Shown: positions 1 to 64,000 of the stretch, in pieces
Layout of the letters: each line of letters begins with the position of its first letter
Numbering within the stretch: position 1 is the stretch's first letter
Assembly: GCA_902826455.1 (NCBI GenBank)
Contig: CADEEV010000001.1
Span: 122,955 to 186,954 of the forward strand
DNA length: 64,000 bases
Origin: an uncultured Acidobacteriota bacterium
GTDB lineage: Bacteria > Acidobacteriota > Vicinamibacteria > Fen-336
Direction: 5' to 3'
Made by a program: the position numbers and the translations under genes
The notes under the pieces: generated by a model
What the model saw: the letters and a program-made list of their open reading frames with translations, nothing else
Database searches by the model: none
Told to the model about the DNA's origin: nothing

Positions 1-165
1 GTCGGCGCGCACCTTCAGATCGCCGAGGCCGTAGGCGGTGTCGCCGATCATCCGCTGTTCCTCGGAGAAGTCCTCGGGCGTGAAGATCTCCTCGTGGGCG
101 CGGTCTTCGATCAGAAAGCTGCCCCCGCGGGCGGCGACGACGGGTACCTGGGTCTCGGTGGCCAT
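1..165 (-). CDS. Acyl-CoA dehydrogenase, N-terminal fragment (runs off the left edge)
   Basis: The first 55 codons of a leftward gene are visible. The N-terminus, with GGSFLIED and EEIFTPEDFSEEQRMI, is the characteristic start of long acyl-CoA dehydrogenases that are encoded beside FadN-type proteins. These FAD enzymes introduce the trans-2 double bond in beta-oxidation. The ATG at 163-165 has a GGAGGG ribosome site 10 bases upstream, and the gene begins 28 bases after the fadN-like stop, so it is the last visible gene of the fatty-acid operon. Only the helical N-terminal region is present; the catalytic base and FAD site lie outside the window. The family call is fairly sure from the leader motif and context. 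Confidence 0.8.
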   Translation of the reverse strand, partial: MATETQVPVVAARGGSFLIEDRAHEEIFTPEDFSEEQRMIGDTAYGLGDLKVRAD

Positions 166-193
166 GGCCTGCTTCCCTCCAAAATCGCGACGG

Positions 194-2536
194 CTAGTTG
201 CGGAGCGGCTTTCCTTCTTTGAGCATGTGCTGGATGCGGTCCCGGGTCTTCTGCGTGCCGAGCAGGGACAGGAAGGCCTCGCGCTCGAGGTCGAGGAAGT
301 GCTGCTCGCTCGCGACGCCCGCTCCGCGATCCCCGCCGCACAGGATCGTGGCGACCTTCGTGGCGATGAGCGCGTCGTGCTCGCTGATCTGCTCGCCGCG
401 CACGGCGTTGTAGATTCCGGCCTTGAAGGCCGCGATGCCGGCGCGGCCCAGCACCGGGACGTCGGTCCGCGGCATCCCGGGCCGGTAGCCGGCGCGCGCG
501 AGCCCCAGGGCTACCTGCTTCGCCTCGTGGATCAGGCGGCGGGGATTCGCCGAGAGCGAGTCGGCGGGCGTGAGGAACATCCGCTGCGCCTCGGCTCCCG
601 ACGTCGACACCTTGGCGAACGCGATCGTGTCGAAGGCCTTCTTGATGAAGGGGAGCGGCTCGGCTCCCTCGACGAAGGCGCAGCGGTCGTGAGCCCGGAG
701 CGCCATCTCCTTGGTCCCGCCGCCCGCAGGGACGAGGCCGACGCCGACCTCGACCAGGCCCATGTAGGTCTCGGCCGAGGCTCGCACCCGGGCGGCGTGC
801 AGGCTGATCTCGCAGCCGCCACCGAGGGTCATGCCGAAGGGCGCCGCGACGACCGGCAGTTCCGAGTACTTGAGCCCCATGTTCGCGTTCTGGAACTGGC
901 GGATCGAGAGCTCGAGCTCGTCCCACTCCTCCTCCTGGACGGCGAGGAGGGCCAGCATCAGGTTGGCGCCCACGGTGAAGTTCTCGCCCTGGTTGCCCAC
1001 CACCAGGGCGTCGAAGTTCTGCCGCCCCTCCTTCACGGCCGCCTGCAGCATCGAGAACGTGTCGGTGCCGAGGGCGTTCATCTTCGTGTGGAACTCGACG
1101 AGCCCGCAGCCGTCGCCGAGATCCACGAGGGACGCGCCCGCGTTCTTCTTGCGGACGCCGCCGCGGCCCTTGAGGCTCGCGACCGAGAGAACGCCGTCGC
1201 GCTCGGCGACGGAGACGACGCCCCCGGGTCCGAACTGCGTCTCGCGGCCGTCCGCCGTCTCGTAGAAGCTCTTCCGGCCCGAGGCGAGCAGCGCTTCGAC
1301 GAGCGGCGGAATCGCGCGCCCTTCGCTCCGGGCCCGTTCCACGGTCGCGGCGACGCCCAGGGCGTCCAGGGTGCGGAACGGACCCTGGCCCCAGCCGTAA
1401 CCCCACTCCATGGCACGGTCGATGGAGACGACGTCGTCGGAGATCTCGGGGACGCGGGCCGCCGCGTACAGCGAGACGGCGGAGAGCACCCGCCAGAGGA
1501 ACTGGCCGGCCTTGTCCTTGCCGGCCACGAGCTGCCGGAGCCGGGCCGCCATGTCGGCCGTGTTCTTCGCTGCTTCGAGCGCCGCGAGCTTCGGCTTCTG
1601 GCGCTCGCGGTACTCGAGGCTCGTCCAGTCGAGGGTGCGGATCTCGCGCCCGTCCTTCTTGTAGAACCCGGCGCCGGTCTTCTCGCCGAGCTGCTTGCGC
1701 TCGAGCATCGTCTTCATGAAGGCCGGCACGAGGAACACGTCGCGCTCCGGGTCGTCCGGAACCGCGGCGTGCAGGTTCTCGGCCACCTTCACGCAGACGT
1801 CGACGCCGGCGATGTCGGCCGTGCGGAACGTCGCGCTGCGGGCCCGGCCGATCGCCGAGCCGGTGAGGGCGTCCACCTCCTCGATCGTCAGGTCGAGATC
1901 CTGCATCGCCTTCAGCACCACGGCGAACCCGTAGGACCCGATGCGGTTGCCGATGAAGTTCGGCGTGTCCTTGCAGCGCACGACACCCTTGCCGACCACG
2001 GCCTCGCAGAAGGCCTCCATCGCGGCCATCACCACCGGATCGGTGTCGGGGCCCGGGATCGTCTCGAGGAGCTCGAGGTAGCGCGGCGGGTTGAAGAAGT
2101 GGGTGCCGAAGAAGCGCTTCCGGAACTCGGCCGGGAGATGCGACGACATGGCGGCGATGCCCAGGCCCGAGGTGTTGGTCGTCACGATCGCGGTCCTCTT
2201 CGCGGACGCCGCCACCCGCCCGAAGAGCTGGCGCTTGATCTCGAGGTCCTCCACCACCGCCTCGAAGACCCAGTCGGCGTCCTTCAGCTCCTTCCAGTCG
2301 TCCTCGAAGTTCCCCGGACGAAGCAGCGCCCCATGCTCGGGGAGCTGGAGCGGGGAGGGCTTGAGCTTCTTCAGGCCCTCGATCGCCTTCTTCGCGAGGA
2401 CGCTGCGATCCGTGGCGCCGGACGGCACGATGTCGAGCAGCGTCACGCCGATGCTGCGGGCGGCGAGATGGGCGGCCACCTGGGCGCCCATCGTGCCCGC
2501 TCCCAGCACGACGGCCTTCTTGATGTCGAGCCTCAA
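194..2536 (-). CDS. fadN: FadN-type 3-hydroxyacyl-CoA dehydrogenase / enoyl-CoA hydratase
   Basis: A bifunctional 780-residue beta-oxidation enzyme with the domain order of FadN (dehydrogenase first, hydratase last), opposite to FadB/FadJ. The Rossmann loop GAGTMG lies at residues 12-17 and the catalytic histidine in GTHFFNPP at about residue 146. The C-terminal crotonase domain keeps both catalytic glutamates, in GGGCE (E576) and GLVEVGVG (E596). The start chosen is the TTG at 2534-2536, whose last two bases overlap the TGA of the upstream acyl-CoA synthetase gene; the open frame continues far upstream with no better start. The protein should act with the acyl-CoA synthetase upstream and the acyl-CoA dehydrogenase downstream as one beta-oxidation operon under the FadR-like regulator. 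Confidence 0.93.
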   Translation of the reverse strand: MRLDIKKAVVLGAGTMGAQVAAHLAARSIGVTLLDIVPSGATDRSVLAKKAIEGLKKLKPSPLQLPEHGALLRPGNFEDDWKELKDADWVFEAVVEDLEIKRQLFGRVAASAKRTAIVTTNTSGLGIAAMSSHLPAEFRKRFFGTHFFNPPRYLELLETIPGPDTDPVVMAAMEAFCEAVVGKGVVRCKDTPNFIGNRIGSYGFAVVLKAMQDLDLTIEEVDALTGSAIGRARSATFRTADIAGVDVCVKVAENLHAAVPDDPERDVFLVPAFMKTMLERKQLGEKTGAGFYKKDGREIRTLDWTSLEYRERQKPKLAALEAAKNTADMAARLRQLVAGKDKAGQFLWRVLSAVSLYAAARVPEISDDVVSIDRAMEWGYGWGQGPFRTLDALGVAATVERARSEGRAIPPLVEALLASGRKSFYETADGRETQFGPGGVVSVAERDGVLSVASLKGRGGVRKKNAGASLVDLGDGCGLVEFHTKMNALGTDTFSMLQAAVKEGRQNFDALVVGNQGENFTVGANLMLALLAVQEEEWDELELSIRQFQNANMGLKYSELPVVAAPFGMTLGGGCEISLHAARVRASAETYMGLVEVGVGLVPAGGGTKEMALRAHDRCAFVEGAEPLPFIKKAFDTIAFAKVSTSGAEAQRMFLTPADSLSANPRRLIHEAKQVALGLARAGYRPGMPRTDVPVLGRAGIAAFKAGIYNAVRGEQISEHDALIATKVATILCGGDRGAGVASEQHFLDLEREAFLSLLGTQKTRDRIQHMLKEGKPLRN

Positions 2537-4335
2537 AGCGGCTCGCCTCCGCCGTACAGGCCGTCGATCAGGTCCTTGTGGTTCTGCTCGACGACGCGCC
2601 GCTTCACCTTGAGCGTCGGCGTTAGCTCGCCAGCGTCGAGGCTGAACTCCCGGGTCAGCACGGCGACCTTCTTGATCTTCTCGAAGGGAGCGAGGTCGAG
2701 GGTGAGGGCGGTGACGAGGTCCTTGTAGTGGGCCGTCACCTCGGGCTTGCCCGCGAGCTCCTCGCGGCTGCCGTAGGAGAGCCCGGTGAGCTTCGCCCAC
2801 TTCTCGAGGGTGTCGAAGTTCGGCACCACCAGGGCGCAGGCGTAGTTCCGCTTGTTGCCGATCATGACGATCTCGGCGAAGAACTTGTTGGTCTTGAGGC
2901 GGTTCTCGATGGGCTGAGGGGCGATCTTCTTGCCGCCCGAGGTCACGAGCAGGTCCTTCTTGCGGTCCGTGATCACGAGGAAGCCGTCGCCATCCACGAT
3001 GCCGATGTCGCCGGTGTGGAACCAGCCCTCGGGCTCGAGAGCCTCGGCGGTCGCCTCGGGCTTCTTGTAGTAGCCCTGCATGACGTGGGGGCCGCGCGTG
3101 AGGATCTCGCCGTCCTCGGCGATCTTCACCTCGACGCCCGGGATGGGTCGCCCGACGCTGCCCGGCTTCAAGGCGTCGGGCAGGTTGACGGCGATCACCG
3201 GGCTCGTCTCGGTCAGGCCGTAGCCCTCCAGGATGAGGAGCCCGGCCGAGCCGAAGAACTCGGCGATCTCCCGGGCCAGCGGCGCGCCGCCGGAGACGAA
3301 GAGCCGCAGCCGGCCCCCGGTGCGCTCGCGGATCTTGGAGAAGACCAGGCCGTCGGCGAGCTTGTGCTTCAGGCTGAGGCCGAAGCCCGGCGTCGTCTTC
3401 TGCCAGCGATGCCGGAACATCTCGCGGCCCACGCCGAGAGCCCACTGGAAGAGCTTCTGGCGCAGCGCCGGGTCGCCCGACACCTTGTCGTTGACCCGGG
3501 CGTACATCTTCTCGTAGAGGCGCGGCACCGACAGCATCAGGGTGGGCCGGACCTCGAGCATGTTCTGCGGCACCTTGTCGACGCCCTCGGCGTAGGCGAT
3601 CGTCGCGCCCACGTAGAGGAGCAGGTAGTGCCCGCCCATGCGCTCGAAGACGTGACAGAGCGGGAGGAAGGACAAGGCCACGTCGTCGGTGCCGATGCCG
3701 TTGAAGGCCGCGAGGCTGCCGAGGACGTTCGAGACGAGGTTGCTGTGGAGCAGCATCACGCCCTTGGGATCGCCGGTCGTTCCCGAGGTGTAGATGAGCG
3801 TCGCGAGATCGCTCGCCTTCACTTCCGCCGCGCGCGTGCGCACCGCCTGGGGATCCTTCTCGAGAGCGGGCCGCCCCTGGGCGCGCACCTCGTCCAGGGT
3901 GAGCGTGCCGGGCGACGCCGGGGCGTCCATCTGGATGACGTGCTTCAGGTGCTTCGCCTGGTCGCGGATCTCGGCGATCTTCCGGGCCTGGGCGGCGCTC
4001 GACACGAAGAGGACCTTCGCTTCGCAGTCGTTGAGGATGTAGAGGATCTGCGGCGGCGTGAGGGTCGCGTAGATCGGCGTGTCGACGGCGCCCGCGCACA
4101 GGCTCGCGAGGTCGGCGTACGCCCACTCCGGGCGGTTCTCGGCCAGGATCGCCACGCGCTCGCCGCGCTCGAGACCGAGGGCCCGGAGGCCCATCGAGAG
4201 CTCCTCGACCGCGCGCCGGAACTCGTCGGAGCTGATCGGGAGCCAGCGGTCGCCCTGCTTGAAGCGCAGGTGCTCGGTCTTGCGGAACGTGTCGACCGAG
4301 CGGTAGAAGATGTCGCACAGGGTCACGACGGGCAT
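2533..4335 (-). CDS. Long-chain fatty acid-CoA ligase (AMP-forming)
   Basis: A 600-residue ANL-superfamily enzyme that activates fatty acids to acyl-CoA through an acyl-adenylate. The P-loop YTSGTTGDPKG is at residues 182-192, the A5 motif EGYGLTETSPV follows in the middle of the protein, and the hinge region GWFHTGDIG and the C-terminal lysine region are present. Length and the N-terminus are those of the FAA1/LC-FACS group. The ATG overlaps the TGA of the tetR-family gene by one base, and its own stop overlaps the fadN-like start, so the three genes are translationally coupled. Chain-length preference cannot be read from the sequence, but linkage to FadR and FadN argues for long-chain fatty acids. 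Confidence 0.92.
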   Translation of the reverse strand: MPVVTLCDIFYRSVDTFRKTEHLRFKQGDRWLPISSDEFRRAVEELSMGLRALGLERGERVAILAENRPEWAYADLASLCAGAVDTPIYATLTPPQILYILNDCEAKVLFVSSAAQARKIAEIRDQAKHLKHVIQMDAPASPGTLTLDEVRAQGRPALEKDPQAVRTRAAEVKASDLATLIYTSGTTGDPKGVMLLHSNLVSNVLGSLAAFNGIGTDDVALSFLPLCHVFERMGGHYLLLYVGATIAYAEGVDKVPQNMLEVRPTLMLSVPRLYEKMYARVNDKVSGDPALRQKLFQWALGVGREMFRHRWQKTTPGFGLSLKHKLADGLVFSKIRERTGGRLRLFVSGGAPLAREIAEFFGSAGLLILEGYGLTETSPVIAVNLPDALKPGSVGRPIPGVEVKIAEDGEILTRGPHVMQGYYKKPEATAEALEPEGWFHTGDIGIVDGDGFLVITDRKKDLLVTSGGKKIAPQPIENRLKTNKFFAEIVMIGNKRNYACALVVPNFDTLEKWAKLTGLSYGSREELAGKPEVTAHYKDLVTALTLDLAPFEKIKKVAVLTREFSLDAGELTPTLKVKRRVVEQNHKDLIDGLYGGGEPL

Positions 4336-4985
4336 CAGCGGCCTCCTCGCGCCGAGGCCACGGCCCGGAGCGCCGGACGCGCCTCACGCTCCTTCGCGGG
4401 GGAGGCGGCCCCCCGGAGGAAGAGGTCCACCACCGGCGCCGCGAGGTCGCCGACATCATAGTCTTTGCGTCCGAGGATCCACGAGGTGACCATCTCGTCG
4501 AGGACGCCGAAGAACGCCTTCGTCGCGAGCTTCAGGGGCAGGTCGCTGCGCAACGCGCCCTCGCGCTGGCCCGCGGCCATGACCTCGGTGAGCAGGGCGA
4601 AGTAGTCCTGGAGCCAGGTGGCCGTGAAACGCTCCATGAACTTCGTGGACTGGCGCAGCTCCACCTGGAACACGACCGCGAGGTCGGCGTTGCCCGAGAA
4701 CAGGCTCAGGTGGTGCTCCGCGACGACCCTGAGCCGCGCGGCGGCGCCCTTGGTCCGTCCGACCTCCTGGCGCGCGCGCGCGATGTGCTCGGCCATCACC
4801 TCGTCGAAGAGCGAGACGAGGATGTCCTCCTTGTTCCGGAAGTAGAGGTAGATGGTGCCGTCGGCGACGCCCGCCTTGCGGGCGATCTCCGACACCCGGG
4901 CCCCGAAATAGCCCTTCCGCGCGAAGACCTTGACGGCGGCCTCCAGGATGCGCCCGCGCTTGTCGTCGCTCCGCTTCCGCGCCAT
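4335..4985 (-). CDS. fadR: TetR-family fatty-acid regulator, FadR (YsiA) type
   Basis: A 216-residue TetR regulator. Residues 1-60 form the DNA-binding domain, with the helix-turn-helix segment VADGTIYLYFRNKEDIL, which is very close to that of Bacillus FadR (YsiA), a repressor released by long-chain acyl-CoA. The C-terminal half is the helical ligand domain. It is the first gene of the operon for acyl-CoA ligase, FadN and acyl-CoA dehydrogenase, the usual targets of that regulator. The sequence upstream carries a consensus-like promoter and a TGAATG-N6-CATTCA palindrome (listed separately), so autorepression of the whole operon is likely. There is no clear ribosome site before the ATG; the transcript leader appears to be very short. 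Confidence 0.88.
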   Translation of the reverse strand: MARKRSDDKRGRILEAAVKVFARKGYFGARVSEIARKAGVADGTIYLYFRNKEDILVSLFDEVMAEHIARARQEVGRTKGAAARLRVVAEHHLSLFSGNADLAVVFQVELRQSTKFMERFTATWLQDYFALLTEVMAAGQREGALRSDLPLKLATKAFFGVLDEMVTSWILGRKDYDVGDLAAPVVDLFLRGAASPAKEREARPALRAVASARGGR

Positions 4986-4990
4986 GTCGA

Positions 4991-5008
4991 TGAATGAATC
5001 GCCATTCA
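4991..5008. promoter_or_regulatory. FadR-like operator, TGAATG-N6-CATTCA
   Basis: A perfect 6+6 base inverted repeat with a 6-base spacer, 5 bases upstream of the fadR ATG. It overlaps the end of the -10 box and the expected transcription start. The half-sites match the operator known for Bacillus FadR (TGAATGA...TCATTCA), and the adjacent gene encodes a FadR-like protein. Binding here would block transcription initiation of the fad operon. Confidence 0.7.
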
Positions 5009-5037
5009 GTATCGGCGCGGTGCGAAGGCGCTGTCAA
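5008..5037 (-). promoter_or_regulatory. Sigma-70 promoter of the fad operon
   Basis: On the minus strand, TTGACA (5032-5037, perfect -35) is followed after 18 bases by GATACT (5008-5013, 4/6 match to -10). Transcription would start close to 5000, giving a leader of about 15 bases before the fadR ATG. Confidence 0.65.
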
Positions 5038-5052
5038 GACTCCGCGGGCGCG

Positions 5053-5080
5053 TTGCTCCCCGCGCTACGGCTGGCATACT
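5053..5080 (+). promoter_or_regulatory. Possible promoter of folK
   Basis: TTGCTC (5053-5058), a 16-base spacer and CATACT (5075-5080) stand 16 bases before the folK ATG, divergent from the fad promoter. Only a moderate match to sigma-70 consensus. Confidence 0.4.
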
Positions 5081-5096
5081 CTCTAGCCTCCAAGGG

Positions 5097-5606
5097 ATGA
5101 ACGCGCCGCCCGTCGTCTTTCTCGGTCTCGGTTCGAACGTCGGCGATCGCGAAGCGAACCTCGCCATGGCCCGCGAGCGTCTCGCGGCCCGGGGCTTCCG
5201 CGAAAGCGCGGCCAGCGCTCTCTACGAGACGGAGCCCGTGGGCGGACCGCCCCAGGGCGCCTTCCTCAACCAGGCGATCGGCGGCGGCGAGGAGCTCGCC
5301 GTCCGCGGGCTGCTCGAGGCCTGCCTCGCCATCGAGCACGAGCTCGGCCGGGTGCGGCGCGAGCGCAACGGCCCGCGCACCCTGGATCTCGATATCCTTA
5401 TGTATGGCGCGCTCGTGAGCGACGACCCCGGCCTCGAGGTGCCGCACCCGCGCATGCAAGAGCGCCGCTTCGTGCTCGTGCCTCTCGCCGAGATCGCGCC
5501 CTCCTTCCGGCACCCGCGCCTCGGCCTGTCCGTCGCCGAGCTGCTGGCGCGCTGCCCCGACACGTCCCGGGTGGCCCGCTACCAGCCCTCGGCGGTGCGC
5601 GGCTGA
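5097..5606 (+). CDS. folK: 2-amino-4-hydroxy-6-hydroxymethyldihydropteridine diphosphokinase
   Basis: A 169-residue HPPK, which transfers pyrophosphate from ATP to 6-hydroxymethyl-7,8-dihydropterin in folate synthesis. Diagnostic features are the N-terminal FLGLGSNVGDRE, the GPRTLDLDILMYG motif (HPPK signature with the two metal-binding aspartates) and VPHPRMQERRFVLVPLAEIAP. It has the usual single-domain length and is not fused to FolB or FolP. The ATG overlaps no upstream gene; AAGGG immediately precedes it. Its TGA overlaps the ATG of the deoxynucleoside kinase. The product is a folate enzyme, but hydroxymethylpterin diphosphate is also the kind of precursor used in H4MPT synthesis encoded further right, so a double use is conceivable. 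Confidence 0.93.
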   Translation: MNAPPVVFLGLGSNVGDREANLAMARERLAARGFRESAASALYETEPVGGPPQGAFLNQAIGGGEELAVRGLLEACLAIEHELGRVRRERNGPRTLDLDILMYGALVSDDPGLEVPHPRMQERRFVLVPLAEIAPSFRHPRLGLSVAELLARCPDTSRVARYQPSAVRG

Positions 5607-6247
5607 TGCAGTTCCACTACATCGCCGTCGAGGGCCCGATCGGCGTCGGCAAGTCGACCGTCGTCGAGAAGCTGGCCGAGCGCCTCGACGCGACCACGGT
5701 CTTCGAGGAGTGGAAGGACAACCCGTTCCTCAAGTCGTTCTACGACGCGAAGGCGGGCGCCACGTTCCAGGTGGAGCTCTTCTTCCTGCTGTCGCGCTAT
5801 CGCCAGCAGCAGGAGCTGCAGCAGCGCAACCTCTTCTCGCAGTACACGCTGTGCGACTACCTCTTCGAGAAGAGCAAGCTCTTCGCGTACCTCAACCTCG
5901 AGGACTCCGAGCTGCTCATCTACGAGAAGCTCTTCACGCTCCTCTCGGAGACGGCGCCGCGGCCCGACCTCGTGATCTACCTCCAAGCGCCCACCGAGGT
6001 CCTGATCAAGCGTATCCGCTCGCGGGGCCGGCCGGAGGAGGAGAGCCTCTCGGAGGAGTACCTCGCTGAGGTCAACCGCGCCTACAACTACTACTTCTTC
6101 CACTACAACACGACGCCGCTCCTCGTCGTGAACACGACCGACGTGGACTTCGCGAAGCGCTCGTCGGATCTCGACGACCTCATGAAGCAGATCGAGACCA
6201 TGGGCAAGGGCACGCAGTACTACGTGCCGATGAGTTCCCGTGGTTGA
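5606..6247 (+). CDS. Deoxynucleoside kinase (deoxyadenosine/deoxyguanosine kinase type)
   Basis: A 213-residue nucleoside kinase of the dNK/dGK family, phosphorylating deoxynucleosides in salvage. The P-loop GPIGVGKST is at residues 10-18. The CDYLFEKSKLFA segment and the arginine-rich lid RIRSRGRPEEES are typical of the bacterial dAK/dGK enzymes. The order folK followed by this kinase is common in several bacterial groups. The start overlaps the folK stop (TGATG). Substrate preference is not resolvable from the sequence alone. Confidence 0.88.
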   Translation: MQFHYIAVEGPIGVGKSTVVEKLAERLDATTVFEEWKDNPFLKSFYDAKAGATFQVELFFLLSRYRQQQELQQRNLFSQYTLCDYLFEKSKLFAYLNLEDSELLIYEKLFTLLSETAPRPDLVIYLQAPTEVLIKRIRSRGRPEEESLSEEYLAEVNRAYNYYFFHYNTTPLLVVNTTDVDFAKRSSDLDDLMKQIETMGKGTQYYVPMSSRG

Positions 6248-7091
6248 CCGCCGTCGCGGCCTTCCCGGTCGCTTGACCTCGCCGTCGGGCTGCGACATGC
6301 TCAACCCGGGTTTGCAAATGGCGTCCGCACAGCGTTCCGTTTCGCGCCAGCTCGCTCTCAGCTTCGATGACGCCCCGGTCTGGGACGGACTCAGGCTCGA
6401 GGCTGCCATCGCCTCCGCCGCGACTCGCCCGGTCCGCCTCACCCTCACCGAGAACCGCTCGGTCCTCTTGTCGCTGCGCCGCGAGAAGGGCATCGTGTTC
6501 CTGCGCCTGCACCACATGTTCCTCCACGCGCCGCTTGCCGTGATCCGCGCCGTGGCCCGGGGATTGTCGCGGCGCAATCGCGGCGCCGACGGCCTGGTGC
6601 GGCGCTTCATGAACGAGAACCTGCACCGCGTGCGCAAGGCGAAGCGGCCGCTGCCGCCCCTTGTGACCTCGGGCAAGGCCCACGACCTGCGGCGCATCTT
6701 CGACGCCCTCAACGCGCGCTTCTTCGACAGCGCTCTCGAGGTGCCGCTCACCTGGGGCCGCGGCAGCGGGCGGGCCCGTCGCGGCGGCCTCACCTTCGGC
6801 AGCTACGATCCCGTGATGGCCCTGATCCGCATCCATCCCGTCCTCGACCGTCCCGAGGTGCCGCGCTACTTCCTCGAGAGCGTCGTGTACCACGAGATGC
6901 TCCACCACCACATGGGCGGCGTCCCCGACCGCGCGGGCCGCACCGTGTACCACTCGCGCGCCTTCCGCGTGGCCGAGGCCATCTATCCGCACCACCAGGC
7001 GGCCCTCGCCTGGGAGAAGGCGAACCTGCCGCACCTCTTGCGGGCCAGCCAGGCGCTGGATCGCGAGCGCAAGGCCGCCCGCAGCCGTTGA
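6240..7091 (+). CDS. SprT-like zinc metalloprotease-fold protein
   Basis: A protein of up to 283 residues with a SprT-like domain in its C-terminal half. The motif VVYHEMLHHHMGG contains HExxH, the zinc and catalytic site of this fold, followed by a further histidine in VYHSRAFR. The N-terminal half (RLTLTENRSVLLSLRR, LRLHHMFLHAP) has no recognisable domain. SprT/Spartan proteins act in DNA-protein crosslink repair, but small bacterial SprT-like proteins are mostly uncharacterised. The start is uncertain: GTG at 6240 overlaps the kinase stop by 8 bases, but the ATGs at 6297 or 6318 are also possible, since similarity to ordinary coding seems to begin after 6318. The stop overlaps the TTG start of the first ABC gene. 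Confidence 0.7.
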   Translation: MVDRRRGLPGRLTSPSGCDMLNPGLQMASAQRSVSRQLALSFDDAPVWDGLRLEAAIASAATRPVRLTLTENRSVLLSLRREKGIVFLRLHHMFLHAPLAVIRAVARGLSRRNRGADGLVRRFMNENLHRVRKAKRPLPPLVTSGKAHDLRRIFDALNARFFDSALEVPLTWGRGSGRARRGGLTFGSYDPVMALIRIHPVLDRPEVPRYFLESVVYHEMLHHHMGGVPDRAGRTVYHSRAFRVAEAIYPHHQAALAWEKANLPHLLRASQALDRERKAARSR

Positions 7092-8827
7092 AGCATCTCC
7101 GCCGTCTCTGGCCCTACCTGCGGCGGCGCCGCGGGGAGCTGGCCTGGGGGCTCGTGGCGCTTCTCCTCACGACGGCGCTCTCGGTCGCCTCGCCCTGGGT
7201 GCTGCGGCGGGCCATCGACGACCTCACCCTCGAGATCACCCGCGGCAAGCTGTGGCAGTACTCCGCGGCGATCGTGGCGCTCGTCGTGGTCGAAGGCATC
7301 TTCCGCTACTGGATGCGCATGGTGCTGATCGGCCTCTCCCGCGAGGTGGAGTTCGAGCTGCGCAACGACCTGTTCGCCCACCTCACGCGGCTCTCGGCGG
7401 GCTACTACAAGAGCCATCGCACCGGCGATCTCATGAGCCGCGCCACGAACGACATGTCGGCGGTGCGTCAGGTGCTCGGGCCCGGCATCATGTACACGGC
7501 CAACACGATCGCGACCTTCGTCGGCACCGTGGTGCTGATGTTCGCGATCAGCCCGCTGCTCCTGGGCCTCTCCCTGCTCCCGCTCGTGGTGGTCTCGGTG
7601 CTGGTGCGCATCGTGGGCCGCCGCATCCACGACCGCTTCGAGGACGTCCAGTCCCAGCTCTCCGACATCACGGCCCTCGTCCAGGAGAGTCTCTCGGGGA
7701 TCCGCGTCGTACGCTCCTACGCCCAGGAGCCCCACGAGATCGCGAAGTTCGAGGCGGCGAACCAGGAGTTCCTGCGGCGCAACGTGCGCCTGATCCGGCT
7801 CTTCGGCAGCCTCTACCCGGGCATCCAGCTGCTCATGGGGACGGGATCCCTGCTCATGATGTGGCTGGGCGGCTCCATGGTCGTGTCCGGCCGGATCACC
7901 CTCGGCGACTTCGTGGCCTTCGGCGTGTACCTCGCAATGCTGCACTGGCCGATGATCGCCCTGGGCTGGGTCGTGAACCTGTTCGAGCGTGGCGAAGCGT
8001 CGATGGGGCGCATCGCGGAGATGCTCGAGGCCCCTGTCTCGATCGACGACGCGGCGGCTCGCCCGGGACCGGCGATCCGTGGCGACGTGGAGTTCCGCGG
8101 TCTCAGCTTCGACTACGACGGCGTTCCCGTGCTCCACGACATCAGCCTCGACGTGAAGGCCGGCACGACGGTCGCGATCGTCGGTCCCACCGGCTCGGGG
8201 AAGAGCACGCTCGTCTCGCTGCTGCCGCGCCTCCACGAGGCGCCGGCGGGCAGCGTGCGCATCGACGGCCGCGACATCCGCGAGGTGCCCCTCGCCCAGC
8301 TCCGCGGCGCGATCGGCTTCGTGCCCCAGGAGACGTTCCTGTTCTCGGACACGGTGGGCGGCAACGTCGCCTTCGGCGTCCCGCCGGCCGAGGCGACCCC
8401 CGAGCGCATCGCCTGGGCCGCCGAGGTGGCGCAGCTCGCCAAGGACATCCGCGACTTCCCTAAGGGCTTCGACACCGTGGTGGGGGAGCGGGGCATCACG
8501 CTCTCCGGCGGCCAGAAGCAGCGCACGGCGGTCGCGCGCGCCCTCGCGGTGGATCCGCGCATCCTCGTGCTCGACGATTCGCTCGCCGCGGTCGACACGG
8601 AGACGGAGGAGCAGATCCTCCACGGCCTGCGCAGCGTGCGTTCCGGCCGCACCACGTTCCTCGTCTCGCACCGGGTCTCGACGGTGAAGGACGCCGACGT
8701 GATCCTCGTCCTGCGCGAGGGCCGCCTCGTGGAGCGGGGCACCCACGAGGAGCTCGTGGCCGGCGGCGGCTTCTACGCCGACCTCAACCGGCGCCAGCTC
8801 CTCGAGAAGGAAGTCGAGACCGCGTGA
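7088..8827 (+). CDS. ABC exporter half-transporter with degenerate catalytic site
   Basis: A 579-residue fused membrane/ATPase half-transporter. Six membrane segments fill residues 1-310; the ATPase has Walker A GPTGSGKST (366-374), signature LSGGQKQR (472-479) and Walker B ILVLDDS (492-498). The catalytic glutamate after Walker B is replaced by aspartate (D497). This substitution is typical of the first subunit of heterodimeric exporters such as YheI/YheH and TM287/288. The next gene overlaps by 4 bases and encodes the complementary half, so the two form one heterodimer. Likely exports lipids, drugs or other amphipathic compounds; substrate unknown. The TTG start overlaps the preceding stop. 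Confidence 0.9.
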   Translation: MKHLRRLWPYLRRRRGELAWGLVALLLTTALSVASPWVLRRAIDDLTLEITRGKLWQYSAAIVALVVVEGIFRYWMRMVLIGLSREVEFELRNDLFAHLTRLSAGYYKSHRTGDLMSRATNDMSAVRQVLGPGIMYTANTIATFVGTVVLMFAISPLLLGLSLLPLVVVSVLVRIVGRRIHDRFEDVQSQLSDITALVQESLSGIRVVRSYAQEPHEIAKFEAANQEFLRRNVRLIRLFGSLYPGIQLLMGTGSLLMMWLGGSMVVSGRITLGDFVAFGVYLAMLHWPMIALGWVVNLFERGEASMGRIAEMLEAPVSIDDAAARPGPAIRGDVEFRGLSFDYDGVPVLHDISLDVKAGTTVAIVGPTGSGKSTLVSLLPRLHEAPAGSVRIDGRDIREVPLAQLRGAIGFVPQETFLFSDTVGGNVAFGVPPAEATPERIAWAAEVAQLAKDIRDFPKGFDTVVGERGITLSGGQKQRTAVARALAVDPRILVLDDSLAAVDTETEEQILHGLRSVRSGRTTFLVSHRVSTVKDADVILVLREGRLVERGTHEELVAGGGFYADLNRRQLLEKEVETA

Positions 8828-10608
8828 GCGCCGAGCTCGAGAGCGACGACCTCACCGAGAAGACCTACGACAGCCGCCTGCTCCGGCGCCTGCTGCGCTA
8901 CCTCGGGCCCTACAAGGCGCCCGTCGCCGCGTCCTTCGTCCTGATCCTGTTCATGGCCGGGCTCGATCTCGCGGGCCCCTACCTCACCAAGATCGCGATC
9001 GACGACCACATCTCGAAGGGCGACACGCGCGGCCTCGTGCGCGTCGCGGGGCTCTACGGAGTGACGCTGCTGCTGGCCTTCGCGGTGCGCTTCGGCCAGG
9101 TCTTCATCCTGCAGCTCACGGGCCAGAAGATCATGCTCGACATGCGGCGGCAGATCTTCGGGCACATCCAGAAGCTCCACGTCGGCTACTTCGACAAGCA
9201 TCCCGTGGGCCGCCTCATCACCCGCGTCACCGGAGACGTCGACGCGGTGAACGAGCTCTTCACATCCGGGGTCGTCACGGTGTTCGGCGACCTGTTCACG
9301 CTCCTCGGCATCATGGGCGTGATGCTCGCCATGAACTGGCGGCTCGCCCTCGTCACCTTCGCCGTCCTCCCGCTCTTCTTCATCGTGACCGACTGGTTCC
9401 GGCGCGGCGCGCGCCAGTCGTTCCGCGAGGTCCGGCGCTGGGTGGCGAAGATCAACGCCTTCCTGCAGGAGAACATCACCGGCATGCCGGTGGTCCAGCT
9501 GTTCCGGCGCGAGGCGCGCAACCAGGCCGCATTCTCGGCCATCAATCGCGGCCACGCCGATGCCAACATGCGCTCGATCTTCTTCTACGCGGTGTTCTAC
9601 CCGGCGATCGACCTGCTGGCGGCTGTGGCGATCGCCCTCATCCTCTTGTATGGCGGCGGCCGGGTCCTGTCCGGCGCCCTCACGATCGGCGCGCTCGTCG
9701 CCTTCGTCCAGTACTCCGAGCGCTTCTGGCGCCCGATCTCGGACCTGTCCGAGAAGTTCAACATTCTCCAGTCCGCCATGGCTTCGTCGGAGCGCATCTT
9801 CCTGCTCCTCGACACCCCGCCCGAGATCGTCGCCCCCGTCTCGCCCACGGCGTTGCCCGACGTGCGCGGGCGCGTCGCTTTCGAGAACGTCAGCTTCGCC
9901 TACAACCCCGGCGAGTGGGTGCTGCGCGACATCGACTTCGCGGTCGAGCCCGGCCGCAGCATCGCCCTCGTGGGAGCCACGGGGGCCGGCAAGACCTCGA
10001 TCATCAGCCTGCTCACGCGGTTCTACGACGTCCAGCAGGGCCGCGTGACCCTCGACGGCGTCGACGTCCGGGCGCTCGACCCGGAGCGCCTGCGGTCGTC
10101 GCTCGCCCTCGTGCTGCAGGACGTGCACCTTTTCAGCGGCACGATCGCATCCAACATCCGCCTCGGCTCCGCGATCTCCGACGAGAAGGTGCGGGCCGCC
10201 GCCGAGGCCGTCCACGCCCATCGCTTCATCCAGAAGCTGCCCGGCGGCTACGACGCCGAGGTCAAGGAGCGGGGCGCGACGCTGTCCACCGGACAGAAGC
10301 AGCTGCTCTCGTTCGCCCGCGCCCTCGCCCACGACCCGCGCGTGCTGATCCTCGACGAGGCGACGTCGTCGGTCGACACGGAGACCGAGCAGCTCATCCA
10401 GGACGCGCTGCGGGTGCTGCTGAAGGGCCGCACCGCGATCGTGATCGCCCACCGGCTCTCGACGATCCAGAACGTCGACGAGATCCTGGTGATGCACAAG
10501 GGCCGCATCCGCGAGCGCGGCACCCACGCGGCGCTGCTCGCCGAACGAGGTCTCTACTGGCGCCTGTACCTGCTCCAGTACAAGGACCAGGAGCTCCTGG
10601 CTACTTGA
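8824..10608 (+). CDS. ABC exporter half-transporter, catalytically complete partner
   Basis: A 594-residue half-transporter with a soluble N-terminal tail of about 25 residues, six membrane segments and an ATPase domain. Walker A is GATGAGKTS (384-392), the signature is LSTGQKQL (487-494, second glycine of LSGGQ replaced by threonine) and Walker B LILDEATSS retains glutamate E512. The altered signature pairs with the degenerate Walker B of the partner, and the intact glutamate pairs with the partner's normal signature. That is the known asymmetric arrangement of heterodimeric exporters. The ending RLYLLQYKDQ is also typical of YheH-like subunits. Its stop converges on the phosphodiesterase gene with an 8-base overlap. 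Confidence 0.9.
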   Translation: MSAELESDDLTEKTYDSRLLRRLLRYLGPYKAPVAASFVLILFMAGLDLAGPYLTKIAIDDHISKGDTRGLVRVAGLYGVTLLLAFAVRFGQVFILQLTGQKIMLDMRRQIFGHIQKLHVGYFDKHPVGRLITRVTGDVDAVNELFTSGVVTVFGDLFTLLGIMGVMLAMNWRLALVTFAVLPLFFIVTDWFRRGARQSFREVRRWVAKINAFLQENITGMPVVQLFRREARNQAAFSAINRGHADANMRSIFFYAVFYPAIDLLAAVAIALILLYGGGRVLSGALTIGALVAFVQYSERFWRPISDLSEKFNILQSAMASSERIFLLLDTPPEIVAPVSPTALPDVRGRVAFENVSFAYNPGEWVLRDIDFAVEPGRSIALVGATGAGKTSIISLLTRFYDVQQGRVTLDGVDVRALDPERLRSSLALVLQDVHLFSGTIASNIRLGSAISDEKVRAAAEAVHAHRFIQKLPGGYDAEVKERGATLSTGQKQLLSFARALAHDPRVLILDEATSSVDTETEQLIQDALRVLLKGRTAIVIAHRLSTIQNVDEILVMHKGRIRERGTHAALLAERGLYWRLYLLQYKDQELLAT

Positions 10609-12022
10609 TGTAGCCGAGCGCCCGCAGCTGCTCGAGGCGCTCGTTCTCGTCGTCGCCCGTGTCGGCGGCCGGCGCCGCGCCGGTGCGGGCGGCGAGCCAC
10701 TCGGCCGTGTCGTGGGTGGCGATCGGCGCCGGCCGCTCTGTGCCCGGCAGCGGCGTCAGCACTCCCTCGAGGGCGCGGCCGTCCATGTCGAGACCCACGG
10801 GAATGCCGACGAGCGCGAGCAGCGTCGGGGTCACGTCGAGGATCGAGCCGACGCGCCGGAGGTCGGAGCGCGTCAGGCGCTCCGGGGCCGGGCCCCCGGC
10901 CGCGCGGATGTTGGTGCCGGCCGCGAGGAAGAAGGCGTCCGGTCCGTCCTCGTGCCCCCACGGCCGGAAGCCGTGGTCCGAGACGAGGATGACCGTGCTC
11001 TCCTTCGGCATCGCCGCGATCAGCCGGCCGACCGCGGCGTCCGCGCCCTGGTACGTGCGGTGCAGCACGCGCACCGCCCACCCGTCGGCGCCCTGGGGCT
11101 CGAGGGCGCGCCAGTACGCGCCGCCGAAGAGGCCGTTCCCGATCGTCCCCGGGGCCATGCGCGGCCCGATGCGCCGGCCCGTGGGCCCCGCGAAGAGGCG
11201 CCCGGGAAAGGAGCGCGGGCGCGCGGTGGGCCAGAAGCGATGGGCCAGGACGTCGGTCGAGCCGAAGTACACCGCGAGCACGTCGGGCGCTCCGGCCATC
11301 GCCAGGCGTGTCGCGATCCGCTCGTAGATCGTGTCGGCGCGGTAGGCCCAGGCGCTGGCGTCGACGATCGCCCGGAGCCGCTCGGGCGGATGCTCGCTCG
11401 AGGTCTCGAGGCGCTCCCGCACGATGCCGTCGAGGTCCCGCTCGACCTCTTCCACCGTGGCGAAGATCTCCGCCTCGCGCTCGGGCGGGAAGACCTGCTC
11501 GGCGATGCCCGGCAGGAGCGCCCCCTTGAGCGTACGCTTCGATTGCCGGTTCTCGCGGGTGTTGGTCTGCGCGACCATCACCCCGTTGACCGGCTCGACC
11601 GGGTGCGTCACGAACCAGCCGACGGTGTCGACGCTCCGGCCGCGCTCGCTCAGGATGTTCCAGAACGCCTTCGTCTTCCGATCCGTGCTCGCGTAGAAGA
11701 CCGGCGGCTTCTGCTGCTTCAGGAAGTCGTAGATGCCGTGCTTGTCGACGTCCTTGCCGGTGCCGATCGAGGTCCACAGGGCCGGGGAGACGCGTCCCGG
11801 GAACGTCTCGAGGGTGCCGTAGGCTCCCCGCCGCAGGAGCGAGGCGATCGCGGGAAGCTTGCCCTCGCGGAGCAGCGGCAGCACGCCGTTCCACTCGAAG
11901 CCGTCGAGGCCGATCAGGAGGACGGGGGCACGCGCGAAGCCCTCGCGCCCGGGCGCCGGCGGCGGCGCCGCGCAGGCGGCGAGGGCTGCGAGAGCCAGCG
12001 TGGCCCAGGCACGAGATCTCAC
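10601..12022 (-). CDS. Lipoprotein phosphodiesterase / alkaline phosphatase superfamily protein
   Basis: A 473-residue protein of the type I phosphodiesterase/nucleotide pyrophosphatase group. A lipoprotein signal (TLALAALAAC, lipobox LAAC) predicts a membrane-anchored protein outside the cytoplasm. Metal-site motifs are LIGLDGFEW, the nucleophile region VSPALWTSIGTGKDVDKHGI and VSDHGFRPWGHE near the C-terminus. It ends in EQLRALGYIK, a tail seen on many acidobacterial and deltaproteobacterial sulfatase/phosphatase-fold proteins. The GTG start at 12020-12022 overlaps the pseudouridine synthase stop and has GGAGGC upstream. The physiological substrate (phospholipid head group, nucleotide or glycan phosphate) is unknown. 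Confidence 0.85.
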   Translation of the reverse strand: MRSRAWATLALAALAACAAPPPAPGREGFARAPVLLIGLDGFEWNGVLPLLREGKLPAIASLLRRGAYGTLETFPGRVSPALWTSIGTGKDVDKHGIYDFLKQQKPPVFYASTDRKTKAFWNILSERGRSVDTVGWFVTHPVEPVNGVMVAQTNTRENRQSKRTLKGALLPGIAEQVFPPEREAEIFATVEEVERDLDGIVRERLETSSEHPPERLRAIVDASAWAYRADTIYERIATRLAMAGAPDVLAVYFGSTDVLAHRFWPTARPRSFPGRLFAGPTGRRIGPRMAPGTIGNGLFGGAYWRALEPQGADGWAVRVLHRTYQGADAAVGRLIAAMPKESTVILVSDHGFRPWGHEDGPDAFFLAAGTNIRAAGGPAPERLTRSDLRRVGSILDVTPTLLALVGIPVGLDMDGRALEGVLTPLPGTERPAPIATHDTAEWLAARTGAAPAADTGDDENERLEQLRALGYIK

Positions 12023-12810
12023 CGCGGCCTCCGCGTGAGCAGCGCGATCTCGCCGGCGTCGAGGGCCCGCCAGCGTCCCGGCGCGAGCTCGCCGAGCCCG
12101 AGGGCGCCGATGCGGACCCGGACCAGGTCGATGACGTCGTGGCCGATGGCCGCGCACATCCGTCGCACCTGGCGATTCTTGCCTTCCGTCAGCACGATCT
12201 CCAGCCAGGTCGAGCCGTCCTTCGACGTGCCCAGGGGCCGCACCCGCGCCGGCCGCGTGAGAATGCCGTCGTCGAGAGGGAGCCCGTCGCGCAGCGCTCG
12301 GAGCGAGGCGGCGTCGGGCACGCCGGCCACGCGCGCGTGGTAGGTCTTGGGCACGTGGCACTCGGGGCTCGTGAGGCGCTCCCCCAGCCGGTGATCGTTC
12401 GTCATCACGAGCAGGCCCGCGCTGTCGCGATCGAGGCGACCCACGGGGAAGACCCAGCGCGCGACGTCGCCGAGCAGCTCGTAGACGGTGGCGCGGCCCC
12501 CGGGATCGGTACGCGACGTGATGTAGCCCGCCGGCTTGTGGAGGGCGAGGACCAGGCGCTCGGACGTGTCCGAGACGAGCCGGCCGTCCACCGTCACGCG
12601 ATCGGCCCGGGGATCGAGGCGCCGCTCGGGGAAGCGCACGACGTGGCCGTTCAGCGCGACGCGTCCCGCCTCGATCCAGCGCGACGCCTCCGCGCGCGAG
12701 CACACCCCGAACTTGGAGAGGGCGCGGGCCAGCGAGACGCGGCCCTTCAGCTCTCCCGGCGCCTGCTTCGGCGGGCGGCCGCCGGGCGCGCCCCGGGGCG
12801 GCCTCGTCAC
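12019..12810 (-). CDS. rRNA pseudouridine synthase, RluB/RsuA family
   Basis: A 263-residue enzyme that isomerises uridine to pseudouridine in ribosomal RNA. An N-terminal S4 RNA-binding domain (SLARALSKFGVCSRAEASRW onward) is followed by the catalytic domain with the signature GRLDRDSAGLL, containing the nucleophilic aspartate, and the C-terminal EGKNRQVRRM motif. The start is taken at the GTG at 12808-12810, which overlaps the stop of the FabZ-like gene; a longer frame upstream would run into that gene. The N-terminus is short and rich in Pro/Gly/Arg, common in this family. Whether it is RluB, RsuA or RluE is not decided by the sequence. Confidence 0.9.
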   Translation of the reverse strand: MTRPPRGAPGGRPPKQAPGELKGRVSLARALSKFGVCSRAEASRWIEAGRVALNGHVVRFPERRLDPRADRVTVDGRLVSDTSERLVLALHKPAGYITSRTDPGGRATVYELLGDVARWVFPVGRLDRDSAGLLVMTNDHRLGERLTSPECHVPKTYHARVAGVPDAASLRALRDGLPLDDGILTRPARVRPLGTSKDGSTWLEIVLTEGKNRQVRRMCAAIGHDVIDLVRVRIGALGLGELAPGRWRALDAGEIALLTRRPR

Positions 12811-13274
12811 TCCGGCGGCTTCAGGTCCCCGAGGGCGAACGTCATCTGGCCCTCGCACACGACCTTGCCGTCGACGCGCGCGACGCCGCGCAGGCTGCCC
12901 ATCGCCTTGCGCAGTCGCAGCACCGTTCCCTCCAGGAAGACCTGGTCTCCCGCGGTCACGGGGCGGCGGTAGCGGACCTTGTCGATGCCCATGAAGTAGA
13001 TGAGGCGGGACTGGTTCTCGGGCTTCGCGAGGATGAGCACGGCGCCGGCCTGGGCCATCGCCTCGGTCAGGATCGAGGCCGGCATCACGGGGACGCCGCC
13101 GGGGCCGGCGATGAAGTAGCGCTCGTTCGCCGACACGTTCTTGATCCCCACGATGCGCTTGTCGGGCTCCAGCTCGACGACCCGGTCGACCAGCAGGAAC
13201 GGGTGCCGATGGGGGAGGATCTTCTTGATGTCCTCGATCTCGAGCGGGAGCTTCGGGGTCGCGGGGTCGGCCAT
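12807..13274 (-). CDS. FabZ-like hot-dog protein lacking the catalytic histidine
   Basis: A 155-residue protein with the complete FabZ framework (ILPHRHPFLLVDRV, VPVMPASILTEAMAQAG, YFMGIDKVRYRRPV). FabZ dehydrates 3-hydroxyacyl-ACP using a histidine in the FFxGHFP loop and a glutamate in EAMAQ. Here the loop reads YFIAGPGGVPVMP, with glycine 57 where the histidine is expected, while glutamate 71 is kept. The surrounding codons read cleanly, so this is not an obvious sequencing error. It may be a non-catalytic or altered-specificity hot-dog protein (thioesterase or acyl-binding), rather than the housekeeping dehydratase. It heads a leftward operon with the pseudouridine synthase and phosphodiesterase. 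Confidence 0.8.
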   Translation of the reverse strand: MADPATPKLPLEIEDIKKILPHRHPFLLVDRVVELEPDKRIVGIKNVSANERYFIAGPGGVPVMPASILTEAMAQAGAVLILAKPENQSRLIYFMGIDKVRYRRPVTAGDQVFLEGTVLRLRKAMGSLRGVARVDGKVVCEGQMTFALGDLKPPE

Positions 13275-13310
13275 GGCCGTCGAGTTTACTTCTGATAGCA
13301 TTGCGTCGTC

Positions 13311-15053
13311 TTGCGCCAGCGCGGTCCCACCAAGCCCTCCTCGCTTCCGAGCGACATCCTGGCCGAACTCCTCCCCATCGTTCGCGAGGTGAGTTCGGTG
13401 CTGGATCCCGAGGCCCTGCTTCCGACCATCGCGAAGCAGCTCCGGCGCATCGTGGACTTCAAGATCATCGACATCTTCCTGCCCGGGCCCGACGGTGTTC
13501 TCGCGGCGGCCTTCGTGGAAGGCGCCGACACCGACGCCGTCTCGCACCTGCGGATTCGCTCCGGCGAGGGCATCGTGGGCTCGGCGGCCCTGATCCGCGA
13601 GCCGATCTTCGTGCCGGACGTCTCCAAGGACCCGCGCTACATCGCGGTCATCCCGGGAGTCGTCTCGGAGCTCGCGATCCCGCTGATCCACCGCGATCGG
13701 CTGATCGGCGTCCTGAACGTGGAGGGGCCGGATCCGAAGGCCTTCACGAGCGATGCGATCGCCGCCCTCGAAGTGCTCGCCGGCCACATCGCGACCGCCA
13801 TCGAGAACGCGACCCTGTACCGTGAGACGCGCTGGTACGCGGGGCTGCTGGCGACGCTCTACGAGATCGGCAAGGAGACCTCGTCGATCCTCGACCTCGA
13901 CGAGCTGCTCTCACGGGTGGCCGAGATCGTGAAGCGCGTCATCGACTACGACATGTTCGGCATCCTGCTCCTCGACGAGGAGCGCAAGGAGCTCGTGCTG
14001 CGCAAGTCGGTGCGCTTCTCGCAGTTCCCCGAGAAGCGCCGCATCAAGGTGGGCGAGGGCCTGTGCGGCACCGCGGCGCTCTACAAGGAGCCCGTGCTCG
14101 TGGGCGACGTGACCAAGGACCCGCGCTACCTCGACCTCATCCCCGGGACCCGTTCCGAGCTCGTGATCCCCCTCGTCCACAAGGACCGCTGCGTGGGGGT
14201 CTTCGACCTCGAGTCCCCGGTGCCCGACCGCTTCACGGAGGAGCACGTGAAGATCCTCACGCCGCTCGCGGCCCAGGTGGCGGTGGCGATCGAGAACGCG
14301 TCGCTCTACGAGGAGATCCGCAAGAAGGAAGCCCGGGTCCAGAAGGAGCTCAAGATCGCCCAGGGCATCCAGCACGGCCTGTTCCCCGAGGAGTTCCCCG
14401 CGGGCCCGGGCTGGAGCGCCTCGGCGCACTTCGCCCCGGCCCGCGAGCTCGGCGGCGACCTCTACGACTTCTACGACATCGGGGACAACGTCCTGGGCCT
14501 CGCGGTCGGGGACGTCGCGGGCAAGGGCGTGCCGGCGGCCCTGTACGGCGCCTTCGCGTCCGGCACGGTTCGCGCCCGCGCCTTCGAGCGTCGCCTGCCC
14601 GCCGATCTCCTGGAGCGCGTCAACCGCACCCTGCGCCGGCGCGGCGTCGAGGGCTTGTTCTGCACGCTCACCTACGCGCTCTTCGACTTCTCCGCGCGCA
14701 CCCTGCGCCTCGCGAACTCGGGCGTGCCCTACCCGATCCACTACAGCGCCGCGACCAAGCGCTGCGAGGCCATCCAGATCGCCGGCATCCCCCTGGGGGC
14801 CCTCGACCACTCCTCCTACGACGAGAAGACCGTCGTGATCGAGAAGGGCGACGTCTTCGTGTTCCACACGGACGGCGTGAGCGAGGCCTGGAACGGGCGC
14901 GAGGCCTACGGCACGGAGCGCATGCTGGCCGTCGTCGAGCGGCACGCGGCCGAGCCCGACCTGGGCACGAGGATCATGGACAGCCTGGCGGCGTTCATGG
15001 TCGACGCCGAGCCCAGCGACGACATCACCCTCGTCGTCGTGCGCGTGACCTGA
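13311..15053 (+). CDS. GAF-GAF-PP2C (SpoIIE/RsbU-type) serine phosphatase
   Basis: A 580-residue cytoplasmic signalling protein. Two tandem GAF domains (about 15-165 and 180-345) sense a small ligand. A short coiled segment follows (EEIRKKEARVQKELKIAQGI), then a PPM/SpoIIE-type phosphatase domain (about 370-580) with metal-binding motifs ELGGDLYDFYD, VGDVAGKGVPAAL and SDDITLVVV. Such proteins dephosphorylate anti-anti-sigma factors in partner-switching cascades. No anti-sigma or STAS gene is next door, so the partner is unknown. The start is a TTG at 13311; the gap to the divergent FabZ-like gene is only 36 bases. Confidence 0.9.
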   Translation: MRQRGPTKPSSLPSDILAELLPIVREVSSVLDPEALLPTIAKQLRRIVDFKIIDIFLPGPDGVLAAAFVEGADTDAVSHLRIRSGEGIVGSAALIREPIFVPDVSKDPRYIAVIPGVVSELAIPLIHRDRLIGVLNVEGPDPKAFTSDAIAALEVLAGHIATAIENATLYRETRWYAGLLATLYEIGKETSSILDLDELLSRVAEIVKRVIDYDMFGILLLDEERKELVLRKSVRFSQFPEKRRIKVGEGLCGTAALYKEPVLVGDVTKDPRYLDLIPGTRSELVIPLVHKDRCVGVFDLESPVPDRFTEEHVKILTPLAAQVAVAIENASLYEEIRKKEARVQKELKIAQGIQHGLFPEEFPAGPGWSASAHFAPARELGGDLYDFYDIGDNVLGLAVGDVAGKGVPAALYGAFASGTVRARAFERRLPADLLERVNRTLRRRGVEGLFCTLTYALFDFSARTLRLANSGVPYPIHYSAATKRCEAIQIAGIPLGALDHSSYDEKTVVIEKGDVFVFHTDGVSEAWNGREAYGTERMLAVVERHAAEPDLGTRIMDSLAAFMVDAEPSDDITLVVVRVT

Positions 15054-15107
15054 GCCGCGTTAGGATTGCCGGGCGCCGGACCTTCGGGGGGCCGACGGAG
15101 GCGTCAC

Positions 15108-17531
15108 ATGCTGACCGACCTGCGTTTCGCCGTTCGGGCTCTCTTGCGACGCCGCGCCTTCTCGGCCGTGGCGGTGATCACGCTGGCCCTGGGCATCGGC
15201 GCCAACGCCACGCTCTTCAGCCTCGTGCACGGCGTGCTGTTGCGCCCGCTGCCGTACCGCGCGCCCGAGCGCCTCGCGATCCTGTGGCACGAGTTCGGTC
15301 ACGGCGCCCAGTTCCTGCCGGCCATGCACCCGCTCGACTATCGCGACTATCGCGACCGCAGCCGGCTCTTCGAGGGCTTCACGATCGCGGCCGGCCGCGA
15401 GGAGAACCTGGGCGGCACGACGGACCCGGAACTCGTGGACGTCGGGCTCGTGTCCGCGGACTTCTTCCCGTTCCTCGGCGTCGAGCCCGCGCTCGGCCGG
15501 CAGTTCCGCGCGGAGGAGGACGTGACGGGAGGCCCGGCCGTGGCCCTGCTCAGCCACGAGATCTGGAAGCGCCGCTTCGGCGGAGACCGCGGCGTCCTGG
15601 GCCGCACCATGGACCTGGGCGGCGTCTCGTACCAGATCGTCGGCGTGCTCCCGGAAGGCTTCCGCCTCCTGCTCCCCGCCGAGGCCTTCCGCCTGCGCCA
15701 TTCGGACGTGTGGCGCCCCGCCCAGATCGACTGGGCCCATCTGCCACCGCGCAACTACACCGGCTACACCGTGTTCGGACGGCTGAAGGCCGGCGTGAGC
15801 TTCGCGGCCGCGCAGGAGGAGCTCGCCTCGATCGCCGCTGCGCTGCGCCGCGAGCATTCCGAGCACGCCGCGTCCAGCCTGCGCGTCTCGCTCACCGCGT
15901 TCCAGGACGACGTCGTGAAAGGCGTGCGGCGCGGCCTGCTGGTGCTGATGGCCGCGGTCGGCTTCGTGCTCGCGATCGCCTGCGCGAACGTGGCGCTGCT
16001 GCTGCTCGCCCGCGGCCAGGGCCGCGAGTCCGAGCTGCTCCTGCGCACGGCAGTGGGCGCCAGCCGTTGGCGCATCGCGCGCCTCGTCCTCGCCGAGAGC
16101 CTGGTGCTGGCCTTCGTCGGCGCGACGCTCGGGATCGCTCTGGCGCTCGGTGGCCTCCATGTCGTGCCTGCCCTGACCGCCGGCAATCTTCCCCGCTCCC
16201 AGGGCCTGGGCATCGACGCGGCGGTGCTCGCCTTCGTGGTGGGGCTGTCGGTTCTCTCGGCGCTGATCTTCGGGCTGGTCCCGGCGCTGCAGGCGTCGCG
16301 TACCAACCTGGCCCAGGGCTTGCGCCAGGGCGCCGTGCGCAGCGGCACTCCCGCCTGGCGTCGCGTGCGCGACGGGATGGTGGTGGCCCAGATCGCCCTC
16401 AGCCTCGTGCTCGCCGTCGGTGCCGGCCTGATGGTGCGCAGCTTCCGGGCGCTCGGCGCGTCCCATCCGGGGTTCGACCCGCACGCGACCCTGACGCTGC
16501 GGGTCTCGGTGCCGCGCGGCGTCCTGACGAACCCGGAGACGACCTCCGGCTTCCATCGCGAGCTGGAGCGTCGGCTGGGGGACATCCCCGGCGTCACGTC
16601 GGTCGGCGCGGTGAGCCTCTTGCCGCTCACGGGGCGCGGGCCCCTGCAGCCCTACGCCTACGACGCCGAGACCGCCCGGGAGTGGGAGAGCGTCTCGGCC
16701 GATCACGTGTGGATCACTCCCCACACGATGGACGCCCTGGGAGCGACTCTCCTCGCCGGCCGCACGTTCACCGCCGACGAGATGGACCCGGGCCGCCGGC
16801 TCATCGTCATCGACGACACGCTGGCCGCGAAGGCCTTCGCGGGCCGCGACGCCGTGGGTCAGTCGCTGCAGCTCGAGCCCGAGGCGAAGCCGGAGAGCTT
16901 CTTCGAGGTGGTCGGCGTCGTGGGCCACGTGCGACTCCACGACCTGACGCGACCCCTGCTGCCGCAGATCTACTCGCCGCTGCCGGGGGAGCGCTTCAGC
17001 CTGGTCCTGCGGACGGACCGCACGCGTCCCGAGGAGCTGGCCGCCGCCGTGCGCGCCGAGCTGCTCTCGATGAACCCGGGGATCGCCATCGAGAGCCTGC
17101 AGCCCTTCGAGTCCGTCGTGGGCCGTGCCCTGGGGCCCATGCGCCTCGCGATGACGCTGATGTCGGCGTTCGGCCTGCTGGGTCTCGGGCTCGCCGCAGT
17201 CGGGGTGTACGGCGTCTTCTCGTTCGCGGTGGCCGAGCGAACCCGCGAGATGGCGATCCGCCAGGCGCTCGGCGCGTCGCCGCGGTCGATCCGCCGCCTC
17301 GTGGTCGGGGACGGCGCGCGCCTCGTGGGGATCAGCCTGCTGCTGGGAGGACTCGTCGCGGCCGTCCTCAGCCGGAGCCTCGCCTCGTTGCTCTACGAAG
17401 TGGCCCCGCTCCACGGCCCGACCTACGGGGTCGCGGCCGCGGTGCTCGCGAGCGTGGCGCTGCTCGCGGCCTGGATCCCGGCCCGCCGCGTGTCGCGCGT
17501 CAACCCCATCGAGGCGCTGCGCGAGGGCTGA
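15108..17531 (+). CDS. ADOP-type ABC transporter permease (MacB/FtsX duplicated)
   Basis: An 807-residue permease of the acidobacterial duplicated orphan permease type. It has an N-terminal membrane helix (AFSAVAVITLALGIGANATLF), a large MacB-like periplasmic domain (DYRDYRDRSRLFEGF, VSADFFPFLGVEPALGR), an FtsX block of three helices, a second periplasmic domain, and a last FtsX block ending in AAWIPARRVSRVNPIEALR. No ATPase gene accompanies it, which is why the family is called orphan. The ATG at 15108 is preferred because GGAGG precedes it; an earlier in-frame start gives a basic leader without a helix. The substrate is unknown. This family is highly amplified in Acidobacteriota and supports the taxonomic guess. 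Confidence 0.9.
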   Translation: MLTDLRFAVRALLRRRAFSAVAVITLALGIGANATLFSLVHGVLLRPLPYRAPERLAILWHEFGHGAQFLPAMHPLDYRDYRDRSRLFEGFTIAAGREENLGGTTDPELVDVGLVSADFFPFLGVEPALGRQFRAEEDVTGGPAVALLSHEIWKRRFGGDRGVLGRTMDLGGVSYQIVGVLPEGFRLLLPAEAFRLRHSDVWRPAQIDWAHLPPRNYTGYTVFGRLKAGVSFAAAQEELASIAAALRREHSEHAASSLRVSLTAFQDDVVKGVRRGLLVLMAAVGFVLAIACANVALLLLARGQGRESELLLRTAVGASRWRIARLVLAESLVLAFVGATLGIALALGGLHVVPALTAGNLPRSQGLGIDAAVLAFVVGLSVLSALIFGLVPALQASRTNLAQGLRQGAVRSGTPAWRRVRDGMVVAQIALSLVLAVGAGLMVRSFRALGASHPGFDPHATLTLRVSVPRGVLTNPETTSGFHRELERRLGDIPGVTSVGAVSLLPLTGRGPLQPYAYDAETAREWESVSADHVWITPHTMDALGATLLAGRTFTADEMDPGRRLIVIDDTLAAKAFAGRDAVGQSLQLEPEAKPESFFEVVGVVGHVRLHDLTRPLLPQIYSPLPGERFSLVLRTDRTRPEELAAAVRAELLSMNPGIAIESLQPFESVVGRALGPMRLAMTLMSAFGLLGLGLAAVGVYGVFSFAVAERTREMAIRQALGASPRSIRRLVVGDGARLVGISLLLGGLVAAVLSRSLASLLYEVAPLHGPTYGVAAAVLASVALLAAWIPARRVSRVNPIEALREG

Positions 17532-17536
17532 GGCCG

Positions 17537-18577
17537 CTAGGGATAGAGGATGATCTTCGCCGCTTCGCCGGCGCGGAGCAGGTCCATGCCCTTGTCGATC
17601 TCCGCCAGGGGCAGGGTGTGGGTGATGAGGGGCCGCAGGTCGACCTTGCCGGAGCGCAGCAGCGCCTGGCCCTGATACCAGGTCTGCCACATCCGCCGTC
17701 CGTTGATGCCGAGCACCGTCGCGCCCTTGAAGACGATGTCCTCGGCCAGGTCGATCGTCACGGGCTGCGAGGGGATGCCCAGCAGCGACGCGCGGCCACC
17801 CGAGCGCAGCATCTTGAAGGCCTGCCGCACGCCGTCGGGATGTCCGCTCATCTCCAGGACGACGTCGACACCCTTGCCGTCGGTCTCGGCCTTCACGACC
17901 GCGACCGCGTCTTCCTTCGTGGTGTCGATCACGCGATCGGCGCCCATGCGCTTCGCGAGGGCCAGGCGATACGGGCGGATGTCCGTGGCGAACACGCTCC
18001 GCGCGCCGGCGGCGCGCGCCACCGCGACCGCGCAGCAGCCGATCGGGCCGGAGCCCACCACGGCGACGCTCAAGCCCGTGATCTCTCCCGACAGCGTCGT
18101 GTGCACGGCGTTGCCGAAGGGATCCTGGATGGCGGCGACCTCGATCGAGATCGACGGGTCCATGGGATACACGTTCGTCTCGGGGATCGCGACGTATTCG
18201 GCGAAGCAGCCGGGACGATCGACGCCCACGATCGACACGTTCTCGCAGATGTGGGCGTTGCCGGTGCGGCACTGGTAGCAGGTACCGTCCGCGATGTGGC
18301 CCTCGACCGAGACGAACGCGCCGACCTCGGTCTGCGTGACGGCGGCGCCGACCTGCTCGACCTCGCCGCAGAACTCGTGGCCGAAGACGAGCGGGGGCCG
18401 GATGCGGCCCTGGGCCCACTTGTCCCAGGAGACGATGTGGAGGTCGGTGCCGCAGATGCTCGCGGCCTTGACCCGGACGAGCACGTCGCGGGGGCCCAGG
18501 CCCGGGATCGGCACACGGGTCACCGTGCACCCGGGCTCCGGAGCCGGTTTCAGCACGGCCAGCATGGTTCCGGTCAT
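17537..18577 (-). CDS. tdh: L-threonine 3-dehydrogenase-like zinc dehydrogenase
   Basis: A 346-residue medium-chain dehydrogenase. ICGTDLHIVSWDKWAQGRI near the N-terminus, GHEFCGEVE (catalytic zinc ligands C42, H67, E68) and the C-terminal WQTWYQGQALLRSGKVDL are typical of threonine dehydrogenase, which oxidises threonine to 2-amino-3-ketobutyrate with NAD. The Rossmann segment is VAVVGSGPIGCCA. In the structural-zinc loop only three of the usual four cysteines are present (C100, C103, C111), and the first is aspartate 97. The ATG at 18577 has GGAGGG eight bases upstream. No kbl ligase gene is adjacent, so the product may have another fate, or the enzyme may act on another secondary alcohol. 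Confidence 0.82.
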   Translation of the reverse strand: MTGTMLAVLKPAPEPGCTVTRVPIPGLGPRDVLVRVKAASICGTDLHIVSWDKWAQGRIRPPLVFGHEFCGEVEQVGAAVTQTEVGAFVSVEGHIADGTCYQCRTGNAHICENVSIVGVDRPGCFAEYVAIPETNVYPMDPSISIEVAAIQDPFGNAVHTTLSGEITGLSVAVVGSGPIGCCAVAVARAAGARSVFATDIRPYRLALAKRMGADRVIDTTKEDAVAVVKAETDGKGVDVVLEMSGHPDGVRQAFKMLRSGGRASLLGIPSQPVTIDLAEDIVFKGATVLGINGRRMWQTWYQGQALLRSGKVDLRPLITHTLPLAEIDKGMDLLRAGEAAKIILYP

Positions 18578-18625
18578 GTGCGGCTGCCCTCCGGACGCGC
18601 CCCTGAAATGCTTCGAGCGGCGAGA

Positions 18626-18655
18626 GTTATACGGCCGCGGCTCCGGCCGTGTCAA
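18626..18655 (-). promoter_or_regulatory. Sigma-70 promoter of tdh
   Basis: Minus strand TTGACA (18650-18655, perfect) and TATAAC (18626-18631, 5/6) separated by 18 bases, about 49 bases before the tdh ATG. One of the best consensus matches in the window. Confidence 0.65.
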
Positions 18656-18674
18656 CCGCGCGTGCGCGGCACCC

Positions 18675-18704
18675 TCGACGGAACGCCCTGGCGCGCCCTA
18701 TACT
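18675..18704 (+). promoter_or_regulatory. Probable promoter of the VWFA gene
   Basis: TCGACG (18675-18680), an 18-base spacer and TATACT (18699-18704, 5/6 match) lie 18 bases before the ATG of the VWFA-related gene. Confidence 0.45.
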
Positions 18705-18722
18705 GGCGCGCTTTCAAACCCC

Positions 18723-19649
18723 ATGCTCCTCCGATTTCTTCAATTTGCCCTGGCGGCAGCGTTTCTCACAGGCCCGCAGGCCGCGTCAAGGGTGCCGCAG
18801 TTCTCGAGCGGCAGCAACCTCGTCGTGCTCTCCGCGACCGCGGTCGACAAGGGCGGCCGTCCCGTCAGCGGATTGAAGGCGAAGGACTTCCGCATATTCG
18901 AAGACGGGCGACCCCAGCCCATCGCACACTTCGCGCTCGGTCACGAGGCTGCGGCACGGATCCTGCTTCTTGTCGATGCCAGCGGAAGCATGAACGCAGA
19001 ACTGAAGACGGCCAGCTCGAAGATGGTAGCCCTCCAGATCCTGGCGGCCCTGGATCCGGCGGACGAGGCGGCCCTGGCCGGGTTCGACCAGAAGTACTGG
19101 GGCGTCGTGAAGTTCACCACCGACCGCCAGCAGATCACCGACGCCTTCGGCGAGCTCGAGCCCTTCGGCTCCACCGCCCTCCATGACGCCCTCGACCACG
19201 CGGCCCGCGACCTCGCGAGCCACGGCGAGGGCCGCCGAGCCGTGGTGGTGATCACCGACGGCGTCGATACGTCGAGCCAGAAGACGGCCGAGCAGGCGAT
19301 CGCCAGCTCGCAGGCCCTGGACGTGCCGATCTACGCCGTCACGGTGCTCTCGCCCCTCGACGATCCCGAGTCCTCGCTGTTCACCGGCCACCAGAGGCCG
19401 GCAGCGGCCACCACCGGTTCCGCCACCCTCGCGCGCTACGCGGAGCTTTCCGGAGGCGCCGCGTTCCGCGTCAGCGATTTCAAGGGCTTGAAGGAGGCCA
19501 CGACGCAGATCGTGTCCGAGCTCAAGCAGCAGTACCGCCTGGGCTACGAGCAGCCGTCGGGCCCGGCCCGGTTTCGCCGCATCGAGGTCCGCGCCACCCG
19601 CAAGGGGGTGGTCGTCAAGACCCGCAGCGGCTATGTCCCGCAGTCCTGA
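18723..19649 (+). CDS. Secreted VWFA-related protein (acidobacterial type)
   Basis: A 308-residue exported protein. A signal peptide (about 1-22) is followed by the leader domain VVLSATAVDKGGRPVSGLKAKDF and a von Willebrand factor A domain with the metal-dependent adhesion site DASGS (residues 85-89), the GSTALHDAL threonine and the ITDGVD aspartate, so the MIDAS looks functional. It ends with the TRKGVVVKTRSGYVP segment usual in this family. These proteins are numerous in Acidobacteriota, and their binding partners are unknown. The ATG at 18723 is chosen because it directly precedes the signal peptide; the open frame extends much farther upstream, across the promoter. Confidence 0.88.
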   Translation: MLLRFLQFALAAAFLTGPQAASRVPQFSSGSNLVVLSATAVDKGGRPVSGLKAKDFRIFEDGRPQPIAHFALGHEAAARILLLVDASGSMNAELKTASSKMVALQILAALDPADEAALAGFDQKYWGVVKFTTDRQQITDAFGELEPFGSTALHDALDHAARDLASHGEGRRAVVVITDGVDTSSQKTAEQAIASSQALDVPIYAVTVLSPLDDPESSLFTGHQRPAAATTGSATLARYAELSGGAAFRVSDFKGLKEATTQIVSELKQQYRLGYEQPSGPARFRRIEVRATRKGVVVKTRSGYVPQS

Positions 19650-19733
19650 ATTCGTAGGGCGTACCCCGGCGCGAGCTTGTTCGCTGGCTGGGCGGAATCG
19701 ATGCCTTGTCATCGAAGAGACAGGAGGTCGTGA

Positions 19734-20363
19734 GTGAAGGGTTTCATTCTGCCGTGCCTCGTGGCGAGCCTCGCCGTGACGGGTTGCGCCACCAAGAAGT
19801 ACGTCGCGCGTGAAGTCGGCGGCGTCAACCAGAAGGTCGACGCGGTCTCGGTGCAGGTCGAGCAGACCCAGGAGCGCGTGAAGCGCAACGAAGTCCGCAT
19901 CGACGAGGTCAACCAGACGTCGCAGGCCGGCATCGCCGAGGCCAAGGGCTCCGCCCAGCAGGCCCTGGTGAAGGCCACCGACGCCGAGAAGGCCGCGAAG
20001 GGCAAGCTGATCTACACGGTCACCCTGTCGAACGACAAGGTCACGTTCCCCGTGAACCGCGCCGTCGTCAGCGACGAGGCGAAGGCCCTCATCGACGAGG
20101 CGATCGCGCAGCTCAAGGCCGAGAACAAGGGCGTCTTCTTCGAGATCGAGGGCCACACGGACGCCACCGGTCCCGAGGAGTACAACGTGAAGCTCGGCGA
20201 GGACCGCGCCATGGCCGTGCGCAACTACCTCCACGACCAGCATGGCATCGCCCTCAACCGCATCCAGGTGATCTCCTACGGCGAGACCAAGCCGGTCGCC
20301 GACAACAAGACCAAGGACAACCGGGCCCAGAACCGCCGGGTCGTGATCAAGGTCCTCGAGTAG
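19734..20363 (+). CDS. OmpA-family peptidoglycan-binding lipoprotein
   Basis: A 209-residue lipoprotein. The signal LVASLAVTGC gives a lipidated cysteine at residue 18. A coiled coil follows (VNQKVDAVSVQVEQTQERVK and neighbours, about 28-85), then a C-terminal OmpA/MotB domain with FFEIEGHTDATG and NRIQVISYGETKP for binding diaminopimelate of peptidoglycan. It resembles Pal or the coiled-coil lipoproteins that link the outer membrane to the wall, and fits a Gram-negative envelope. The GTG start at 19734 is fixed by the AGGAGG six bases upstream; another GTG four bases earlier is out of frame. A strong hairpin follows the stop. Confidence 0.88.
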   Translation: MKGFILPCLVASLAVTGCATKKYVAREVGGVNQKVDAVSVQVEQTQERVKRNEVRIDEVNQTSQAGIAEAKGSAQQALVKATDAEKAAKGKLIYTVTLSNDKVTFPVNRAVVSDEAKALIDEAIAQLKAENKGVFFEIEGHTDATGPEEYNVKLGEDRAMAVRNYLHDQHGIALNRIQVISYGETKPVADNKTKDNRAQNRRVVIKVLE

Positions 20364-20376
20364 ATTCCCTTCCGAA

Positions 20377-20405
20377 GGGGAGCCCGGGGAATACCCGGGT
20401 TCCCC
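20377..20405 (+). terminator. Strong hairpin after the OmpA-like gene
   Basis: GGGGAGCCCGGG (20377-20388) pairs with CCCGGGTTCCCC (20394-20405) around a GAATA loop: 12 pairs with one G-U. There is no T-tract, so termination would need Rho or the hairpin may serve for RNA stability. A smaller competing hairpin, CCCTT-CCG-AAGGG, overlaps its left arm. Confidence 0.5.
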
Positions 20406-20413
20406 GCGTCGTA
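20388..20413 (+). promoter_or_regulatory. Possible ECF-type promoter before the sigma gene
   Basis: GGAAT (20388-20392) and CGTA (20410-20413) are separated by 17 bases, the layout of many ECF promoters (GGAA/TGAAA ... CGTA/GTC). It lies directly before the ECF sigma gene and would allow autoregulation. It overlaps the hairpin, so the match may be fortuitous. Confidence 0.33.
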
Positions 20414-20418
20414 TCCGC

Positions 20419-21030
20419 GTGGGGCGTGTCACGGAGCTTCTGACGAGCGAAGCCGATCCCGTCGAGCGAGATCTCCTGCGCAAGGCCGCAGGGGGCAACC
20501 TGTTCGCCTTCGAGGAGATCGTCCGCCGGTATCAGAGGCGGGTCTATGGCGTCGCGCTCCGGATCGTGAGGCGACACGACGTGGCGGACGACGTGGCTCA
20601 GGAAGCGTTCATTCGGGCCTGGAAGGCCCTCGACACCTTCGACCTCGAGCGCCCGTTCGGGCCGTGGGCGTGTCGCATCGCCGCGAACCTCGCCGTGAAT
20701 CACGTGCGGTCCCCGCGCGCCCGCGAAGAGGGGCTTCCCGAAGGCCACGCCGAGCAGCCGGCCGTGTCCCAGGATCCCTTGACCGGTGTCCTCGACGCAG
20801 AGGCGCGGGACGTGCTGGCGCGAGCCCTCGAGTCGTTGCCGGGCGAGCAGCGCGCCGTGTTCGTGCTTCGCGTCTACGAGGAGCAGTCCTACAAGGAGAT
20901 CGCCGAGGGCCTCGGCTTGTCGATGGGCACTGTGATGAGCCGCTTGTCGCGAGCCCGGGAGAAGCTGCGTCTCGCCCTGGCGCCGTATCTCGCCACGGGC
21001 GCGCTGCGCGCCGGAGGAGGCGAGCCGTGA
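20419..21030 (+). CDS. ECF RNA polymerase sigma factor
   Basis: A 203-residue sigma-70 family factor of the ECF class. Region 2 spans about residues 25-95 (FEEIVRRYQRRVYGVALRIV, DVADDVAQEAFIRAWKAL), and region 4 about 125-185 (LPGEQRAVFVLRVYEEQSYK, IAEGLGLSMGTVMSRLSRAR) with its helix-turn-helix. The next gene, overlapping by 4 bases, encodes a zinc-binding anti-sigma factor, so the pair forms a classical envelope- or redox-responsive switch. The GTG at 20419 has no ribosome site, and if the ECF-like promoter upstream is real the mRNA would be nearly leaderless. The regulon is not known. Confidence 0.9.
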   Translation: MGRVTELLTSEADPVERDLLRKAAGGNLFAFEEIVRRYQRRVYGVALRIVRRHDVADDVAQEAFIRAWKALDTFDLERPFGPWACRIAANLAVNHVRSPRAREEGLPEGHAEQPAVSQDPLTGVLDAEARDVLARALESLPGEQRAVFVLRVYEEQSYKEIAEGLGLSMGTVMSRLSRAREKLRLALAPYLATGALRAGGGEP

Positions 21031-22142
21031 GCGCCCACGTCGTCGACCGGCTCTCGGAGTACCTGGACGACGAACTGGTTCCGGCGGAGCGTGCCTCGAT
21101 CGAGGCGCACCTCCGGGACTGCCCTGACTGCACGACGCGGCTCGAGGAGCTTGCCGCCGTCGACGATCTCGCGCGCGCCCTTCCGGCCGAGGCTCCGGAC
21201 GGCTACTTCACGGACTTCTCGTCGCGCGTGAGGGCCCGAGTCGAGGCGAAGCCGGCCCAGCGCGCACCGTTCCGGCTCCCGGCGTGGACCCTCGCGGCCG
21301 CCGCGGCCATCGCGCTCGGCGTCACCGTGCCGGCGCTCCTGCGGCGCCAGTCCCTCGAGCCCTCCGCCGTGCCCCATGCCGCGCCGGTTCCCACCCAGCT
21401 CGAGCCGCAGCTCCAGTCGCGGGCGCCTGCCGCGGCGGACGCACCGCCGGCACGGGAAGGCGAGAACCGGGCAGCTTCGACGGCACCCGCGCCCGCTGCT
21501 CAGGATCGGCGCCAGCGCGCCGAAAAGAGCCTGGCGCCGCCTCCGCCGCAGTCACTCGCTCCCCGGGCGCCTGCGGTCCATCAGGAGGAGTACGCCGAGC
21601 CCCACGGTCTGGCGGGAGGCGTCGCGGAGAGCCTCGAGGGCGCCTCGTCGCCCGCGGAGACGGGCCGCGACGGCGAGCGGGACGCCCTCAAGGCCGACAC
21701 CGACGAACAGATGCGCGCGCTCGGCTACGTGTCGATGGAGAAGAAGGCGAAGACCGAGGCTCCGGGGTTCGCCGCGGCGGCTGGAGCCGCGGCCCCGGCT
21801 CCCAAGCGAGCCCTCGAGAGCGCGCGCAAGGACCAGCCGACGGCCGCCCTGGCGCGCACGCGCTTCGGCGAGCTCCTCGACCGGGCCGCGCCCACGGCCG
21901 CCGAGGCCCGTGCCCTGCGCGAAGCGTGGCGCGTCCACGCGAGCCTCGCGTCGGGCGGCGAGGCCGACGAGGCGCGTGTGCGGGTCCTCGAGGTCGGAGC
22001 GCAGGCCTACCGACTGGGCCGTGACGGAGCGGACCTGGCTCTGCTGGAGAAGGACACGGCCGCCTACCTGGCTCGGCCTGATGCGCTCCAGGCGGCCCGG
22101 GCGCGCGCGGCCCTGCAGAGCGTCCGCGGCGACCGGCCTTGA
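21027..22142 (+). CDS. Zinc-finger anti-sigma factor with long extracytoplasmic domain
   Basis: A 371-residue membrane protein. The cytoplasmic N-terminus holds a ZAS-type anti-sigma domain with the zinc ligands H28-x3-C32-x2-C35 (HLRDCPDC). One membrane helix (about 92-112, PAWTLAAAAAIALGVTVPAL) precedes a long Pro/Ala-rich, apparently disordered region and a helical C-terminal part. Around residue 235 it contains DEQMRALGYVSMEKK, reminiscent of the ALGYI tail of the phosphodiesterase at 10.6 kb. It should hold the upstream sigma factor inactive until a signal outside the cytoplasm releases it. The GTG start overlaps the sigma gene stop. Confidence 0.85.
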   Translation: MSAHVVDRLSEYLDDELVPAERASIEAHLRDCPDCTTRLEELAAVDDLARALPAEAPDGYFTDFSSRVRARVEAKPAQRAPFRLPAWTLAAAAAIALGVTVPALLRRQSLEPSAVPHAAPVPTQLEPQLQSRAPAAADAPPAREGENRAASTAPAPAAQDRRQRAEKSLAPPPPQSLAPRAPAVHQEEYAEPHGLAGGVAESLEGASSPAETGRDGERDALKADTDEQMRALGYVSMEKKAKTEAPGFAAAAGAAAPAPKRALESARKDQPTAALARTRFGELLDRAAPTAAEARALREAWRVHASLASGGEADEARVRVLEVGAQAYRLGRDGADLALLEKDTAAYLARPDALQAARARAALQSVRGDRP

Positions 22143-22146
22143 ACGG

Positions 22147-23646
22147 CTAGCGCGTCTCGGGCAGCTCCCGTGCGGCGAGCTTGCTGTGCTTGAAGCCGTA
22201 GAGGAAGTAGAAGACGATCCCGATCACGAGCCAGATCCCGAAGCGCTCCCAGGCCTTCACCGGCAAGCCGGCCATGACGTACAGGCAGGACAGCGCGCCC
22301 AGCGGAGCCACGAACCACACCCACTTCACGCGGAACGGCCGCGGGCGATCGGGCTCCTTGATGCGCAGGGCGAGGACGCCCAGGCAGACGACCAGGAACG
22401 CGAACAGCGTGCCGATGTTCGTGAGGTCGTAGGTCTCGTCGCGGCCCAGCACCGTCGAGGACACGGCCACCACGATACCGGTCAGGATCGTCGTGACGTG
22501 GGGCGTCTGGTACTTCGGGTGGACCTTGCGGAACCACGGCGGCAGCAGTCCGTCGCGGCTCATCGAGAAGAAGATGCGGGGCTGGCCCATCTGGAAGACG
22601 AGCAACACGGCGGTCATGGAGATCGTCGCGCCGAGGGAGATGATCGCCTGGCCCCAGGTGATGCCCGCGATCTCGAAGGCCTTCGCGAGGGGATCGGCGC
22701 CGCTCAGCTGCTTGTACGGCACGAGGCCGGTCGCGACGGCGCCGACGATCACGTAGATGACCGTGCACAGGGCCAGGGAACCCAGGATGCCTATGGGCAT
22801 GGCCTTCTGGGGCTCCTTCGTTTCTTCAGCGGCCGTCGAGACCGCGTCGAAGCCGATGTAGGCGAAGAACACGATGGCGGCGCCCTGGTGGACGCCCTTC
22901 CAGCCGTTGGGGGCGAAGGGGTGCCAGTTGGCCGGGTCGATGTAGAAGACCCCGACGCCCACGAACAGCACCAGCACCGCGAGCTTCAGCACGACCATCG
23001 CGTTGTTGACGTTCGCGCTCTCCTTCACCCCGATCACCAGCAGCCAGGTGATGAGCGCCACGATCGCCATGCCCGGCAGGTTGATCGCGATGTGGTGGCC
23101 GAAGAGCAGCGGCAGCTCGCCCATGCGCTCGGGGTGCGCCGCCGCCACGTCGCGGTAGCTCGTGGCGAGCCAGTAGGGGAAGTGGATGTCGAAGACCCTG
23201 AGGAACGAGCAGAAGTAGTCCGACCAGGCGATCGCCACCGCGGCGTTGCCCACGGCGTATTCGAGGATCAGGTCCCAGCCGATGATCCAGGCCACGAACT
23301 CGCCGAGGGTCGCGTACGAGTAGGTGTAGGCGCTGCCGGCGATGGGGATCATCGAGGTCAGCTCGGCGTAGCAGAGGCCGGCCAGTGCGCACACGCCGCC
23401 GAGCAGCACGAAGGACAGGACCAGGGCGGGGCCGGCGCCGTAGCGCGTCACCGTCCCGTTCGCGGCCACCTCGCCCACGGCCGCGGTGCCGATCGCGGAG
23501 AAGATGCCGGCGCCGATGATCGCGCCGATGCCCAGCATGGTGAGGTCGAAGGACGTCAGCGTCCGCTTGAGGCCGCCGGATTTCTCGGCCGCGTCGAGGG
23601 TGGCCTGGATATCCGCGACGCTCTTGGTCCGGAACAGCGATGCCAT
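22147..23646 (-). CDS. APC-family cationic amino acid permease
   Basis: A 499-residue integral membrane transporter with about 12-13 hydrophobic segments. The first helix carries the APC motif GIGAIIGAGIF, and later segments include IPIAGSAYTYSYATLGEFVA and FFAYIGFDAVSTAAEETKEP, which are characteristic of the CAT/YfnA branch importing cationic or broad-range amino acids by proton symport. The ATG at 23646 is chosen for the GGAGG just upstream rather than an earlier in-frame start. It stands alone, convergent with the anti-sigma gene and divergent from the DAHP synthase gene. Substrate unproven. Confidence 0.9.
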   Translation of the reverse strand: MASLFRTKSVADIQATLDAAEKSGGLKRTLTSFDLTMLGIGAIIGAGIFSAIGTAAVGEVAANGTVTRYGAGPALVLSFVLLGGVCALAGLCYAELTSMIPIAGSAYTYSYATLGEFVAWIIGWDLILEYAVGNAAVAIAWSDYFCSFLRVFDIHFPYWLATSYRDVAAAHPERMGELPLLFGHHIAINLPGMAIVALITWLLVIGVKESANVNNAMVVLKLAVLVLFVGVGVFYIDPANWHPFAPNGWKGVHQGAAIVFFAYIGFDAVSTAAEETKEPQKAMPIGILGSLALCTVIYVIVGAVATGLVPYKQLSGADPLAKAFEIAGITWGQAIISLGATISMTAVLLVFQMGQPRIFFSMSRDGLLPPWFRKVHPKYQTPHVTTILTGIVVAVSSTVLGRDETYDLTNIGTLFAFLVVCLGVLALRIKEPDRPRPFRVKWVWFVAPLGALSCLYVMAGLPVKAWERFGIWLVIGIVFYFLYGFKHSKLAARELPETR

Positions 23647-23714
23647 GCGGCCTCCCTGCTTTGGGTGCGGCATCATAGCGTAGAATCCGCGCTCCAAGGA
23701 CGAGGTGAAGCGCC

Positions 23715-24731
23715 GTGCTGGTGGTGATGCGCAAGGACGCGACGGCGGCCGAGATCCAGGGCGTGATGGCCGCGATCGACGCCCGCGGATACAAGGGGCA
23801 TCCGATTCCGGGCGCGCAGCGCACGGCCATCGGCATCACCGGGAACAAGGGCGCCGTCGAGGCGCCGGCCTTCGAGAGCCTGCCGGGAGTCCTCGAGGTC
23901 ATCCCCGTCAGCCACGCCTACAAGCTCGTGTCGCGCGAGGTGAAGGCCGAGGACTCCGTCGTGTCGATCGGCAGGGACGTCAAGGTCGGCGCGGGCGCCC
24001 TCGTGATCGTGGCCGGCCCGTGCGCGGTCGAGTCCCTCGAGCAGACCCTCACTGTCGCCCGCGCGGTGAAGAAGGCCGGCGCGCACCTGCTGCGGGGCGG
24101 CGCCTTCAAGCCCCGCACCAGCCCGTACTCGTTCCAGGGCCTGGGGGAAGAGGGGCTGAAGATCCTGGCCGCGGCCCGCGAGGAGACGGGCCTGCCCGTC
24201 GTGACCGAGGCCGTCGACATCGAAGGCCTCGACCTCGTCGAGCACTACGCCGACGTGATCCAGATCGGCGCCCGCAACATGCAGAACTTCTCGCTGCTGC
24301 GGCGTGCCGGGCGCGCGAAGAAGCCCGTGGTCCTGAAGCGCGGCATGTCGGCGACCCTCGAGGAGTTCCTGATGTCGGCGGAGTACATCCTCTCCGAGGG
24401 CAACTACGACGTGATCCTGTGCGAGCGCGGCGTGCGCACGTTCTCCGACTTCTCGCGCAACACCCTGGACCTCGCCGTGGTGCCGGCGGTCAAGAAGATC
24501 AGCCACCTGCCGATCTTCGTGGACCCGTCCCACGGCACGGGACGCCGCGACAAGGTGGCGCCGCTCTCGCGCGCCGCCGTGGCCGTGGGCGCCGACGGCC
24601 TGATGGTCGAGGTGCACCACGATCCCGACCGCGCGCTGTCCGACGGACCGCAGTCCATCACCCCCGCGATGTTCGCGGAGCTGGTGGGCGACCTGAGGCA
24701 GATCGCGCCGGTGATCGGCCGCAGCCTGTAG
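23715..24731 (+). CDS. aroF: 3-deoxy-7-phosphoheptulonate (DAHP) synthase, type I-beta
   Basis: A 338-residue enzyme condensing phosphoenolpyruvate and erythrose 4-phosphate, the first step of the shikimate pathway. The N-terminal FLD regulatory domain (MLVVMRKDATAAEI to about 70) is followed by the barrel with VIVAGPCAVES, LLRGGAFKPRTSPYSFQGLG, VVLKRGMSATLEEF and IFVDPSHGTGRRD. Presence of the FLD domain indicates the Thermotoga-like enzyme inhibited by aromatic amino acids. The GTG start gives the standard N-terminus. Chorismate from this pathway also feeds the pabA/pabB genes of the H4MPT locus. Confidence 0.95.
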   Translation: MLVVMRKDATAAEIQGVMAAIDARGYKGHPIPGAQRTAIGITGNKGAVEAPAFESLPGVLEVIPVSHAYKLVSREVKAEDSVVSIGRDVKVGAGALVIVAGPCAVESLEQTLTVARAVKKAGAHLLRGGAFKPRTSPYSFQGLGEEGLKILAAAREETGLPVVTEAVDIEGLDLVEHYADVIQIGARNMQNFSLLRRAGRAKKPVVLKRGMSATLEEFLMSAEYILSEGNYDVILCERGVRTFSDFSRNTLDLAVVPAVKKISHLPIFVDPSHGTGRRDKVAPLSRAAVAVGADGLMVEVHHDPDRALSDGPQSITPAMFAELVGDLRQIAPVIGRSL

Positions 24732-24743
24732 CCGCGGCCGGGC

Positions 24744-25850
24744 TCAGGCTTCCTTGAGCTCGATGACGCCGCGGTCGAGGAGGCGGCCGAAGATCAGGAT
24801 CGCGTCCTCCTCGGCCATCGGGCACAGCTTCAGGATCGACCGCACGTCCCACTGGCCGTTGACCCGCGAGAGCACGAAGCCTTCCTGGGGGTCGAAGTTC
24901 TCCTTCGTGAGGGCCGCGAAGTCCCGGGTCAGGAGCGGGATCTTCTCGAGGGGCACGCGCTTCATCGCCCGCTCGCGATTGCGCGCGTCGGAGACGGCGA
25001 TCAGGCCCTTCTTCGCGTTCTGGTTGAGCCGGTCGAGGAGCAGCACGTCCTCGTAAGCCTTCATGGCCTCGTCGTAGCGGCGCTCCTGGAGGCGCTGGTA
25101 GCCGATGCCGAGCAGCTCCTTGATCGCCCCCACGGGATCCTCGGCGCCGGGCTCGAGGGGCGCGTTCTCCACCGCGATCACGTCCTGGGCGTACAGCCCG
25201 AACAGGAGCGCCGCCGTGTCGAAGTCGGTGCGGTGCATCTCGAGGGCGATCTCCGCGAGGCTCTTGCCGGCCTTGACGAGGGCCAGGGCCTGACGCTCCT
25301 CGGGCTCGTCGGCGCCGGCCTCGTTCCTCACCTTGAACGTCGTGCGCAGCGAGGGGAACGCGTTCTTGATCCGCTCCCATTCGTCGACGCGCCGGATGCC
25401 TTCGAGGATCACGTGCTGAACCGACACGTCGATGTGGAACAGGATGTTGTCGGGGATCTCGTCGTCCTTGAACTCGAAGCGTCCCTCGGGCCACAGGAAC
25501 AGGTCGAAGATCGATTCCTCGGCCTTCTCGCGCAGCGCCTTCTGCAGGTCGTCCTCGGAGAGCAGGCCCTCGCCGACCAGGATCGAGCCGATGAGCCGGC
25601 CCTGGGTCTCCTGGCCGAGCAGCGCCTTGAACAGCTGCTCCTCGGTGATGTAGTGGTGGCTCACGAGGAACTGCCCCAGGGACTCGCGCGGGTCGTTCGA
25701 CCACGACGAGAAGATGGCGCCTTCCCGGAACACGATGCGCTTGCGCACCGAGCGCCGCTCGAGGTGGAGGCTCCCTGCCTTACGGCCCTGGGCGATCCAC
25801 TGCAGGATGTCGGGCAGCGACATCGTGAGGAGATTGCCTGAGAGTCCCAT
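24744..25850 (-). CDS. DUF4388 (PATAN) domain protein
   Basis: A 368-residue cytoplasmic protein. The N-terminal domain begins GLSGNLLTMSLPDILQWIAQ and continues with GSLHLERRSVRKRIVFREGA, the DUF4388/PATAN fold found in regulators of gliding, type IV pili and two-component systems. A middle segment (YITEEQLFKALLGQETQGRL, LLSEDDLQKALREKAEE) resembles the repeated GspE N-terminal-like helices. A TPR-like stretch (GYQRLQERRYDEAMKAYEDV) and a second small domain end the protein. It probably mediates protein-protein contacts in a signalling pathway. No catalytic motif is seen, and no partner gene is adjacent. Confidence 0.8.
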   Translation of the reverse strand: MGLSGNLLTMSLPDILQWIAQGRKAGSLHLERRSVRKRIVFREGAIFSSWSNDPRESLGQFLVSHHYITEEQLFKALLGQETQGRLIGSILVGEGLLSEDDLQKALREKAEESIFDLFLWPEGRFEFKDDEIPDNILFHIDVSVQHVILEGIRRVDEWERIKNAFPSLRTTFKVRNEAGADEPEERQALALVKAGKSLAEIALEMHRTDFDTAALLFGLYAQDVIAVENAPLEPGAEDPVGAIKELLGIGYQRLQERRYDEAMKAYEDVLLLDRLNQNAKKGLIAVSDARNRERAMKRVPLEKIPLLTRDFAALTKENFDPQEGFVLSRVNGQWDVRSILKLCPMAEEDAILIFGRLLDRGVIELKEA

Positions 25851-25892
25851 GCAGTGGTTCGTGGAGGAGGGGTCTGTTCCGGGCAGGAAGCG

Positions 25893-26426
25893 CTAGCTTC
25901 CCTCCCAGGACACGTCCCAGTAGAGGTAGTCGCGCCAGCTGTCGGGGGCCTTGCCGAGGCCCAGGCTCAGCGTGAGATAGGGGTGGGCGTCGGGCCGCTT
26001 CGGCTTGCGGATCAGGTGCATGCCGGCATGCTCCGCCGTCCGGTCTCCCTTCCTGCGATTGCACGGGATGCAGCAGGTCACGATGTTGTCCCAGCCCTTG
26101 TGGCCGCCGCGGGCGACCGGGATCACGTGGTCGAAGGTGAGTTGCGCCGGTGGGAAGCGATGCCCGCAGTACTGACAGCGGTGGTCGTCCCGTGCATAGA
26201 CGTTGGCGCGCGAGAACGGCACGTCGGAGAAGGCCCGTTTCATACGGACGTGACGGAGGAGGCGAAGCACCGAAGGCAGCTTCACTCGCACCGTGACGCC
26301 GCGGATCTCCCGCTCGTGTACCGCAAGGACCTCGACTTTCCCCTGAAAGAGGAGCGTGATGGCTTTTTGCCATGGAACGATCCTCAGCGGCTCGTACGAC
26401 GCATTGAGGACGAGCGTCTGTTCCAT
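25893..26426 (-). CDS. HNH endonuclease-domain protein
   Basis: A 177-residue protein. The N-terminus MEQTLVLNASYEPLRIVPW and the HNH domain with CQYCGHRF, LTFDHVIPVARGGHKGWDN and CCIPCNRRKG (two zinc CxxC pairs and the HNH histidine/asparagines) define a widespread single-copy bacterial family. The presumed activity is nicking or cleaving DNA. It is found outside restriction or phage clusters, as here, and its cellular role is not established. The ATG at 26426 is chosen because the family starts exactly there; the longer open frame lies across the promoter region. Confidence 0.88.
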   Translation of the reverse strand: MEQTLVLNASYEPLRIVPWQKAITLLFQGKVEVLAVHEREIRGVTVRVKLPSVLRLLRHVRMKRAFSDVPFSRANVYARDDHRCQYCGHRFPPAQLTFDHVIPVARGGHKGWDNIVTCCIPCNRRKGDRTAEHAGMHLIRKPKRPDAHPYLTLSLGLGKAPDSWRDYLYWDVSWEGS

Positions 26427-26444
26427 GGCTCGAGTCCGGAAAAA

Positions 26445-26473
26445 ATTGTGCGCCGGGCACCAGGCACTGTCAA
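26445..26473 (-). promoter_or_regulatory. Sigma-70 promoter of the HNH gene
   Basis: Minus strand TTGACA (26468-26473, perfect) and CACAAT (26445-26450) with a 17-base spacer, 18 bases before the ATG. It stands back to back with the promoter of the PfkB kinase gene. Confidence 0.65.
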
Positions 26474-26496
26474 GGAGCGCCCCCCGGACGAAGTCG

Positions 26497-26526
26497 TTGA
26501 CCCGCGCTGAAAGCGGCCCGTACAAT
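26497..26526 (+). promoter_or_regulatory. Sigma-70 promoter of the PfkB kinase gene
   Basis: TTGACC (26497-26502, 5/6) and TACAAT (26521-26526, 5/6) with an 18-base spacer, 17 bases before the GTG start. Divergent from the HNH promoter. Confidence 0.65.
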
Positions 26527-26543
26527 CGCCTCCAAGAGCACGC

Positions 26544-27503
26544 GTGAGCCACGAGGTCCTTGCGTTCGGCGAAGCCCTCCTGCGGCTGCAGCCCGCGTCG
26601 GACGACCGCCTCGAGGAGGCCGGTCTCTTCCACGCCTACGTCGGAGGCGCCGAGCTCAACACCTGCTACGCCCTCGCGAGCCTCGGCCGGGACGTGGCAT
26701 GGTTCTCGGTGCTCCCCGAGAACGTCCTGGGCCGTCGCGTGCTCCGCCACCTGCGGGCCTCGGGCGCCGACGTGTCCCTGGTGCGCACGGCGCCCGGCCG
26801 TCTCGGCACCTACTGGGTCGAGCACGGCCGGGAGCCCCGTTCGATCGAGGTGCTCTACGATCGGAAGGAGTCGACGGTGTGTCGCGTGCGGCGCGAGGAC
26901 GCGCCCTGGGACGCGCTCAAGGCGGCCCGCATCTTCTACGTGTCGGGCATCACGCCGGCGCTCTCCCCGGCGACGCGTGAGCTCGCCTTCGAGATGGCCG
27001 AGACGGCTCGCGCGGCGGGAGTCACGGTCGCGACCGATCTCAACTTCCGCTCGCGGCTGTGGAGCGCCGGCGACGCGGCCCCCGTCCTCGAGCGGCTCGC
27101 GCGCAGCGCCGACATCGTGATCGCCACGGAGGACGACCTACGCACGCTGTACGGTCTCGAGGGAGAACGAGACGACGTGGCCCGGCGCGCCCAGGAGCGC
27201 TTCGGCTCTGCGACGCTCGTCGTGACCTGCGGCAGCGACGGCGGCGTCTCGGTGCGCCGCGGTTCGGACCAGGTGCGGCGCTGCGGTCCGTTTCCGGTGA
27301 GCCGCATCGATCGCGTCGGAGCCGGCGACGGCTTCACGGCAGGCTTCCTCTACGCGACGCTCCTCGGCCGTGAGGAGCGCGCGCTCGACTACGGTCTCGC
27401 CCTCGCGGCGCTCAAGCACAGCATTCCCGGCGACACGCTCACCACGACGCCGGCGGAGCTCGAGACGATCCTCGCGCGCGACAGCCGGGAGATCCGCCGA
27501 TGA
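26544..27503 (+). CDS. PfkB-family sugar kinase (2-keto-3-deoxygluconate kinase-like)
   Basis: A 319-residue carbohydrate kinase. The N-terminal LAFGEALLRLQP, the substrate loop YVGGAELNTCYALASLGRD, the DLNFRSRLW motif and the C-terminal anion hole/catalytic aspartate RVGAGDGFTAGF place it in the PfkB family, nearest to KdgK-like kinases that phosphorylate 2-keto-3-deoxygluconate. The substrate is inferred only from overall resemblance; fructokinase or ribokinase activity is possible. The GTG start follows a strong promoter, with CAAGAG as a weak ribosome site. The next gene overlaps by 4 bases (ATGA). Confidence 0.85.
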   Translation: MSHEVLAFGEALLRLQPASDDRLEEAGLFHAYVGGAELNTCYALASLGRDVAWFSVLPENVLGRRVLRHLRASGADVSLVRTAPGRLGTYWVEHGREPRSIEVLYDRKESTVCRVRREDAPWDALKAARIFYVSGITPALSPATRELAFEMAETARAAGVTVATDLNFRSRLWSAGDAAPVLERLARSADIVIATEDDLRTLYGLEGERDDVARRAQERFGSATLVVTCGSDGGVSVRRGSDQVRRCGPFPVSRIDRVGAGDGFTAGFLYATLLGREERALDYGLALAALKHSIPGDTLTTTPAELETILARDSREIRR

Positions 27504-28054
27504 GCCGCTCGCGCCTCGCCGTCTCGTTCGGCGAGAAGCTGGCCCTGGACCTGCTCGTCGCCGAGGACGCGCCGCCGCTCGCCCAGGCCCTGGTCGTTCC
27601 CCAGGACGTGAACCTCATCCTGGGCGACGTCGAGCCCGTGGTCGACGACAGCCAGGTCGCGGAAGAGGTCGTCGGGGCGGCGGCGGGCTTCCGCCCCCGC
27701 CGGCTCGGAAGCCTCGTGATCCTGAGGCCGCGCGAGTCGCACCCCCTCGTCTTCCAGGCGATCGTCTACGACTTCAGCCGGACCCCGCCGACGTCCGAGG
27801 AGCCCGTGTTCGAGGCGCTGCTTGCTGCCCTCGAGGAGGCGCGGACGCGCGGGCTCGTGCGGATCGCGGTGCGCCCGATCGGGACGGCCCACGCCGGGCT
27901 CAGTCCCGTCGTGTTCCTGAAGCTGTTGACGCAGGTCTGCTACACGGCCGCGGAGCTCGGCACGAGCCTGAAGCGCGTATCGCTGCTGATCCCGTCGCCC
28001 GAGGAGCTCGAGCGCTACCAGGCCCTGCTGAAGGGCCTCGTCGAGAAGACCTAG
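27500..28054 (+). CDS. Hypothetical protein co-translated with the PfkB kinase
   Basis: A 184-residue cytoplasmic protein with no signal peptide or membrane segment. I do not recognise the family. The segment GLVRIAVRPIGTAHAGLSPV followed by a helix is faintly like the nucleotide-binding loop of macro domains, where an aliphatic strand ends in GTG and is followed by a glycine-rich turn. The N-terminal VSFGEKLALDLLVAEDAP and VNLILGDVEPVVDDSQVAEE would fit the first strand and loop only loosely. The start overlaps the kinase stop, so the two are likely produced together. It converges on the GAF gene with a 4-base overlap. Confidence 0.6.
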   Translation: MSRSRLAVSFGEKLALDLLVAEDAPPLAQALVVPQDVNLILGDVEPVVDDSQVAEEVVGAAAGFRPRRLGSLVILRPRESHPLVFQAIVYDFSRTPPTSEEPVFEALLAALEEARTRGLVRIAVRPIGTAHAGLSPVVFLKLLTQVCYTAAELGTSLKRVSLLIPSPEELERYQALLKGLVEKT

Positions 28055-29025
28055 CGGTCGCCGGCCGCGTGGCCGTAGGCGGCCGCCGCCCGCGACGCGT
28101 AGGCTTCCATCAGCATGTCGTCGGGCGTCGCTCCGTCCGGGTCGAACAGCACCAGGGTGCCCACGCGGGTCGTCTGGCTGGTGAGCGGCACCAGGTAGAT
28201 CTCCGTCGCGGGGAAGCTCACGCCGAGCGCGCGCGCCGCCGGCGCCGCGTCCGCGGCCTTGAGCCGTGCCGTGGCCTCCGGCTCGAGCAGCCGCGTGGTC
28301 GCCTTTCCCGTGGCGGCCTCGAGCCCGTCGCCGAGCGCCGCGTCGACGAGCGCCTTGCCGTCGCGCCGGATCGCGAGCAGCCCGCCGCTGTACCTGCCGA
28401 TCTGCACGGCGCCCTCGAGGATGACGCTCGCCAGCTCGCCGAGCGGCGCGCCGGCGAACACCGCCTGGTCCACCGCCACCACGCGCTCCATGAGCGCCGC
28501 GTAGCGCCGGATCTTCTCGAGGAGCCGGGCCTTCTGGATGGCGGCCGACGCGGAGAACGCCACGGCCCGGGCGCGATGCAGATCCTCTTCCTCGAACGGC
28601 TCGTCCTGGAGGCGCTCGAGGCTCAATGCTCCGATCGTCGTGCCTTCGACGAGGAGCGGGATGGCCACGGTCGTGGCGGCCGAGCCCTCCACGTTCCCGC
28701 GACGGAACAGCGTCTGCATCGTGCCGCCCGGCTCGCCCAGGGACAGCGTGCACGCGTCGTAAGCCACGATCTTCGCGAGCTGCTTCAGGACCTCTTCGAT
28801 CGTCTCCTCGAGGCGGGCCTGGCGGTTGATCGCCTCGAGGACCTCGCGGAGCGTCTCGGCCTCGATGCGCCGCTTGCGCTCGAGCTCCACCGGGAGCGTC
28901 GGATCGACGCGGCGCCTTTCCCGCGCGATCTCTTCGCGGGTCGCGTCCAGGACCTCGGCTCGCAGTTCGGCGGAGACACCGGCGAGCCGCGCTTCGAGCT
29001 CCCGGAGCAGCCGCTCGGTGTTCAT
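28051..29025 (-). CDS. GAF-domain signalling protein
   Basis: A 324-residue soluble protein with a basic, helical N-terminal stretch (about 1-65). A GAF domain follows (about 70-190, LEETIEEVLKQLAKIVAYDA, TTVAIPLLVEGTTIGALSLE), and then a second GAF-like domain (about 200-310, LASVILEGAVQIGRYSGGLL to TRVGTLVLFDPDG). There is no output domain such as PP2C, kinase or cyclase. It could be a sensor subunit for a separate effector. Its sequence style resembles the GAF pair of the phosphatase at 13.3 kb. The ATG at 29025 is preferred; a GTG three codons upstream (29034) is equally open. Confidence 0.75.
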   Translation of the reverse strand: MNTERLLRELEARLAGVSAELRAEVLDATREEIARERRRVDPTLPVELERKRRIEAETLREVLEAINRQARLEETIEEVLKQLAKIVAYDACTLSLGEPGGTMQTLFRRGNVEGSAATTVAIPLLVEGTTIGALSLERLQDEPFEEEDLHRARAVAFSASAAIQKARLLEKIRRYAALMERVVAVDQAVFAGAPLGELASVILEGAVQIGRYSGGLLAIRRDGKALVDAALGDGLEAATGKATTRLLEPEATARLKAADAAPAARALGVSFPATEIYLVPLTSQTTRVGTLVLFDPDGATPDDMLMEAYASRAAAAYGHAAGDR

Positions 29026-29069
29026 TCCGCGCACAGTGTAGCAGCCGAAAAGCGCACCGGCGCGACGGA

Positions 29070-29154
29070 TGGCGGAGGGCGAGGGATTCGAACCCCCAAA
29101 GGCTTGCGCCCGGGAGCTTTCAAGGCTCCTGCCTTACCGTTAGGCTAGCCCTCC
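29070..29154 (-). tRNA. tRNA-Ser (anticodon UGA)
   Basis: An 85-base class II tRNA on the minus strand including an encoded CCA end. Acceptor stem GGAGGGC pairs with GCCCTCC. The anticodon arm is GGAGC-CTTGAAA-GCTCC with anticodon TGA. The variable arm contains GGC-GCAA-GCC, and the T-arm carries TTCGAAT. A GATAAT box at 29171-29176 on the minus strand is a candidate -10 element 17 bases upstream. Confidence 0.95.
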
Positions 29155-29229
29155 GCGCGGCTTCGGGGCCATTATCGCCGCGCTTCGGGCTTCGTGGTAC
29201 GCTGTCTGTCCTTCAAGACGACCGCCCGC

Positions 29230-29322
<93 letters not shown>

Positions 29323-29326
29323 GACT

Positions 29327-29785
29327 CTAGGGCTCCTGCGGCAACGCCAGCGACGCCTGGCCGAAGAAGTAGCGCCAGCCGTTCGGCGTGCGCACGTAGG
29401 TGTCGCTGAACCAGAGCTTGCGGTCGAACGCCTTGCCGGCCTTCTGCCCCTTGATCCACAGCTTCGCGGTGACGACCGCGGTGTCGCCGGAGACGCGCAC
29501 CTTCTGCGTGCCTTCGACCTCGTCCTGCTTCTCCCAGGTGATGACCTTGCTGCGCGCTTCCTCGAGCAGGTCGGCCTTCGACTGGGTCGTACCGTTGCCG
29601 AGCACGAGCGTGAAGTCGTCGGCCAGGATGCGGCCCATCGTCGCGGCGTCGTTCGCCTTCACGGCGGCCTGGTACTCGGTGTCGAGGGCGGCGACGCTGG
29701 CCGCGTCGCGTTCCGGGGACGGATCGACGGCGGAGGTCATGAGCGCTCCCGTCGCGAAAAGCATGGAGAGAAGTGAAGTGGTCAT
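29327..29785 (-). CDS. Secreted SnoaL/NTF2-like (DUF4440) protein
   Basis: A 152-residue small protein with an N-terminal hydrophobic signal (MTTSLLSMLFATGALMTSAV) and an NTF2-like fold. The helix DTEYQAAVKANDAATMGRIL and LADDFTLVLGNGTTQSKADL, with the closing strands FSDTYVRTPNGWRYFFGQAS, match the DUF4440 group. Members are mostly of unknown function or act as small-molecule binding proteins or isomerases. The ATG at 29785 gives the signal peptide; the open frame runs on upstream without a better start. It ends 5 bases from the tRNA-Ser(GCU) 3' end, tail to tail. Confidence 0.75.
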   Translation of the reverse strand: MTTSLLSMLFATGALMTSAVDPSPERDAASVAALDTEYQAAVKANDAATMGRILADDFTLVLGNGTTQSKADLLEEARSKVITWEKQDEVEGTQKVRVSGDTAVVTAKLWIKGQKAGKAFDRKLWFSDTYVRTPNGWRYFFGQASLALPQEP

Positions 29786-29941
29786 GCGGAACAGTACGGT
29801 CGCGCGCTTCGTTCTACCCGCCGTTTTCGGACATGGTCGGTCGTGCACCTCCCGGGGCGACCCGCGGTCACCCGCTCGCGGGACGTGGTTCGAAGGGGTG
29901 CAGTAGGATGGCCCCACTTTCAAGGGCGAAGGGGAGGAATC

Positions 29942-30493
29942 ATGGCGAAGCGCATCGGGATGAAGTTCGGCGAGGCGATGGGGGTCGGCAGCGAGGACTG
30001 GCTCTGGACCGAGCCGGAGATCGCGATCGGCGAGCTGAACGGGCCGCTGGGGCAGTCCATGGCGAGCCTCATGGGACAGAGCGCCGGCTTCTCGCGCTTC
30101 TTCTGTCTCGTGGACGGCGGCAAGCAGGTGAAGCCCGTGACCCTGATGGTCCCGAAGGTGCACCTCAAGAAGACGATCGACGTCCAGATCTTCGGCGGGC
30201 CGGTGCAGGCCGGGATCGCGGACGGCGTCCTCGACGCCGTGGAGTCGGGGCTCATCCCGAAGAACCAGGTCGAGGACATCGGCATCATCTGCCTGGTGTG
30301 GATCGACCCGCGCCTGTCGACGATGAAGGACGCCGACTTCAACGAGATCTACCGCAACAACCGCTCCGCGATGAAGGAAGCGATCGAGAAGGCGCTCACG
30401 GGCAAGCCGTCGGTCAAGGACCTGTTGAAGGAAGACCGCCGCAAGCCGCGGCACATGTACTTCAACGCCGAAAAGGACCGCTGGCAGTTCTAG
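29942..30493 (+). CDS. Divergent formaldehyde-activating-enzyme (Fae) homologue lacking the catalytic histidine
   Basis: A 183-residue Fae-family protein. The fold signature is clear (GPLGQSMASLMG, MVPKVHLKKTIDVQIFGGPV, AGIADGVLDAVESGLIPKNQ, IEKALTGKPSVKDLL). Fae condenses formaldehyde with H4MPT, using a histidine in [11 protein letters not shown]. Here the corresponding region reads WLWTEPEIAIG, so glutamate 24 stands where the histidine should be, and two residues are inserted. It therefore belongs with the divergent Fae paralogues of unknown role found in methylotrophs. The start is the ATG at 29942 with GGAGGAA upstream. It sits at the left end of the H4MPT locus, convergent with the beta-RFAP synthase gene. 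Confidence 0.85.
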   Translation: MAKRIGMKFGEAMGVGSEDWLWTEPEIAIGELNGPLGQSMASLMGQSAGFSRFFCLVDGGKQVKPVTLMVPKVHLKKTIDVQIFGGPVQAGIADGVLDAVESGLIPKNQVEDIGIICLVWIDPRLSTMKDADFNEIYRNNRSAMKEAIEKALTGKPSVKDLLKEDRRKPRHMYFNAEKDRWQF

Positions 30494-30496
30494 CGG

Positions 30497-31426
30497 CTAC
30501 TCCGACCAGCAGCGCGCGCCGCCGTTGGCGAAGCCGGTGACGACAACGGCGCCGCGGCCGGCCAGGCGATGGGCGACGGCCGCGGCGCTCGCTTCGTCGG
30601 GAAACAGGCCGAAGACGGCGGGCCCCCACGACGACTGGCCGGCTCCGGCGGCTCCCATCGCGAGCATGTCGGCCACGAGCGCAGCGGCCGGGGCGCTCGC
30701 GAAACGATCGCCCTGGACCGGCGCGAACATCTCGCCGACCAGGACCTGGACCTCCGTCACCGCGCGGCCGAAGGACGGCAGGTCCGCCTCGGCCAGGGCC
30801 GGCAGGACGCCCATCAGAACGCGGTGCGCGATGCGCTCGACGAGCGACGCCGGCGGCGGCGGCAACTCGCGGAACGCGCGCTCCTCCGCCTGGCCCGAGA
30901 GACCGGCCTCCACCTCGGGGATCACGAGCACGGCGCGCCAGGCCTCCGGCATCGCCCGGCGCAACAGCAGGGTCGCCGGGGTCTCGCGACCGGAGCGCCG
31001 GCCGCCCTCGAGCAGGAAGCCTCCCTGCTCGAACGCCCACGTGCCGATCGCCGAGCGTTGGGCCCGACCCACGGCCGTCGCGAGGCCTGCGGCGTCGCGC
31101 GGTGTGTCGAACAGCTCCGCGAGGGCTCGCGCGGTCGCGAGCGCCAGCTGGGTGCCGGAGCCGAGGCCCGCGTGAGTCGGAATGCCGCGCCGCAGGCTGA
31201 GGTGCGCTCCGCCCGGGATGCGGTGGTATCCGAGGAAGCGGCGCGCGAACTCCGTTACCCGAAGGGCGTCCTCACCGTCCACCACGAGCGTGGCCGCCGG
31301 TCGTGCCTCGAGCCGCAGGGATGGCGCTTGCAGCGCCGCTCCGAGGCCCCCGAAGCGGCGGCCGAGATCGCCGCGCAGGTCGAGGACGCCAAGATGCAGG
31401 CGGGCGGGCGCTTCCACGACGACCAT
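30497..31426 (-). CDS. Beta-ribofuranosylaminobenzene 5'-phosphate synthase homologue
   Basis: A 309-residue GHMP-superfamily protein that begins VVVEAPARLHLGVLDLRGDL and has the GHMP loop RGIPTHAGLGSGTQLALA at about residues 80-98, both typical of beta-RFAP synthase. That enzyme joins p-aminobenzoate to phosphoribosyl pyrophosphate with loss of CO2, the first committed step of H4MPT synthesis. The ATG is 5 bases after the DUF447 stop. Genes for p-aminobenzoate synthesis (pabB, pabA) lie immediately upstream in the same operon, which fits this substrate well. Confidence 0.88.
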   Translation of the reverse strand: MVVVEAPARLHLGVLDLRGDLGRRFGGLGAALQAPSLRLEARPAATLVVDGEDALRVTEFARRFLGYHRIPGGAHLSLRRGIPTHAGLGSGTQLALATARALAELFDTPRDAAGLATAVGRAQRSAIGTWAFEQGGFLLEGGRRSGRETPATLLLRRAMPEAWRAVLVIPEVEAGLSGQAEERAFRELPPPPASLVERIAHRVLMGVLPALAEADLPSFGRAVTEVQVLVGEMFAPVQGDRFASAPAAALVADMLAMGAAGAGQSSWGPAVFGLFPDEASAAAVAHRLAGRGAVVVTGFANGGARCWSE

Positions 31427-31431
31427 CCGGC

Positions 31432-32001
31432 TCAACGCCCGGTCTCGAGCGCCGTGGCCTCGGCGGCGACGAACGCCTCGAGCCGCGCCATCGCCTCGTG
31501 TTCGCGAGGCCCAGCCGTCTTGTCGACGATCACCCGCAGCCGCCGGTACTCCGCCTGGATCTCGCCGATCGGCAGCAGGCGCGTGCGGGTCGCGAGGATC
31601 GTGGCCTCGAGCACGGCTCCCCGCGCGCGGTTGTAGCCCATGAACTCCCGGCGAAAGCCGCGGTGCACCACGTCGCAGGTGAAACGCGCCCGGGGCTCGT
31701 GGGTCTCGGCGTCGCGCACCCGCAGCTCGCGCCACGAGCAGGCCGCCTCGAGCACGACGCCGCGCACGAGCGTCGCCGGCGCCGAGGGGAACGTGGGCGA
31801 GGTGAGCGCCGCCTCCACGTAGAAGAGGACGTCGTCGACGAGGTTCACGACCGCCTCGGGGCCCGCTTGCAGGTTCCGGAACGTCGCGGTCTCGCGGTAG
31901 GGCTTGAGCACGATCTGCGCGTCGGCCCATTCCACCCCCATCGGCGCGACGTTCGGCGTGCCGGCGGCGTCCACGGTCGTCACCAGGGTCTCGAGGATCA
32001 T
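31432..32001 (-). CDS. DUF447 protein of the H4MPT locus
   Basis: A 189-residue protein of the DUF447 family: the start [20 protein letters not shown] and [20 protein letters not shown], then [14 protein letters not shown], resemble a split-barrel flavin-binding domain. A helical C-terminal part follows. The family occurs in methanogens and in bacteria that make H4MPT, nearly always with cofactor genes, but its reaction is not established. FMN-dependent reduction of a pterin or furan precursor is a plausible guess only. The ATG overlaps the pabA stop (ATGA), and the stop is 5 bases before the beta-RFAP synthase ATG, so it is tightly coupled to that pathway. Confidence 0.82.
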
Positions 32002-32579
32002 GCTGCCCGTGCGCGGCGCAGCGCGAGGAAGTTCCGGAGCAGGGCGTGACCGTGCTCGGTCAGCACCGACTCCGGGTGGAACTGCACGCCCCACACGGGC
32101 CACTCGCGGTGACGCAGCGCCATGACCTCGTCGTCGGGCGTCGTCGCCACGACCTCGAGACTCGCCGGCAGGCCGTCGCGTTCCACGATCAGCGAGTGAT
32201 AGCGCGTGGCGTCGAACGGGCTCGGCAGGCCGGCGAAGATCCCCTTCCCGTCGTGATGGATGGGGGACGTCTTGCCGTGGCGTGGATGGGCGGCGCGCGT
32301 CACCCGACCGCCCAGGGCGTCGGCCAGGCACTGATGGCCGAGGCACACCCCGAGGATGGGGATCGTGGCGCCGAACTCGGCGATCACCCGGTTCGAGATG
32401 CCGGCCTCGCGCGGCGTGCAGGGGCCGGGAGACACGACGATCGCGTCGGGCTTCGAGGCCGCGATCTCCTCGAGCGTGATCGCGTCGTTGCGCTTCACGA
32501 GGGTCTCTTCGCCGAGCTCGCGCACGTAGCGCGCGAGGTTGTGGACGAACGAGTCGTAGTTGTCGATCAGCAGGATCAC
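31998..32579 (-). CDS. pabA: Aminodeoxychorismate synthase glutaminase subunit
   Basis: A 193-residue class I glutamine amidotransferase. The N-terminus [20 protein letters not shown], the nucleophile motif [11 protein letters not shown], and the histidine-glutamate pair in [15 protein letters not shown] form the catalytic triad. It supplies ammonia to PabB for aminodeoxychorismate; the same protein type also serves anthranilate synthase (TrpG), and dual use cannot be excluded. The GTG start at 32577-32579 overlaps the pabB stop. Its position between pabB and beta-RFAP synthase points to p-aminobenzoate for H4MPT. Confidence 0.92.
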
Positions 32580-33970
32580 GAAGAGACGCCCTCGAGGGCG
32601 GCCGCCATGCCGCGGGCCTTGTCCAGGGTCTCGTCGTACTCGCGGGCGGGGTCGGAGTCGGCCACGATGCCGCCGCCCGCCTGCACGTAGGCCCGGCCGC
32701 CGGTGACGACGAAGGTGCGGATCGCGATGCTCGTGTCCATGGCGCCACCGAACGAGAGGTAGCCGAGGGATCCCGTATACACCCCGCGCCGCGTGGGCTC
32801 GAGCTCCGCGATGATCTCCATCGCCCGGACCTTCGGCGCGCCCGTGATGGAGCCGCCGGGCCACGTCGCGCGCAGCAGGTCCACGGGGCCCAGGCCCGCA
32901 CGCAGCTGGCCCACGATGGTCGACACGAGGTGATGGACCGTCGCGTAGCGCTCGACGCGGCACAGCTCGGGAACCTCGACCGTGCCGTCGCGGCAGACCT
33001 TCGAGAGGTCGTTGCGCAAGAGGTCCACGATCATCACGTTCTCGGCGCGATCCTTCTCGCTCCCGGCGAGCGCCTCGCCGAGCGCCCAGTCGTGGCGCGG
33101 GCTCAGGCCCCGGGGCGAGGTGCCCTTGATGGGGCGGGTCTCGACGCGGTCGCCGGTCAGGAGCAGGAAGCGCTCGGGCGAGGCGCTCACGATCTGGGCC
33201 GGCCCGATGTCGAAGTAGCCTGCGAAGGGCGCGGGGTTGCGCTCCCGCAGCCGCCGATAGAGGGCGAACGCCGGCTCGTCGATCGGCGCTTCGAGGCGCT
33301 GCGAGACGTTGGCCTGGAAGATGTCCCCGGCCAGGATGTACTCCCGCGTGCGGGCCACCGCCGCCTCGAACCCGCCGCGCGTGAACGTCGAGACCAGCTC
33401 GGGAAGCTCCGCGACGGGATGCGTCGCCGCCCGCGGCCCTGAAAGGGGGCGTCGCGACGTCTGCGGCGCGCTGCGTGGCGGCCCGGCCAGCCGTGCCTTC
33501 ACCGCGTCCGCGCGGAGCTGGGCCCGGCGCGCCGCGGCTTCGCCGCGGTCGGGGAAGCCGCTCGAGAACAGCCACGTCCTCTCGCGCTCGTGGTCCCAGG
33601 CGAGCGTCCAGTCGTAGAGCCCGAGGCACAGCTCCGGAAGCCCGAGGTCGTCGAGCTTCGGCCAGGGGAGACGCTCGAGGCGATGACCGAGGTCGTAGCC
33701 CAGGTAGCCCGCGACACCCGCCTGGAACGGCGGCAGATCCGGGAGGCTCTCGACGCGGAACGTCGCGAGGGACTCCTCGAGCGCCGCGAAAGGATCCGCG
33801 GGACCACCGCCCTCGAGGACCTGCCAGGGATCCGCCGCGAGGAACGAATAGCGCGCCGCGCCCGTGCCGGGTCGTGCGCTCTCGAGGAGCAGGGGATAGG
33901 GAAGATCGAGGAAGCGCGCGCAGGCGTCGGCCGGCGAGGGCGCGGCGTCGAGCTCGAACGCCAGGCTCAA
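32576..33970 (-). CDS. pabB: Aminodeoxychorismate synthase component I
   Basis: A 464-residue chorismate-binding enzyme that aminates chorismate to 4-amino-4-deoxychorismate. Characteristic segments are [55 protein letters not shown] (lysine of the PIKGT motif of PabB), [15 protein letters not shown] and [17 protein letters not shown]. The PIKGT signature favours PabB over TrpE. The TTG start at 33970 overlaps the TGA of the preceding dihydropteroate-synthase-like gene; longer versions run inside that gene. No pabC lyase is in the window. Confidence 0.92.
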
Positions 33971-35388
33971 ACGCCGCGACCCTTGCGTCGCGTCGCGGCC
34001 CGTCGGCGGTCCGCCCGCTCCCGGGACGCCCGCAGGCGCGTCTCGCGCGGCCCGTGGGCGGAGACCGGCGCCTCGGGCGGCGTCAGGTAGCCCCACTGCA
34101 GCTCGGCTTCCTGGGAGTAGCTCTTGCCCAGGCGCAGCGCGAGGCTCGCCTTCTGCAGCTCCTTGCCGAGATAGAAGGCGTGGCTCGCCTCCTGTACGTC
34201 GAGCTGCGGGAAGATCTCGGAGATGTCGGTGCCGCTCACGAAGCGCTCGGCGTTGAACACGTGGATGCGCTCGCCGTCCACGAACACGCGGTAGTCGAGG
34301 TCGCGGATCTTCGTCTGCATCGCGCGCAGCTCGGCCTCACTGTACACCGCGACCGCGGCATCCCGCGCCACGAGCAGCCGGCCGTCGACGCGCTTCGGAA
34401 GCGCCTTGCGGGTGACGGCGTAGTGCATCAGGCGGCGGGCGATGTCGGCCTCGCGGACCGCCCCGCGGGCCCAGGGAATCTCGGCGGTCGTGAGGACGTG
34501 ACGGATCCCGAGCTCCTGGCAGTAGCCCATGAGCAGAGCGGTGATGCCGGTCGAGTCGGCCTCGGTGAGCTCGGTGAGGTTCGCGATGCCCATCAGCATC
34601 TCGATCCTCGGAAAGCGCCGGCGCACCTCGTAGTAGCGATGGAGCGACTCGGCCGCGCCGAAGCCGATGGGATCGAGGACGGGGTCGGCGAGGAACGGGA
34701 CCCCCCAGGCGTCGAGCCGCTCGACGCTGCGCTCGAGGCTGTCGATGCCGCCGCCGAAGTCGGGGATCACGACCACCGGCACGCCGACCTCGCGGGCCAG
34801 CTCGAGGTTCGAGCCGTTGACGCTCAGCACCAGCTCGGCGCCGGCCTTCACGGCCGTGCGGACCTCGGCGGCGTCGAAGCTGTCGATGCTGACCTTGTGG
34901 CCCTCGGCCCGGAGCGCCGCGACCGTCTCGCCCAGTCCCGGGAACGACGCGCCCTTGCTGCAGCCGACGTCGATCACGTCGGCGCCCTCGTCGGCGAAGC
35001 GCCGGGCCCGCTCGAGGATCTCCGGCAGGCTGAAGCGCGCGGCGTCGTTGATCTCGGCCAGGATGCGCACGTCGTGGGCGCCGTAGTCTGCGCGCACGGC
35101 CACGCCGAAGTGCTCCGGAATGCGCCGGAGGTCCTTGGGCCCCTTCTCGGTGCGGACGCCCAGCTTCTTCTCGATCACGGAGACGTCGCCCTGGGTGTGG
35201 CCCGGCAGCAGGATGAGAGCGGCCTTCCGGTCCACCTTCAGGAAGCGCGACACCCAGTCGGTCGTCATCAAGGCCGCCACGGTGATCCCGAGAACGGCCA
35301 CCTCGGGCTCGACGCGGGCCGGCAGCGTCGCCAGGGTCTCGCGGAGCAGGGGCTCCGCGAGCGTGCCGGTGACGAAGACGACCTTCAT
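33967..35388 (-). CDS. Dihydropteroate-synthase-like protein of the H4MPT locus
   Basis: A 473-residue protein. Residues 1-125 form an N-terminal domain ([35 protein letters not shown]). The middle is a TIM barrel of the pterin-binding family with [34 protein letters not shown] and [15 protein letters not shown]. The C-terminus ends in a basic tail. Homologues accompany beta-RFAP synthase genes in methanogens and methylotrophs and are thought to join the hydroxymethylpterin to the arylamine to give dihydromethanopterin precursor. This is a family-level inference. The start overlaps the carbinolamine dehydratase stop. Confidence 0.85.
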
Positions 35389-35738
35389 TTCATGACGAAC
35401 TTGTTCGGCGTGCCCTCGAGGGCGGAGCCTGGCGCGGGACGCCACAACGCGGCGTCCTCGATCTTGCGGGCCAGCTCGAAGTCGCGCTCCGTGATGCCGT
35501 TCTCCGAGTGCGTCATGAGCTTGACCGTGACCTTCGCGAACGTGACCGCGAGGTCCGGATGGTGCCAGGCGGCCTCGGCGAGGAACGCGATCTGGTTCAC
35601 GAGCAGCAGCGTCGTGGGCCAGCCGTCGGTCTTGTAGCTGCGGCGTATCCAGCCGCCCTCGTACGTCCAACCGGGCAGCTCCGCGAGGCGGGCGCTCACC
35701 TGCTCTTCCGTGTAGGTTCCCAGCTTCTCTTTCGTCAT
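35385..35738 (-). CDS. Pterin-4a-carbinolamine dehydratase-like protein
   Basis: A 117-residue PCD/DCoH-family protein. The catalytic pattern EAAWHHPDLAVTFAKVTVKL followed by MTHSENGITERD contains both histidines of the HH motif, the THxxGIT strand and the acidic residue. Classical members dehydrate 4a-hydroxytetrahydropterins or aid transcription. In an H4MPT operon without aromatic hydroxylases a role in pterin isomer repair or H4MPT synthesis is more likely. It is the first gene of the leftward block ending at beta-RFAP synthase. A TATCAT box six bases before the ATG suggests a leaderless message. Confidence 0.88.
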   Translation of the reverse strand: MTKEKLGTYTEEQVSARLAELPGWTYEGGWIRRSYKTDGWPTTLLLVNQIAFLAEAAWHHPDLAVTFAKVTVKLMTHSENGITERDFELARKIEDAALWRPAPGSALEGTPNKFVMK

Positions 35739-35770
35739 GCCGTCATGATAGCTCCGCTAAGATAGCCGTC
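35739..35770. promoter_or_regulatory. Compact divergent promoter region with a 9-base direct repeat
   Basis: Only 32 bases separate the divergent carbinolamine dehydratase and mfnB starts. A -10-like TATCAT (minus strand, 35745-35750) is 6 bases from one ATG, and TAAGAT (35758-35763) is 7 bases from the other, which would give leaderless transcripts both ways. GCCGTCATG occurs twice in direct orientation (35739-35747 and 35765-35773). Confidence 0.45.
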
Positions 35771-36499
35771 ATGCCCGCGACCCGACTGCTGGTCAGCATC
35801 GTGTCGGCCGACGAGATCGCGGCGGCGCTCGCCGGCGGCGCCGACATCGTGGACGTGAAGAACCCGGCCGAAGGCGCCCTCGGAGCCCCGGCGCCGTCCT
35901 TGCTGCGCGCCGCCCGTGAGCGGGTGTGTGCGCCGGCGCTCCTGTCCGTCGCCCTCGGGGACGCCCCGCATCTGCCCGGGACGCTGGCCTTCGCGGCCGC
36001 AGGAGCAGCGGCCTGTGGCGCGGACTACGTGAAGGTCGGGCTCCGCGGATCCGACGAGCCGCAGTCCGCCCTCGAGATGCTGCGGGCGCTCGTGTCGGCC
36101 GTCGGTACGACGGCGCGCGTGATCGCGGTGACGTACGCCGACGGGGCGGGGCTGCCGCCGCTGGAGCTGCCGCGGGTCGCCGCCGAGGCCGGCGTCCACG
36201 GCGTCATGCTCGACACCCTCGAGAAGCACGGCACGTCCACGTTCGCGGCCTTGGGGGCCGCGGCGGTCGCGGCGTTCGTGGACGACGCCCGCGAGCGCGG
36301 TCTCGTGACGGCGCTCGCCGGTTCGCTCGGCAGCGACGGCTTGGCGCGGGCCTGCCGTCTCGGCGTCGACTTCGTCGGAGTGCGCGGCGCCGCCTGTGAC
36401 GGCGGGCGCGACGGCGTCGTGAGCCCCGCCCGTGTGCGGGCGCTCCGCACGGCCCTCGACCTCAGCGCAGCCGAGTCCCTCGCGTTCGGACGCCCCTGA
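35771..36499 (+). CDS. mfnB: 4-(hydroxymethyl)-2-furancarboxaldehyde-phosphate synthase (MfnB)
   Basis: A 242-residue TIM-barrel enzyme of the MfnB family, which makes the furan ring of methanofuran from two glyceraldehyde-3-phosphate molecules. LLVSIVSADEIAAALAGGAD then IVDVKNPAEGALGA carry the essential DVKNP lysine; DYVKVGLRG, GVMLDTLEKHG and LGVDFVGVRGAACDGGRDG are further family motifs. It is the only H4MPT/methanofuran gene here on the plus strand apart from the Fae paralogue. Its last 38 bases overlap, tail to tail, the end of the amino-acid-kinase gene, so both reading frames are used there. Confidence 0.92.
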   Translation: MPATRLLVSIVSADEIAAALAGGADIVDVKNPAEGALGAPAPSLLRAARERVCAPALLSVALGDAPHLPGTLAFAAAGAAACGADYVKVGLRGSDEPQSALEMLRALVSAVGTTARVIAVTYADGAGLPPLELPRVAAEAGVHGVMLDTLEKHGTSTFAALGAAAVAAFVDDARERGLVTALAGSLGSDGLARACRLGVDFVGVRGAACDGGRDGVVSPARVRALRTALDLSAAESLAFGRP

Positions 36500-37040
36500 G
36501 GAACTGCCGGACACCTTCCGGGTCGCGGCCGTCGAGGAGCCAGCACTCGAGACCCGCCGGGAGCGCCTGGAAGAAGTAGTCGTCCACCACCCCGGACGGG
36601 ACCGAGTCCGTCGACTTCAGGAGCACGAGGCGCTCGGCGCCGAGCGCACGGGCGACCCAGGCGGACAGGCTGTCGGAGGTCACGTGCCAGCCGTGGGGCA
36701 GCGGGTCTTCCGCCCGCAGCCACGCGAAGGGTGCGAGGATCGCGAGACGCCCCTGCGCGACGACGCTCGCGACCTCTCGGGGCTCGGTGGCGAGACGGGC
36801 CGTCGGAGCAAGCCCGGCCAGCATCGTGGCGAGCTGGTCCATGGCCTGGATCGCCATCCAGTGGGCCGCGCTCTCGCCGGGATCGTGGCGCTCCGTCGCG
36901 GCGCGGACGGCATCCGCGAACGGCCCGCCGCCCGGCACCACGAGGAGCGGCCGCGTGCGCGCGGCCTCGATCAGAACCTCGAGCAGCGGCCTGAGGTCGG
37001 CCTCGGCGAGCAGGCTGCCGCCGAGCTTCACGACGGTCAA
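36462..37040 (-). CDS. Amino-acid-kinase-family protein (MfnE-like)
   Basis: A protein of about 192 residues with the amino acid kinase fold: VVKLGGSLL at the N-terminus (phosphate-binding), LLVVPGGGPFADAVRAA, and WHVTSDSLSAWVARALGAER with VLLKSTDSVPSGVVDDYFF in the nucleotide site. In methanofuran synthesis MfnE, a member of this superfamily, phosphorylates the aminomethylfuran phosphate, and the locus argues for the same role. The start is uncertain: TTG at 37040 is chosen, but a CTG overlapping the upstream stop (37061) would add 7 residues. It overlaps mfnB tail to tail. Confidence 0.78.
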   Translation of the reverse strand: MTVVKLGGSLLAEADLRPLLEVLIEAARTRPLLVVPGGGPFADAVRAATERHDPGESAAHWMAIQAMDQLATMLAGLAPTARLATEPREVASVVAQGRLAILAPFAWLRAEDPLPHGWHVTSDSLSAWVARALGAERLVLLKSTDSVPSGVVDDYFFQALPAGLECWLLDGRDPEGVRQFLRGVRTRGTRLR

Positions 37041-37057
37041 GAAGCCGGGCTGGTCGC

Positions 37058-38206
37058 TCAGCGCTTCACGGCCTCGAGCACGCGGCCCAGGGCCAGGCTC
37101 GCGTCGAGCTCCGGCTTGTCCCAGATGTTCCAGCCCGTGAACACGGCGATGAGATCGAGGGACGGGACCACGAGCAGGTACTGGCCGCCGTAGCCGATCG
37201 CCGCGAAGTGCGCCGGCCGTCCGGCGGCCGGCAGCGTCCACCACTGGTAGCCGTACTGCAGGGGCTTGCCGGGCGCCAGCGGGACCCGCGCCCGCGTGGA
37301 CTCGGCCGCCCAGCCCGCGGGGAGGATGCGTCGGCCGTCCCAGACGCCGTCGTGGGAGAACAGGTAGCCGAGCTTCGCGAGGTCGCGAGCGGTGAGGTAG
37401 AGGCCACCCTCGGTATCGGGGTGCTGCGTCGGTGTGCGCTTCCAGTATGTGCGCTCGATGCCCAGGGGCCCGAACAGGTGGAGCCTCGCGTAGTCGTCCG
37501 CGTGCTGGCCCGTGGCCTTGTGGAGCACCGCGGCGAGCAGCTCCGTGACGCCGCTGCTGTAGACGAAGGTCGTGCCGGGGTCCGCCGCCATCGGCTCCTT
37601 GAGCACGAACTGCACCCAGTCGGAGCTGGCCTCCATGCGCGCGCAGCTGTTGGACGGATCCGTGTACGGCATGCTGTCCTCGTCCCAGCGGATCCCGGCG
37701 GTCATCGTGAGCAGGTCGGCGAGCGTCCACTTGTCCCGGCGGGCATCGGGAGGAACCTCGTAGCCCTCGAAGTACGGCAGCGCCTTCGCCATGACGCCGG
37801 GGATCTCGCCGCGGCCGATCGCGATGCCGATGAGCGCCGACGTGACGCTCTTGCTCACCGACTGGAGCGTGTGGAGCTGGCCGCGGTTGTACCAGGGATG
37901 CCACGCCGGGTCGTAGTAGTTGTACATCCCGGGCTTGCGGTCCGCGGCCTTCGCGAAGAGCGCGTCGTAGTCGTGGCGATAGACCTTCTCGTGGATGACG
38001 CGACCGTGGCGGATCACGAGCATGCCGTCCACGTAACCCTGGTCGCCGCGAGCGAGCTCCGCGTCGAAGCGGTCGAGAACGGCCTTGTCGACGCCCTCGG
38101 CCTCCGGTGTGGACGTGGGCCAGCCCTTCGTCGGCCATGCCGGTTCGGCCGACCAGGCGGTCGCGGCCAGACAGCAGAGCGGCAGGAGCAGCGTCAGCGT
38201 TCGCAT
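37058..38206 (-). CDS. Secreted beta-lactamase-fold serine hydrolase inside the cofactor operon
   Basis: A 382-residue class C beta-lactamase-like protein with an N-terminal signal peptide (LTLLLPLCCLAATAWS). The nucleophile motif SVSK (in TLQSVSKSVTS) and the second motif YSSG are present. The closing YGGQYLLVVPSLDLIAVFTG region lacks a standard KTG. Such proteins are esterases or peptidases of unknown substrate, and only rarely true beta-lactamases. It overlaps the upstream MfnF-like gene by 13 bases and precedes the kinase gene closely, so it is transcribed with cofactor genes although exported. No link to H4MPT is known. Confidence 0.85.
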   Translation of the reverse strand: MRTLTLLLPLCCLAATAWSAEPAWPTKGWPTSTPEAEGVDKAVLDRFDAELARGDQGYVDGMLVIRHGRVIHEKVYRHDYDALFAKAADRKPGMYNYYDPAWHPWYNRGQLHTLQSVSKSVTSALIGIAIGRGEIPGVMAKALPYFEGYEVPPDARRDKWTLADLLTMTAGIRWDEDSMPYTDPSNSCARMEASSDWVQFVLKEPMAADPGTTFVYSSGVTELLAAVLHKATGQHADDYARLHLFGPLGIERTYWKRTPTQHPDTEGGLYLTARDLAKLGYLFSHDGVWDGRRILPAGWAAESTRARVPLAPGKPLQYGYQWWTLPAAGRPAHFAAIGYGGQYLLVVPSLDLIAVFTGWNIWDKPELDASLALGRVLEAVKR

Positions 38207-39234
38207 GGCACCTCGCGACGAGGACAGTACACCCGCGCCAGCAGCGTTGCCACGGCTACGGCCGGCGCGATCCGGGCCGCGGCTTCCTCCTCGGCGCCCG
38301 AGGGTGCGTGCACCTGAAGGCCGAGACCGAGCGCCGCGTCACGGGCCACCGCCCATCCCTGTCCGGCGACGACCACGAGCGCCGCCTTCGACCGGCGCGC
38401 GACCTGCTTCAGGGCCCCCTGGATCTGCTCGATCTGCGCGGCGGCGATCGCGATAGCCAGGGCCTCGATCGCGCTCGCATCGAGCATCTCGTCGTCGGCG
38501 CCGATCATGCGGGCGAGGCGTGCGCCGCACTCGCGACGACTGCGGCCGCGACCGTCGGCGGTGTCGCAGGTGTAGTCGGGCTCCGCGATGCGGCCCAGCC
38601 AGAGATGAGCGTCCGCGGCGATCGCGAACAGCTCGGCCGCGACGCGGCAACGGCGTCCCCGGAACGGTAGCCAGCGCACGATGGCGCAGACCGGCGTCCG
38701 CAGCAGGCCCGTGTACACGAGCTCGCCGCTGCGAAGGCGCGCGGGATCGGTGAGGCCCCGGGCCGTCACGGCACCTCCGCGGATCGGGATGAGATCGGTC
38801 GTGGTGCTTCCCATGTCGACGAAGATCGCCTCGGGACGCCGCTCGGCCACGAGCGCCGCGCTGGCGCGCCAGTTCGCGGCGGCCACCGACAGCGGCTTGC
38901 GACGAGCCTCGGCGACGCCGTGGAAGCGACCGTCGACGCCGAAGACGTGGAGATCCGCTCCTGGAAAGGCCGTTCCGAAGGCGTCGAGGATCGCCGCGAC
39001 ACCGTCTCGCTTGGTGGCATAGCAGTCGGCGAGCTCCGCCGTCATCGTCACCGCCATCCGCGTCGCGGGACCCAGCTCGGCTCCGACCTCGGCCAGCACG
39101 TCCGGCAGGCGGGCCGGTTCGCGCCACAGGGCGAGGGCACGCTCCGCGAGGCGGGGCGGGGCGCCTTCGTGCTCGAGGCGCGCGGCCTTGATGTTGGCGC
39201 CGCCCACGTCCCAACCCACGATCGGGCCACTCAC
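38194..39234 (-). CDS. H4MPT-linked C1-transfer pathway protein (MfnF-like)
   Basis: A 346-residue protein of the hydantoinase/oxoprolinase-like ASKHA group. It begins IVGWDVGGANIKAARLEHEG and has VTMTAELADCYATKRDGV, FVDMGSTTTDLIPI and the G-D/E-rich middle region typical of the C1-transfer family that accompanies H4MPT genes. The archaeal relative MfnF couples the furanmethylamine to tyramine-glutamate to finish the methanofuran core. That activity is inferred here. The GTG at 39232-39234 overlaps the ATP-grasp stop. Confidence 0.85.
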   Translation of the reverse strand: MSGPIVGWDVGGANIKAARLEHEGAPPRLAERALALWREPARLPDVLAEVGAELGPATRMAVTMTAELADCYATKRDGVAAILDAFGTAFPGADLHVFGVDGRFHGVAEARRKPLSVAAANWRASAALVAERRPEAIFVDMGSTTTDLIPIRGGAVTARGLTDPARLRSGELVYTGLLRTPVCAIVRWLPFRGRRCRVAAELFAIAADAHLWLGRIAEPDYTCDTADGRGRSRRECGARLARMIGADDEMLDASAIEALAIAIAAAQIEQIQGALKQVARRSKAALVVVAGQGWAVARDAALGLGLQVHAPSGAEEEAAARIAPAVAVATLLARVYCPRREVPCER

Positions 39235-40220
39235 GCGACGCTCACGCGGCCCGAGGCCGTGAACCGCACGCGCCGCCGGGCTCGCGGCACCCTCGGCATG
39301 CGGCCATCGCAAGCCGCGAGCACGAGGGCGGCGACGTTGGCCGGCAGCGACGCCCGCAGGCCGAGATAGGCGGTCGTGAGCCGGGGGTTGATCTCGAGCA
39401 CGAAGACCTCGTCGCCGGCCAGGACGACGTCGACCCCCACGTAGCCCCGCAGTCCCGCGTGGGCGTCGCAGGCCTTCCTGGCGAGGCGCGCCGCGCGCGC
39501 GGCGAGCGGCGCCGTCCACGGCGTCTCTCCGCCCCTATATATAAAGGTAGGTGACAGCTCCTGGGAGTTGACGGCCAGCACGCGTGAGCGCCGGCCGTCG
39601 CAGATCAAGGAGACGCTCGCCGGATCTCCGGCGACGAAGCGCTGCAGCAGCACCGCGTCGTGCCTGGCGGCCGAGTCGATCGCGGCCCCCAGGCCCGAGG
39701 GTCTCGTGACGCGCCGCACGCCTTGCGAGCCGGCTCCACGAGCGGGTTTCACGACCAGGGGATAGCCCAGGCGGGAGGCGACGACGCTCGCATCCGTACC
39801 GTGCGCCCGGCGCGTTTCGGGGTGGGGGATGGCGAGGCGCGCGAACCGGGCCGGGAGGCGGCTCTTGTCGGAGACCTGCGCGATGGCCGCGGCGCTCGAA
39901 CCGAGCAGGCGGACACCGGCCTCGGTCACGCGGTCGGCGAGGCTGCTCAACCGCCCTTCCGTCTCCGGGGCGATCAGCCAGGCCGCATCCACGCTGCGGA
40001 GCGCGGCGTCGAACCCGCGCGCGATCCGGACGTCGCGCAGACGGAGGCGCGGGGGAAACCGCGGGTCCACCGTCATCACGACCTCGACGCCCGGGATCCG
40101 TTGAAGGTCCTCGGCGAGGGCGTCGCGCATCGCGCGCCCCTCGCGTGCCAGCCCCGCCGGCACGAGCCGGCCCAGGGCGCCACCGCCGCTGGCCCACTCG
40201 TGGACCAGGACGCGGATCAC
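39231..40220 (-). CDS. ATP-grasp ligase of the methanofuran/H4MPT locus (MfnD-like)
   Basis: A 329-residue ATP-grasp protein. The N-terminal domain (VLVHEWASGGGAL) precedes the ATP-binding core YPLVVKPARGAGSQGVRRV and the metal-binding EVFVLEINPRLTTAYLGLR. MfnD, an ATP-grasp ligase, couples tyramine (or tyrosine in methylofuran) to glutamate, and this is the likely role. One segment, encoding SPTFIYR (39534-39554), uses a run of AT-rich rare codons unlike the rest of the gene. The GTG at 40218-40220 overlaps the preceding stop. Confidence 0.82.
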   Translation of the reverse strand: MIRVLVHEWASGGGALGRLVPAGLAREGRAMRDALAEDLQRIPGVEVVMTVDPRFPPRLRLRDVRIARGFDAALRSVDAAWLIAPETEGRLSSLADRVTEAGVRLLGSSAAAIAQVSDKSRLPARFARLAIPHPETRRAHGTDASVVASRLGYPLVVKPARGAGSQGVRRVTRPSGLGAAIDSAARHDAVLLQRFVAGDPASVSLICDGRRSRVLAVNSQELSPTFIYRGGETPWTAPLAARAARLARKACDAHAGLRGYVGVDVVLAGDEVFVLEINPRLTTAYLGLRASLPANVAALVLAACDGRMPRVPRARRRVRFTASGRVSVA

Positions 40221-40705
40221 TCGCCGAAGCGCTCCCGGCACCATCCCGACTGCCCGAAGGATTCCTCGACCTCGATCGCGAGGGCGTGGAGCCGCCCGCC
40301 GCCCGCAGCCTTCAGCTCCTCGCGCACGCGCCCGAGGAGATAGCTCGCGATCAGCTCGGCGGTGGTGTTCGGGATCGGAAGGAACACGACGTCGGCCTTC
40401 GGGAAGACGTACTGTCGGTCCTTGTAGGCGACGTGGATGTGGCCCTTCTCGTCGCGGATCGTGAGCGCCGGGTTCTCGAGGGGCAGCAGCATCCGATGGT
40501 CCATCTCGTCGACCAGGCGCCGCATCAGCTTCTTCAGGCTGACGAAGTCCCACACGTAGTAGTTCTCGTCGAGGCCGCCCTCGAGCTCGACGCGCGCCCG
40601 GTAGTTGTGGCCGTGGAGCGTCTCGCAGGTGCCGCTGTAGGTGATGAAGTGGCCGCAGCAGAAGACCAGGTAGTCCTTCTCCACGACGATCTTGTACTCG
40701 GCCAT
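40217..40705 (-). CDS. 6-pyruvoyl-tetrahydropterin synthase / QueD-family protein
   Basis: A 162-residue PTPS-fold protein. The zinc histidines appear in FCCGHFI and TLHGHNYRARVEL, and a cysteine precedes the HGHNY motif (SGTCETLHGHNY), as in catalytically active family members. Members convert dihydroneopterin triphosphate into 6-substituted pterins. Here it probably provides or modifies the pterin for H4MPT rather than queuosine, because no other queuosine gene is nearby. The ATG at 40705 has GGAG upstream (GAAGGAGCAGAGCG). Confidence 0.88.
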   Translation of the reverse strand: MAEYKIVVEKDYLVFCCGHFITYSGTCETLHGHNYRARVELEGGLDENYYVWDFVSLKKLMRRLVDEMDHRMLLPLENPALTIRDEKGHIHVAYKDRQYVFPKADVVFLPIPNTTAELIASYLLGRVREELKAAGGGRLHALAIEVEESFGQSGWCRERFGE

Positions 40706-40718
40706 CGCTCTGCTCCTT

Positions 40719-41561
40719 CTACAGCTCTTCCGCCAGGGCCACGAAGAGCGCCCCCGCCACCAGGTCCGCCGTGGCCCCCGGGTTCAGCCGGTGGCCGCGC
40801 TGGCGCAGCTCCCTGTCGAACGCCGCCGCTTCCGCCCCGCGCTCCGGGCTGCCGGGTCCGCCGGCCGCCAGCACGGAGCGGGCCCGAGCGCTGACGGCCC
40901 GCGCCGCTTCGAGTCCCTCCTTGCGCACGATCAGCGTGTCCGGGTCCTCGCCGAGCACGCGCAGGAACGCGTCGAGAACCGCGGCCGGCCACCGATGACC
41001 CGCCGTCCGCGCCGCCTGCAGCGCCGGCACCGCGATTCGGAACGTCCGATCATAGTCGGTCGCGTACTCGCGCGCGATGGCGTCGCGATCGGCCGCCAGC
41101 GTCATCGCTTGCAGGAGCGTGACGGTCGGGGTCGCCGCGACGTCCTGTTCCGCGGCCGCTCCCAGTCCGCCCGGGTTGACGATGCGGATCGCCTCGTAGG
41201 CGTCGCGGGCGTCCTCGACGGTGAGCGACCGGAGGACCTCGGCCAGGCGCCCGCGCAGTGACCCGCCCTCGCGGCGCGCCGCCGCGGCGAGGGGCGCCAG
41301 CAAGAGCACGATCCCGAGGTTCGTGTTGACGGCTACGGAGCGCCGAGTGGCCCGGATCGCTTCGAGGATGGTGGCGCCGACGCCGGCCTCGGCGCGGGCG
41401 AAGGCCGGGACGATCGCCGCGGCGCTGCGCACGAAGTCCTCGTGGCGCGTGTCGTCGAAATCGAGGCCGGGCGACACGTTGCCCGGCTTCGGGTTCGAGA
41501 CCTCGAGCAGGCAGGCCGACTCGACGAGGCGACCGACCTCGTCTGCCGACAGGGTCCGCAT
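40719..41561 (-). CDS. Triphosphoribosyl-dephospho-CoA synthase (CitG/MdcB) family protein
   Basis: A 280-residue helical protein. The motifs ACLLEVSNPKPGNVSPGLDF near the N-terminus, VAVNTNLGIVLLLAPLAAAA and VNPGGLGAAAEQDVAATPTV are those of the CitG family, which otherwise makes the prosthetic-group precursor of citrate lyase and malonate decarboxylase. Neither enzyme is present here. CitG homologues recur in H4MPT clusters of methylotrophs and methanogens, where their substrate is unknown; a phosphoribosyl transfer onto a cofactor precursor would fit the family chemistry. The stop of the RimK-like gene overlaps its ATG by one base. Confidence 0.85.
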   Translation of the reverse strand: MRTLSADEVGRLVESACLLEVSNPKPGNVSPGLDFDDTRHEDFVRSAAAIVPAFARAEAGVGATILEAIRATRRSVAVNTNLGIVLLLAPLAAAARREGGSLRGRLAEVLRSLTVEDARDAYEAIRIVNPGGLGAAAEQDVAATPTVTLLQAMTLAADRDAIAREYATDYDRTFRIAVPALQAARTAGHRWPAAVLDAFLRVLGEDPDTLIVRKEGLEAARAVSARARSVLAAGGPGSPERGAEAAAFDRELRQRGHRLNPGATADLVAGALFVALAEEL

Positions 41562-42436
41562 CAGGCCCTCGTGACGAGCCGCTCGACGTGGGCCACGATC
41601 GCCCCGGCTACATCCACCTCGGTCGTCTCCTGGAGCCCCCGCCAGCCCGGGATGCCGTTCACCTCGAGCACGAAGATCTCGCCCGTGCTCGTCGGCAGCA
41701 GGTCGACGCCCGCGTACTGGGCACCCACGGCCCGGGCGGCCGCGAGGCTCATGGCGCGCCAGGCCTCGGAGATCGTGGCGGGCTCCGTGCGGCCCCCGCG
41801 CGCGACGTTCGTCCTCCAGCCCGGAGCGCTGCGCCAGGCGGAAGCCACGACCTGGTCGCCCACGACGAACGCGCGCAGGTCGCGGCCTTCGTGGGGAAGG
41901 GCCTGCTGGACGTAGTAGACCGCGCGCTCCAGCTCGAGCGCCCTGAAGACGCGGTGGGCGATCTCCTCGTCGCTCACCCGCACCATGCCGCGTCCGTTCG
42001 AGCCGAAGAGCGGCTTCACGATGACGTCGCCCATCTCGGCGAACGCCGCCATGGCGACGTCCAGGCGTTCGGTCACCACGGTGCGCGGCGTCTTGAGGCC
42101 GGCCTGCTCGAGCAGCGTCGAGGTGTAGAACTTGTCCACGGTCTTCTCGATCGCCGCCGCCGAGTTCACGACGCGGATGCCGAGGCGCTCCAGGGCGTGC
42201 AGCGCATCGATGCGGAAGACGATCTGTTCGAGGGAGCCGCGCGGGATGATCCGCACCAGGACGGCGTCGACCGCGAGCAGGTCGACGCCGGCGGCCGCCA
42301 GTCGCGGCGCGCCGCCGATGCGCGCGACGAGGGCCTGGATCGGCAGGACGCGGGCCTCGTGGCCGCGGGCCTCGAGGGCGCCCGAGAGAGCGTCGGTGTG
42401 CCAGCCGACTCCGGCGTTCAGGATCGCCACCTTCAT
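41561..42436 (-). CDS. RimK-like ATP-grasp ligase (MptN-type glutamate ligase)
   Basis: A 291-residue ATP-grasp enzyme of the RimK group. It begins MKVAILNAGVGWHTDALSGA and has the ATP-site segment DVIVKPLFGSNGRGMVRV and the metal-binding EIFVLEVNGIPGWRGLQETT. MptN adds an alpha-linked glutamate to tetrahydromethanopterin. The gene lies just after mch and close to the fhc genes in one operon, so glutamylation of H4MPT or methylofuran is the likely activity. Which of the two cofactors it serves is not decided by the sequence. Confidence 0.87.
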   Translation of the reverse strand: MKVAILNAGVGWHTDALSGALEARGHEARVLPIQALVARIGGAPRLAAAGVDLLAVDAVLVRIIPRGSLEQIVFRIDALHALERLGIRVVNSAAAIEKTVDKFYTSTLLEQAGLKTPRTVVTERLDVAMAAFAEMGDVIVKPLFGSNGRGMVRVSDEEIAHRVFRALELERAVYYVQQALPHEGRDLRAFVVGDQVVASAWRSAPGWRTNVARGGRTEPATISEAWRAMSLAAARAVGAQYAGVDLLPTSTGEIFVLEVNGIPGWRGLQETTEVDVAGAIVAHVERLVTRA

Positions 42437-42443
42437 GGGCGCG

Positions 42444-43406
42444 TCACCCGAACAGCGACTGGCGCAGCACGTCCGGGTTGAGCTCGCCCGCCTCGAAGCT
42501 GCGGCCGCTCTTCACGTTCGTGATCGTGATACGGGCCGGGCTGAAGAGGTGGGGATCGACCTTGTAGAAGTCCCACTCGTAGCGCTTGAAGAGCTCGTAG
42601 AAGGGCGTGCCGTAGTCGCGAGACGCCGACGAGGGCACCTGCGGCACCAGGCGCTCGAGGACCGCGTCGTCGGCGTCCACCGTGAGCTGCACCCGGCCGC
42701 CGTAGAGCACGCAGTCGTTGGTGCGTCCGATCGCGCGCATGTCGTTCTTCGCGATCGGCGCGATCGGCGCCGTGCCCGTCGCGCACAGGACGCGTCTCAC
42801 GTCGAACTGGAGCTCGTGGAGCTTGTGGAGCGCCGTCTCCACGACGCGGGCAGCGATCTGCACGCCCGCTGCCGGCGTCGCCGTGGGCGCGGCCAGTAGG
42901 ATCAGGCGCTCGGCTGCGAGCCCCGCCCGCGTCGCGATCCAGTCCGCGACCGCGGCGGACGGCAGCGTCCGCGTCTCGAGGACCAGCACGCCCGGACCCT
43001 CGGCGCTCTCCGAGTAGCCGAGGGCCTCGTAGAGCGGCCCCTCGACCCGGGCAATGGCGCGGAGCGGCCCCGAGCCCATCGCGAAGAAGCCCTCGGGCTT
43101 GATCGCCCAACCGGCGTACTGCGAGGCGAGGCAGGCCGTCGCGGGGTGGTCGGTGCGCACGAAGACGCCCGGCAGCTCCAGGTCCTCGACCGCCACGGTC
43201 GTGAGCTCGACCTGGCCGGCGCCGCCGAGGCACACCTCCGCCAGGCGCCTGCCGGCCTCGAAGCCGCCGGGCGTTTCGATGCCGCAGTCGAGACGGCGTG
43301 CGCCGTTGTCCAGGGTCGCGACGCGGATGCCGAGCAGCGCCGCGTCCGCGGTCATGGTCCGGGCCAGCTGCGCCGCGCGCTCGTTCAGCTTCAGGATGCC
43401 GTCCAC
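42444..43406 (-). CDS. mch: Methenyltetrahydromethanopterin cyclohydrolase
   Basis: A 320-residue Mch, hydrolysing methenyl-H4MPT to 5-formyl-H4MPT. Family motifs include LNERAAQLARTM, GARRLDCGIETPGGFEAGR, GWAIKPEGFFAMGSGPLRAI, CATGTAPIAPIAKNDMRAIG, and KVDPHLFSPARITITNV at the end. Length matches bacterial and archaeal enzymes. The GTG at 43404-43406 overlaps the fhcC stop by 16 bases; the open frame extends further upstream within fhcC. It follows fhcC and precedes the MptN-like ligase. Confidence 0.95.
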   Translation of the reverse strand: MDGILKLNERAAQLARTMTADAALLGIRVATLDNGARRLDCGIETPGGFEAGRRLAEVCLGGAGQVELTTVAVEDLELPGVFVRTDHPATACLASQYAGWAIKPEGFFAMGSGPLRAIARVEGPLYEALGYSESAEGPGVLVLETRTLPSAAVADWIATRAGLAAERLILLAAPTATPAAGVQIAARVVETALHKLHELQFDVRRVLCATGTAPIAPIAKNDMRAIGRTNDCVLYGGRVQLTVDADDAVLERLVPQVPSSASRDYGTPFYELFKRYEWDFYKVDPHLFSPARITITNVKSGRSFEAGELNPDVLRQSLFG

Positions 43407-44203
43407 TTGAGGATCTCCCCGCGGCCGAGGTCCGCATGATCGCCGCCGAATCGGTCGAATGCGCCGGCGGCCATGGCGCCGACGTCGAAGCCGTGACGCT
43501 CGAGGCTCGCGAAGAGCAGGTCCACGTAGCCCGGGCGATAGCGGCACGCGTAGCGGAACGTGGGCAGCAGCTCGAGCGCGCCGCCCGCGACGATCGACCC
43601 GCGCTTCAGGCCGATCCCCGCTCCCGGGCCGAGCGCGCCGCGCACGACCAGAGTCCCCGCGACCATGTGGGCCCCCGCGTACGCTCCGGCCGACCCGCCG
43701 ACGGCGATCACGCCGCGCCGCAGGCGCTCGCCGACACGGACGCCGACCGAGCCGCGCACGAAGGCGAGGCCGCCCGTCATCCCGCGCGAGCTGCCTGGGG
43801 CCGCGCCGCAGAACGCCGCCGCCGCGTTGCCGTGCACCACGAGCCGGCCGCCCCGCATGCCGAGCCCGGTCCAGTCGTCGGCGTCGCCCTCGACCACGAG
43901 GGACCCACCGCTCATGCCGGCGCCGGTGTGGCGGCCGGCCGAACCCGCGACGATCAGGCTTCCGCCGATCATGCCCGCGCCCAGGCGCTTCACGCGCCGC
44001 ACGTCGCCCTCGACGCGAACCTGGTCGGCGTGCTCCCCGCGCACGTCGAAGAACTCTCCCAGGGCCACGACCTCCCGGCCGTGCTCCACCGGAAGGCGCG
44101 CGATCGCGGCCTCGGAGAGCGTCGCGAAGGCGTCGGGCCGCACGCACGGCGCCTCCAGGGCGACGCTCGGCGCCTGGCGCAGCGTGAGTCGCACCTCGCT
44201 CAC
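43391..44203 (-). CDS. fhcC: Formyltransferase/hydrolase complex subunit C
   Basis: A 270-residue FhcC/FwdC-type protein built of right-handed beta-helix repeats related to glutamate synthase domain 3: GAGMIGGSLIVAGSAG, GAGMSGGSLVVEGDAD, GLGMRGGRLVVHGNA, MTGGLAFVRGSVG, GAHMVAGTLVVRGALG. It is the structural partner of FhcA, FhcB and FhcD in the bacterial complex that passes formyl groups from H4MPT to methanofuran and releases formate. The GTG at 44201-44203 overlaps the fhcD stop. Confidence 0.94.
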   Translation of the reverse strand: MSEVRLTLRQAPSVALEAPCVRPDAFATLSEAAIARLPVEHGREVVALGEFFDVRGEHADQVRVEGDVRRVKRLGAGMIGGSLIVAGSAGRHTGAGMSGGSLVVEGDADDWTGLGMRGGRLVVHGNAAAAFCGAAPGSSRGMTGGLAFVRGSVGVRVGERLRRGVIAVGGSAGAYAGAHMVAGTLVVRGALGPGAGIGLKRGSIVAGGALELLPTFRYACRYRPGYVDLLFASLERHGFDVGAMAAGAFDRFGGDHADLGRGEILKWTAS

Positions 44204-45126
44204 CGGGCGGCCTCCGCGAACAGGGCGTGGAGGGGGAAGAGATGCTTCCCGAGCTTGCCCCCGTAGTTGCCGGCCGAGATCTCGACGACGCCCGGCCGGC
44301 AGGCGGCGTCGATGCCGGCGCGCAGCGACGCCTCGATCGCGGCGCGGTCGAGACCGTTCACGACGATCTCGAGAGTCGAATGCACGCCGTCGGGGAGCGC
44401 GCTCGTCACGCCCACCCGTCCGCGCAGCGACGGGCAATAGGCGTCGTTCGTCGAGGCCACCATCTTCTTGTAGCGGCGCGCGCCGACCTTGCTGCCGCTG
44501 CGCACGACGCCGCCCGGGAAGGGGAGGATGACGCCGCGGACGCGACGCATCGCGTCCACCGCGGCCTCGGCCGCCGCGAGGGCCGCAGCGGCGTCGACGG
44601 CGAGGATCAGGAAGTTGCCGCCGCCGATCGCCCGCTGCACGCCGACGGACGCCTCGACCAGGAACTCGCCCTCCATCACCGGCACGCGCCAGAAGCGCCG
44701 GCCGTCGATCACCTTGCTCGACTGAAAGCCGTCCCCGAAGAAGCGCAGCCCTTCGCCCATCGGCGCGCGCTCGGTTCCGCCGGGGAGCCCGTCGAAGCAC
44801 GCGGCTGTCGCGCACGTCAGCAGGGTCTGGCCCACCCGTTCGACCACGCGCTGTCCGAGACCGGCGGCATCGAACGCGAAGAGCAGCACGCTGACTCCCG
44901 GGCGGCCGTCGGGCGTCTCGGAAGGGCCGAGCTCCGCCTCGACGCCCGCCTCCACCTTGCAGCCGATCACCGAGGTGGCGAAGCCCGTGAGCGCGTCGGC
45001 CCCGATGCGCGCCCAGCGCGGCGACGCGGCCGTGATCACGAGACGTGTGGCGCGCATGCCGAAGGCTTCGGCGTAGGTGTCGCGGATCGCGACGCCGCGT
45101 CGTTCGAGAGGCACGCCGTCGGTCAT
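44200..45126 (-). CDS. fhcD: Formylmethanofuran:H4MPT formyltransferase subunit (Ftr/FhcD)
   Basis: A 308-residue formyltransferase that moves the formyl group from formyl-H4MPT to methanofuran. Sequence signatures are IRDTYAEAFGMRATRLVITA at the N-terminus, GFATSVIGCKVEAGVEAELG, IGGGNFLILAVDA, FPGGVVRSGSKVGARRYKKM and the end EISAGNYGGKLGKHLFPLH. The ATG overlaps the fhcA stop. Full length; the conserved C-terminal lobe is intact. Confidence 0.95.
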   Translation of the reverse strand: MTDGVPLERRGVAIRDTYAEAFGMRATRLVITAASPRWARIGADALTGFATSVIGCKVEAGVEAELGPSETPDGRPGVSVLLFAFDAAGLGQRVVERVGQTLLTCATAACFDGLPGGTERAPMGEGLRFFGDGFQSSKVIDGRRFWRVPVMEGEFLVEASVGVQRAIGGGNFLILAVDAAAALAAAEAAVDAMRRVRGVILPFPGGVVRSGSKVGARRYKKMVASTNDAYCPSLRGRVGVTSALPDGVHSTLEIVVNGLDRAAIEASLRAGIDAACRPGVVEISAGNYGGKLGKHLFPLHALFAEAAR

Positions 45127-46691
45127 CGCGCCGCTCCGATCTCGTCGGCCCCGACCACGTAGTCCTCGAGGCTCAGGCTTCCGGCTTCGGCCAGCACTCG
45201 CCCGAGAGCGCGCTCGACCGCAGGATCGAAGGGCGGCGTCGCCTGCAGCGTCCGGCCCCAGGTCTCTTCGCGGATCGCGCCGTCCTCCGCCACGCGACGG
45301 CCCGCCTTCAGGACGTGGCGCGGCGTCGTGAACATGGTCTCGAGGTTCGCGTCGGGGGCATACAGCGCCACGTCGGCGTCGGCGCCCACCCCCAGATGGC
45401 CCTTGTGCTCGAGCCCCAGCAGTCGCGCCGGGGCCGCGCGCGTCACGATCGCGACCTCGTACAGGCTGTACTCGCGGGCGAGGCCGTCGCGGAGCGCCGT
45501 GCCCTCGAGCCCCTGGGGATGCACGCGGGCGATCTGCTCGTCGCGGTACGCGCGATCCATCAGCAGCCGGAGCAGCCGGGGATAGGAGAGGAAGGTGCCG
45601 CCGTTGGGGTGATCCGTGGAGAGCACGAGGCGCCACGGATCCGGCGAGAGCAGCAGTAGCTCGAGACCCGCCGCCCATTGCATCGCGTGGACCACGTTCC
45701 TCTCGCGGTACTCGTAGGGCACGACGCCGCAGCCTCCCTCGAGCTCGAGATCGGCATCCACCCACTTGCGCCCGGTGAGATCGTGGAGCATCTCGCCGAC
45801 GCGGGCGTCGGCCGTCATGGTGGTGGCGGGTCCGAACATCACCTGGCCCACGTCGGCGCTCACGTTCGCGTGGGCCGCGAGGGCCGCGCTCAGCTCGCGT
45901 GCCCGCGACGTGGGGCGCCCTCCCGGCTCGCCGCCGTAGACGTGGAACTGCAGGTGCGCCAGGTGGACGCGCCGGCCTTCGAGGGCCGCGATCGTGTCGA
46001 GGGTCGTCGTCGCGTTTCCCGCGAGGCCCAGGTTGCTGCAGTGGAGATGCATCGGGTGGGGCAGCGCCAGGGCATCGGCCGCCCTCGCGAGGGCCGTGAG
46101 GATGCGCCGGGGCGTCACGCGCCGGCCGGGCAGCGCGTCGTCGAGGCCCGGCGTTCCGCGCGCGGCCTTCCAGGCGGCGCCGCCGCCGGGGTTCACGACC
46201 TTGACGCCGTAGGCCCGCGAGGCCCGCACCGCCCAGCCGAGCACGTCGCGCACGGCGTCGTCGCTTCCGTCCTCGAGGGCCGCGAGCACGAACTCGTCGT
46301 TGCCCAGGAGGACGTAGAAGCCCTTGTCCACGAGCGGCGTGTCCTGCAGCTCGAGGTGCGCGTGGCGCGCCCCCAGCAGCGGCACCGCGGCGTCGAAGAC
46401 CGTCGTGTACCCGAGCAGGGTGTAGAGCCGCCCGGTGTCGGGAACCGTCGGGACGGTGCGGCGCTCCGGCTCGAGACGCCGGGCCAGGTTCACCTTGGGC
46501 CCGGCGACGTGGGAGTGGATGTCCACGGCGCCCGGCATCACGACGAGACCCGCCGCGTCGAGAGTCGGCGCGTCTCCGGGCAAGGCCGCCACGACGCGGC
46601 CGTCCTCGATGCAGATGTCGCGGATCGCGCCGTCGATGGCGTGGCGCGGGTCGTAGACGCGGCCACCCGTGATGCGCAGCCGCTCGCTCAC
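45123..46691 (-). CDS. fhcA: Formyltransferase/hydrolase complex subunit A (amidohydrolase)
   Basis: A 522-residue amidohydrolase-fold subunit that hydrolyses formylmethanofuran to formate. The metal-binding HxH is at residues 59-61 (DIHSHVAGPK), with further ligands in VNPGGGAAWK (likely carboxylated lysine region), MHLHCSNLG, HLAHLQFHVYGG and STDHPNGGTF. The C-terminal region GLEHKGHLGVGADADVALY is the composite beta-sandwich. The GTG at 46689-46691 overlaps the fhcB stop. Gene order in the direction of transcription is fhcB-A-D-C. Confidence 0.95.
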   Translation of the reverse strand: MSERLRITGGRVYDPRHAIDGAIRDICIEDGRVVAALPGDAPTLDAAGLVVMPGAVDIHSHVAGPKVNLARRLEPERRTVPTVPDTGRLYTLLGYTTVFDAAVPLLGARHAHLELQDTPLVDKGFYVLLGNDEFVLAALEDGSDDAVRDVLGWAVRASRAYGVKVVNPGGGAAWKAARGTPGLDDALPGRRVTPRRILTALARAADALALPHPMHLHCSNLGLAGNATTTLDTIAALEGRRVHLAHLQFHVYGGEPGGRPTSRARELSAALAAHANVSADVGQVMFGPATTMTADARVGEMLHDLTGRKWVDADLELEGGCGVVPYEYRERNVVHAMQWAAGLELLLLSPDPWRLVLSTDHPNGGTFLSYPRLLRLLMDRAYRDEQIARVHPQGLEGTALRDGLAREYSLYEVAIVTRAAPARLLGLEHKGHLGVGADADVALYAPDANLETMFTTPRHVLKAGRRVAEDGAIREETWGRTLQATPPFDPAVERALGRVLAEAGSLSLEDYVVGADEIGAAR

Positions 46692-47749
46692 GAGGCGAGC
46701 GCCTCCGCGAGGCGTGCCAGCACCGTGGCCTCGCTCGGGTGGTCCGAGCTCTGGGGGGGCGCGTGGCGTAGCGCGACGCCGTCGCCGCGGAAGACCCGGC
46801 CGGCCGTGGCGCCGAACGCGCTCGTCGCGAGAAACACGCGGGCTCCTTCGCGCTCGACGGCCCCGAGTGCGACGCAGGGGACGCGCGCGAGTTGCGCGGC
46901 GGCCTCGTTCGACAGGTGCGCCTCGGGCTCGACGCCGACGAGAAGCACGGCGTCCACGTCGCCGCGCTGCAGGAGCGTCTCGGCCGCGAACTCGCCGGGC
47001 CCGTAGCGGGGCCCGTCGGCGCCGAAGCGCACGGAGGCGGGGAAGCCCGTGAGCCAGGTGAGCACGTTCTCGGCCCCGACGGGGTTGCTCCCGCGACGCA
47101 GGCCCGAGAGCCGTACGCGGGACTTCCGGTGACACTCCCGTACCAGCGCGGTCAACGCGTCGGCACGACACGCGTCGCGCCGGGCGGGCGCCGGGTCGGC
47201 GTCGCACACGACGACGCCGTAGCCACAGGAGACCAGGCGCCTCGCGAGGCTGCGCAGGGCCTCCACCGGCAGGCTCCCGGCCTGCGCGGCGTCCACGCGG
47301 CGGCCGCGCGCGAACGCGCGGAGGGCGAGAAGCGCCGGGATCTCCTGATCGGGCTCGAGAGCGAGCCTCGTGTCGGCGTCCGCCGGTCCGCGGGCCGAGC
47401 CCACGTCGACGCTCACCCGCGCCAGGCCCGGACGCGGCGCGAGCTCCGAGGCGTCGGAGCCACACGCCCAGAAGACGGCGAGTTCCGCGTGCCGGTACTC
47501 GCCCCGTGACGCGAGAGCCGCCCCCAGGCGCTCGAAGGCGCGGAAGGAGCCGGCATGGCTGGCCGAAGCGGGGGTGTCCAGGATCGCGCCGAGGCGGCGC
47601 GCTACGGCCACGGCTGCCCGCTGGGCTTCCACCGTGCTGTCGAGAAGGCCGTAGACGAGGGGCTGCCTGGCCGCGCGCAGCAGCCCGGCGGCCACCGCCA
47701 CCGCGGCGTCGAGCTCGCTCGGCTGGCCGTCGACCGTCGAGCGCCTCAC
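46688..47749 (-). CDS. fhcB: Formyltransferase/hydrolase complex subunit B
   Basis: A 353-residue FhcB, the bacterial counterpart of the molybdo/tungsto-formylmethanofuran dehydrogenase subunit B. It is shorter than the archaeal protein and shows no N-terminal iron-sulphur cysteines, as expected for the non-redox bacterial complex. QPLVYGLLDSTVEAQRAAVA and RGSNPVGAENVLTWLTGFPA are recognisable family segments. The GTG at 47747-47749 overlaps the stop of the upstream ATP-grasp gene; a longer open frame upstream lies inside that gene. Confidence 0.9.
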   Translation of the reverse strand: MRRSTVDGQPSELDAAVAVAAGLLRAARQPLVYGLLDSTVEAQRAAVAVARRLGAILDTPASASHAGSFRAFERLGAALASRGEYRHAELAVFWACGSDASELAPRPGLARVSVDVGSARGPADADTRLALEPDQEIPALLALRAFARGRRVDAAQAGSLPVEALRSLARRLVSCGYGVVVCDADPAPARRDACRADALTALVRECHRKSRVRLSGLRRGSNPVGAENVLTWLTGFPASVRFGADGPRYGPGEFAAETLLQRGDVDAVLLVGVEPEAHLSNEAAAQLARVPCVALGAVEREGARVFLATSAFGATAGRVFRGDGVALRHAPPQSSDHPSEATVLARLAEALAS

Positions 47750-48846
47750 GCCGGCACCCCGGCGTGGCACGCCCGCGCGATGGCCTGCGCCGATGCCACG
47801 AGCCGCCCGTGGCACTCCGCGTCGTCCGAGCCCGTCGCGAAGACCGTGCAGATCGGCTGGCCGCGCCGCAGGGGAGCGCCCGGCGCCGGCACGTCGCGGA
47901 CCGTGTCGCCGCCCAGCCAGGCGCGCGTGTCGGGCGCGACACCGTCGGCCTGGGCCCACACGATGGCCTTGCCCCAGACGCCGGCCGGCGGCGGGGCGAA
48001 CGGGACGCCGAGCCGCCCACGGCACGCCTCCACGTGGACGTCGAAGACGCTCGCGCCGGTCGCGCGCTCGACGAGCTCCATCGAGGCACAGTAGCGCGGG
48101 TTGAGCTCGAGCACGAACGCCTCGCCGTCCCTCAGGACGAAATCGAGGCCGTTGACGCCGACCAGTGCGAACTCCACGGTGAGCGCCTGGACCAGCGCGT
48201 CGAGACGAGCGGCGATCGCGGTCTCGGCGCGGAGCGGGAACAGGCTGCCGCAATAGCGGAACCCCGTGGCTCCGAACGCGGGCTCGCCGGCCAGGCCGGC
48301 GGCGATGCCGAGCACCACGGCGCGCCGGCCGTCGGCCGCGAACGTGACGGAGGCGAGCGTGCCGTCGATCCGTTCCTGGACGATCTCGCGCGGACCTGGA
48401 GTCGTGCCCGGCCCGAGAGCCCGGACGCCCGTGCCGCCGCCGCCCCGGCGGGGCTTCCGGAGCCAGCTCCGCCCCTCGGTCCGCGCGTCCGTCGGGCCGA
48501 GCGTCAGGGGCACGCGGCCGCCGTGGCGCGTGATGACGGCCTGCAGCCGCGCGACGTCGCGCGCGCCTCGGAGGGCTCGCGGCGCGTTGCCGAGGCGCTC
48601 GCGGCCGCGCGAGAGCCGCGCGACGACGGCCGGATGGTTCTCGAAACTGCTGCCGTAGACGAGGGCCCGTCCGGGAAAGGCCTGGGCGGCGGCCGCCACG
48701 GCCGTCGGGCTCCAGCGTCGGCCCAGGGCGAGGTTGGGCACGAGGGCCGTCTGGTCCAGGTCGCCGAAGGCGTCGATCGTCGCGCAGTCGTATCCCGCGC
48801 GCGCGGCCGACTCCGCGAGCGCCCGCGTCGAGAGGCCGACGATCAG
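47746..48846 (-). CDS. ATP-grasp protein with an obscured start, between fhcB and mtdB
   Basis: An ATP-grasp protein of about 331-366 residues (RSWLRKPRRGGGGTGVRALG, ALVGVNGLDFVLRDGEAFVL, ELNPRYCASMELVERATG). The first usual start, GTG at 48741, would cut off a convincing N-terminal Rossmann-like strand encoded upstream (VLIVGLSTRALAESAARAGY). That segment is open back to the mtdB end but has no ATG, GTG or TTG. The coordinates given use a CTG at 48846. Alternatively the ATG coupled to the mtdB stop (TGATG) is the true start and one base is missing within the next 15 bases. A homologue occupies comparable positions in methylotroph H4MPT clusters; glutamate or amino-acid ligation to a cofactor is likely. 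Confidence 0.75.
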   Translation of the reverse strand: MIVGLSTRALAESAARAGYDCATIDAFGDLDQTALVPNLALGRRWSPTAVAAAAQAFPGRALVYGSSFENHPAVVARLSRGRERLGNAPRALRGARDVARLQAVITRHGGRVPLTLGPTDARTEGRSWLRKPRRGGGGTGVRALGPGTTPGPREIVQERIDGTLASVTFAADGRRAVVLGIAAGLAGEPAFGATGFRYCGSLFPLRAETAIAARLDALVQALTVEFALVGVNGLDFVLRDGEAFVLELNPRYCASMELVERATGASVFDVHVEACRGRLGVPFAPPPAGVWGKAIVWAQADGVAPDTRAWLGGDTVRDVPAPGAPLRRGQPICTVFATGSDDAECHGRLVASAQAIARACHAGVPA

Positions 48847-48862
48847 GACTGGCGGAGCGGCA

Positions 48863-49723
48863 TCAGAGGCCCGCCGCGAGATCGTAGATCTCCTCCGCGT
48901 CGAGCACGAGGTCGTTGCGTTCGAAGAGCCGCGCTACGGCGGCCTTGTGCGCCTTCATCTTGAGCCCGCCGATGCCGAGCGCCCCGAAAGCCGGCACGCC
49001 CTCACGCGGCGTCCCGTTGTCGATGGCCTCGACGCCCTCGATGCCCATCGGGGGCACGGCGTTCACGTCGGCGACGGCCTTGAGGCTTCCCTGGCCGCTC
49101 CACGCGTCGCGCGAGAGCAGCTGGACCCCGGCGGGGCCGGCGGCGAGCACCAGGTCCGCGTCGCCCACGAGAGAGCGGGCCTCGGCCGGACCGGAGACGA
49201 CCGTGTGCTCGACCGAGCCCTTGAAGCGCGCGCCGATCTCCGCGGCCGCCGCAGCGCCATGAGCCCGGTCGCGCGAGGTGATGCGGACCCTCGCCCCGAG
49301 GCGCAGGAGCAGGCCCGCGGCGCGCGAGCCGACCGGGCCGGTGCCGGCCAGTACGAGAGCCCGCAGCCCCTTCGCATCGCCGCCCGCCGCGCGCACGAGC
49401 TTGACCACGGCCGCGGCGGCCGTGGTGTTGGAGCCGTTGGGGTCGAACAGGATGGAGACGCGGAACGGCCCGAAGAACGCGTTCTTGGCCGCCTTCAGCA
49501 GCGTCTCGCCCTTGGCCATGCTCGCGCCGCCCACGAACAGCGCCGTGTTCTGGAGGTCCTTCGGACCGCGCGTGAAGATCGCGCCGTGGACCAGGCCGCG
49601 GACGTCCGCCTCCGCGACGCCTCCGTAGCTCAGCACCTCGTCGGCGCCGGCGTCGTAGGCCACGATGCGGTCGAATGCGCTGGGGTGGGCGTCGCCGTCC
49701 AGTTGCAGGAGCAGCTTGCGCAT
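48863..49723 (-). CDS. mtdB: NAD(P)-dependent methylene-H4MPT dehydrogenase
   Basis: A 286-residue MtdB. It oxidises methylene-H4MPT to methenyl-H4MPT with NAD(P). The Rossmann motif is LVLAGTGPVGSRAAGLLLRL, and the C-terminus FGALGIGGLKMKAHKAA followed by LFERNDLVLDAEEIYDLA is characteristic of MtdB/MtdA. MtdB rather than MtdA is favoured by linkage to fae, mch and fhc and by absence of folate C1 genes nearby. The ATG is preceded by a weak ribosome site and by a GC hairpin in the 72-base gap after fae. Confidence 0.92.
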   Translation of the reverse strand: MRKLLLQLDGDAHPSAFDRIVAYDAGADEVLSYGGVAEADVRGLVHGAIFTRGPKDLQNTALFVGGASMAKGETLLKAAKNAFFGPFRVSILFDPNGSNTTAAAAVVKLVRAAGGDAKGLRALVLAGTGPVGSRAAGLLLRLGARVRITSRDRAHGAAAAAEIGARFKGSVEHTVVSGPAEARSLVGDADLVLAAGPAGVQLLSRDAWSGQGSLKAVADVNAVPPMGIEGVEAIDNGTPREGVPAFGALGIGGLKMKAHKAAVARLFERNDLVLDAEEIYDLAAGL

Positions 49724-49757
49724 TCCAGGTCACCGTCCGTCCCGGTGCGCCCCACCG

Positions 49758-49775
49758 GCCGGCCTTGCGGCCGGC
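49758..49775 (-). other. GC-rich hairpin between fae and mtdB
   Basis: GCCGGCC-TTGC-GGCCGGC forms a perfect 7-base-pair stem with a four-base loop, 20 bases after the fae stop and 34 bases before the mtdB start in the transcribed direction. No T-tract follows. It could stabilise the fae 3' end or attenuate read-through into the rest of the operon. Confidence 0.45.
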
Positions 49776-49795
49776 GAGGCGACCAGGAGCGGGTT

Positions 49796-50311
49796 CTACT
49801 TCTTGTCGGCGCCGCCCGCGAAGGGGTGCGTCGCGGTCTTGGCGCCCGTGAGGACCTCGTCGAGCGTCGGCTTGCCCTTGAGGGCGCGCTCGATCGACTC
49901 CTTGGTGGCCTGGTAGTTGTACTGGTAGATCTTCTTGTCGTCGGCCGCTTCCCAGTGGATGAAGACGCCGACCAGGATCACGTAGTCGTTCGCCTTGTCC
50001 TTCGGGATGACGCCCGAGCTCACGGAGTCCACGACCGCGCGGGCCACGGCGGCCTGGGCCGGTCCGAACATCTGGACGGCCTGCTTCGCGCCCTTGATCG
50101 TGACCTTGTTGAAGAGCAGCGTGTCGGGCTTGCAGGGAAGGTTGGGCGCGACGACGGCCAGGAGCGACGTGAAGCCGTCCTTGTTGTTGGAGAGCGCGTT
50201 CACGAAGGCTTGACCCGCGGGCCCGCTCTTCGACCCGATGATGAGGTCGATGTGGGCGACCTCGTTGCCTTCGCCGACCAGAGATTCGCCGATGAAGAAG
50301 TCCGCTGCCAT
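49796..50311 (-). CDS. fae: Formaldehyde-activating enzyme
   Basis: A 171-residue canonical Fae catalysing condensation of formaldehyde with tetrahydromethanopterin. [20 protein letters not shown] contains the catalytic histidine (H20). [60 protein letters not shown] and [17 protein letters not shown] complete the family pattern. The ATG is preceded by a strong AGGAGGATGAA ribosome site, the best of the locus, consistent with high expression. It is the first gene of the 13-gene leftward run ending with the amino-acid kinase at 36.5 kb. Confidence 0.97.
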
Positions 50312-50360
50312 TTCATCCTCCTGAGACGTGACGGTTGGGGTGCCTTGCTCGCGAGCGGCG

Positions 50361-50366
50361 ATTCTA
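50361..50366 (-). promoter_or_regulatory. Candidate -10 element of the fae operon
   Basis: TAGAAT on the minus strand (5/6 to TATAAT) about 50 bases before the fae ATG. No convincing -35 hexamer is found 16-18 bases upstream, so an activator may be needed; the GTGACC palindrome lies 35 bases further upstream. Confidence 0.38.
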
Positions 50367-50400
50367 GCACCACGGTCCCGGCGGCCCGTGGACGTTTCCC

Positions 50401-50415
50401 GTGACCTCTGGTCAC
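50401..50415. promoter_or_regulatory. Perfect palindrome GTGACC-TCT-GGTCAC in the fae divergent region
   Basis: A 6+3+6 base inverted repeat with no mismatch, located in the 132-base gap between the divergent fae and HprK-like genes. It is upstream of the fae -10 candidate and overlaps the expected -35 zone of the rightward TAGACT box (50430-50435), which itself ends 8 bases before the HprK-like ATG. It is a plausible operator for a dimeric regulator controlling one or both sides. Confidence 0.5.
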
Positions 50416-50443
50416 GCGCAGCGCTCGACTAGACTCGTCGTCG

Positions 50444-51412
50444 ATGCCGACCGTGTTCGAGCTGGGCGGAGTTCCGATCGCCCTCGAAGCGCCCCTCGAG
50501 GACCGCGCCTGGATTGCGGGATTCGGCGGCTGCTTCGAGCGCGGCGATCTCGCCCACGCCGCGTACCGGATCGTGTTCGAGCCGTTCCCGGGCTCCCCTC
50601 CGGAAGCCGCGAGCGAGGCCCGGAGCCGCGTCGCGTTCGCCCTCGACGGCGGGCCGCTACGGCTCCCGGTGGTCGAGGCCGGCGGCGCCCTCCGCGCCTG
50701 GGACGCGACGGCCGACGCGGTGCTGGACGTGACCGACGCGGGCCGCACGACGCGGATCCGGCACGGAGACGACCGCCTCGCGGCGCGCCTGCTGCTCCTG
50801 CGCGTCGCCCGCGAGTACGCCCACAACCAGGCCCTGGCCGAGGGGGATCTCGTCCTGCACGCCGCCGGTCTCGTGTCCGAGGGCAGGGCCCACGCCGTCA
50901 CGGGAGCGAAGGGCGCAGGGAAGACCACCCGGGCCTTGCGGCTCATGGCCTCGGGGCATCGCTATCTCTCGAACGACCGGGTCCGCATCAGCCTCGGGGC
51001 CGCGCCTCGCGCCTTCGGCATCCCCACCGTCGTGACGCTTCGACCGGGAACGCTGGCGCTGTTCCCGGAGCTCGAGGCCGCCCTGCGCGGGGCCGGCGAC
51101 TACCGCCGCGCCGCGGGCGAGGGCATGGAACCGCCACGACAGGACGCCGCCGGTCTGCGCTTGAGCCCGGCCCAGCTCTGCGCCGCGTTCGGCCAGGAGC
51201 CCATGGCCGCAGCCGTTCTCGGCTCGATCCTCCTTCTCGAGCGCGAGGCCACGGAGGCGTCGCTCCTGGAGTGCCTGATCGGGCAGGCGAGCGGCGTCTA
51301 CGCCTCGGAGCTGTTCCGATCCGCTGCGGAGCCGGCCGTGTCCGTGGCCCAGCTTCGCGAGCGCGTCGCACGCCTGGCCGCCATCGTTCCGTGCGTCTCG
51401 GAGCGGCGATGA
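50444..51412 (+). CDS. HprK-like P-loop kinase (HprK-related kinase A type)
   Basis: A 322-residue cytoplasmic protein. The C-terminal half resembles HPr kinase: a Walker A motif GAKGAGKTT (residues 154-162) followed by the second motif YLSNDRVRI (about 174-182), where HprK has a conserved acidic pair. The N-terminal 130 residues have no known domain. HprK-related kinases occur in small gene groups with an uncharacterised nucleotidyltransferase family, also present here at 54.2 kb, and often with a PqqD-like protein, which I do not find. No HPr or PTS gene is near, so HPr itself is an unlikely substrate. The next gene overlaps by 4 bases. Confidence 0.72.
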   Translation: MPTVFELGGVPIALEAPLEDRAWIAGFGGCFERGDLAHAAYRIVFEPFPGSPPEAASEARSRVAFALDGGPLRLPVVEAGGALRAWDATADAVLDVTDAGRTTRIRHGDDRLAARLLLLRVAREYAHNQALAEGDLVLHAAGLVSEGRAHAVTGAKGAGKTTRALRLMASGHRYLSNDRVRISLGAAPRAFGIPTVVTLRPGTLALFPELEAALRGAGDYRRAAGEGMEPPRQDAAGLRLSPAQLCAAFGQEPMAAAVLGSILLLEREATEASLLECLIGQASGVYASELFRSAAEPAVSVAQLRERVARLAAIVPCVSERR

Positions 51413-52227
51413 GCGCCGTTCTCCCGGCGGTGCTCGCGCGCCTCGAGCCCGTGGTGTCGCTCGCGCCCCTGTCGCGCCGCGGCCAGTCGCCGGCGTTCCG
51501 GCTGGAGATCGCCACCGGGCCGGCGCTCAAGGCCCGGGCCTTTCCGAGCCCCGCGCTCGCACGCCGCGTGGAGCGCCTCCTGCGCGCGGCGCCGGACCTG
51601 CCGCAGCCGAGGCTTCGCGAGGGACGCGTGCTCGTGACCGAGTTCATCGAAGGCGTGTGCGTCGACCGGCTGCTCGCGGCCTCGCCGCAGTTCGAGCCGG
51701 ACCTGGTCACGGCCGCCGGCGCGCTCCTCGGCTGGCTCCATGCATGCCGCCCCGCGGGTCGCGCGCTTCCCGTGGCGTTCCACGCGTCCCGCCTGCGCCG
51801 CGTCGTCGCGCGCCTGTTCCGCCTCGAGCTCATCGAGGCGGAAGAGCGTCGCCGCCTCGAGCGCCTGCCGGCGCCCCGCCGCGGGCCCGTCGTCCTCACC
51901 CACGGCGACCTGTGCCCCGAGAACCTCGTGCTCACGCCGGGAGGAAGGCTGCGGGCGATCGACGAGGAACGGCTCGCGTTGCGGCCCCTCGGCTTCGAGC
52001 TCGCCCGAACCGTCGCCCGCTGGCCGCTCGACGCGGAGCTCGAGGCGCGCCTGATTCGAGGCTACGAGCGCGCAGGCGGCCACCCGGAAAGCTATCGGGC
52101 CTCCCGCGAGTTCTGGCTGGCCGTGGTCCTCGCCACGAGCCTCGACTACCGCTTGCGCGTGGCGCCCGACGCCCTGGGTCCCGCCCTCGCCGCGCTTCGG
52201 CGGCTGGCTCGCGAGAAGGGACTCTAG
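51409..52227 (+). CDS. Aminoglycoside-phosphotransferase-like small-molecule kinase
   Basis: A 272-residue protein with the APH/choline-kinase fold. The catalytic loop LTHGDLCPENLVL gives D167 and N172, and the metal-binding aspartate is in AIDEER (D185) instead of the usual IDW/IDF. A basic N-lobe lacks a clear glycine-rich loop. The family phosphorylates small hydroxylated compounds or sugars and is not by itself evidence of antibiotic resistance. It is co-translated with the HprK-like gene (ATGA) and ends convergent with the GT-A-like gene, overlapping by 4 bases. Confidence 0.78.
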   Translation: MSAVLPAVLARLEPVVSLAPLSRRGQSPAFRLEIATGPALKARAFPSPALARRVERLLRAAPDLPQPRLREGRVLVTEFIEGVCVDRLLAASPQFEPDLVTAAGALLGWLHACRPAGRALPVAFHASRLRRVVARLFRLELIEAEERRRLERLPAPRRGPVVLTHGDLCPENLVLTPGGRLRAIDEERLALRPLGFELARTVARWPLDAELEARLIRGYERAGGHPESYRASREFWLAVVLATSLDYRLRVAPDALGPALAALRRLAREKGL

Positions 52228-52949
52228 CGAAGCGCGAGCGCGTCCATGAGCGCCGCCATGCGCGCGACGTAGGGCTCGCTCCAGGCGAGCTCGGGCGTCG
52301 GCGTGGACCGGTACAGGCTCCGGTACTCGCGCCATCGCGCCACGAGGGTGGCGCGGCCGAAGCGTCGCTTCCGGAAGTGCAGGGACGTCTGGGATGCCAG
52401 GCTCCGGTTCATGAGGCTCAGGCGCTGCGGGAGCGACACGAGCCGGCCCGGCCGCGCGTCGCACCAGCGGCTGGCGGCGACATGGGACGCGAGAAGGGGC
52501 TGGTTCGTTGCGGACCGGGGCAACGCGTAGTTGTTCGTGGCGCAGGTCCACTTGAGCGGCGTCGCGGGAACCAGGCGGCGCCTCAGGAGCGCCAGCCGGT
52601 GACCCCAGTCGATCGGGACCTCCAGGAAGCTGGCGCTCCAGAGGCAGCCTTCCGCCGCTGCGAGCGGGCCGAGGTGGCGGGCGAGATCCGGCGCGAACCA
52701 GTCGTCGTCGTCGACCGGCGCCACCCAGGCGCCCTCGGGGATCTCCTCCCAGGGGACGGCCACCGCATCACGCACGCGGGACAGGTTGAGCTCCGCGATC
52801 TTCTTGAGCTCCGAGCGGAACGCGCGGTAGGGAAGCGTGAACGTGGAATCCCACAGGGCCACGCGCTGGGCGAAGGCCGGTGAGAGCTGGCGCCGGAAGG
52901 CCGCCTCGTCGTTCCAGTCCGCGGTCTCGCGGACCCACAGGTAGATCAC
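52224..52949 (-). CDS. Small GT-A-like glycosyltransferase-family protein
   Basis: A 241-residue protein with a run of acidic residues, VAPVDDDDWFAPD (D80-D83), like the DxD site of GT-A glycosyltransferases. The flanking pattern, a strand before DDDDW and FAPDLARHL after, resembles putative family-2-like transferases. The N-terminal nucleotide-binding half of normal GT2 enzymes is short or missing, so donor use is unclear. The GTG start at 52947-52949 overlaps the stop of the UGT-type gene, implying that both act on the same molecule. No membrane segment is visible. Confidence 0.62.
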   Translation of the reverse strand: MIYLWVRETADWNDEAAFRRQLSPAFAQRVALWDSTFTLPYRAFRSELKKIAELNLSRVRDAVAVPWEEIPEGAWVAPVDDDDWFAPDLARHLGPLAAAEGCLWSASFLEVPIDWGHRLALLRRRLVPATPLKWTCATNNYALPRSATNQPLLASHVAASRWCDARPGRLVSLPQRLSLMNRSLASQTSLHFRKRRFGRATLVARWREYRSLYRSTPTPELAWSEPYVARMAALMDALALR

Positions 52950-54196
52950 GACGAAAGCGCGACGAGGCGGTCGAGGATGCGGGGCCGGGCCGCCATCACT
53001 TCGCGCTCCCAGCCGCGTGCGCGTTCCAGGGCGGCCCCCAGCTCGGTGCGCCGCCTGCGCAGCGCTTGCAGCGCCGTGGCCACTTCCGCCGTCGTGAGGC
53101 GGCCGCGGGGCTCCCGGAGGAGCGGCAGGGCGACGCCCAGCTCCTGGCTGCGCCGCGCCAGGCCGGGCTGGTCCCAGAAGAACGGGCACGAGAGCATGGG
53201 CACGCCCTGGACGATCGCCTCGTGGGTCGAGTTGAGGCCGTGATGCGTGACGTACACGTCGGCCCTCTCGAGGATCCGCCACTGGTCGACGTAGCTCTCG
53301 ACAGACACGCGCGCGCGCCTCAAGGCCGCGCGCTCGTCGTCCGTCAGCTTCGCGCCGCCGAGACTGATCACGGCGCTCACGTCGGGCTCCTGGTCGAGGG
53401 CCTCCGCAAGCGTCCGCAGGATGCGAAGGGCATCGGCGGCGTAGTAGCCCCAGATGACGGTCCCGAAGGAGACGTAGACGTTGAGACGGCCGGCGGCGCG
53501 CGGCTGGAAGGGCGCGGCGACCGCCTCGGGCCTCGGGTAATCCGGCCCCGGCAGCGACCCGTAGAACTCCACGGGCTCGAACACGGTCCTCTCCTCGGCG
53601 CTCAGGAACTCGGGAGGCTCGCAGTAGAGGTTCAGATCGGGGCTGAGGCCCGACACGTAGGAGAACGGCGACGCGTCGGCGAGGCCGTGGCGCGTGCGCA
53701 GGATCTCGACGGCCTCGAGACAGCGCTCCGAGATGCGGACCCGGGGATCGGTCGCGAGCTCCGCGAGCAATCGCTGCGGTGCCGCGTTGTGGCCGGCGCA
53801 CACGTTGACGCGGGGGATGTCGAGGATGCGGGCCACCACGCGGCCGATCACCGCGAACGTGTCGTGGACGATCAGCCCGGGATCGAGATCCGCGACCATG
53901 CGCGCGATCTCCTCGCCGTAGCGTCCGGCGAACGTCACCGAGCGCGCCGGGATCGGCAGCGAGGCGTCGTCGGCCGACTCCAGGGTGTGGCCCGCGAAGA
54001 GGTCCACGAAGCGGCCGCCGGCCTGTTCGACGAGGCTGCGGCAACCGCCGTGGGTGAGGACGTGGACCGGCACCCCGCGCGCCGAGAGGCCCGCGATCAG
54101 CGACCAGAGGCGCTGGAAGTGACCGACGCCCACCATGCAGAAGAAGACGACAGGCCGTCGCGTTCCGGCGCTCGTCACCGAGCGCGATCTTCCCAC
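52946..54196 (-). CDS. UGT/MGT-type glycosyltransferase (GT1 family)
   Basis: A 416-residue GT-B enzyme. The N-terminal PVVFFCMVGVGHFQRLWSLI is the acceptor-domain start with the catalytic-histidine region VGHF. LNVYVSFGTVIWGY begins the donor domain, and THHGLNSTHEAIVQGVPMLS followed by CPFFWDQPGLARR is the nucleotide-sugar signature of macrolide and flavonoid glycosyltransferases. It would transfer a sugar from a nucleotide donor to a lipid, polyketide or peptide acceptor. The GTG start at 54196 is one of two (the other is 7 codons later); the gene is divergent from the nucleotidyltransferase gene 40 bases away. Confidence 0.85.
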   Translation of the reverse strand: MGRSRSVTSAGTRRPVVFFCMVGVGHFQRLWSLIAGLSARGVPVHVLTHGGCRSLVEQAGGRFVDLFAGHTLESADDASLPIPARSVTFAGRYGEEIARMVADLDPGLIVHDTFAVIGRVVARILDIPRVNVCAGHNAAPQRLLAELATDPRVRISERCLEAVEILRTRHGLADASPFSYVSGLSPDLNLYCEPPEFLSAEERTVFEPVEFYGSLPGPDYPRPEAVAAPFQPRAAGRLNVYVSFGTVIWGYYAADALRILRTLAEALDQEPDVSAVISLGGAKLTDDERAALRRARVSVESYVDQWRILERADVYVTHHGLNSTHEAIVQGVPMLSCPFFWDQPGLARRSQELGVALPLLREPRGRLTTAEVATALQALRRRRTELGAALERARGWEREVMAARPRILDRLVALSS

Positions 54197-54236
54197 ACTT
54201 GATCCCTTCGGAACCCGCCGCTACGCTCGCGACCCG

Positions 54237-55307
54237 ATGTCCCGGAGCGCCTACGTGCGGGTCGCGCGCCACGCCGGCTTGCGTGAGGCCCAGGGTCTGG
54301 CCCGGGCCCTGGCCGAGCTCGAGGGCGAGCCCGACACGATCGCCGCCACGTTGCGCTCGCATCAGCTCATCGCGCTCGTCACGGGCGCATTGTCCCCGGG
54401 GGGGCTGGACGCCGCGCTGCCCGAGGCGACGGCGCGAGCGGTACGAGCCCGCGCTCTCGCGCCGGTGCCGATCGAGACGCTCGTCGCGGGGTTCGAAGAG
54501 GCACGCCGTGCCCTGCAAGACGCGGGCATTCCCGTGCTCCTGCTGAAGGGCTTCGTCCTCGCCGACCGGCTCTATGGCGGCCTCGGCGCCCGACCCCAGC
54601 ACGACATCGACCTGCTGGTCCGTCGCCGCCAGTTCGCGTCCGCCCGCCGGGTCCTGCAGCGTCTCGGTTTCGAGGACAGCGACCACGACCTGCACTCGCG
54701 CACCTTCGCTCGCGGCGCGCTCAAGGTCGACCTGCACTGGTGCCTGCGCTGGGCGCCGGCGTTTCGCGTCGACGAGGCGCGGCTCTGGCGGGAGTCTGAG
54801 GGCGCGACGCTCGGGAGCCTCGGGTGCCAGACCCTGTCCGACGAGTGGACGCTGGTGCTGCTGGCCCTCGGCAGCTTCGAGGACCTGGGCCAGGGCATGG
54901 CGAAGCTCAAGCAGCTCCTCGACCTCTACCTCTACCTGCGGCGAGTGGACGCGACGCTCGACTGGGCGGCGTTCTTCAGGGCCCGCGAGAGCGAGCGGCT
55001 CGGGGAGATCGTGGAAACCGTGTTCGCGCTGGTCGTCGCGCTCTTCGACGCGAGAGACGAGCTGCCGCGGCTGTGCGCGGCCGTCGACGCGAGGCGCTTC
55101 GCGCCGCGCGAGCGCGCCCTCGACCTGGTCTTCGCGCCGCGCAAGGAGCCTCGGAACCTGGCCTGGTTCGCGCGCGTCTACCCGGGAAGCCTGGCCCACT
55201 ACCTCGCGTGGTTCTGGTACGGCGGCTTTCCCCGGAACCTGCGGCCGTGGAACGCGGCGCGCCTCGTCGCGAGCCTGCGGGTCGCGTTCAGCGGGCGGCG
55301 GCGCTAG
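54237..55307 (+). CDS. NTP_transf_5-family nucleotidyltransferase
   Basis: A 356-residue protein of the uncharacterised nucleotidyltransferase family. The active-site region is PVLLLKGFVLADRLYGGLGA then RPQHDIDLLVRRRQFASARR, where the DID aspartates (D123, D125) should bind metal and K104 lies in the conserved KG motif. A second helical domain forms the C-terminal 200 residues. Family members are often linked to HprK-related kinases, glycosyltransferases and asparagine-synthase-like genes; their substrates are unknown. The ATG at 54237 is chosen over an earlier start inside the promoter region. Its end overlaps the S9 peptidase gene by 20 bases tail to tail. Confidence 0.8.
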   Translation: MSRSAYVRVARHAGLREAQGLARALAELEGEPDTIAATLRSHQLIALVTGALSPGGLDAALPEATARAVRARALAPVPIETLVAGFEEARRALQDAGIPVLLLKGFVLADRLYGGLGARPQHDIDLLVRRRQFASARRVLQRLGFEDSDHDLHSRTFARGALKVDLHWCLRWAPAFRVDEARLWRESEGATLGSLGCQTLSDEWTLVLLALGSFEDLGQGMAKLKQLLDLYLYLRRVDATLDWAAFFRARESERLGEIVETVFALVVALFDARDELPRLCAAVDARRFAPRERALDLVFAPRKEPRNLAWFARVYPGSLAHYLAWFWYGGFPRNLRPWNAARLVASLRVAFSGRRR

Positions 55308-57291
55308 CGGCCGGCTTCAGCCGCTTGTCGTACCACGCGAGACTCCGTACGAAGCGGTCCTTCTGGTAGCTGGGCGTCTCGATCGAGTGGTACTGGCCGG
55401 GATATATGACGAGCTCGGTCTCGATCCCGCGGCGTCGCAGCGACTGGTAGAGCAGCTCGGAGTTCACCAGGGGCACCCGCATGTCGGCGGCCCCGCACAA
55501 CACGAGGGTCGGCGCCGTCACCTTGTCCATGTCGAAGAACGGCGACAGGCGGTCCCACAGCGCCGCGTTCTTCCACGGCAGGCCGAGCTCGGTCTCCCAC
55601 CAGTACTGCAGGTCGTCGACCCCGTAGTTGGCGCTCATCAAGACGCCGCTCGCTCCCGACACCGCGACCTTGAAGCGGTTCGTGCGGGTGATCGCGTAGT
55701 TCGTCAGGTAGCCGCCGTAGCTCCAGCCCCCGACTCCGAGGCGCTCGGGATCGGCGATGCCTCGCGCGATCGCGTCGTCCACCGAGGCCATGACGTCCAT
55801 CAGGTCCTTGTCGCCCCAGGCCGCCCAGATGGCGCGGCCGAAGGCGCGGCCGTAGCCCGTGGAGCCGCGATAGTTCGGCATCACGACCGCGTAGCCCTGG
55901 CTCGCATAGAAGTGCCACTCGAAATCGAACTGGGCCGAGTCCTGCTCCGCCGGGCCGCCGTGGGGTCGCAGCAGGAGGGGCAGGCGCGTGCCGGGCCTCG
56001 AGTCGGCGGGCAGCGCCAGGAAGTAGTCCACCTTCGTTCCGTCCGGGCTCGTGGCCTGCAGCTTCTGCACCCTGGCGAGCTGGACGTCCTTCAGGAACGC
56101 GTCGTTCGTCGTCGTCACGCGGCGCAGGCCGGCGGGCGTGACGGCCGAGATCTCGGCCGGATACTGAGGCTGGCTCTCCAGCACCACGAGCTCGCCCTTC
56201 GGCCCCAGGTCGTAGGCGAACACCGTACGGTCGCCCGACACCGGCCGATCCACGACCCCGGTCGCGACGACGACCCGGGCGAGGTGCTGGTTGCCCGAGT
56301 CCTCGAGCACGAACAGCACGGCTTTCCCGTCGGCGCTGAAACGGGGACGCGCCACGTTGCGATCGAGGGAGGCGCCGATCGCCCGGGTCGGGCCGCCCGC
56401 CGCCGCCACCAGGGCCAGGTGGTTGGACGTGTAGATCGTGTCTTCCTTGTCCGCTCCACCCTCCACGAAGGCGATCCATTTCCCGTCGGGTGACCAGGCG
56501 GGCGACGCGTCCGTGCTCGCGGCGCTCGTGAGCGCGCGCGGTGCCGCATCCCTGCTCGGCGCGACCACGAAGATGTCCGTGTTCTCGTTGGCGTCCGCGT
56601 CGGCCGTGCGGTTGCTCGTGAACGCGAGCCACTGGCCGTCGGGCGACCACGCCGGGTCGTCGTCATCGAACGCGCCCGACGTGACCTGCACGCTCGTCTT
56701 CGCCGCCACGTCGAACACGTGGACATGCGAGCGGAGGTCGTTCAGGTAGCCGTTCCCGTCGCTCTTGAACTTGAGCCGATGGATGACGATCGGCTTCTCG
56801 GTCTTCTCGTCGTCCTTCTTCGCCTCGGGGCTCGGGGCGTCAGGGTCGACGTCGGAGACGACGAGGGCGAGGCGCTTCGAGTCCGGGGACCAGGCGAGGT
56901 CGGACACGCTCGCCTTGTAGTCCGTGAGCTTCTGGGCTTCGCCGCCGCGCCGGTCGAGGAGCCAGACCTGCGTGAACTCGCTCTCGCGGCTCGAGAGGAA
57001 CGCGAGGTAGCGGCCGTCGGGGCTGAAGCGCGGGCGCGACTCCGACTTCTCGGACGAGGTGATGCGCAGCGGCTCGCCGCCCGCCACCGGGGCCATCCAC
57101 ACGTCGCTGCCGGCCTTGTCCTTGGCCAGGCTCGTGGCGGTCACGGTGTACGCGACCCACTGGCCGTCGGGGCTGAGGCGGGGGTCGTCGACGTCGCGGA
57201 TCGCGAACAGGTCGTCGACCGTGAGCGGCCGCGGGGCGGCCAGGGCCGGAAGCGTTGCAAGGAGGAAGACGGGGAGGACACGAAGCCGCAT
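55288..57291 (-). CDS. S9-family serine peptidase (acylaminoacyl-peptidase/DPP type)
   Basis: A 667-residue secreted peptidase. A signal peptide (LRVLPVFLLATLPALAAP) precedes a beta-propeller of WD40-like blades (RLSPDGQWVAYT, RFSPDGRYLAFLS, AWSPDGQWLAFTS, AWSPDGKWIAFVE) and a C-terminal alpha/beta hydrolase. The catalytic triad is serine 524 in GGWSYGGYL, aspartate in GAADMRVP and histidine in GQYHSIE. It removes dipeptides or acylated residues from short peptides in the periplasm. The ATG at 57291 is chosen over a GTG three codons upstream because GAGG stands eight bases before it. Divergent from the M20 peptidase gene. Confidence 0.92.
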   Translation of the reverse strand: MRLRVLPVFLLATLPALAAPRPLTVDDLFAIRDVDDPRLSPDGQWVAYTVTATSLAKDKAGSDVWMAPVAGGEPLRITSSEKSESRPRFSPDGRYLAFLSSRESEFTQVWLLDRRGGEAQKLTDYKASVSDLAWSPDSKRLALVVSDVDPDAPSPEAKKDDEKTEKPIVIHRLKFKSDGNGYLNDLRSHVHVFDVAAKTSVQVTSGAFDDDDPAWSPDGQWLAFTSNRTADADANENTDIFVVAPSRDAAPRALTSAASTDASPAWSPDGKWIAFVEGGADKEDTIYTSNHLALVAAAGGPTRAIGASLDRNVARPRFSADGKAVLFVLEDSGNQHLARVVVATGVVDRPVSGDRTVFAYDLGPKGELVVLESQPQYPAEISAVTPAGLRRVTTTNDAFLKDVQLARVQKLQATSPDGTKVDYFLALPADSRPGTRLPLLLRPHGGPAEQDSAQFDFEWHFYASQGYAVVMPNYRGSTGYGRAFGRAIWAAWGDKDLMDVMASVDDAIARGIADPERLGVGGWSYGGYLTNYAITRTNRFKVAVSGASGVLMSANYGVDDLQYWWETELGLPWKNAALWDRLSPFFDMDKVTAPTLVLCGAADMRVPLVNSELLYQSLRRRGIETELVIYPGQYHSIETPSYQKDRFVRSLAWYDKRLKPAASAAAR

Positions 57292-57385
57292 CGGGATCAC
57301 CTCGGGATGCCGGACTTATGGCGCGCGTCCGGCGCGGCTGTCAAGGCGGTGCTATCCTCCCGCCGGTCTTCCTGGAGGTCCGTCC

Positions 57386-58774
57386 ATGCGTGCTTTCGCA
57401 GCACTTCTCGCCCTCGCGACCCTGCCCGCCCTGGCCGCGGATTCGCAGGACAAGGTCTACGAGGACATGGCCGTGGACCTGCTCCAGCGCTACGTGCAGG
57501 TGGACACCACGAACCCGCCCGGCAACGAGCTGAAGGCGGCGCAGTTCTACAAGGCGGTCCTCGACAAGGAAGGCATCCCCTCCGAGGTCGACGAGTTCGC
57601 GCCCGGCCGAGCCAACATCCTCGCGACCCTGAAGGGCAACGGCTCGGCCCGCCCCCTGGTCCTCGCGAACCACATGGACGTCGTGCCGGCCGAGCCCGCG
57701 CGCTGGTCCGTGGCTCCCTTCGCCGGGGTCTTGAAGGACGGCGTCCTGTACGGCCGCGGCGCCGTGGACATGAAGTCCGAGGGCATCCTGCACCTCGTCG
57801 CCTTCATCCGTCTGAAGCGCGAGAACGTGCCGCTGGCCCGCGACGTGATGTTCCTGGGCACGGCGGACGAGGAGAACGATTTCCTGGGCGCGATTCGAGC
57901 CCTCTCGCCCGAGGGTTTCGGCAAGCAGCTGCGGAGCGCCGAGTACCTGATCACCGAGGGCGGCGAGAACCGTCTGGATGCCACGGGCAAGCCGCTCTAC
58001 TTCGGCGTGCAGGCGGCCCAGAAGGGTGCGTACTGGCTGACGCTCAAGGCCAGCGGCCGCACGGGTCACGGCTCGCGTCCGATCGCCGACTCGGCCCTCA
58101 ACCGGCTCATTCGCGCGCTCGAGCGGATCCGGCTGTGGAAGACGGACTTGCGCGTGCTGCCGTCGGTCGCGAAGTTCTGCCGCGACCAGGTGCCGCAGCT
58201 CCGGCCGCCGCAGTCCGAGTGGTACCAGGACATCGCGAAGGCGATCCAGGATCCGGCCGTGGCCGCGAAGGTGTACGACGACGAGAGCATCTCCGCCCTG
58301 CTGCGCAACACCGTCTCGATCACGGTGGTTCACGCCGGCACGGCGACCAACGTGATCCCCGGGTCCGTCGAGGCTCAGCTCGACGTGCGTCTGCTGCCCG
58401 GCCAGGACCCGCAGGCCTTCCTGGCCCAGGTCCGGAAGGTGGTCGACGACCCGACCGTCGAGGTCGCGCCGCCGCCGCACTTCTACCAGGCGAGCGAGAG
58501 CAACATCGACACGCCCCTCTTCAAGACGATCGAGAGCGTCGTCCGCCGCCACTTCCCGGGCATCCCGGTCACGACGAAGATGAGCACGGGCGCCACGGAG
58601 AGCGCGTTGTACCGGCCGCTCGGCATCGTGGCCTACGGCTTCACGCCCCTGCTCATGACTCAAGAGGAAGACGCGTCGCAGCACTCCGACGACGAGCGCG
58701 TGCGGGTCGCGACCGTGCGGCAGGCCTCGAGCATCTTCTTCGAAGTCGTCGCGGAGACCGCCCGCAAGCCGTGA
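57386..58774 (+). CDS. M20-family metallopeptidase with signal peptide
   Basis: A 462-residue zinc peptidase. A signal peptide (MRAFAALLALATLPALAA) is followed by the M20 motifs VLANHMDVVPAEP (first zinc histidine and aspartate), LYGRGAVDMKSEG (bridging aspartate), GTADEENDFLGA (catalytic glutamate pair) and a late histidine in EDASQHSDDERV. The dimerisation domain contains SGRTGHGSRP. It probably trims peptides or N-acyl amino acids in the periplasm and could complement the divergent S9 peptidase. The ATG has GGAGG nine bases upstream. The next gene overlaps by 4 bases. Confidence 0.9.
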   Translation: MRAFAALLALATLPALAADSQDKVYEDMAVDLLQRYVQVDTTNPPGNELKAAQFYKAVLDKEGIPSEVDEFAPGRANILATLKGNGSARPLVLANHMDVVPAEPARWSVAPFAGVLKDGVLYGRGAVDMKSEGILHLVAFIRLKRENVPLARDVMFLGTADEENDFLGAIRALSPEGFGKQLRSAEYLITEGGENRLDATGKPLYFGVQAAQKGAYWLTLKASGRTGHGSRPIADSALNRLIRALERIRLWKTDLRVLPSVAKFCRDQVPQLRPPQSEWYQDIAKAIQDPAVAAKVYDDESISALLRNTVSITVVHAGTATNVIPGSVEAQLDVRLLPGQDPQAFLAQVRKVVDDPTVEVAPPPHFYQASESNIDTPLFKTIESVVRRHFPGIPVTTKMSTGATESALYRPLGIVAYGFTPLLMTQEEDASQHSDDERVRVATVRQASSIFFEVVAETARKP

Positions 58775-59298
58775 TCGCGATCCTGCTCGCGGCGGCTCTC
58801 GCGCCGCCGTTCCCCGTGACGCCCGGGAGCTTCTGGGAGTACCGGGAAACGTACGCGGAGCACCGCGGCGACGTCGACGTGGTCACCGACGAGGACACGC
58901 GCTTCGACATGCGGGGCACGGCCGGCCGGCCCCTCGTGGTGCAGACGGGAGGCGTCGATCCCGCGGGCGCCTCGCCGATCGAGGTCGGCGCCGACTGGAT
59001 CCGCCTGGGCTCGTGGACCGGGGAGGAAGCGCTCCCGCTGCCGCTCGTGGTCGGCGCCACCCGGCCGGCCGACGACCAGGGCCGGCCCGGCTGGACCGTC
59101 GAGGCCGAGGAGGAGGCGACCGTCCCGGCCGGGCGCTTCACCGCTTTGCGCTGCGCCCTCCGCACCTGGCGCAGCGAGTCGGTGCTGTGGATCGTGCCGG
59201 GGGTCGGCGTCGTGCGTGAGACCCAGGGGAGTCCGGGCCGGCGTCCGGACATAGAGAGGGTACTCGTCCGGGCCTCCACCCTCGGCGCGACCCCCTAG
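58771..59298 (+). CDS. Small secreted hypothetical protein
   Basis: A 175-residue protein beginning with a short hydrophobic export signal ([16 protein letters not shown]). The mature part is rich in beta strands and acidic residues. [16 protein letters not shown] near the N-terminus and [20 protein letters not shown] with [14 protein letters not shown] near the C-terminus resemble the general pattern of secreted proteins that carry a WxY leader and a GxFxA segment, but I know no named family. The GTG overlaps the M20 stop, so the two exported proteins are made together. Confidence 0.7.
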
Positions 59299-59322
59299 GG
59301 CCGCGTGGTATCCTGCCGGGCT

Positions 59323-60764
59323 TTGGCACGTCCTGTGAGAACCCGTATCGCCCCCAGCCCCACCGGAGACCCCCACGTGGGCACCGCCTACGTCGCGCTC
59401 TTCAACTACGCGCTGGCGCGGCGCCACGGCGGGCAGTTCCTGCTCCGGATCGAGGACACCGACCGTCAGCGCAGTCATCCGGCGAGCGAAGCGATGATCT
59501 TCGACGCCCTGCACTGGCTCGGCCTGTCGTGGGACGAGGGCCCGGACGTCGGGGGTCCCCACGGGCCGTACCGCCAGAGCGAGCGCTCCACGATCTACCG
59601 GGAGCACGCCGAGACGCTGCTCGCGAAGGGCGCCGCCTACGCCTGTTTCTGCACGGCCGAGCGCCTGGCGGCGCTGCGCGAGGAGCAGAAAGCGGCGAAG
59701 GCCGCGGTCATGGGCTACGACGGCTTGTGCCGGCGCCTCGACCCGGCCGATGCGAAGACGCGGCGCGCGGCGGGCGAGCCGTGCGTGATCCGGCTCGCGA
59801 TGCCCGAGGCGGACTCCGTCACCGTCCACGACCTGCTGCGCGGCGACGTGCGCTTCGAGCGCCCGCAGATGGACGACCAGGTCCTCATGAAGAGCGACGG
59901 TTTCCCGACCTACCACCTCGCGAACGTGGTGGACGACCACCTCATGGGCATCAGCCACGTCGTGCGTGCCGAGGAATGGCTCTCCTCGCTGCCGAAGCAC
60001 GAGCAGCTCTACCGCGCCTTCGGCTGGGAGGCGCCGGTCTTCTGTCACCTGCCGCTCCTGCGCAACGCGGACAAGTCGAAGATCTCCAAGCGCAAGAACC
60101 CCGTGAGCCTCAATCATTACCGGCGCGCGGGCTATCTTCCCGAGGCGATGCTCAACTTCCTCGCGCTGATGAGCTACTCGATGCCCGACGAGCGCGAGGA
60201 ATTCTCGCTCGACGAATTCGTGGCGCAGTTCGACCTCACCCGAGTCTCCCTGGGCGGGCCGGTCTTCGACATCGAGAAGCTCACGTGGCTGAACGGCCGC
60301 TACCTGCGGCGGCTGTCGACCGAGGAGACGATCGGGCGGCTCCGCGCCGGCGTGCTCTCGGACGCCTACCTGGGCCAGGTCGTCGCCCTGTGCCGCGAGC
60401 GCGTCGACACCCTGGAGGGGTTCTTCGACTACGCGTCCTTCTTCTTCCAGGGCGCCCTCGCCTACGATGCCGCGGCCCGGGAGGCGCTCGTGCCGAAGGG
60501 CCGCACGGCCGCCGACGTCCGCAAGTCGCTGCTGGCCCTCGTCGAGACGGGCGTCGATCCACTCCTCGAGTGGCGGCCGGACACGGTCGAGGCCGCGCTC
60601 AAGGCCTTCGCGGAGGGGGCCGGTTGGCCGGTGAAGGAGCTCTTCATGGCCGTCCGTGTCGCGGTCACCGGCCGCACGGCGACGCCGCCGCTGTTCGAGA
60701 CGATGGCCGTGCTGGGCAAGGAGCTGTGCCGCCGCCGGTTGCGCGGCGCCGCGGAGACGCTGCG

Positions 60765-60768
<4 letters not shown>
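59323..60768 (+). CDS. gltX: Glutamyl-tRNA synthetase
   Basis: A 481-residue class I synthetase charging tRNA-Glu. The HIGH-type motif is [16 protein letters not shown] (residues 8-23), the KMSKS-type loop is [13 protein letters not shown], and [20 protein letters not shown] is the catalytic-domain insert. The anticodon-binding domain follows. The start is a TTG at 59323, chosen because it gives the usual short leader before [11 protein letters not shown]; a GTG six codons upstream is the alternative. The stop overlaps the glnS ATG (ATGA). Confidence 0.93.
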
Positions 60769-62428
<1,660 letters not shown>

Positions 62429-62456
<28 letters not shown>

Positions 62457-64000
62457 GGGCCTACCGCCGGGACATCGACGGCCTGCGGGCCGTCGCGGTC
62501 CTCGCGGTCGTCGCGTTTCACGTCGGCCTCCCGGGCACGTCGGGCGGCTTCGTGGGCGTCGACGTGTTCTTCGTGATCTCCGGCTTCCTCATCACCGGCC
62601 TGCTGGCGAAGGAAGTCGCGCTCACGGGAACGATTGCCCTCGCCGCGTTCTACGCGCGCCGCGTGCGTCGCCTGCTCCCGGCGCTGGCCGTGGTGCTGCT
62701 GACGACCCTCGCCCTGGGCGCCCTGGTCCTGTCGCCGCGCGACGCGGCGACCCTGGCGCGCTCGGGCCTCGCGACCGCGGCGTTCGTCTCGAACCTGTTC
62801 TTCTCGCGCGCGGCCGGCGACTACTTCGCGGGCGAGACGGGACGCATGCCGCTGCTCCACACCTGGTCCCTCGCGGTCGAGGAGCAGTTCTACATGGTCT
62901 GGCCCGCGCTCCTCCTGGGGGTGGCGCTCTCGGTGCGCCGGCGCCCCGGCGCGTTCCGGTCGCGAACGCTCGCGGTCCTGACGCTGGTCGTCGCGGCGTC
63001 GCTCCTCGCTTCCTGGTGGGGCACCGCGCGCGTGCCGCTCGCGGCCTTCTACATGACCCCGTTCCGCGCCTGGGAGTTCGGTCTCGGAGGGCTCCTGGCG
63101 CTGTCGGGATACGTGGCCCGCCGCCGGTGGGAGGGCGAAGCTCTCGGGCTCGCCGGGCTGGCCGCTATCGGGGCCTCGACCGTCGCCTTCGATTCGGAGA
63201 CCCCGTTTCCGGGCCTGGCAGCCCTGGTTCCCGTGCTGGGCACGCTCGCGGTGATCGCCGGCGGCTCGCGCGGGGAAGGACAGGTCTGGCGGGGCCTGGG
63301 TTCGGCCCCGCTCGTCCGCATCGGCCAGCTCTCGTATTCCTGGTACCTGTGGCACTGGCCGCTGCTGACGCTCGGGCGGATCCACGCCCTCGGGGAGCCC
63401 TCGCGTGCTCGCGACCTGGCGCTGGCTCTTCTCGCGCTCGCCCTGGCCGAGCTCACGTACCGGCTCGTGGAGGATCCCGTGCGGCGCCGCAAGCCCTGGC
63501 TGTTCGCGAGCACCCGCGGCTCCCTGGCCATGGGCGCCGCGATCTCCGTGAGCCTCGCGGGCGTCGCCGCGGCCAGCCTCCACCAGGCGCGGTCGAACGT
63601 CGACGACGTGGATGACGCCGCCCCCATCAACCCGGGCTGCAACGGCTTCGTGGCTCGCGACCAGTGCACGCGAGGCGCCTGGGGCGGCTCGCCCGGGCTC
63701 GTGATCTGGGGCGACTCCCACGCGCGCCGTCTCGCCTCCCTCGTCGACGCCTTCGCGACCGAGGGCCGGCTCCCCATGCTGCAGCGCACCCACATCGCCT
63801 GCCCGCCCCTCGAGGGCGTCACGTCGACGGGGCCCAACCGGCGGCCCAACCTGAGCTGCAGCGCCTTCAACCGCTCCGTCCAGGAGGAGATCGCCGGCGA
63901 GGCCCGCCTCCACCGGGTGACGGGCGTCGTGCTCGCCGCGCGCTGGGCGAACTACCTCGACAACCCCGACGACGATCGCACCGAGACGCGCCGCAGTCTC
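62429..64000 (+). CDS. Acyltransferase-3 / SGNH membrane O-acyltransferase (runs off the right edge)
   Basis: At least 524 codons of an OafA/YrhL-like protein without stop at the window end. The N-terminus has the essential R-x10-H of acyltransferase 3 ([13 protein letters not shown]20 and H31), then [35 protein letters not shown] and [13 protein letters not shown]. About ten membrane helices are followed after residue 400 by an SGNH hydrolase domain starting [12 protein letters not shown]. Such fusions O-acetylate surface polysaccharides. The GTG at 62429 lies inside the end of glnS (28-base overlap). No ATG is available between the glnS stop and the conserved domain. Confidence 0.88.

Follow-up and report, generated by a model that had tools for sequence, protein, structure and literature searches.

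Judged from alignments and phylogeny, FaeL, a 183-residue Fae-like protein with Glu24 at the catalytic histidine site, is the acidobacterial branch of a clade of Fae-like proteins that lack this histidine. Its gene, faeL, lies at positions 29942-30493 (+ strand) of the window, by which we mean the whole 64,000-nucleotide stretch of DNA that was analysed. The reading we prefer, with a probability of about one half, is that FaeL is an accessory of the H4MPT pathway which probably binds H4MPT or a C1 adduct, and is not the main formaldehyde-condensing enzyme. The role of extra Fae-like proteins in C1-oxidising bacteria is a long-standing question. A family of Fae look-alikes has already been catalogued, of which FaeL is a new acidobacterial member, and the His-less kind of paralogue is now extended to soil Acidobacteria. 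In the papers searched we found no report of histidine loss in Fae-like proteins, though one may still exist.

FaeL has glutamate in place of the catalytic histidine

The faeL reading frame starts with the ATG at 29942 and stops at 30491-30493. The sequence GGGGAGGAATC occupies the ribosome-binding region ahead of this ATG (29929..29941, + strand), in agreement with the strong ribosome site described in the initial annotation. FaeL matches the Pfam family Fae (PF08714) over residues 10-168, nearly the full chain with an E value of 1.6e-44 (152 bits). In a profile-to-PDB-sequence comparison it aligned with entries 1Y5Y and 1Y60. A genome search returned only two Fae homologues, FaeL itself and a canonical Fae of 171 residues (49796..50311, - strand), which keeps the histidine of the AHID motif. 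Against TIGR03126, the equivalog model of canonical Fae, the latter scored 256 and passed the cut-off of 118.05, whereas FaeL scored 109.2 and fell below it. The distinction originally drawn between a normal copy at 50 kb and a non-canonical one at 30 kb therefore holds.

Multiple, profile-to-PDB-sequence and profile-profile alignments agreed in placing Glu24 of the motif WLWTEPEIAIG opposite the histidine of canonical Fae, with a two-residue insertion in FaeL immediately before it, exactly the replacement first proposed. We also looked for an alternative histidine at the active site. The alignments contained none at the FaeL site; the sole candidate, His74 at the Thr68 position, is glutamine in all seven acidobacterial orthologues. 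The rest of the fold may be kept, as was claimed: AlphaFold gave two poor models of FaeL (mean pLDDT 43.5 with 5 alignment rows and 50.1 with 6), from which we draw no active-site geometry, although Fae entries were the only significant PDB matches of the second model, whose input alignment included a true Fae.

The histidine loss marks one clade

The loss of the histidine is real, but it is not peculiar to one gene: it runs through a whole clade, with glutamate or methionine at the site and four more fixed changes. Seven other acidobacterial genomes encode FaeL orthologues, 70-79% identical and all with glutamate at the site; four of them were also matched as named MAGs, with three labelled gp22. 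Since these orthologues come from independent MAGs and dN/dS is low, faeL is not a chance reading frame. The more distant relatives, located on proteobacterial plasmids, carry methionine (n=11) or, in Methylobacterium DM1, glutamate (n=1). A scan of viral contigs gave no relatives.

In a tree of 39 rows, the 20 His-less proteins formed one side of a branch with support of 100/100, and the 19 canonical Fae on the opposite side all keep histidine. The split was unchanged when the long-branched DM1 row was left out. Histidine is retained in a third divergent group of Fae-like proteins, from Streptomyces clavuligerus, Burkholderia and Caballeronia, in which Asp19 is changed to Asn; the loss of histidine therefore marks one clade.

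We tabulated the residues of 19 His-less proteins (8 acidobacterial FaeL and 11 proteobacterial Met-type) against those of 19 canonical Fae, using the usual Fae numbering for residues 17-83 and that of the window Fae for 119-120. Every member of the canonical set carries the AHID His and Asp; the same columns read Glu/Glu in the acidobacterial proteins and Met/Glu in the proteobacterial ones. Asp19->Glu, Leu48->Phe, His119->Asp and Trp120->Pro occur in 19 of 19 His-less proteins, window FaeL included, and none of the proteins tabulated, His-less or canonical, departs from Lys66 or Gln83. The Thr68 position holds Gln or His in acidobacterial FaeL, and Thr is kept in the Met-type proteins. Asp19 and Leu48 are among what we take to be the ligand-contact positions of Fae.

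These residues bear on whether FaeL could be an active hydro-lyase, with Glu24 serving as acid/base for the histidine and formaldehyde being condensed with H4MPT at another rate, or released by the reverse reaction. Glutamate is ionisable and fixed in 8 of 8 acidobacterial sequences as well as in Methylobacterium DM1, and the reverse reaction has been proposed for Fae homologues (PMC6277846, PMC5023235). On the other hand, the sister proteins have methionine at the site, four further fixed changes stand alongside, and FaeL scores under the canonical equivalog cut-off, all of which make such an activity unlikely.

The failure of two homologues to replace Fae1 in published mutants points in the same direction. 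We infer that fae2 of M. aquaticum 22A (Maq22A_1p31155) is the Met-type protein L037, because no Fae homologue other than L037 turned up on that replicon. Deletion of this fae2 led to slower growth on methanol and a lower yield, and fae1 mutants did not grow on methanol despite having fae2, so that Fae2 is no substitute for Fae1 (PMC7356819). Likewise, fae3 of strain 20Z, whose clade membership is uncertain, did not complement an AM1 fae1 mutant (PMC11748545). Deletions of fae3 elsewhere, which count against the accessory reading, caused no growth defect (PMC5023235, PMC11748545), and in Methyloversatilis Fae3 is methylamine-induced and its loss gives no phenotype (PMC5023235); those Fae3 proteins may or may not share the clade of FaeL. 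Among published Fae2 and Fae3 proteins, only the putative 22A Fae2, identified by its replicon, was placed on our tree, where it groups in the His-less clade.

faeL stands at the edge of an H4MPT island

The H4MPT setting assumed for faeL was confirmed: the gene ends an H4MPT island that reaches to fae at 50 kb. It converges with a gene of the beta-RFAP synthase family (mptG, H4MPT biosynthesis; 30497..31429), which is followed, likewise on the - strand, by genes for a DUF447 protein (31432..32007), a pabA-like glutamine amidotransferase (31998..32582), a pabB-like chorismate-binding enzyme (32576..34096) and a dihydropteroate-synthase-like protein of the TIGR00284 type (33967..35390), the starts of all five being approximate. 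Next come a pterin-4a-carbinolamine dehydratase (PCD) homologue (35385..35738, - strand) and a 4HFCP synthase (MfnB-like, methanofuran biosynthesis; 35771..36499, + strand). The island also contains PTPS, CitG-like and RimK-like genes and, on the - strand, mch for methenyl-H4MPT cyclohydrolase (42444..43390, start approximate), fhcCDAB for the formyltransferase/hydrolase complex (43391..48253, limits approximate) and an mtdB-like methylene-H4MPT dehydrogenase gene (48863..49723). No PQQ methanol dehydrogenase and no GlnT or N-methylglutamate context was found in the genome above curated cut-offs.

Upstream of faeL lie a divergent gene for a DUF4440/SnoaL-like protein (29327-29785, - strand) and, just outside the island edge, two tRNA-Ser genes (TGA on the - strand and GCT on the + strand; 29070-29322). 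We considered the tRNA-Ser pair as an attachment site of the island and rejected it, as no attachment-like repeat was found and the neighbouring tRNA holds the only other copy of the tRNA end in the window.

Canonical Fae is also present in seven of the eight FaeL genomes, and the exception, the only sampled genome with FaeL and without any Fae, is 75% complete. At the level of sequence, then, co-occurrence and neighbourhood show the His-less clade to be tied to H4MPT metabolism. This association with the H4MPT pathway in the sampled Acidobacteria, here at the island edge, speaks against the idea that FaeL handles C1 units for a different pterin, tetrahydrofolate, or a different aldehyde. Such a role, which we regard as quite unlikely, would fit the pocket, where Leu48 is changed to Phe and Thr68 to Gln or His; the Thr68 position is also variable in the separate Streptomyces/Burkholderia group that keeps the histidine, and a folate-linked role has been modelled for a different homologue, Fae1-2 of 20Z (PMC11748545).

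The neighbourhood is also relevant to a sensor or regulator reporting the level of formaldehyde or C1-H4MPT, as was proposed earlier for Fae-like proteins (PMC3728764, PMC4109929). For Fae-like Groups 2-4, both sensing and folate-linked roles have been suggested (PMC11748545, PMC3728764, PMC6277846). The Azospirillum oryzae homologue adjoins a chemoreceptor gene, but we recognised neither regulator nor chemotaxis genes adjoining faeL in the window or in gp22, and an M. aquaticum triple mutant without fae2 retains methanol and formaldehyde taxis (PMC10613068). We accordingly hold a sensory function to be very unlikely.

A carbinolamine dehydratase gene follows faeL in gp22 genomes

In the gp22 family, faeL lies outside the H4MPT island, and a PCD gene closely follows it in 6 of the 6 genomes whose contigs extend that far. 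This lead came from a noisy tblastx neighbourhood comparison, from which it was the only one kept, and was then checked by tblastn. The PCD gene at 35385..35738 is the sole PF01329 copy in the window genome, which has no aromatic amino-acid hydroxylase for PCD to serve. Within the class of genome G077, the close PCD type is found in exactly the seven FaeL genomes. We dropped the idea that it is exclusive to FaeL genomes, as G070 and plasmids of Azospirillum also have it close to canonical Fae, with FaeL absent; PCD is therefore tied to the H4MPT pathway and not to FaeL alone. Moreover, the adjacency of faeL and PCD is confined to one bacterial family and may be inherited synteny. A split carbinolamine dehydratase, in which FaeL would hold H4MPT and bound formaldehyde while the PCD-like protein supplied the missing histidine chemistry, giving a two-protein route to methylene-H4MPT or to its hydrolysis, is a speculation to which we attach very little weight.

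Selection on faeL and its separate history

Among close gp22 relatives (four pairs) the dN/dS of faeL was about 0.05-0.10, and for two pairs at greater distance it was 0.27-0.30, values that are approximate because the NG86 method was applied to high-GC3 genes. Such low ratios indicate that FaeL is under constraint by purifying selection. Together with a frame that is intact in eight genomes and an apparent horizontal transfer into the window genome, this argues against a decaying pseudo-enzyme without function, an idea that the absence of FaeL from a related Fae-bearing genome (G199, 95% complete) would suit but that we find scarcely credible.

The two Fae homologues of the window show discordant kinship to the gp22-family Acidobacteria (f29), suggesting separate acquisition. 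FaeL is 74-78% identical to the f29 FaeL proteins, which share only 67-69% identity with that of their own class-mate G161. By contrast, the canonical Fae of the window is only 63-65% identical to f29 Fae, which are 85-87% identical among themselves across genera. A constraint grouping the FaeL of that class without window FaeL was narrowly rejected (AU p 0.032), as was, more firmly, one placing the window Fae with f29 Fae (p 0.007); both values are flattering because the tested groups were picked after the tree had been seen. None of the 13 sampled family-mates of the window genome has any Fae. These comparisons are most simply explained if faeL and the main fae entered the genome by separate routes.

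Proposed role of FaeL

As an accessory of the H4MPT pathway, FaeL, in which Lys66 and Gln83 are unchanged, would retain enough of the pterin cleft for binding H4MPT or a C1 adduct, and would not be efficient at condensing formaldehyde with H4MPT. Working beside the true Fae, it would most likely hold, buffer or release C1-H4MPT as the methylene or carbinolamine form, and the carbinolamine-dehydratase-like protein encoded adjacent to it in gp22 may be its partner. A point against this proposal is that H4MPT binding may have been lost or altered, because Asp19, Leu48 and the histidine are changed and Thr68 is Gln or His. The clade-wide signature of a lost histidine with retained Lys66 and Gln83 offers a criterion, open to testing, for telling catalyst from accessory, and the PCD gene adjoining faeL in gp22 Acidobacteria provides a concrete candidate partner.

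Comparison with known Fae and Fae-like proteins

FaeL belongs to the same Pfam family as Fae of Methylobacterium extorquens AM1 (1Y5Y/1Y60; TIGR03126) over about its full length and shares its Lys66 and Gln83. It differs from that enzyme by His17->Glu in addition to the four diagnostic changes, and by the two-residue insertion, a longer C-terminal tail and a score below the equivalog cut-off. By description, FaeL resembles the Fae-like Groups 2-4 and the Fae2/Fae3 of methylotrophs, distant Fae paralogues that occur beside a true Fae (PMC11748545, PMC5023235, PMC4109929); the phyla named in the published tree of Fae-like groups exclude Acidobacteria.

Two Fae-like genes were seen near glycine-betaine genes: in Streptomyces clavuligerus the His-keeping gene (L092, 2845-3417) comes after genes of a glycine-betaine ABC transporter, and in Azospirillum oryzae the FaeL gene (L032, 5983-6513) is near genes that encode a ring-hydroxylating dioxygenase and a binding protein for glycine betaine. 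A link to betaine demethylation is possible.

FaeL also resembles the proteobacterial MPE-motif proteins, which include the putative 22A Fae2 (L037) as well as homologues from Azoarcus KH32C and Aquabacterium that adjoin fhc genes. They fall in the clade of FaeL (100/100), are 32-41% identical to it along the alignment and show the same four other changes, but have methionine at the histidine site, a retained Thr68 and different neighbours. The 'aldehyde-activating protein' of Methylobacterium sp. DM1 (L029) has glutamate at the site, as FaeL does, and branches with the acidobacterial proteins (98/94); it differs in its long branch, about 41% identity to FaeL, and its position on a conjugative plasmid (L029, 1403-6549) next to N-methylglutamate-pathway-like genes, namely a glutamine amidotransferase, glxC, a glutamate-synthase-like gene and glnT.
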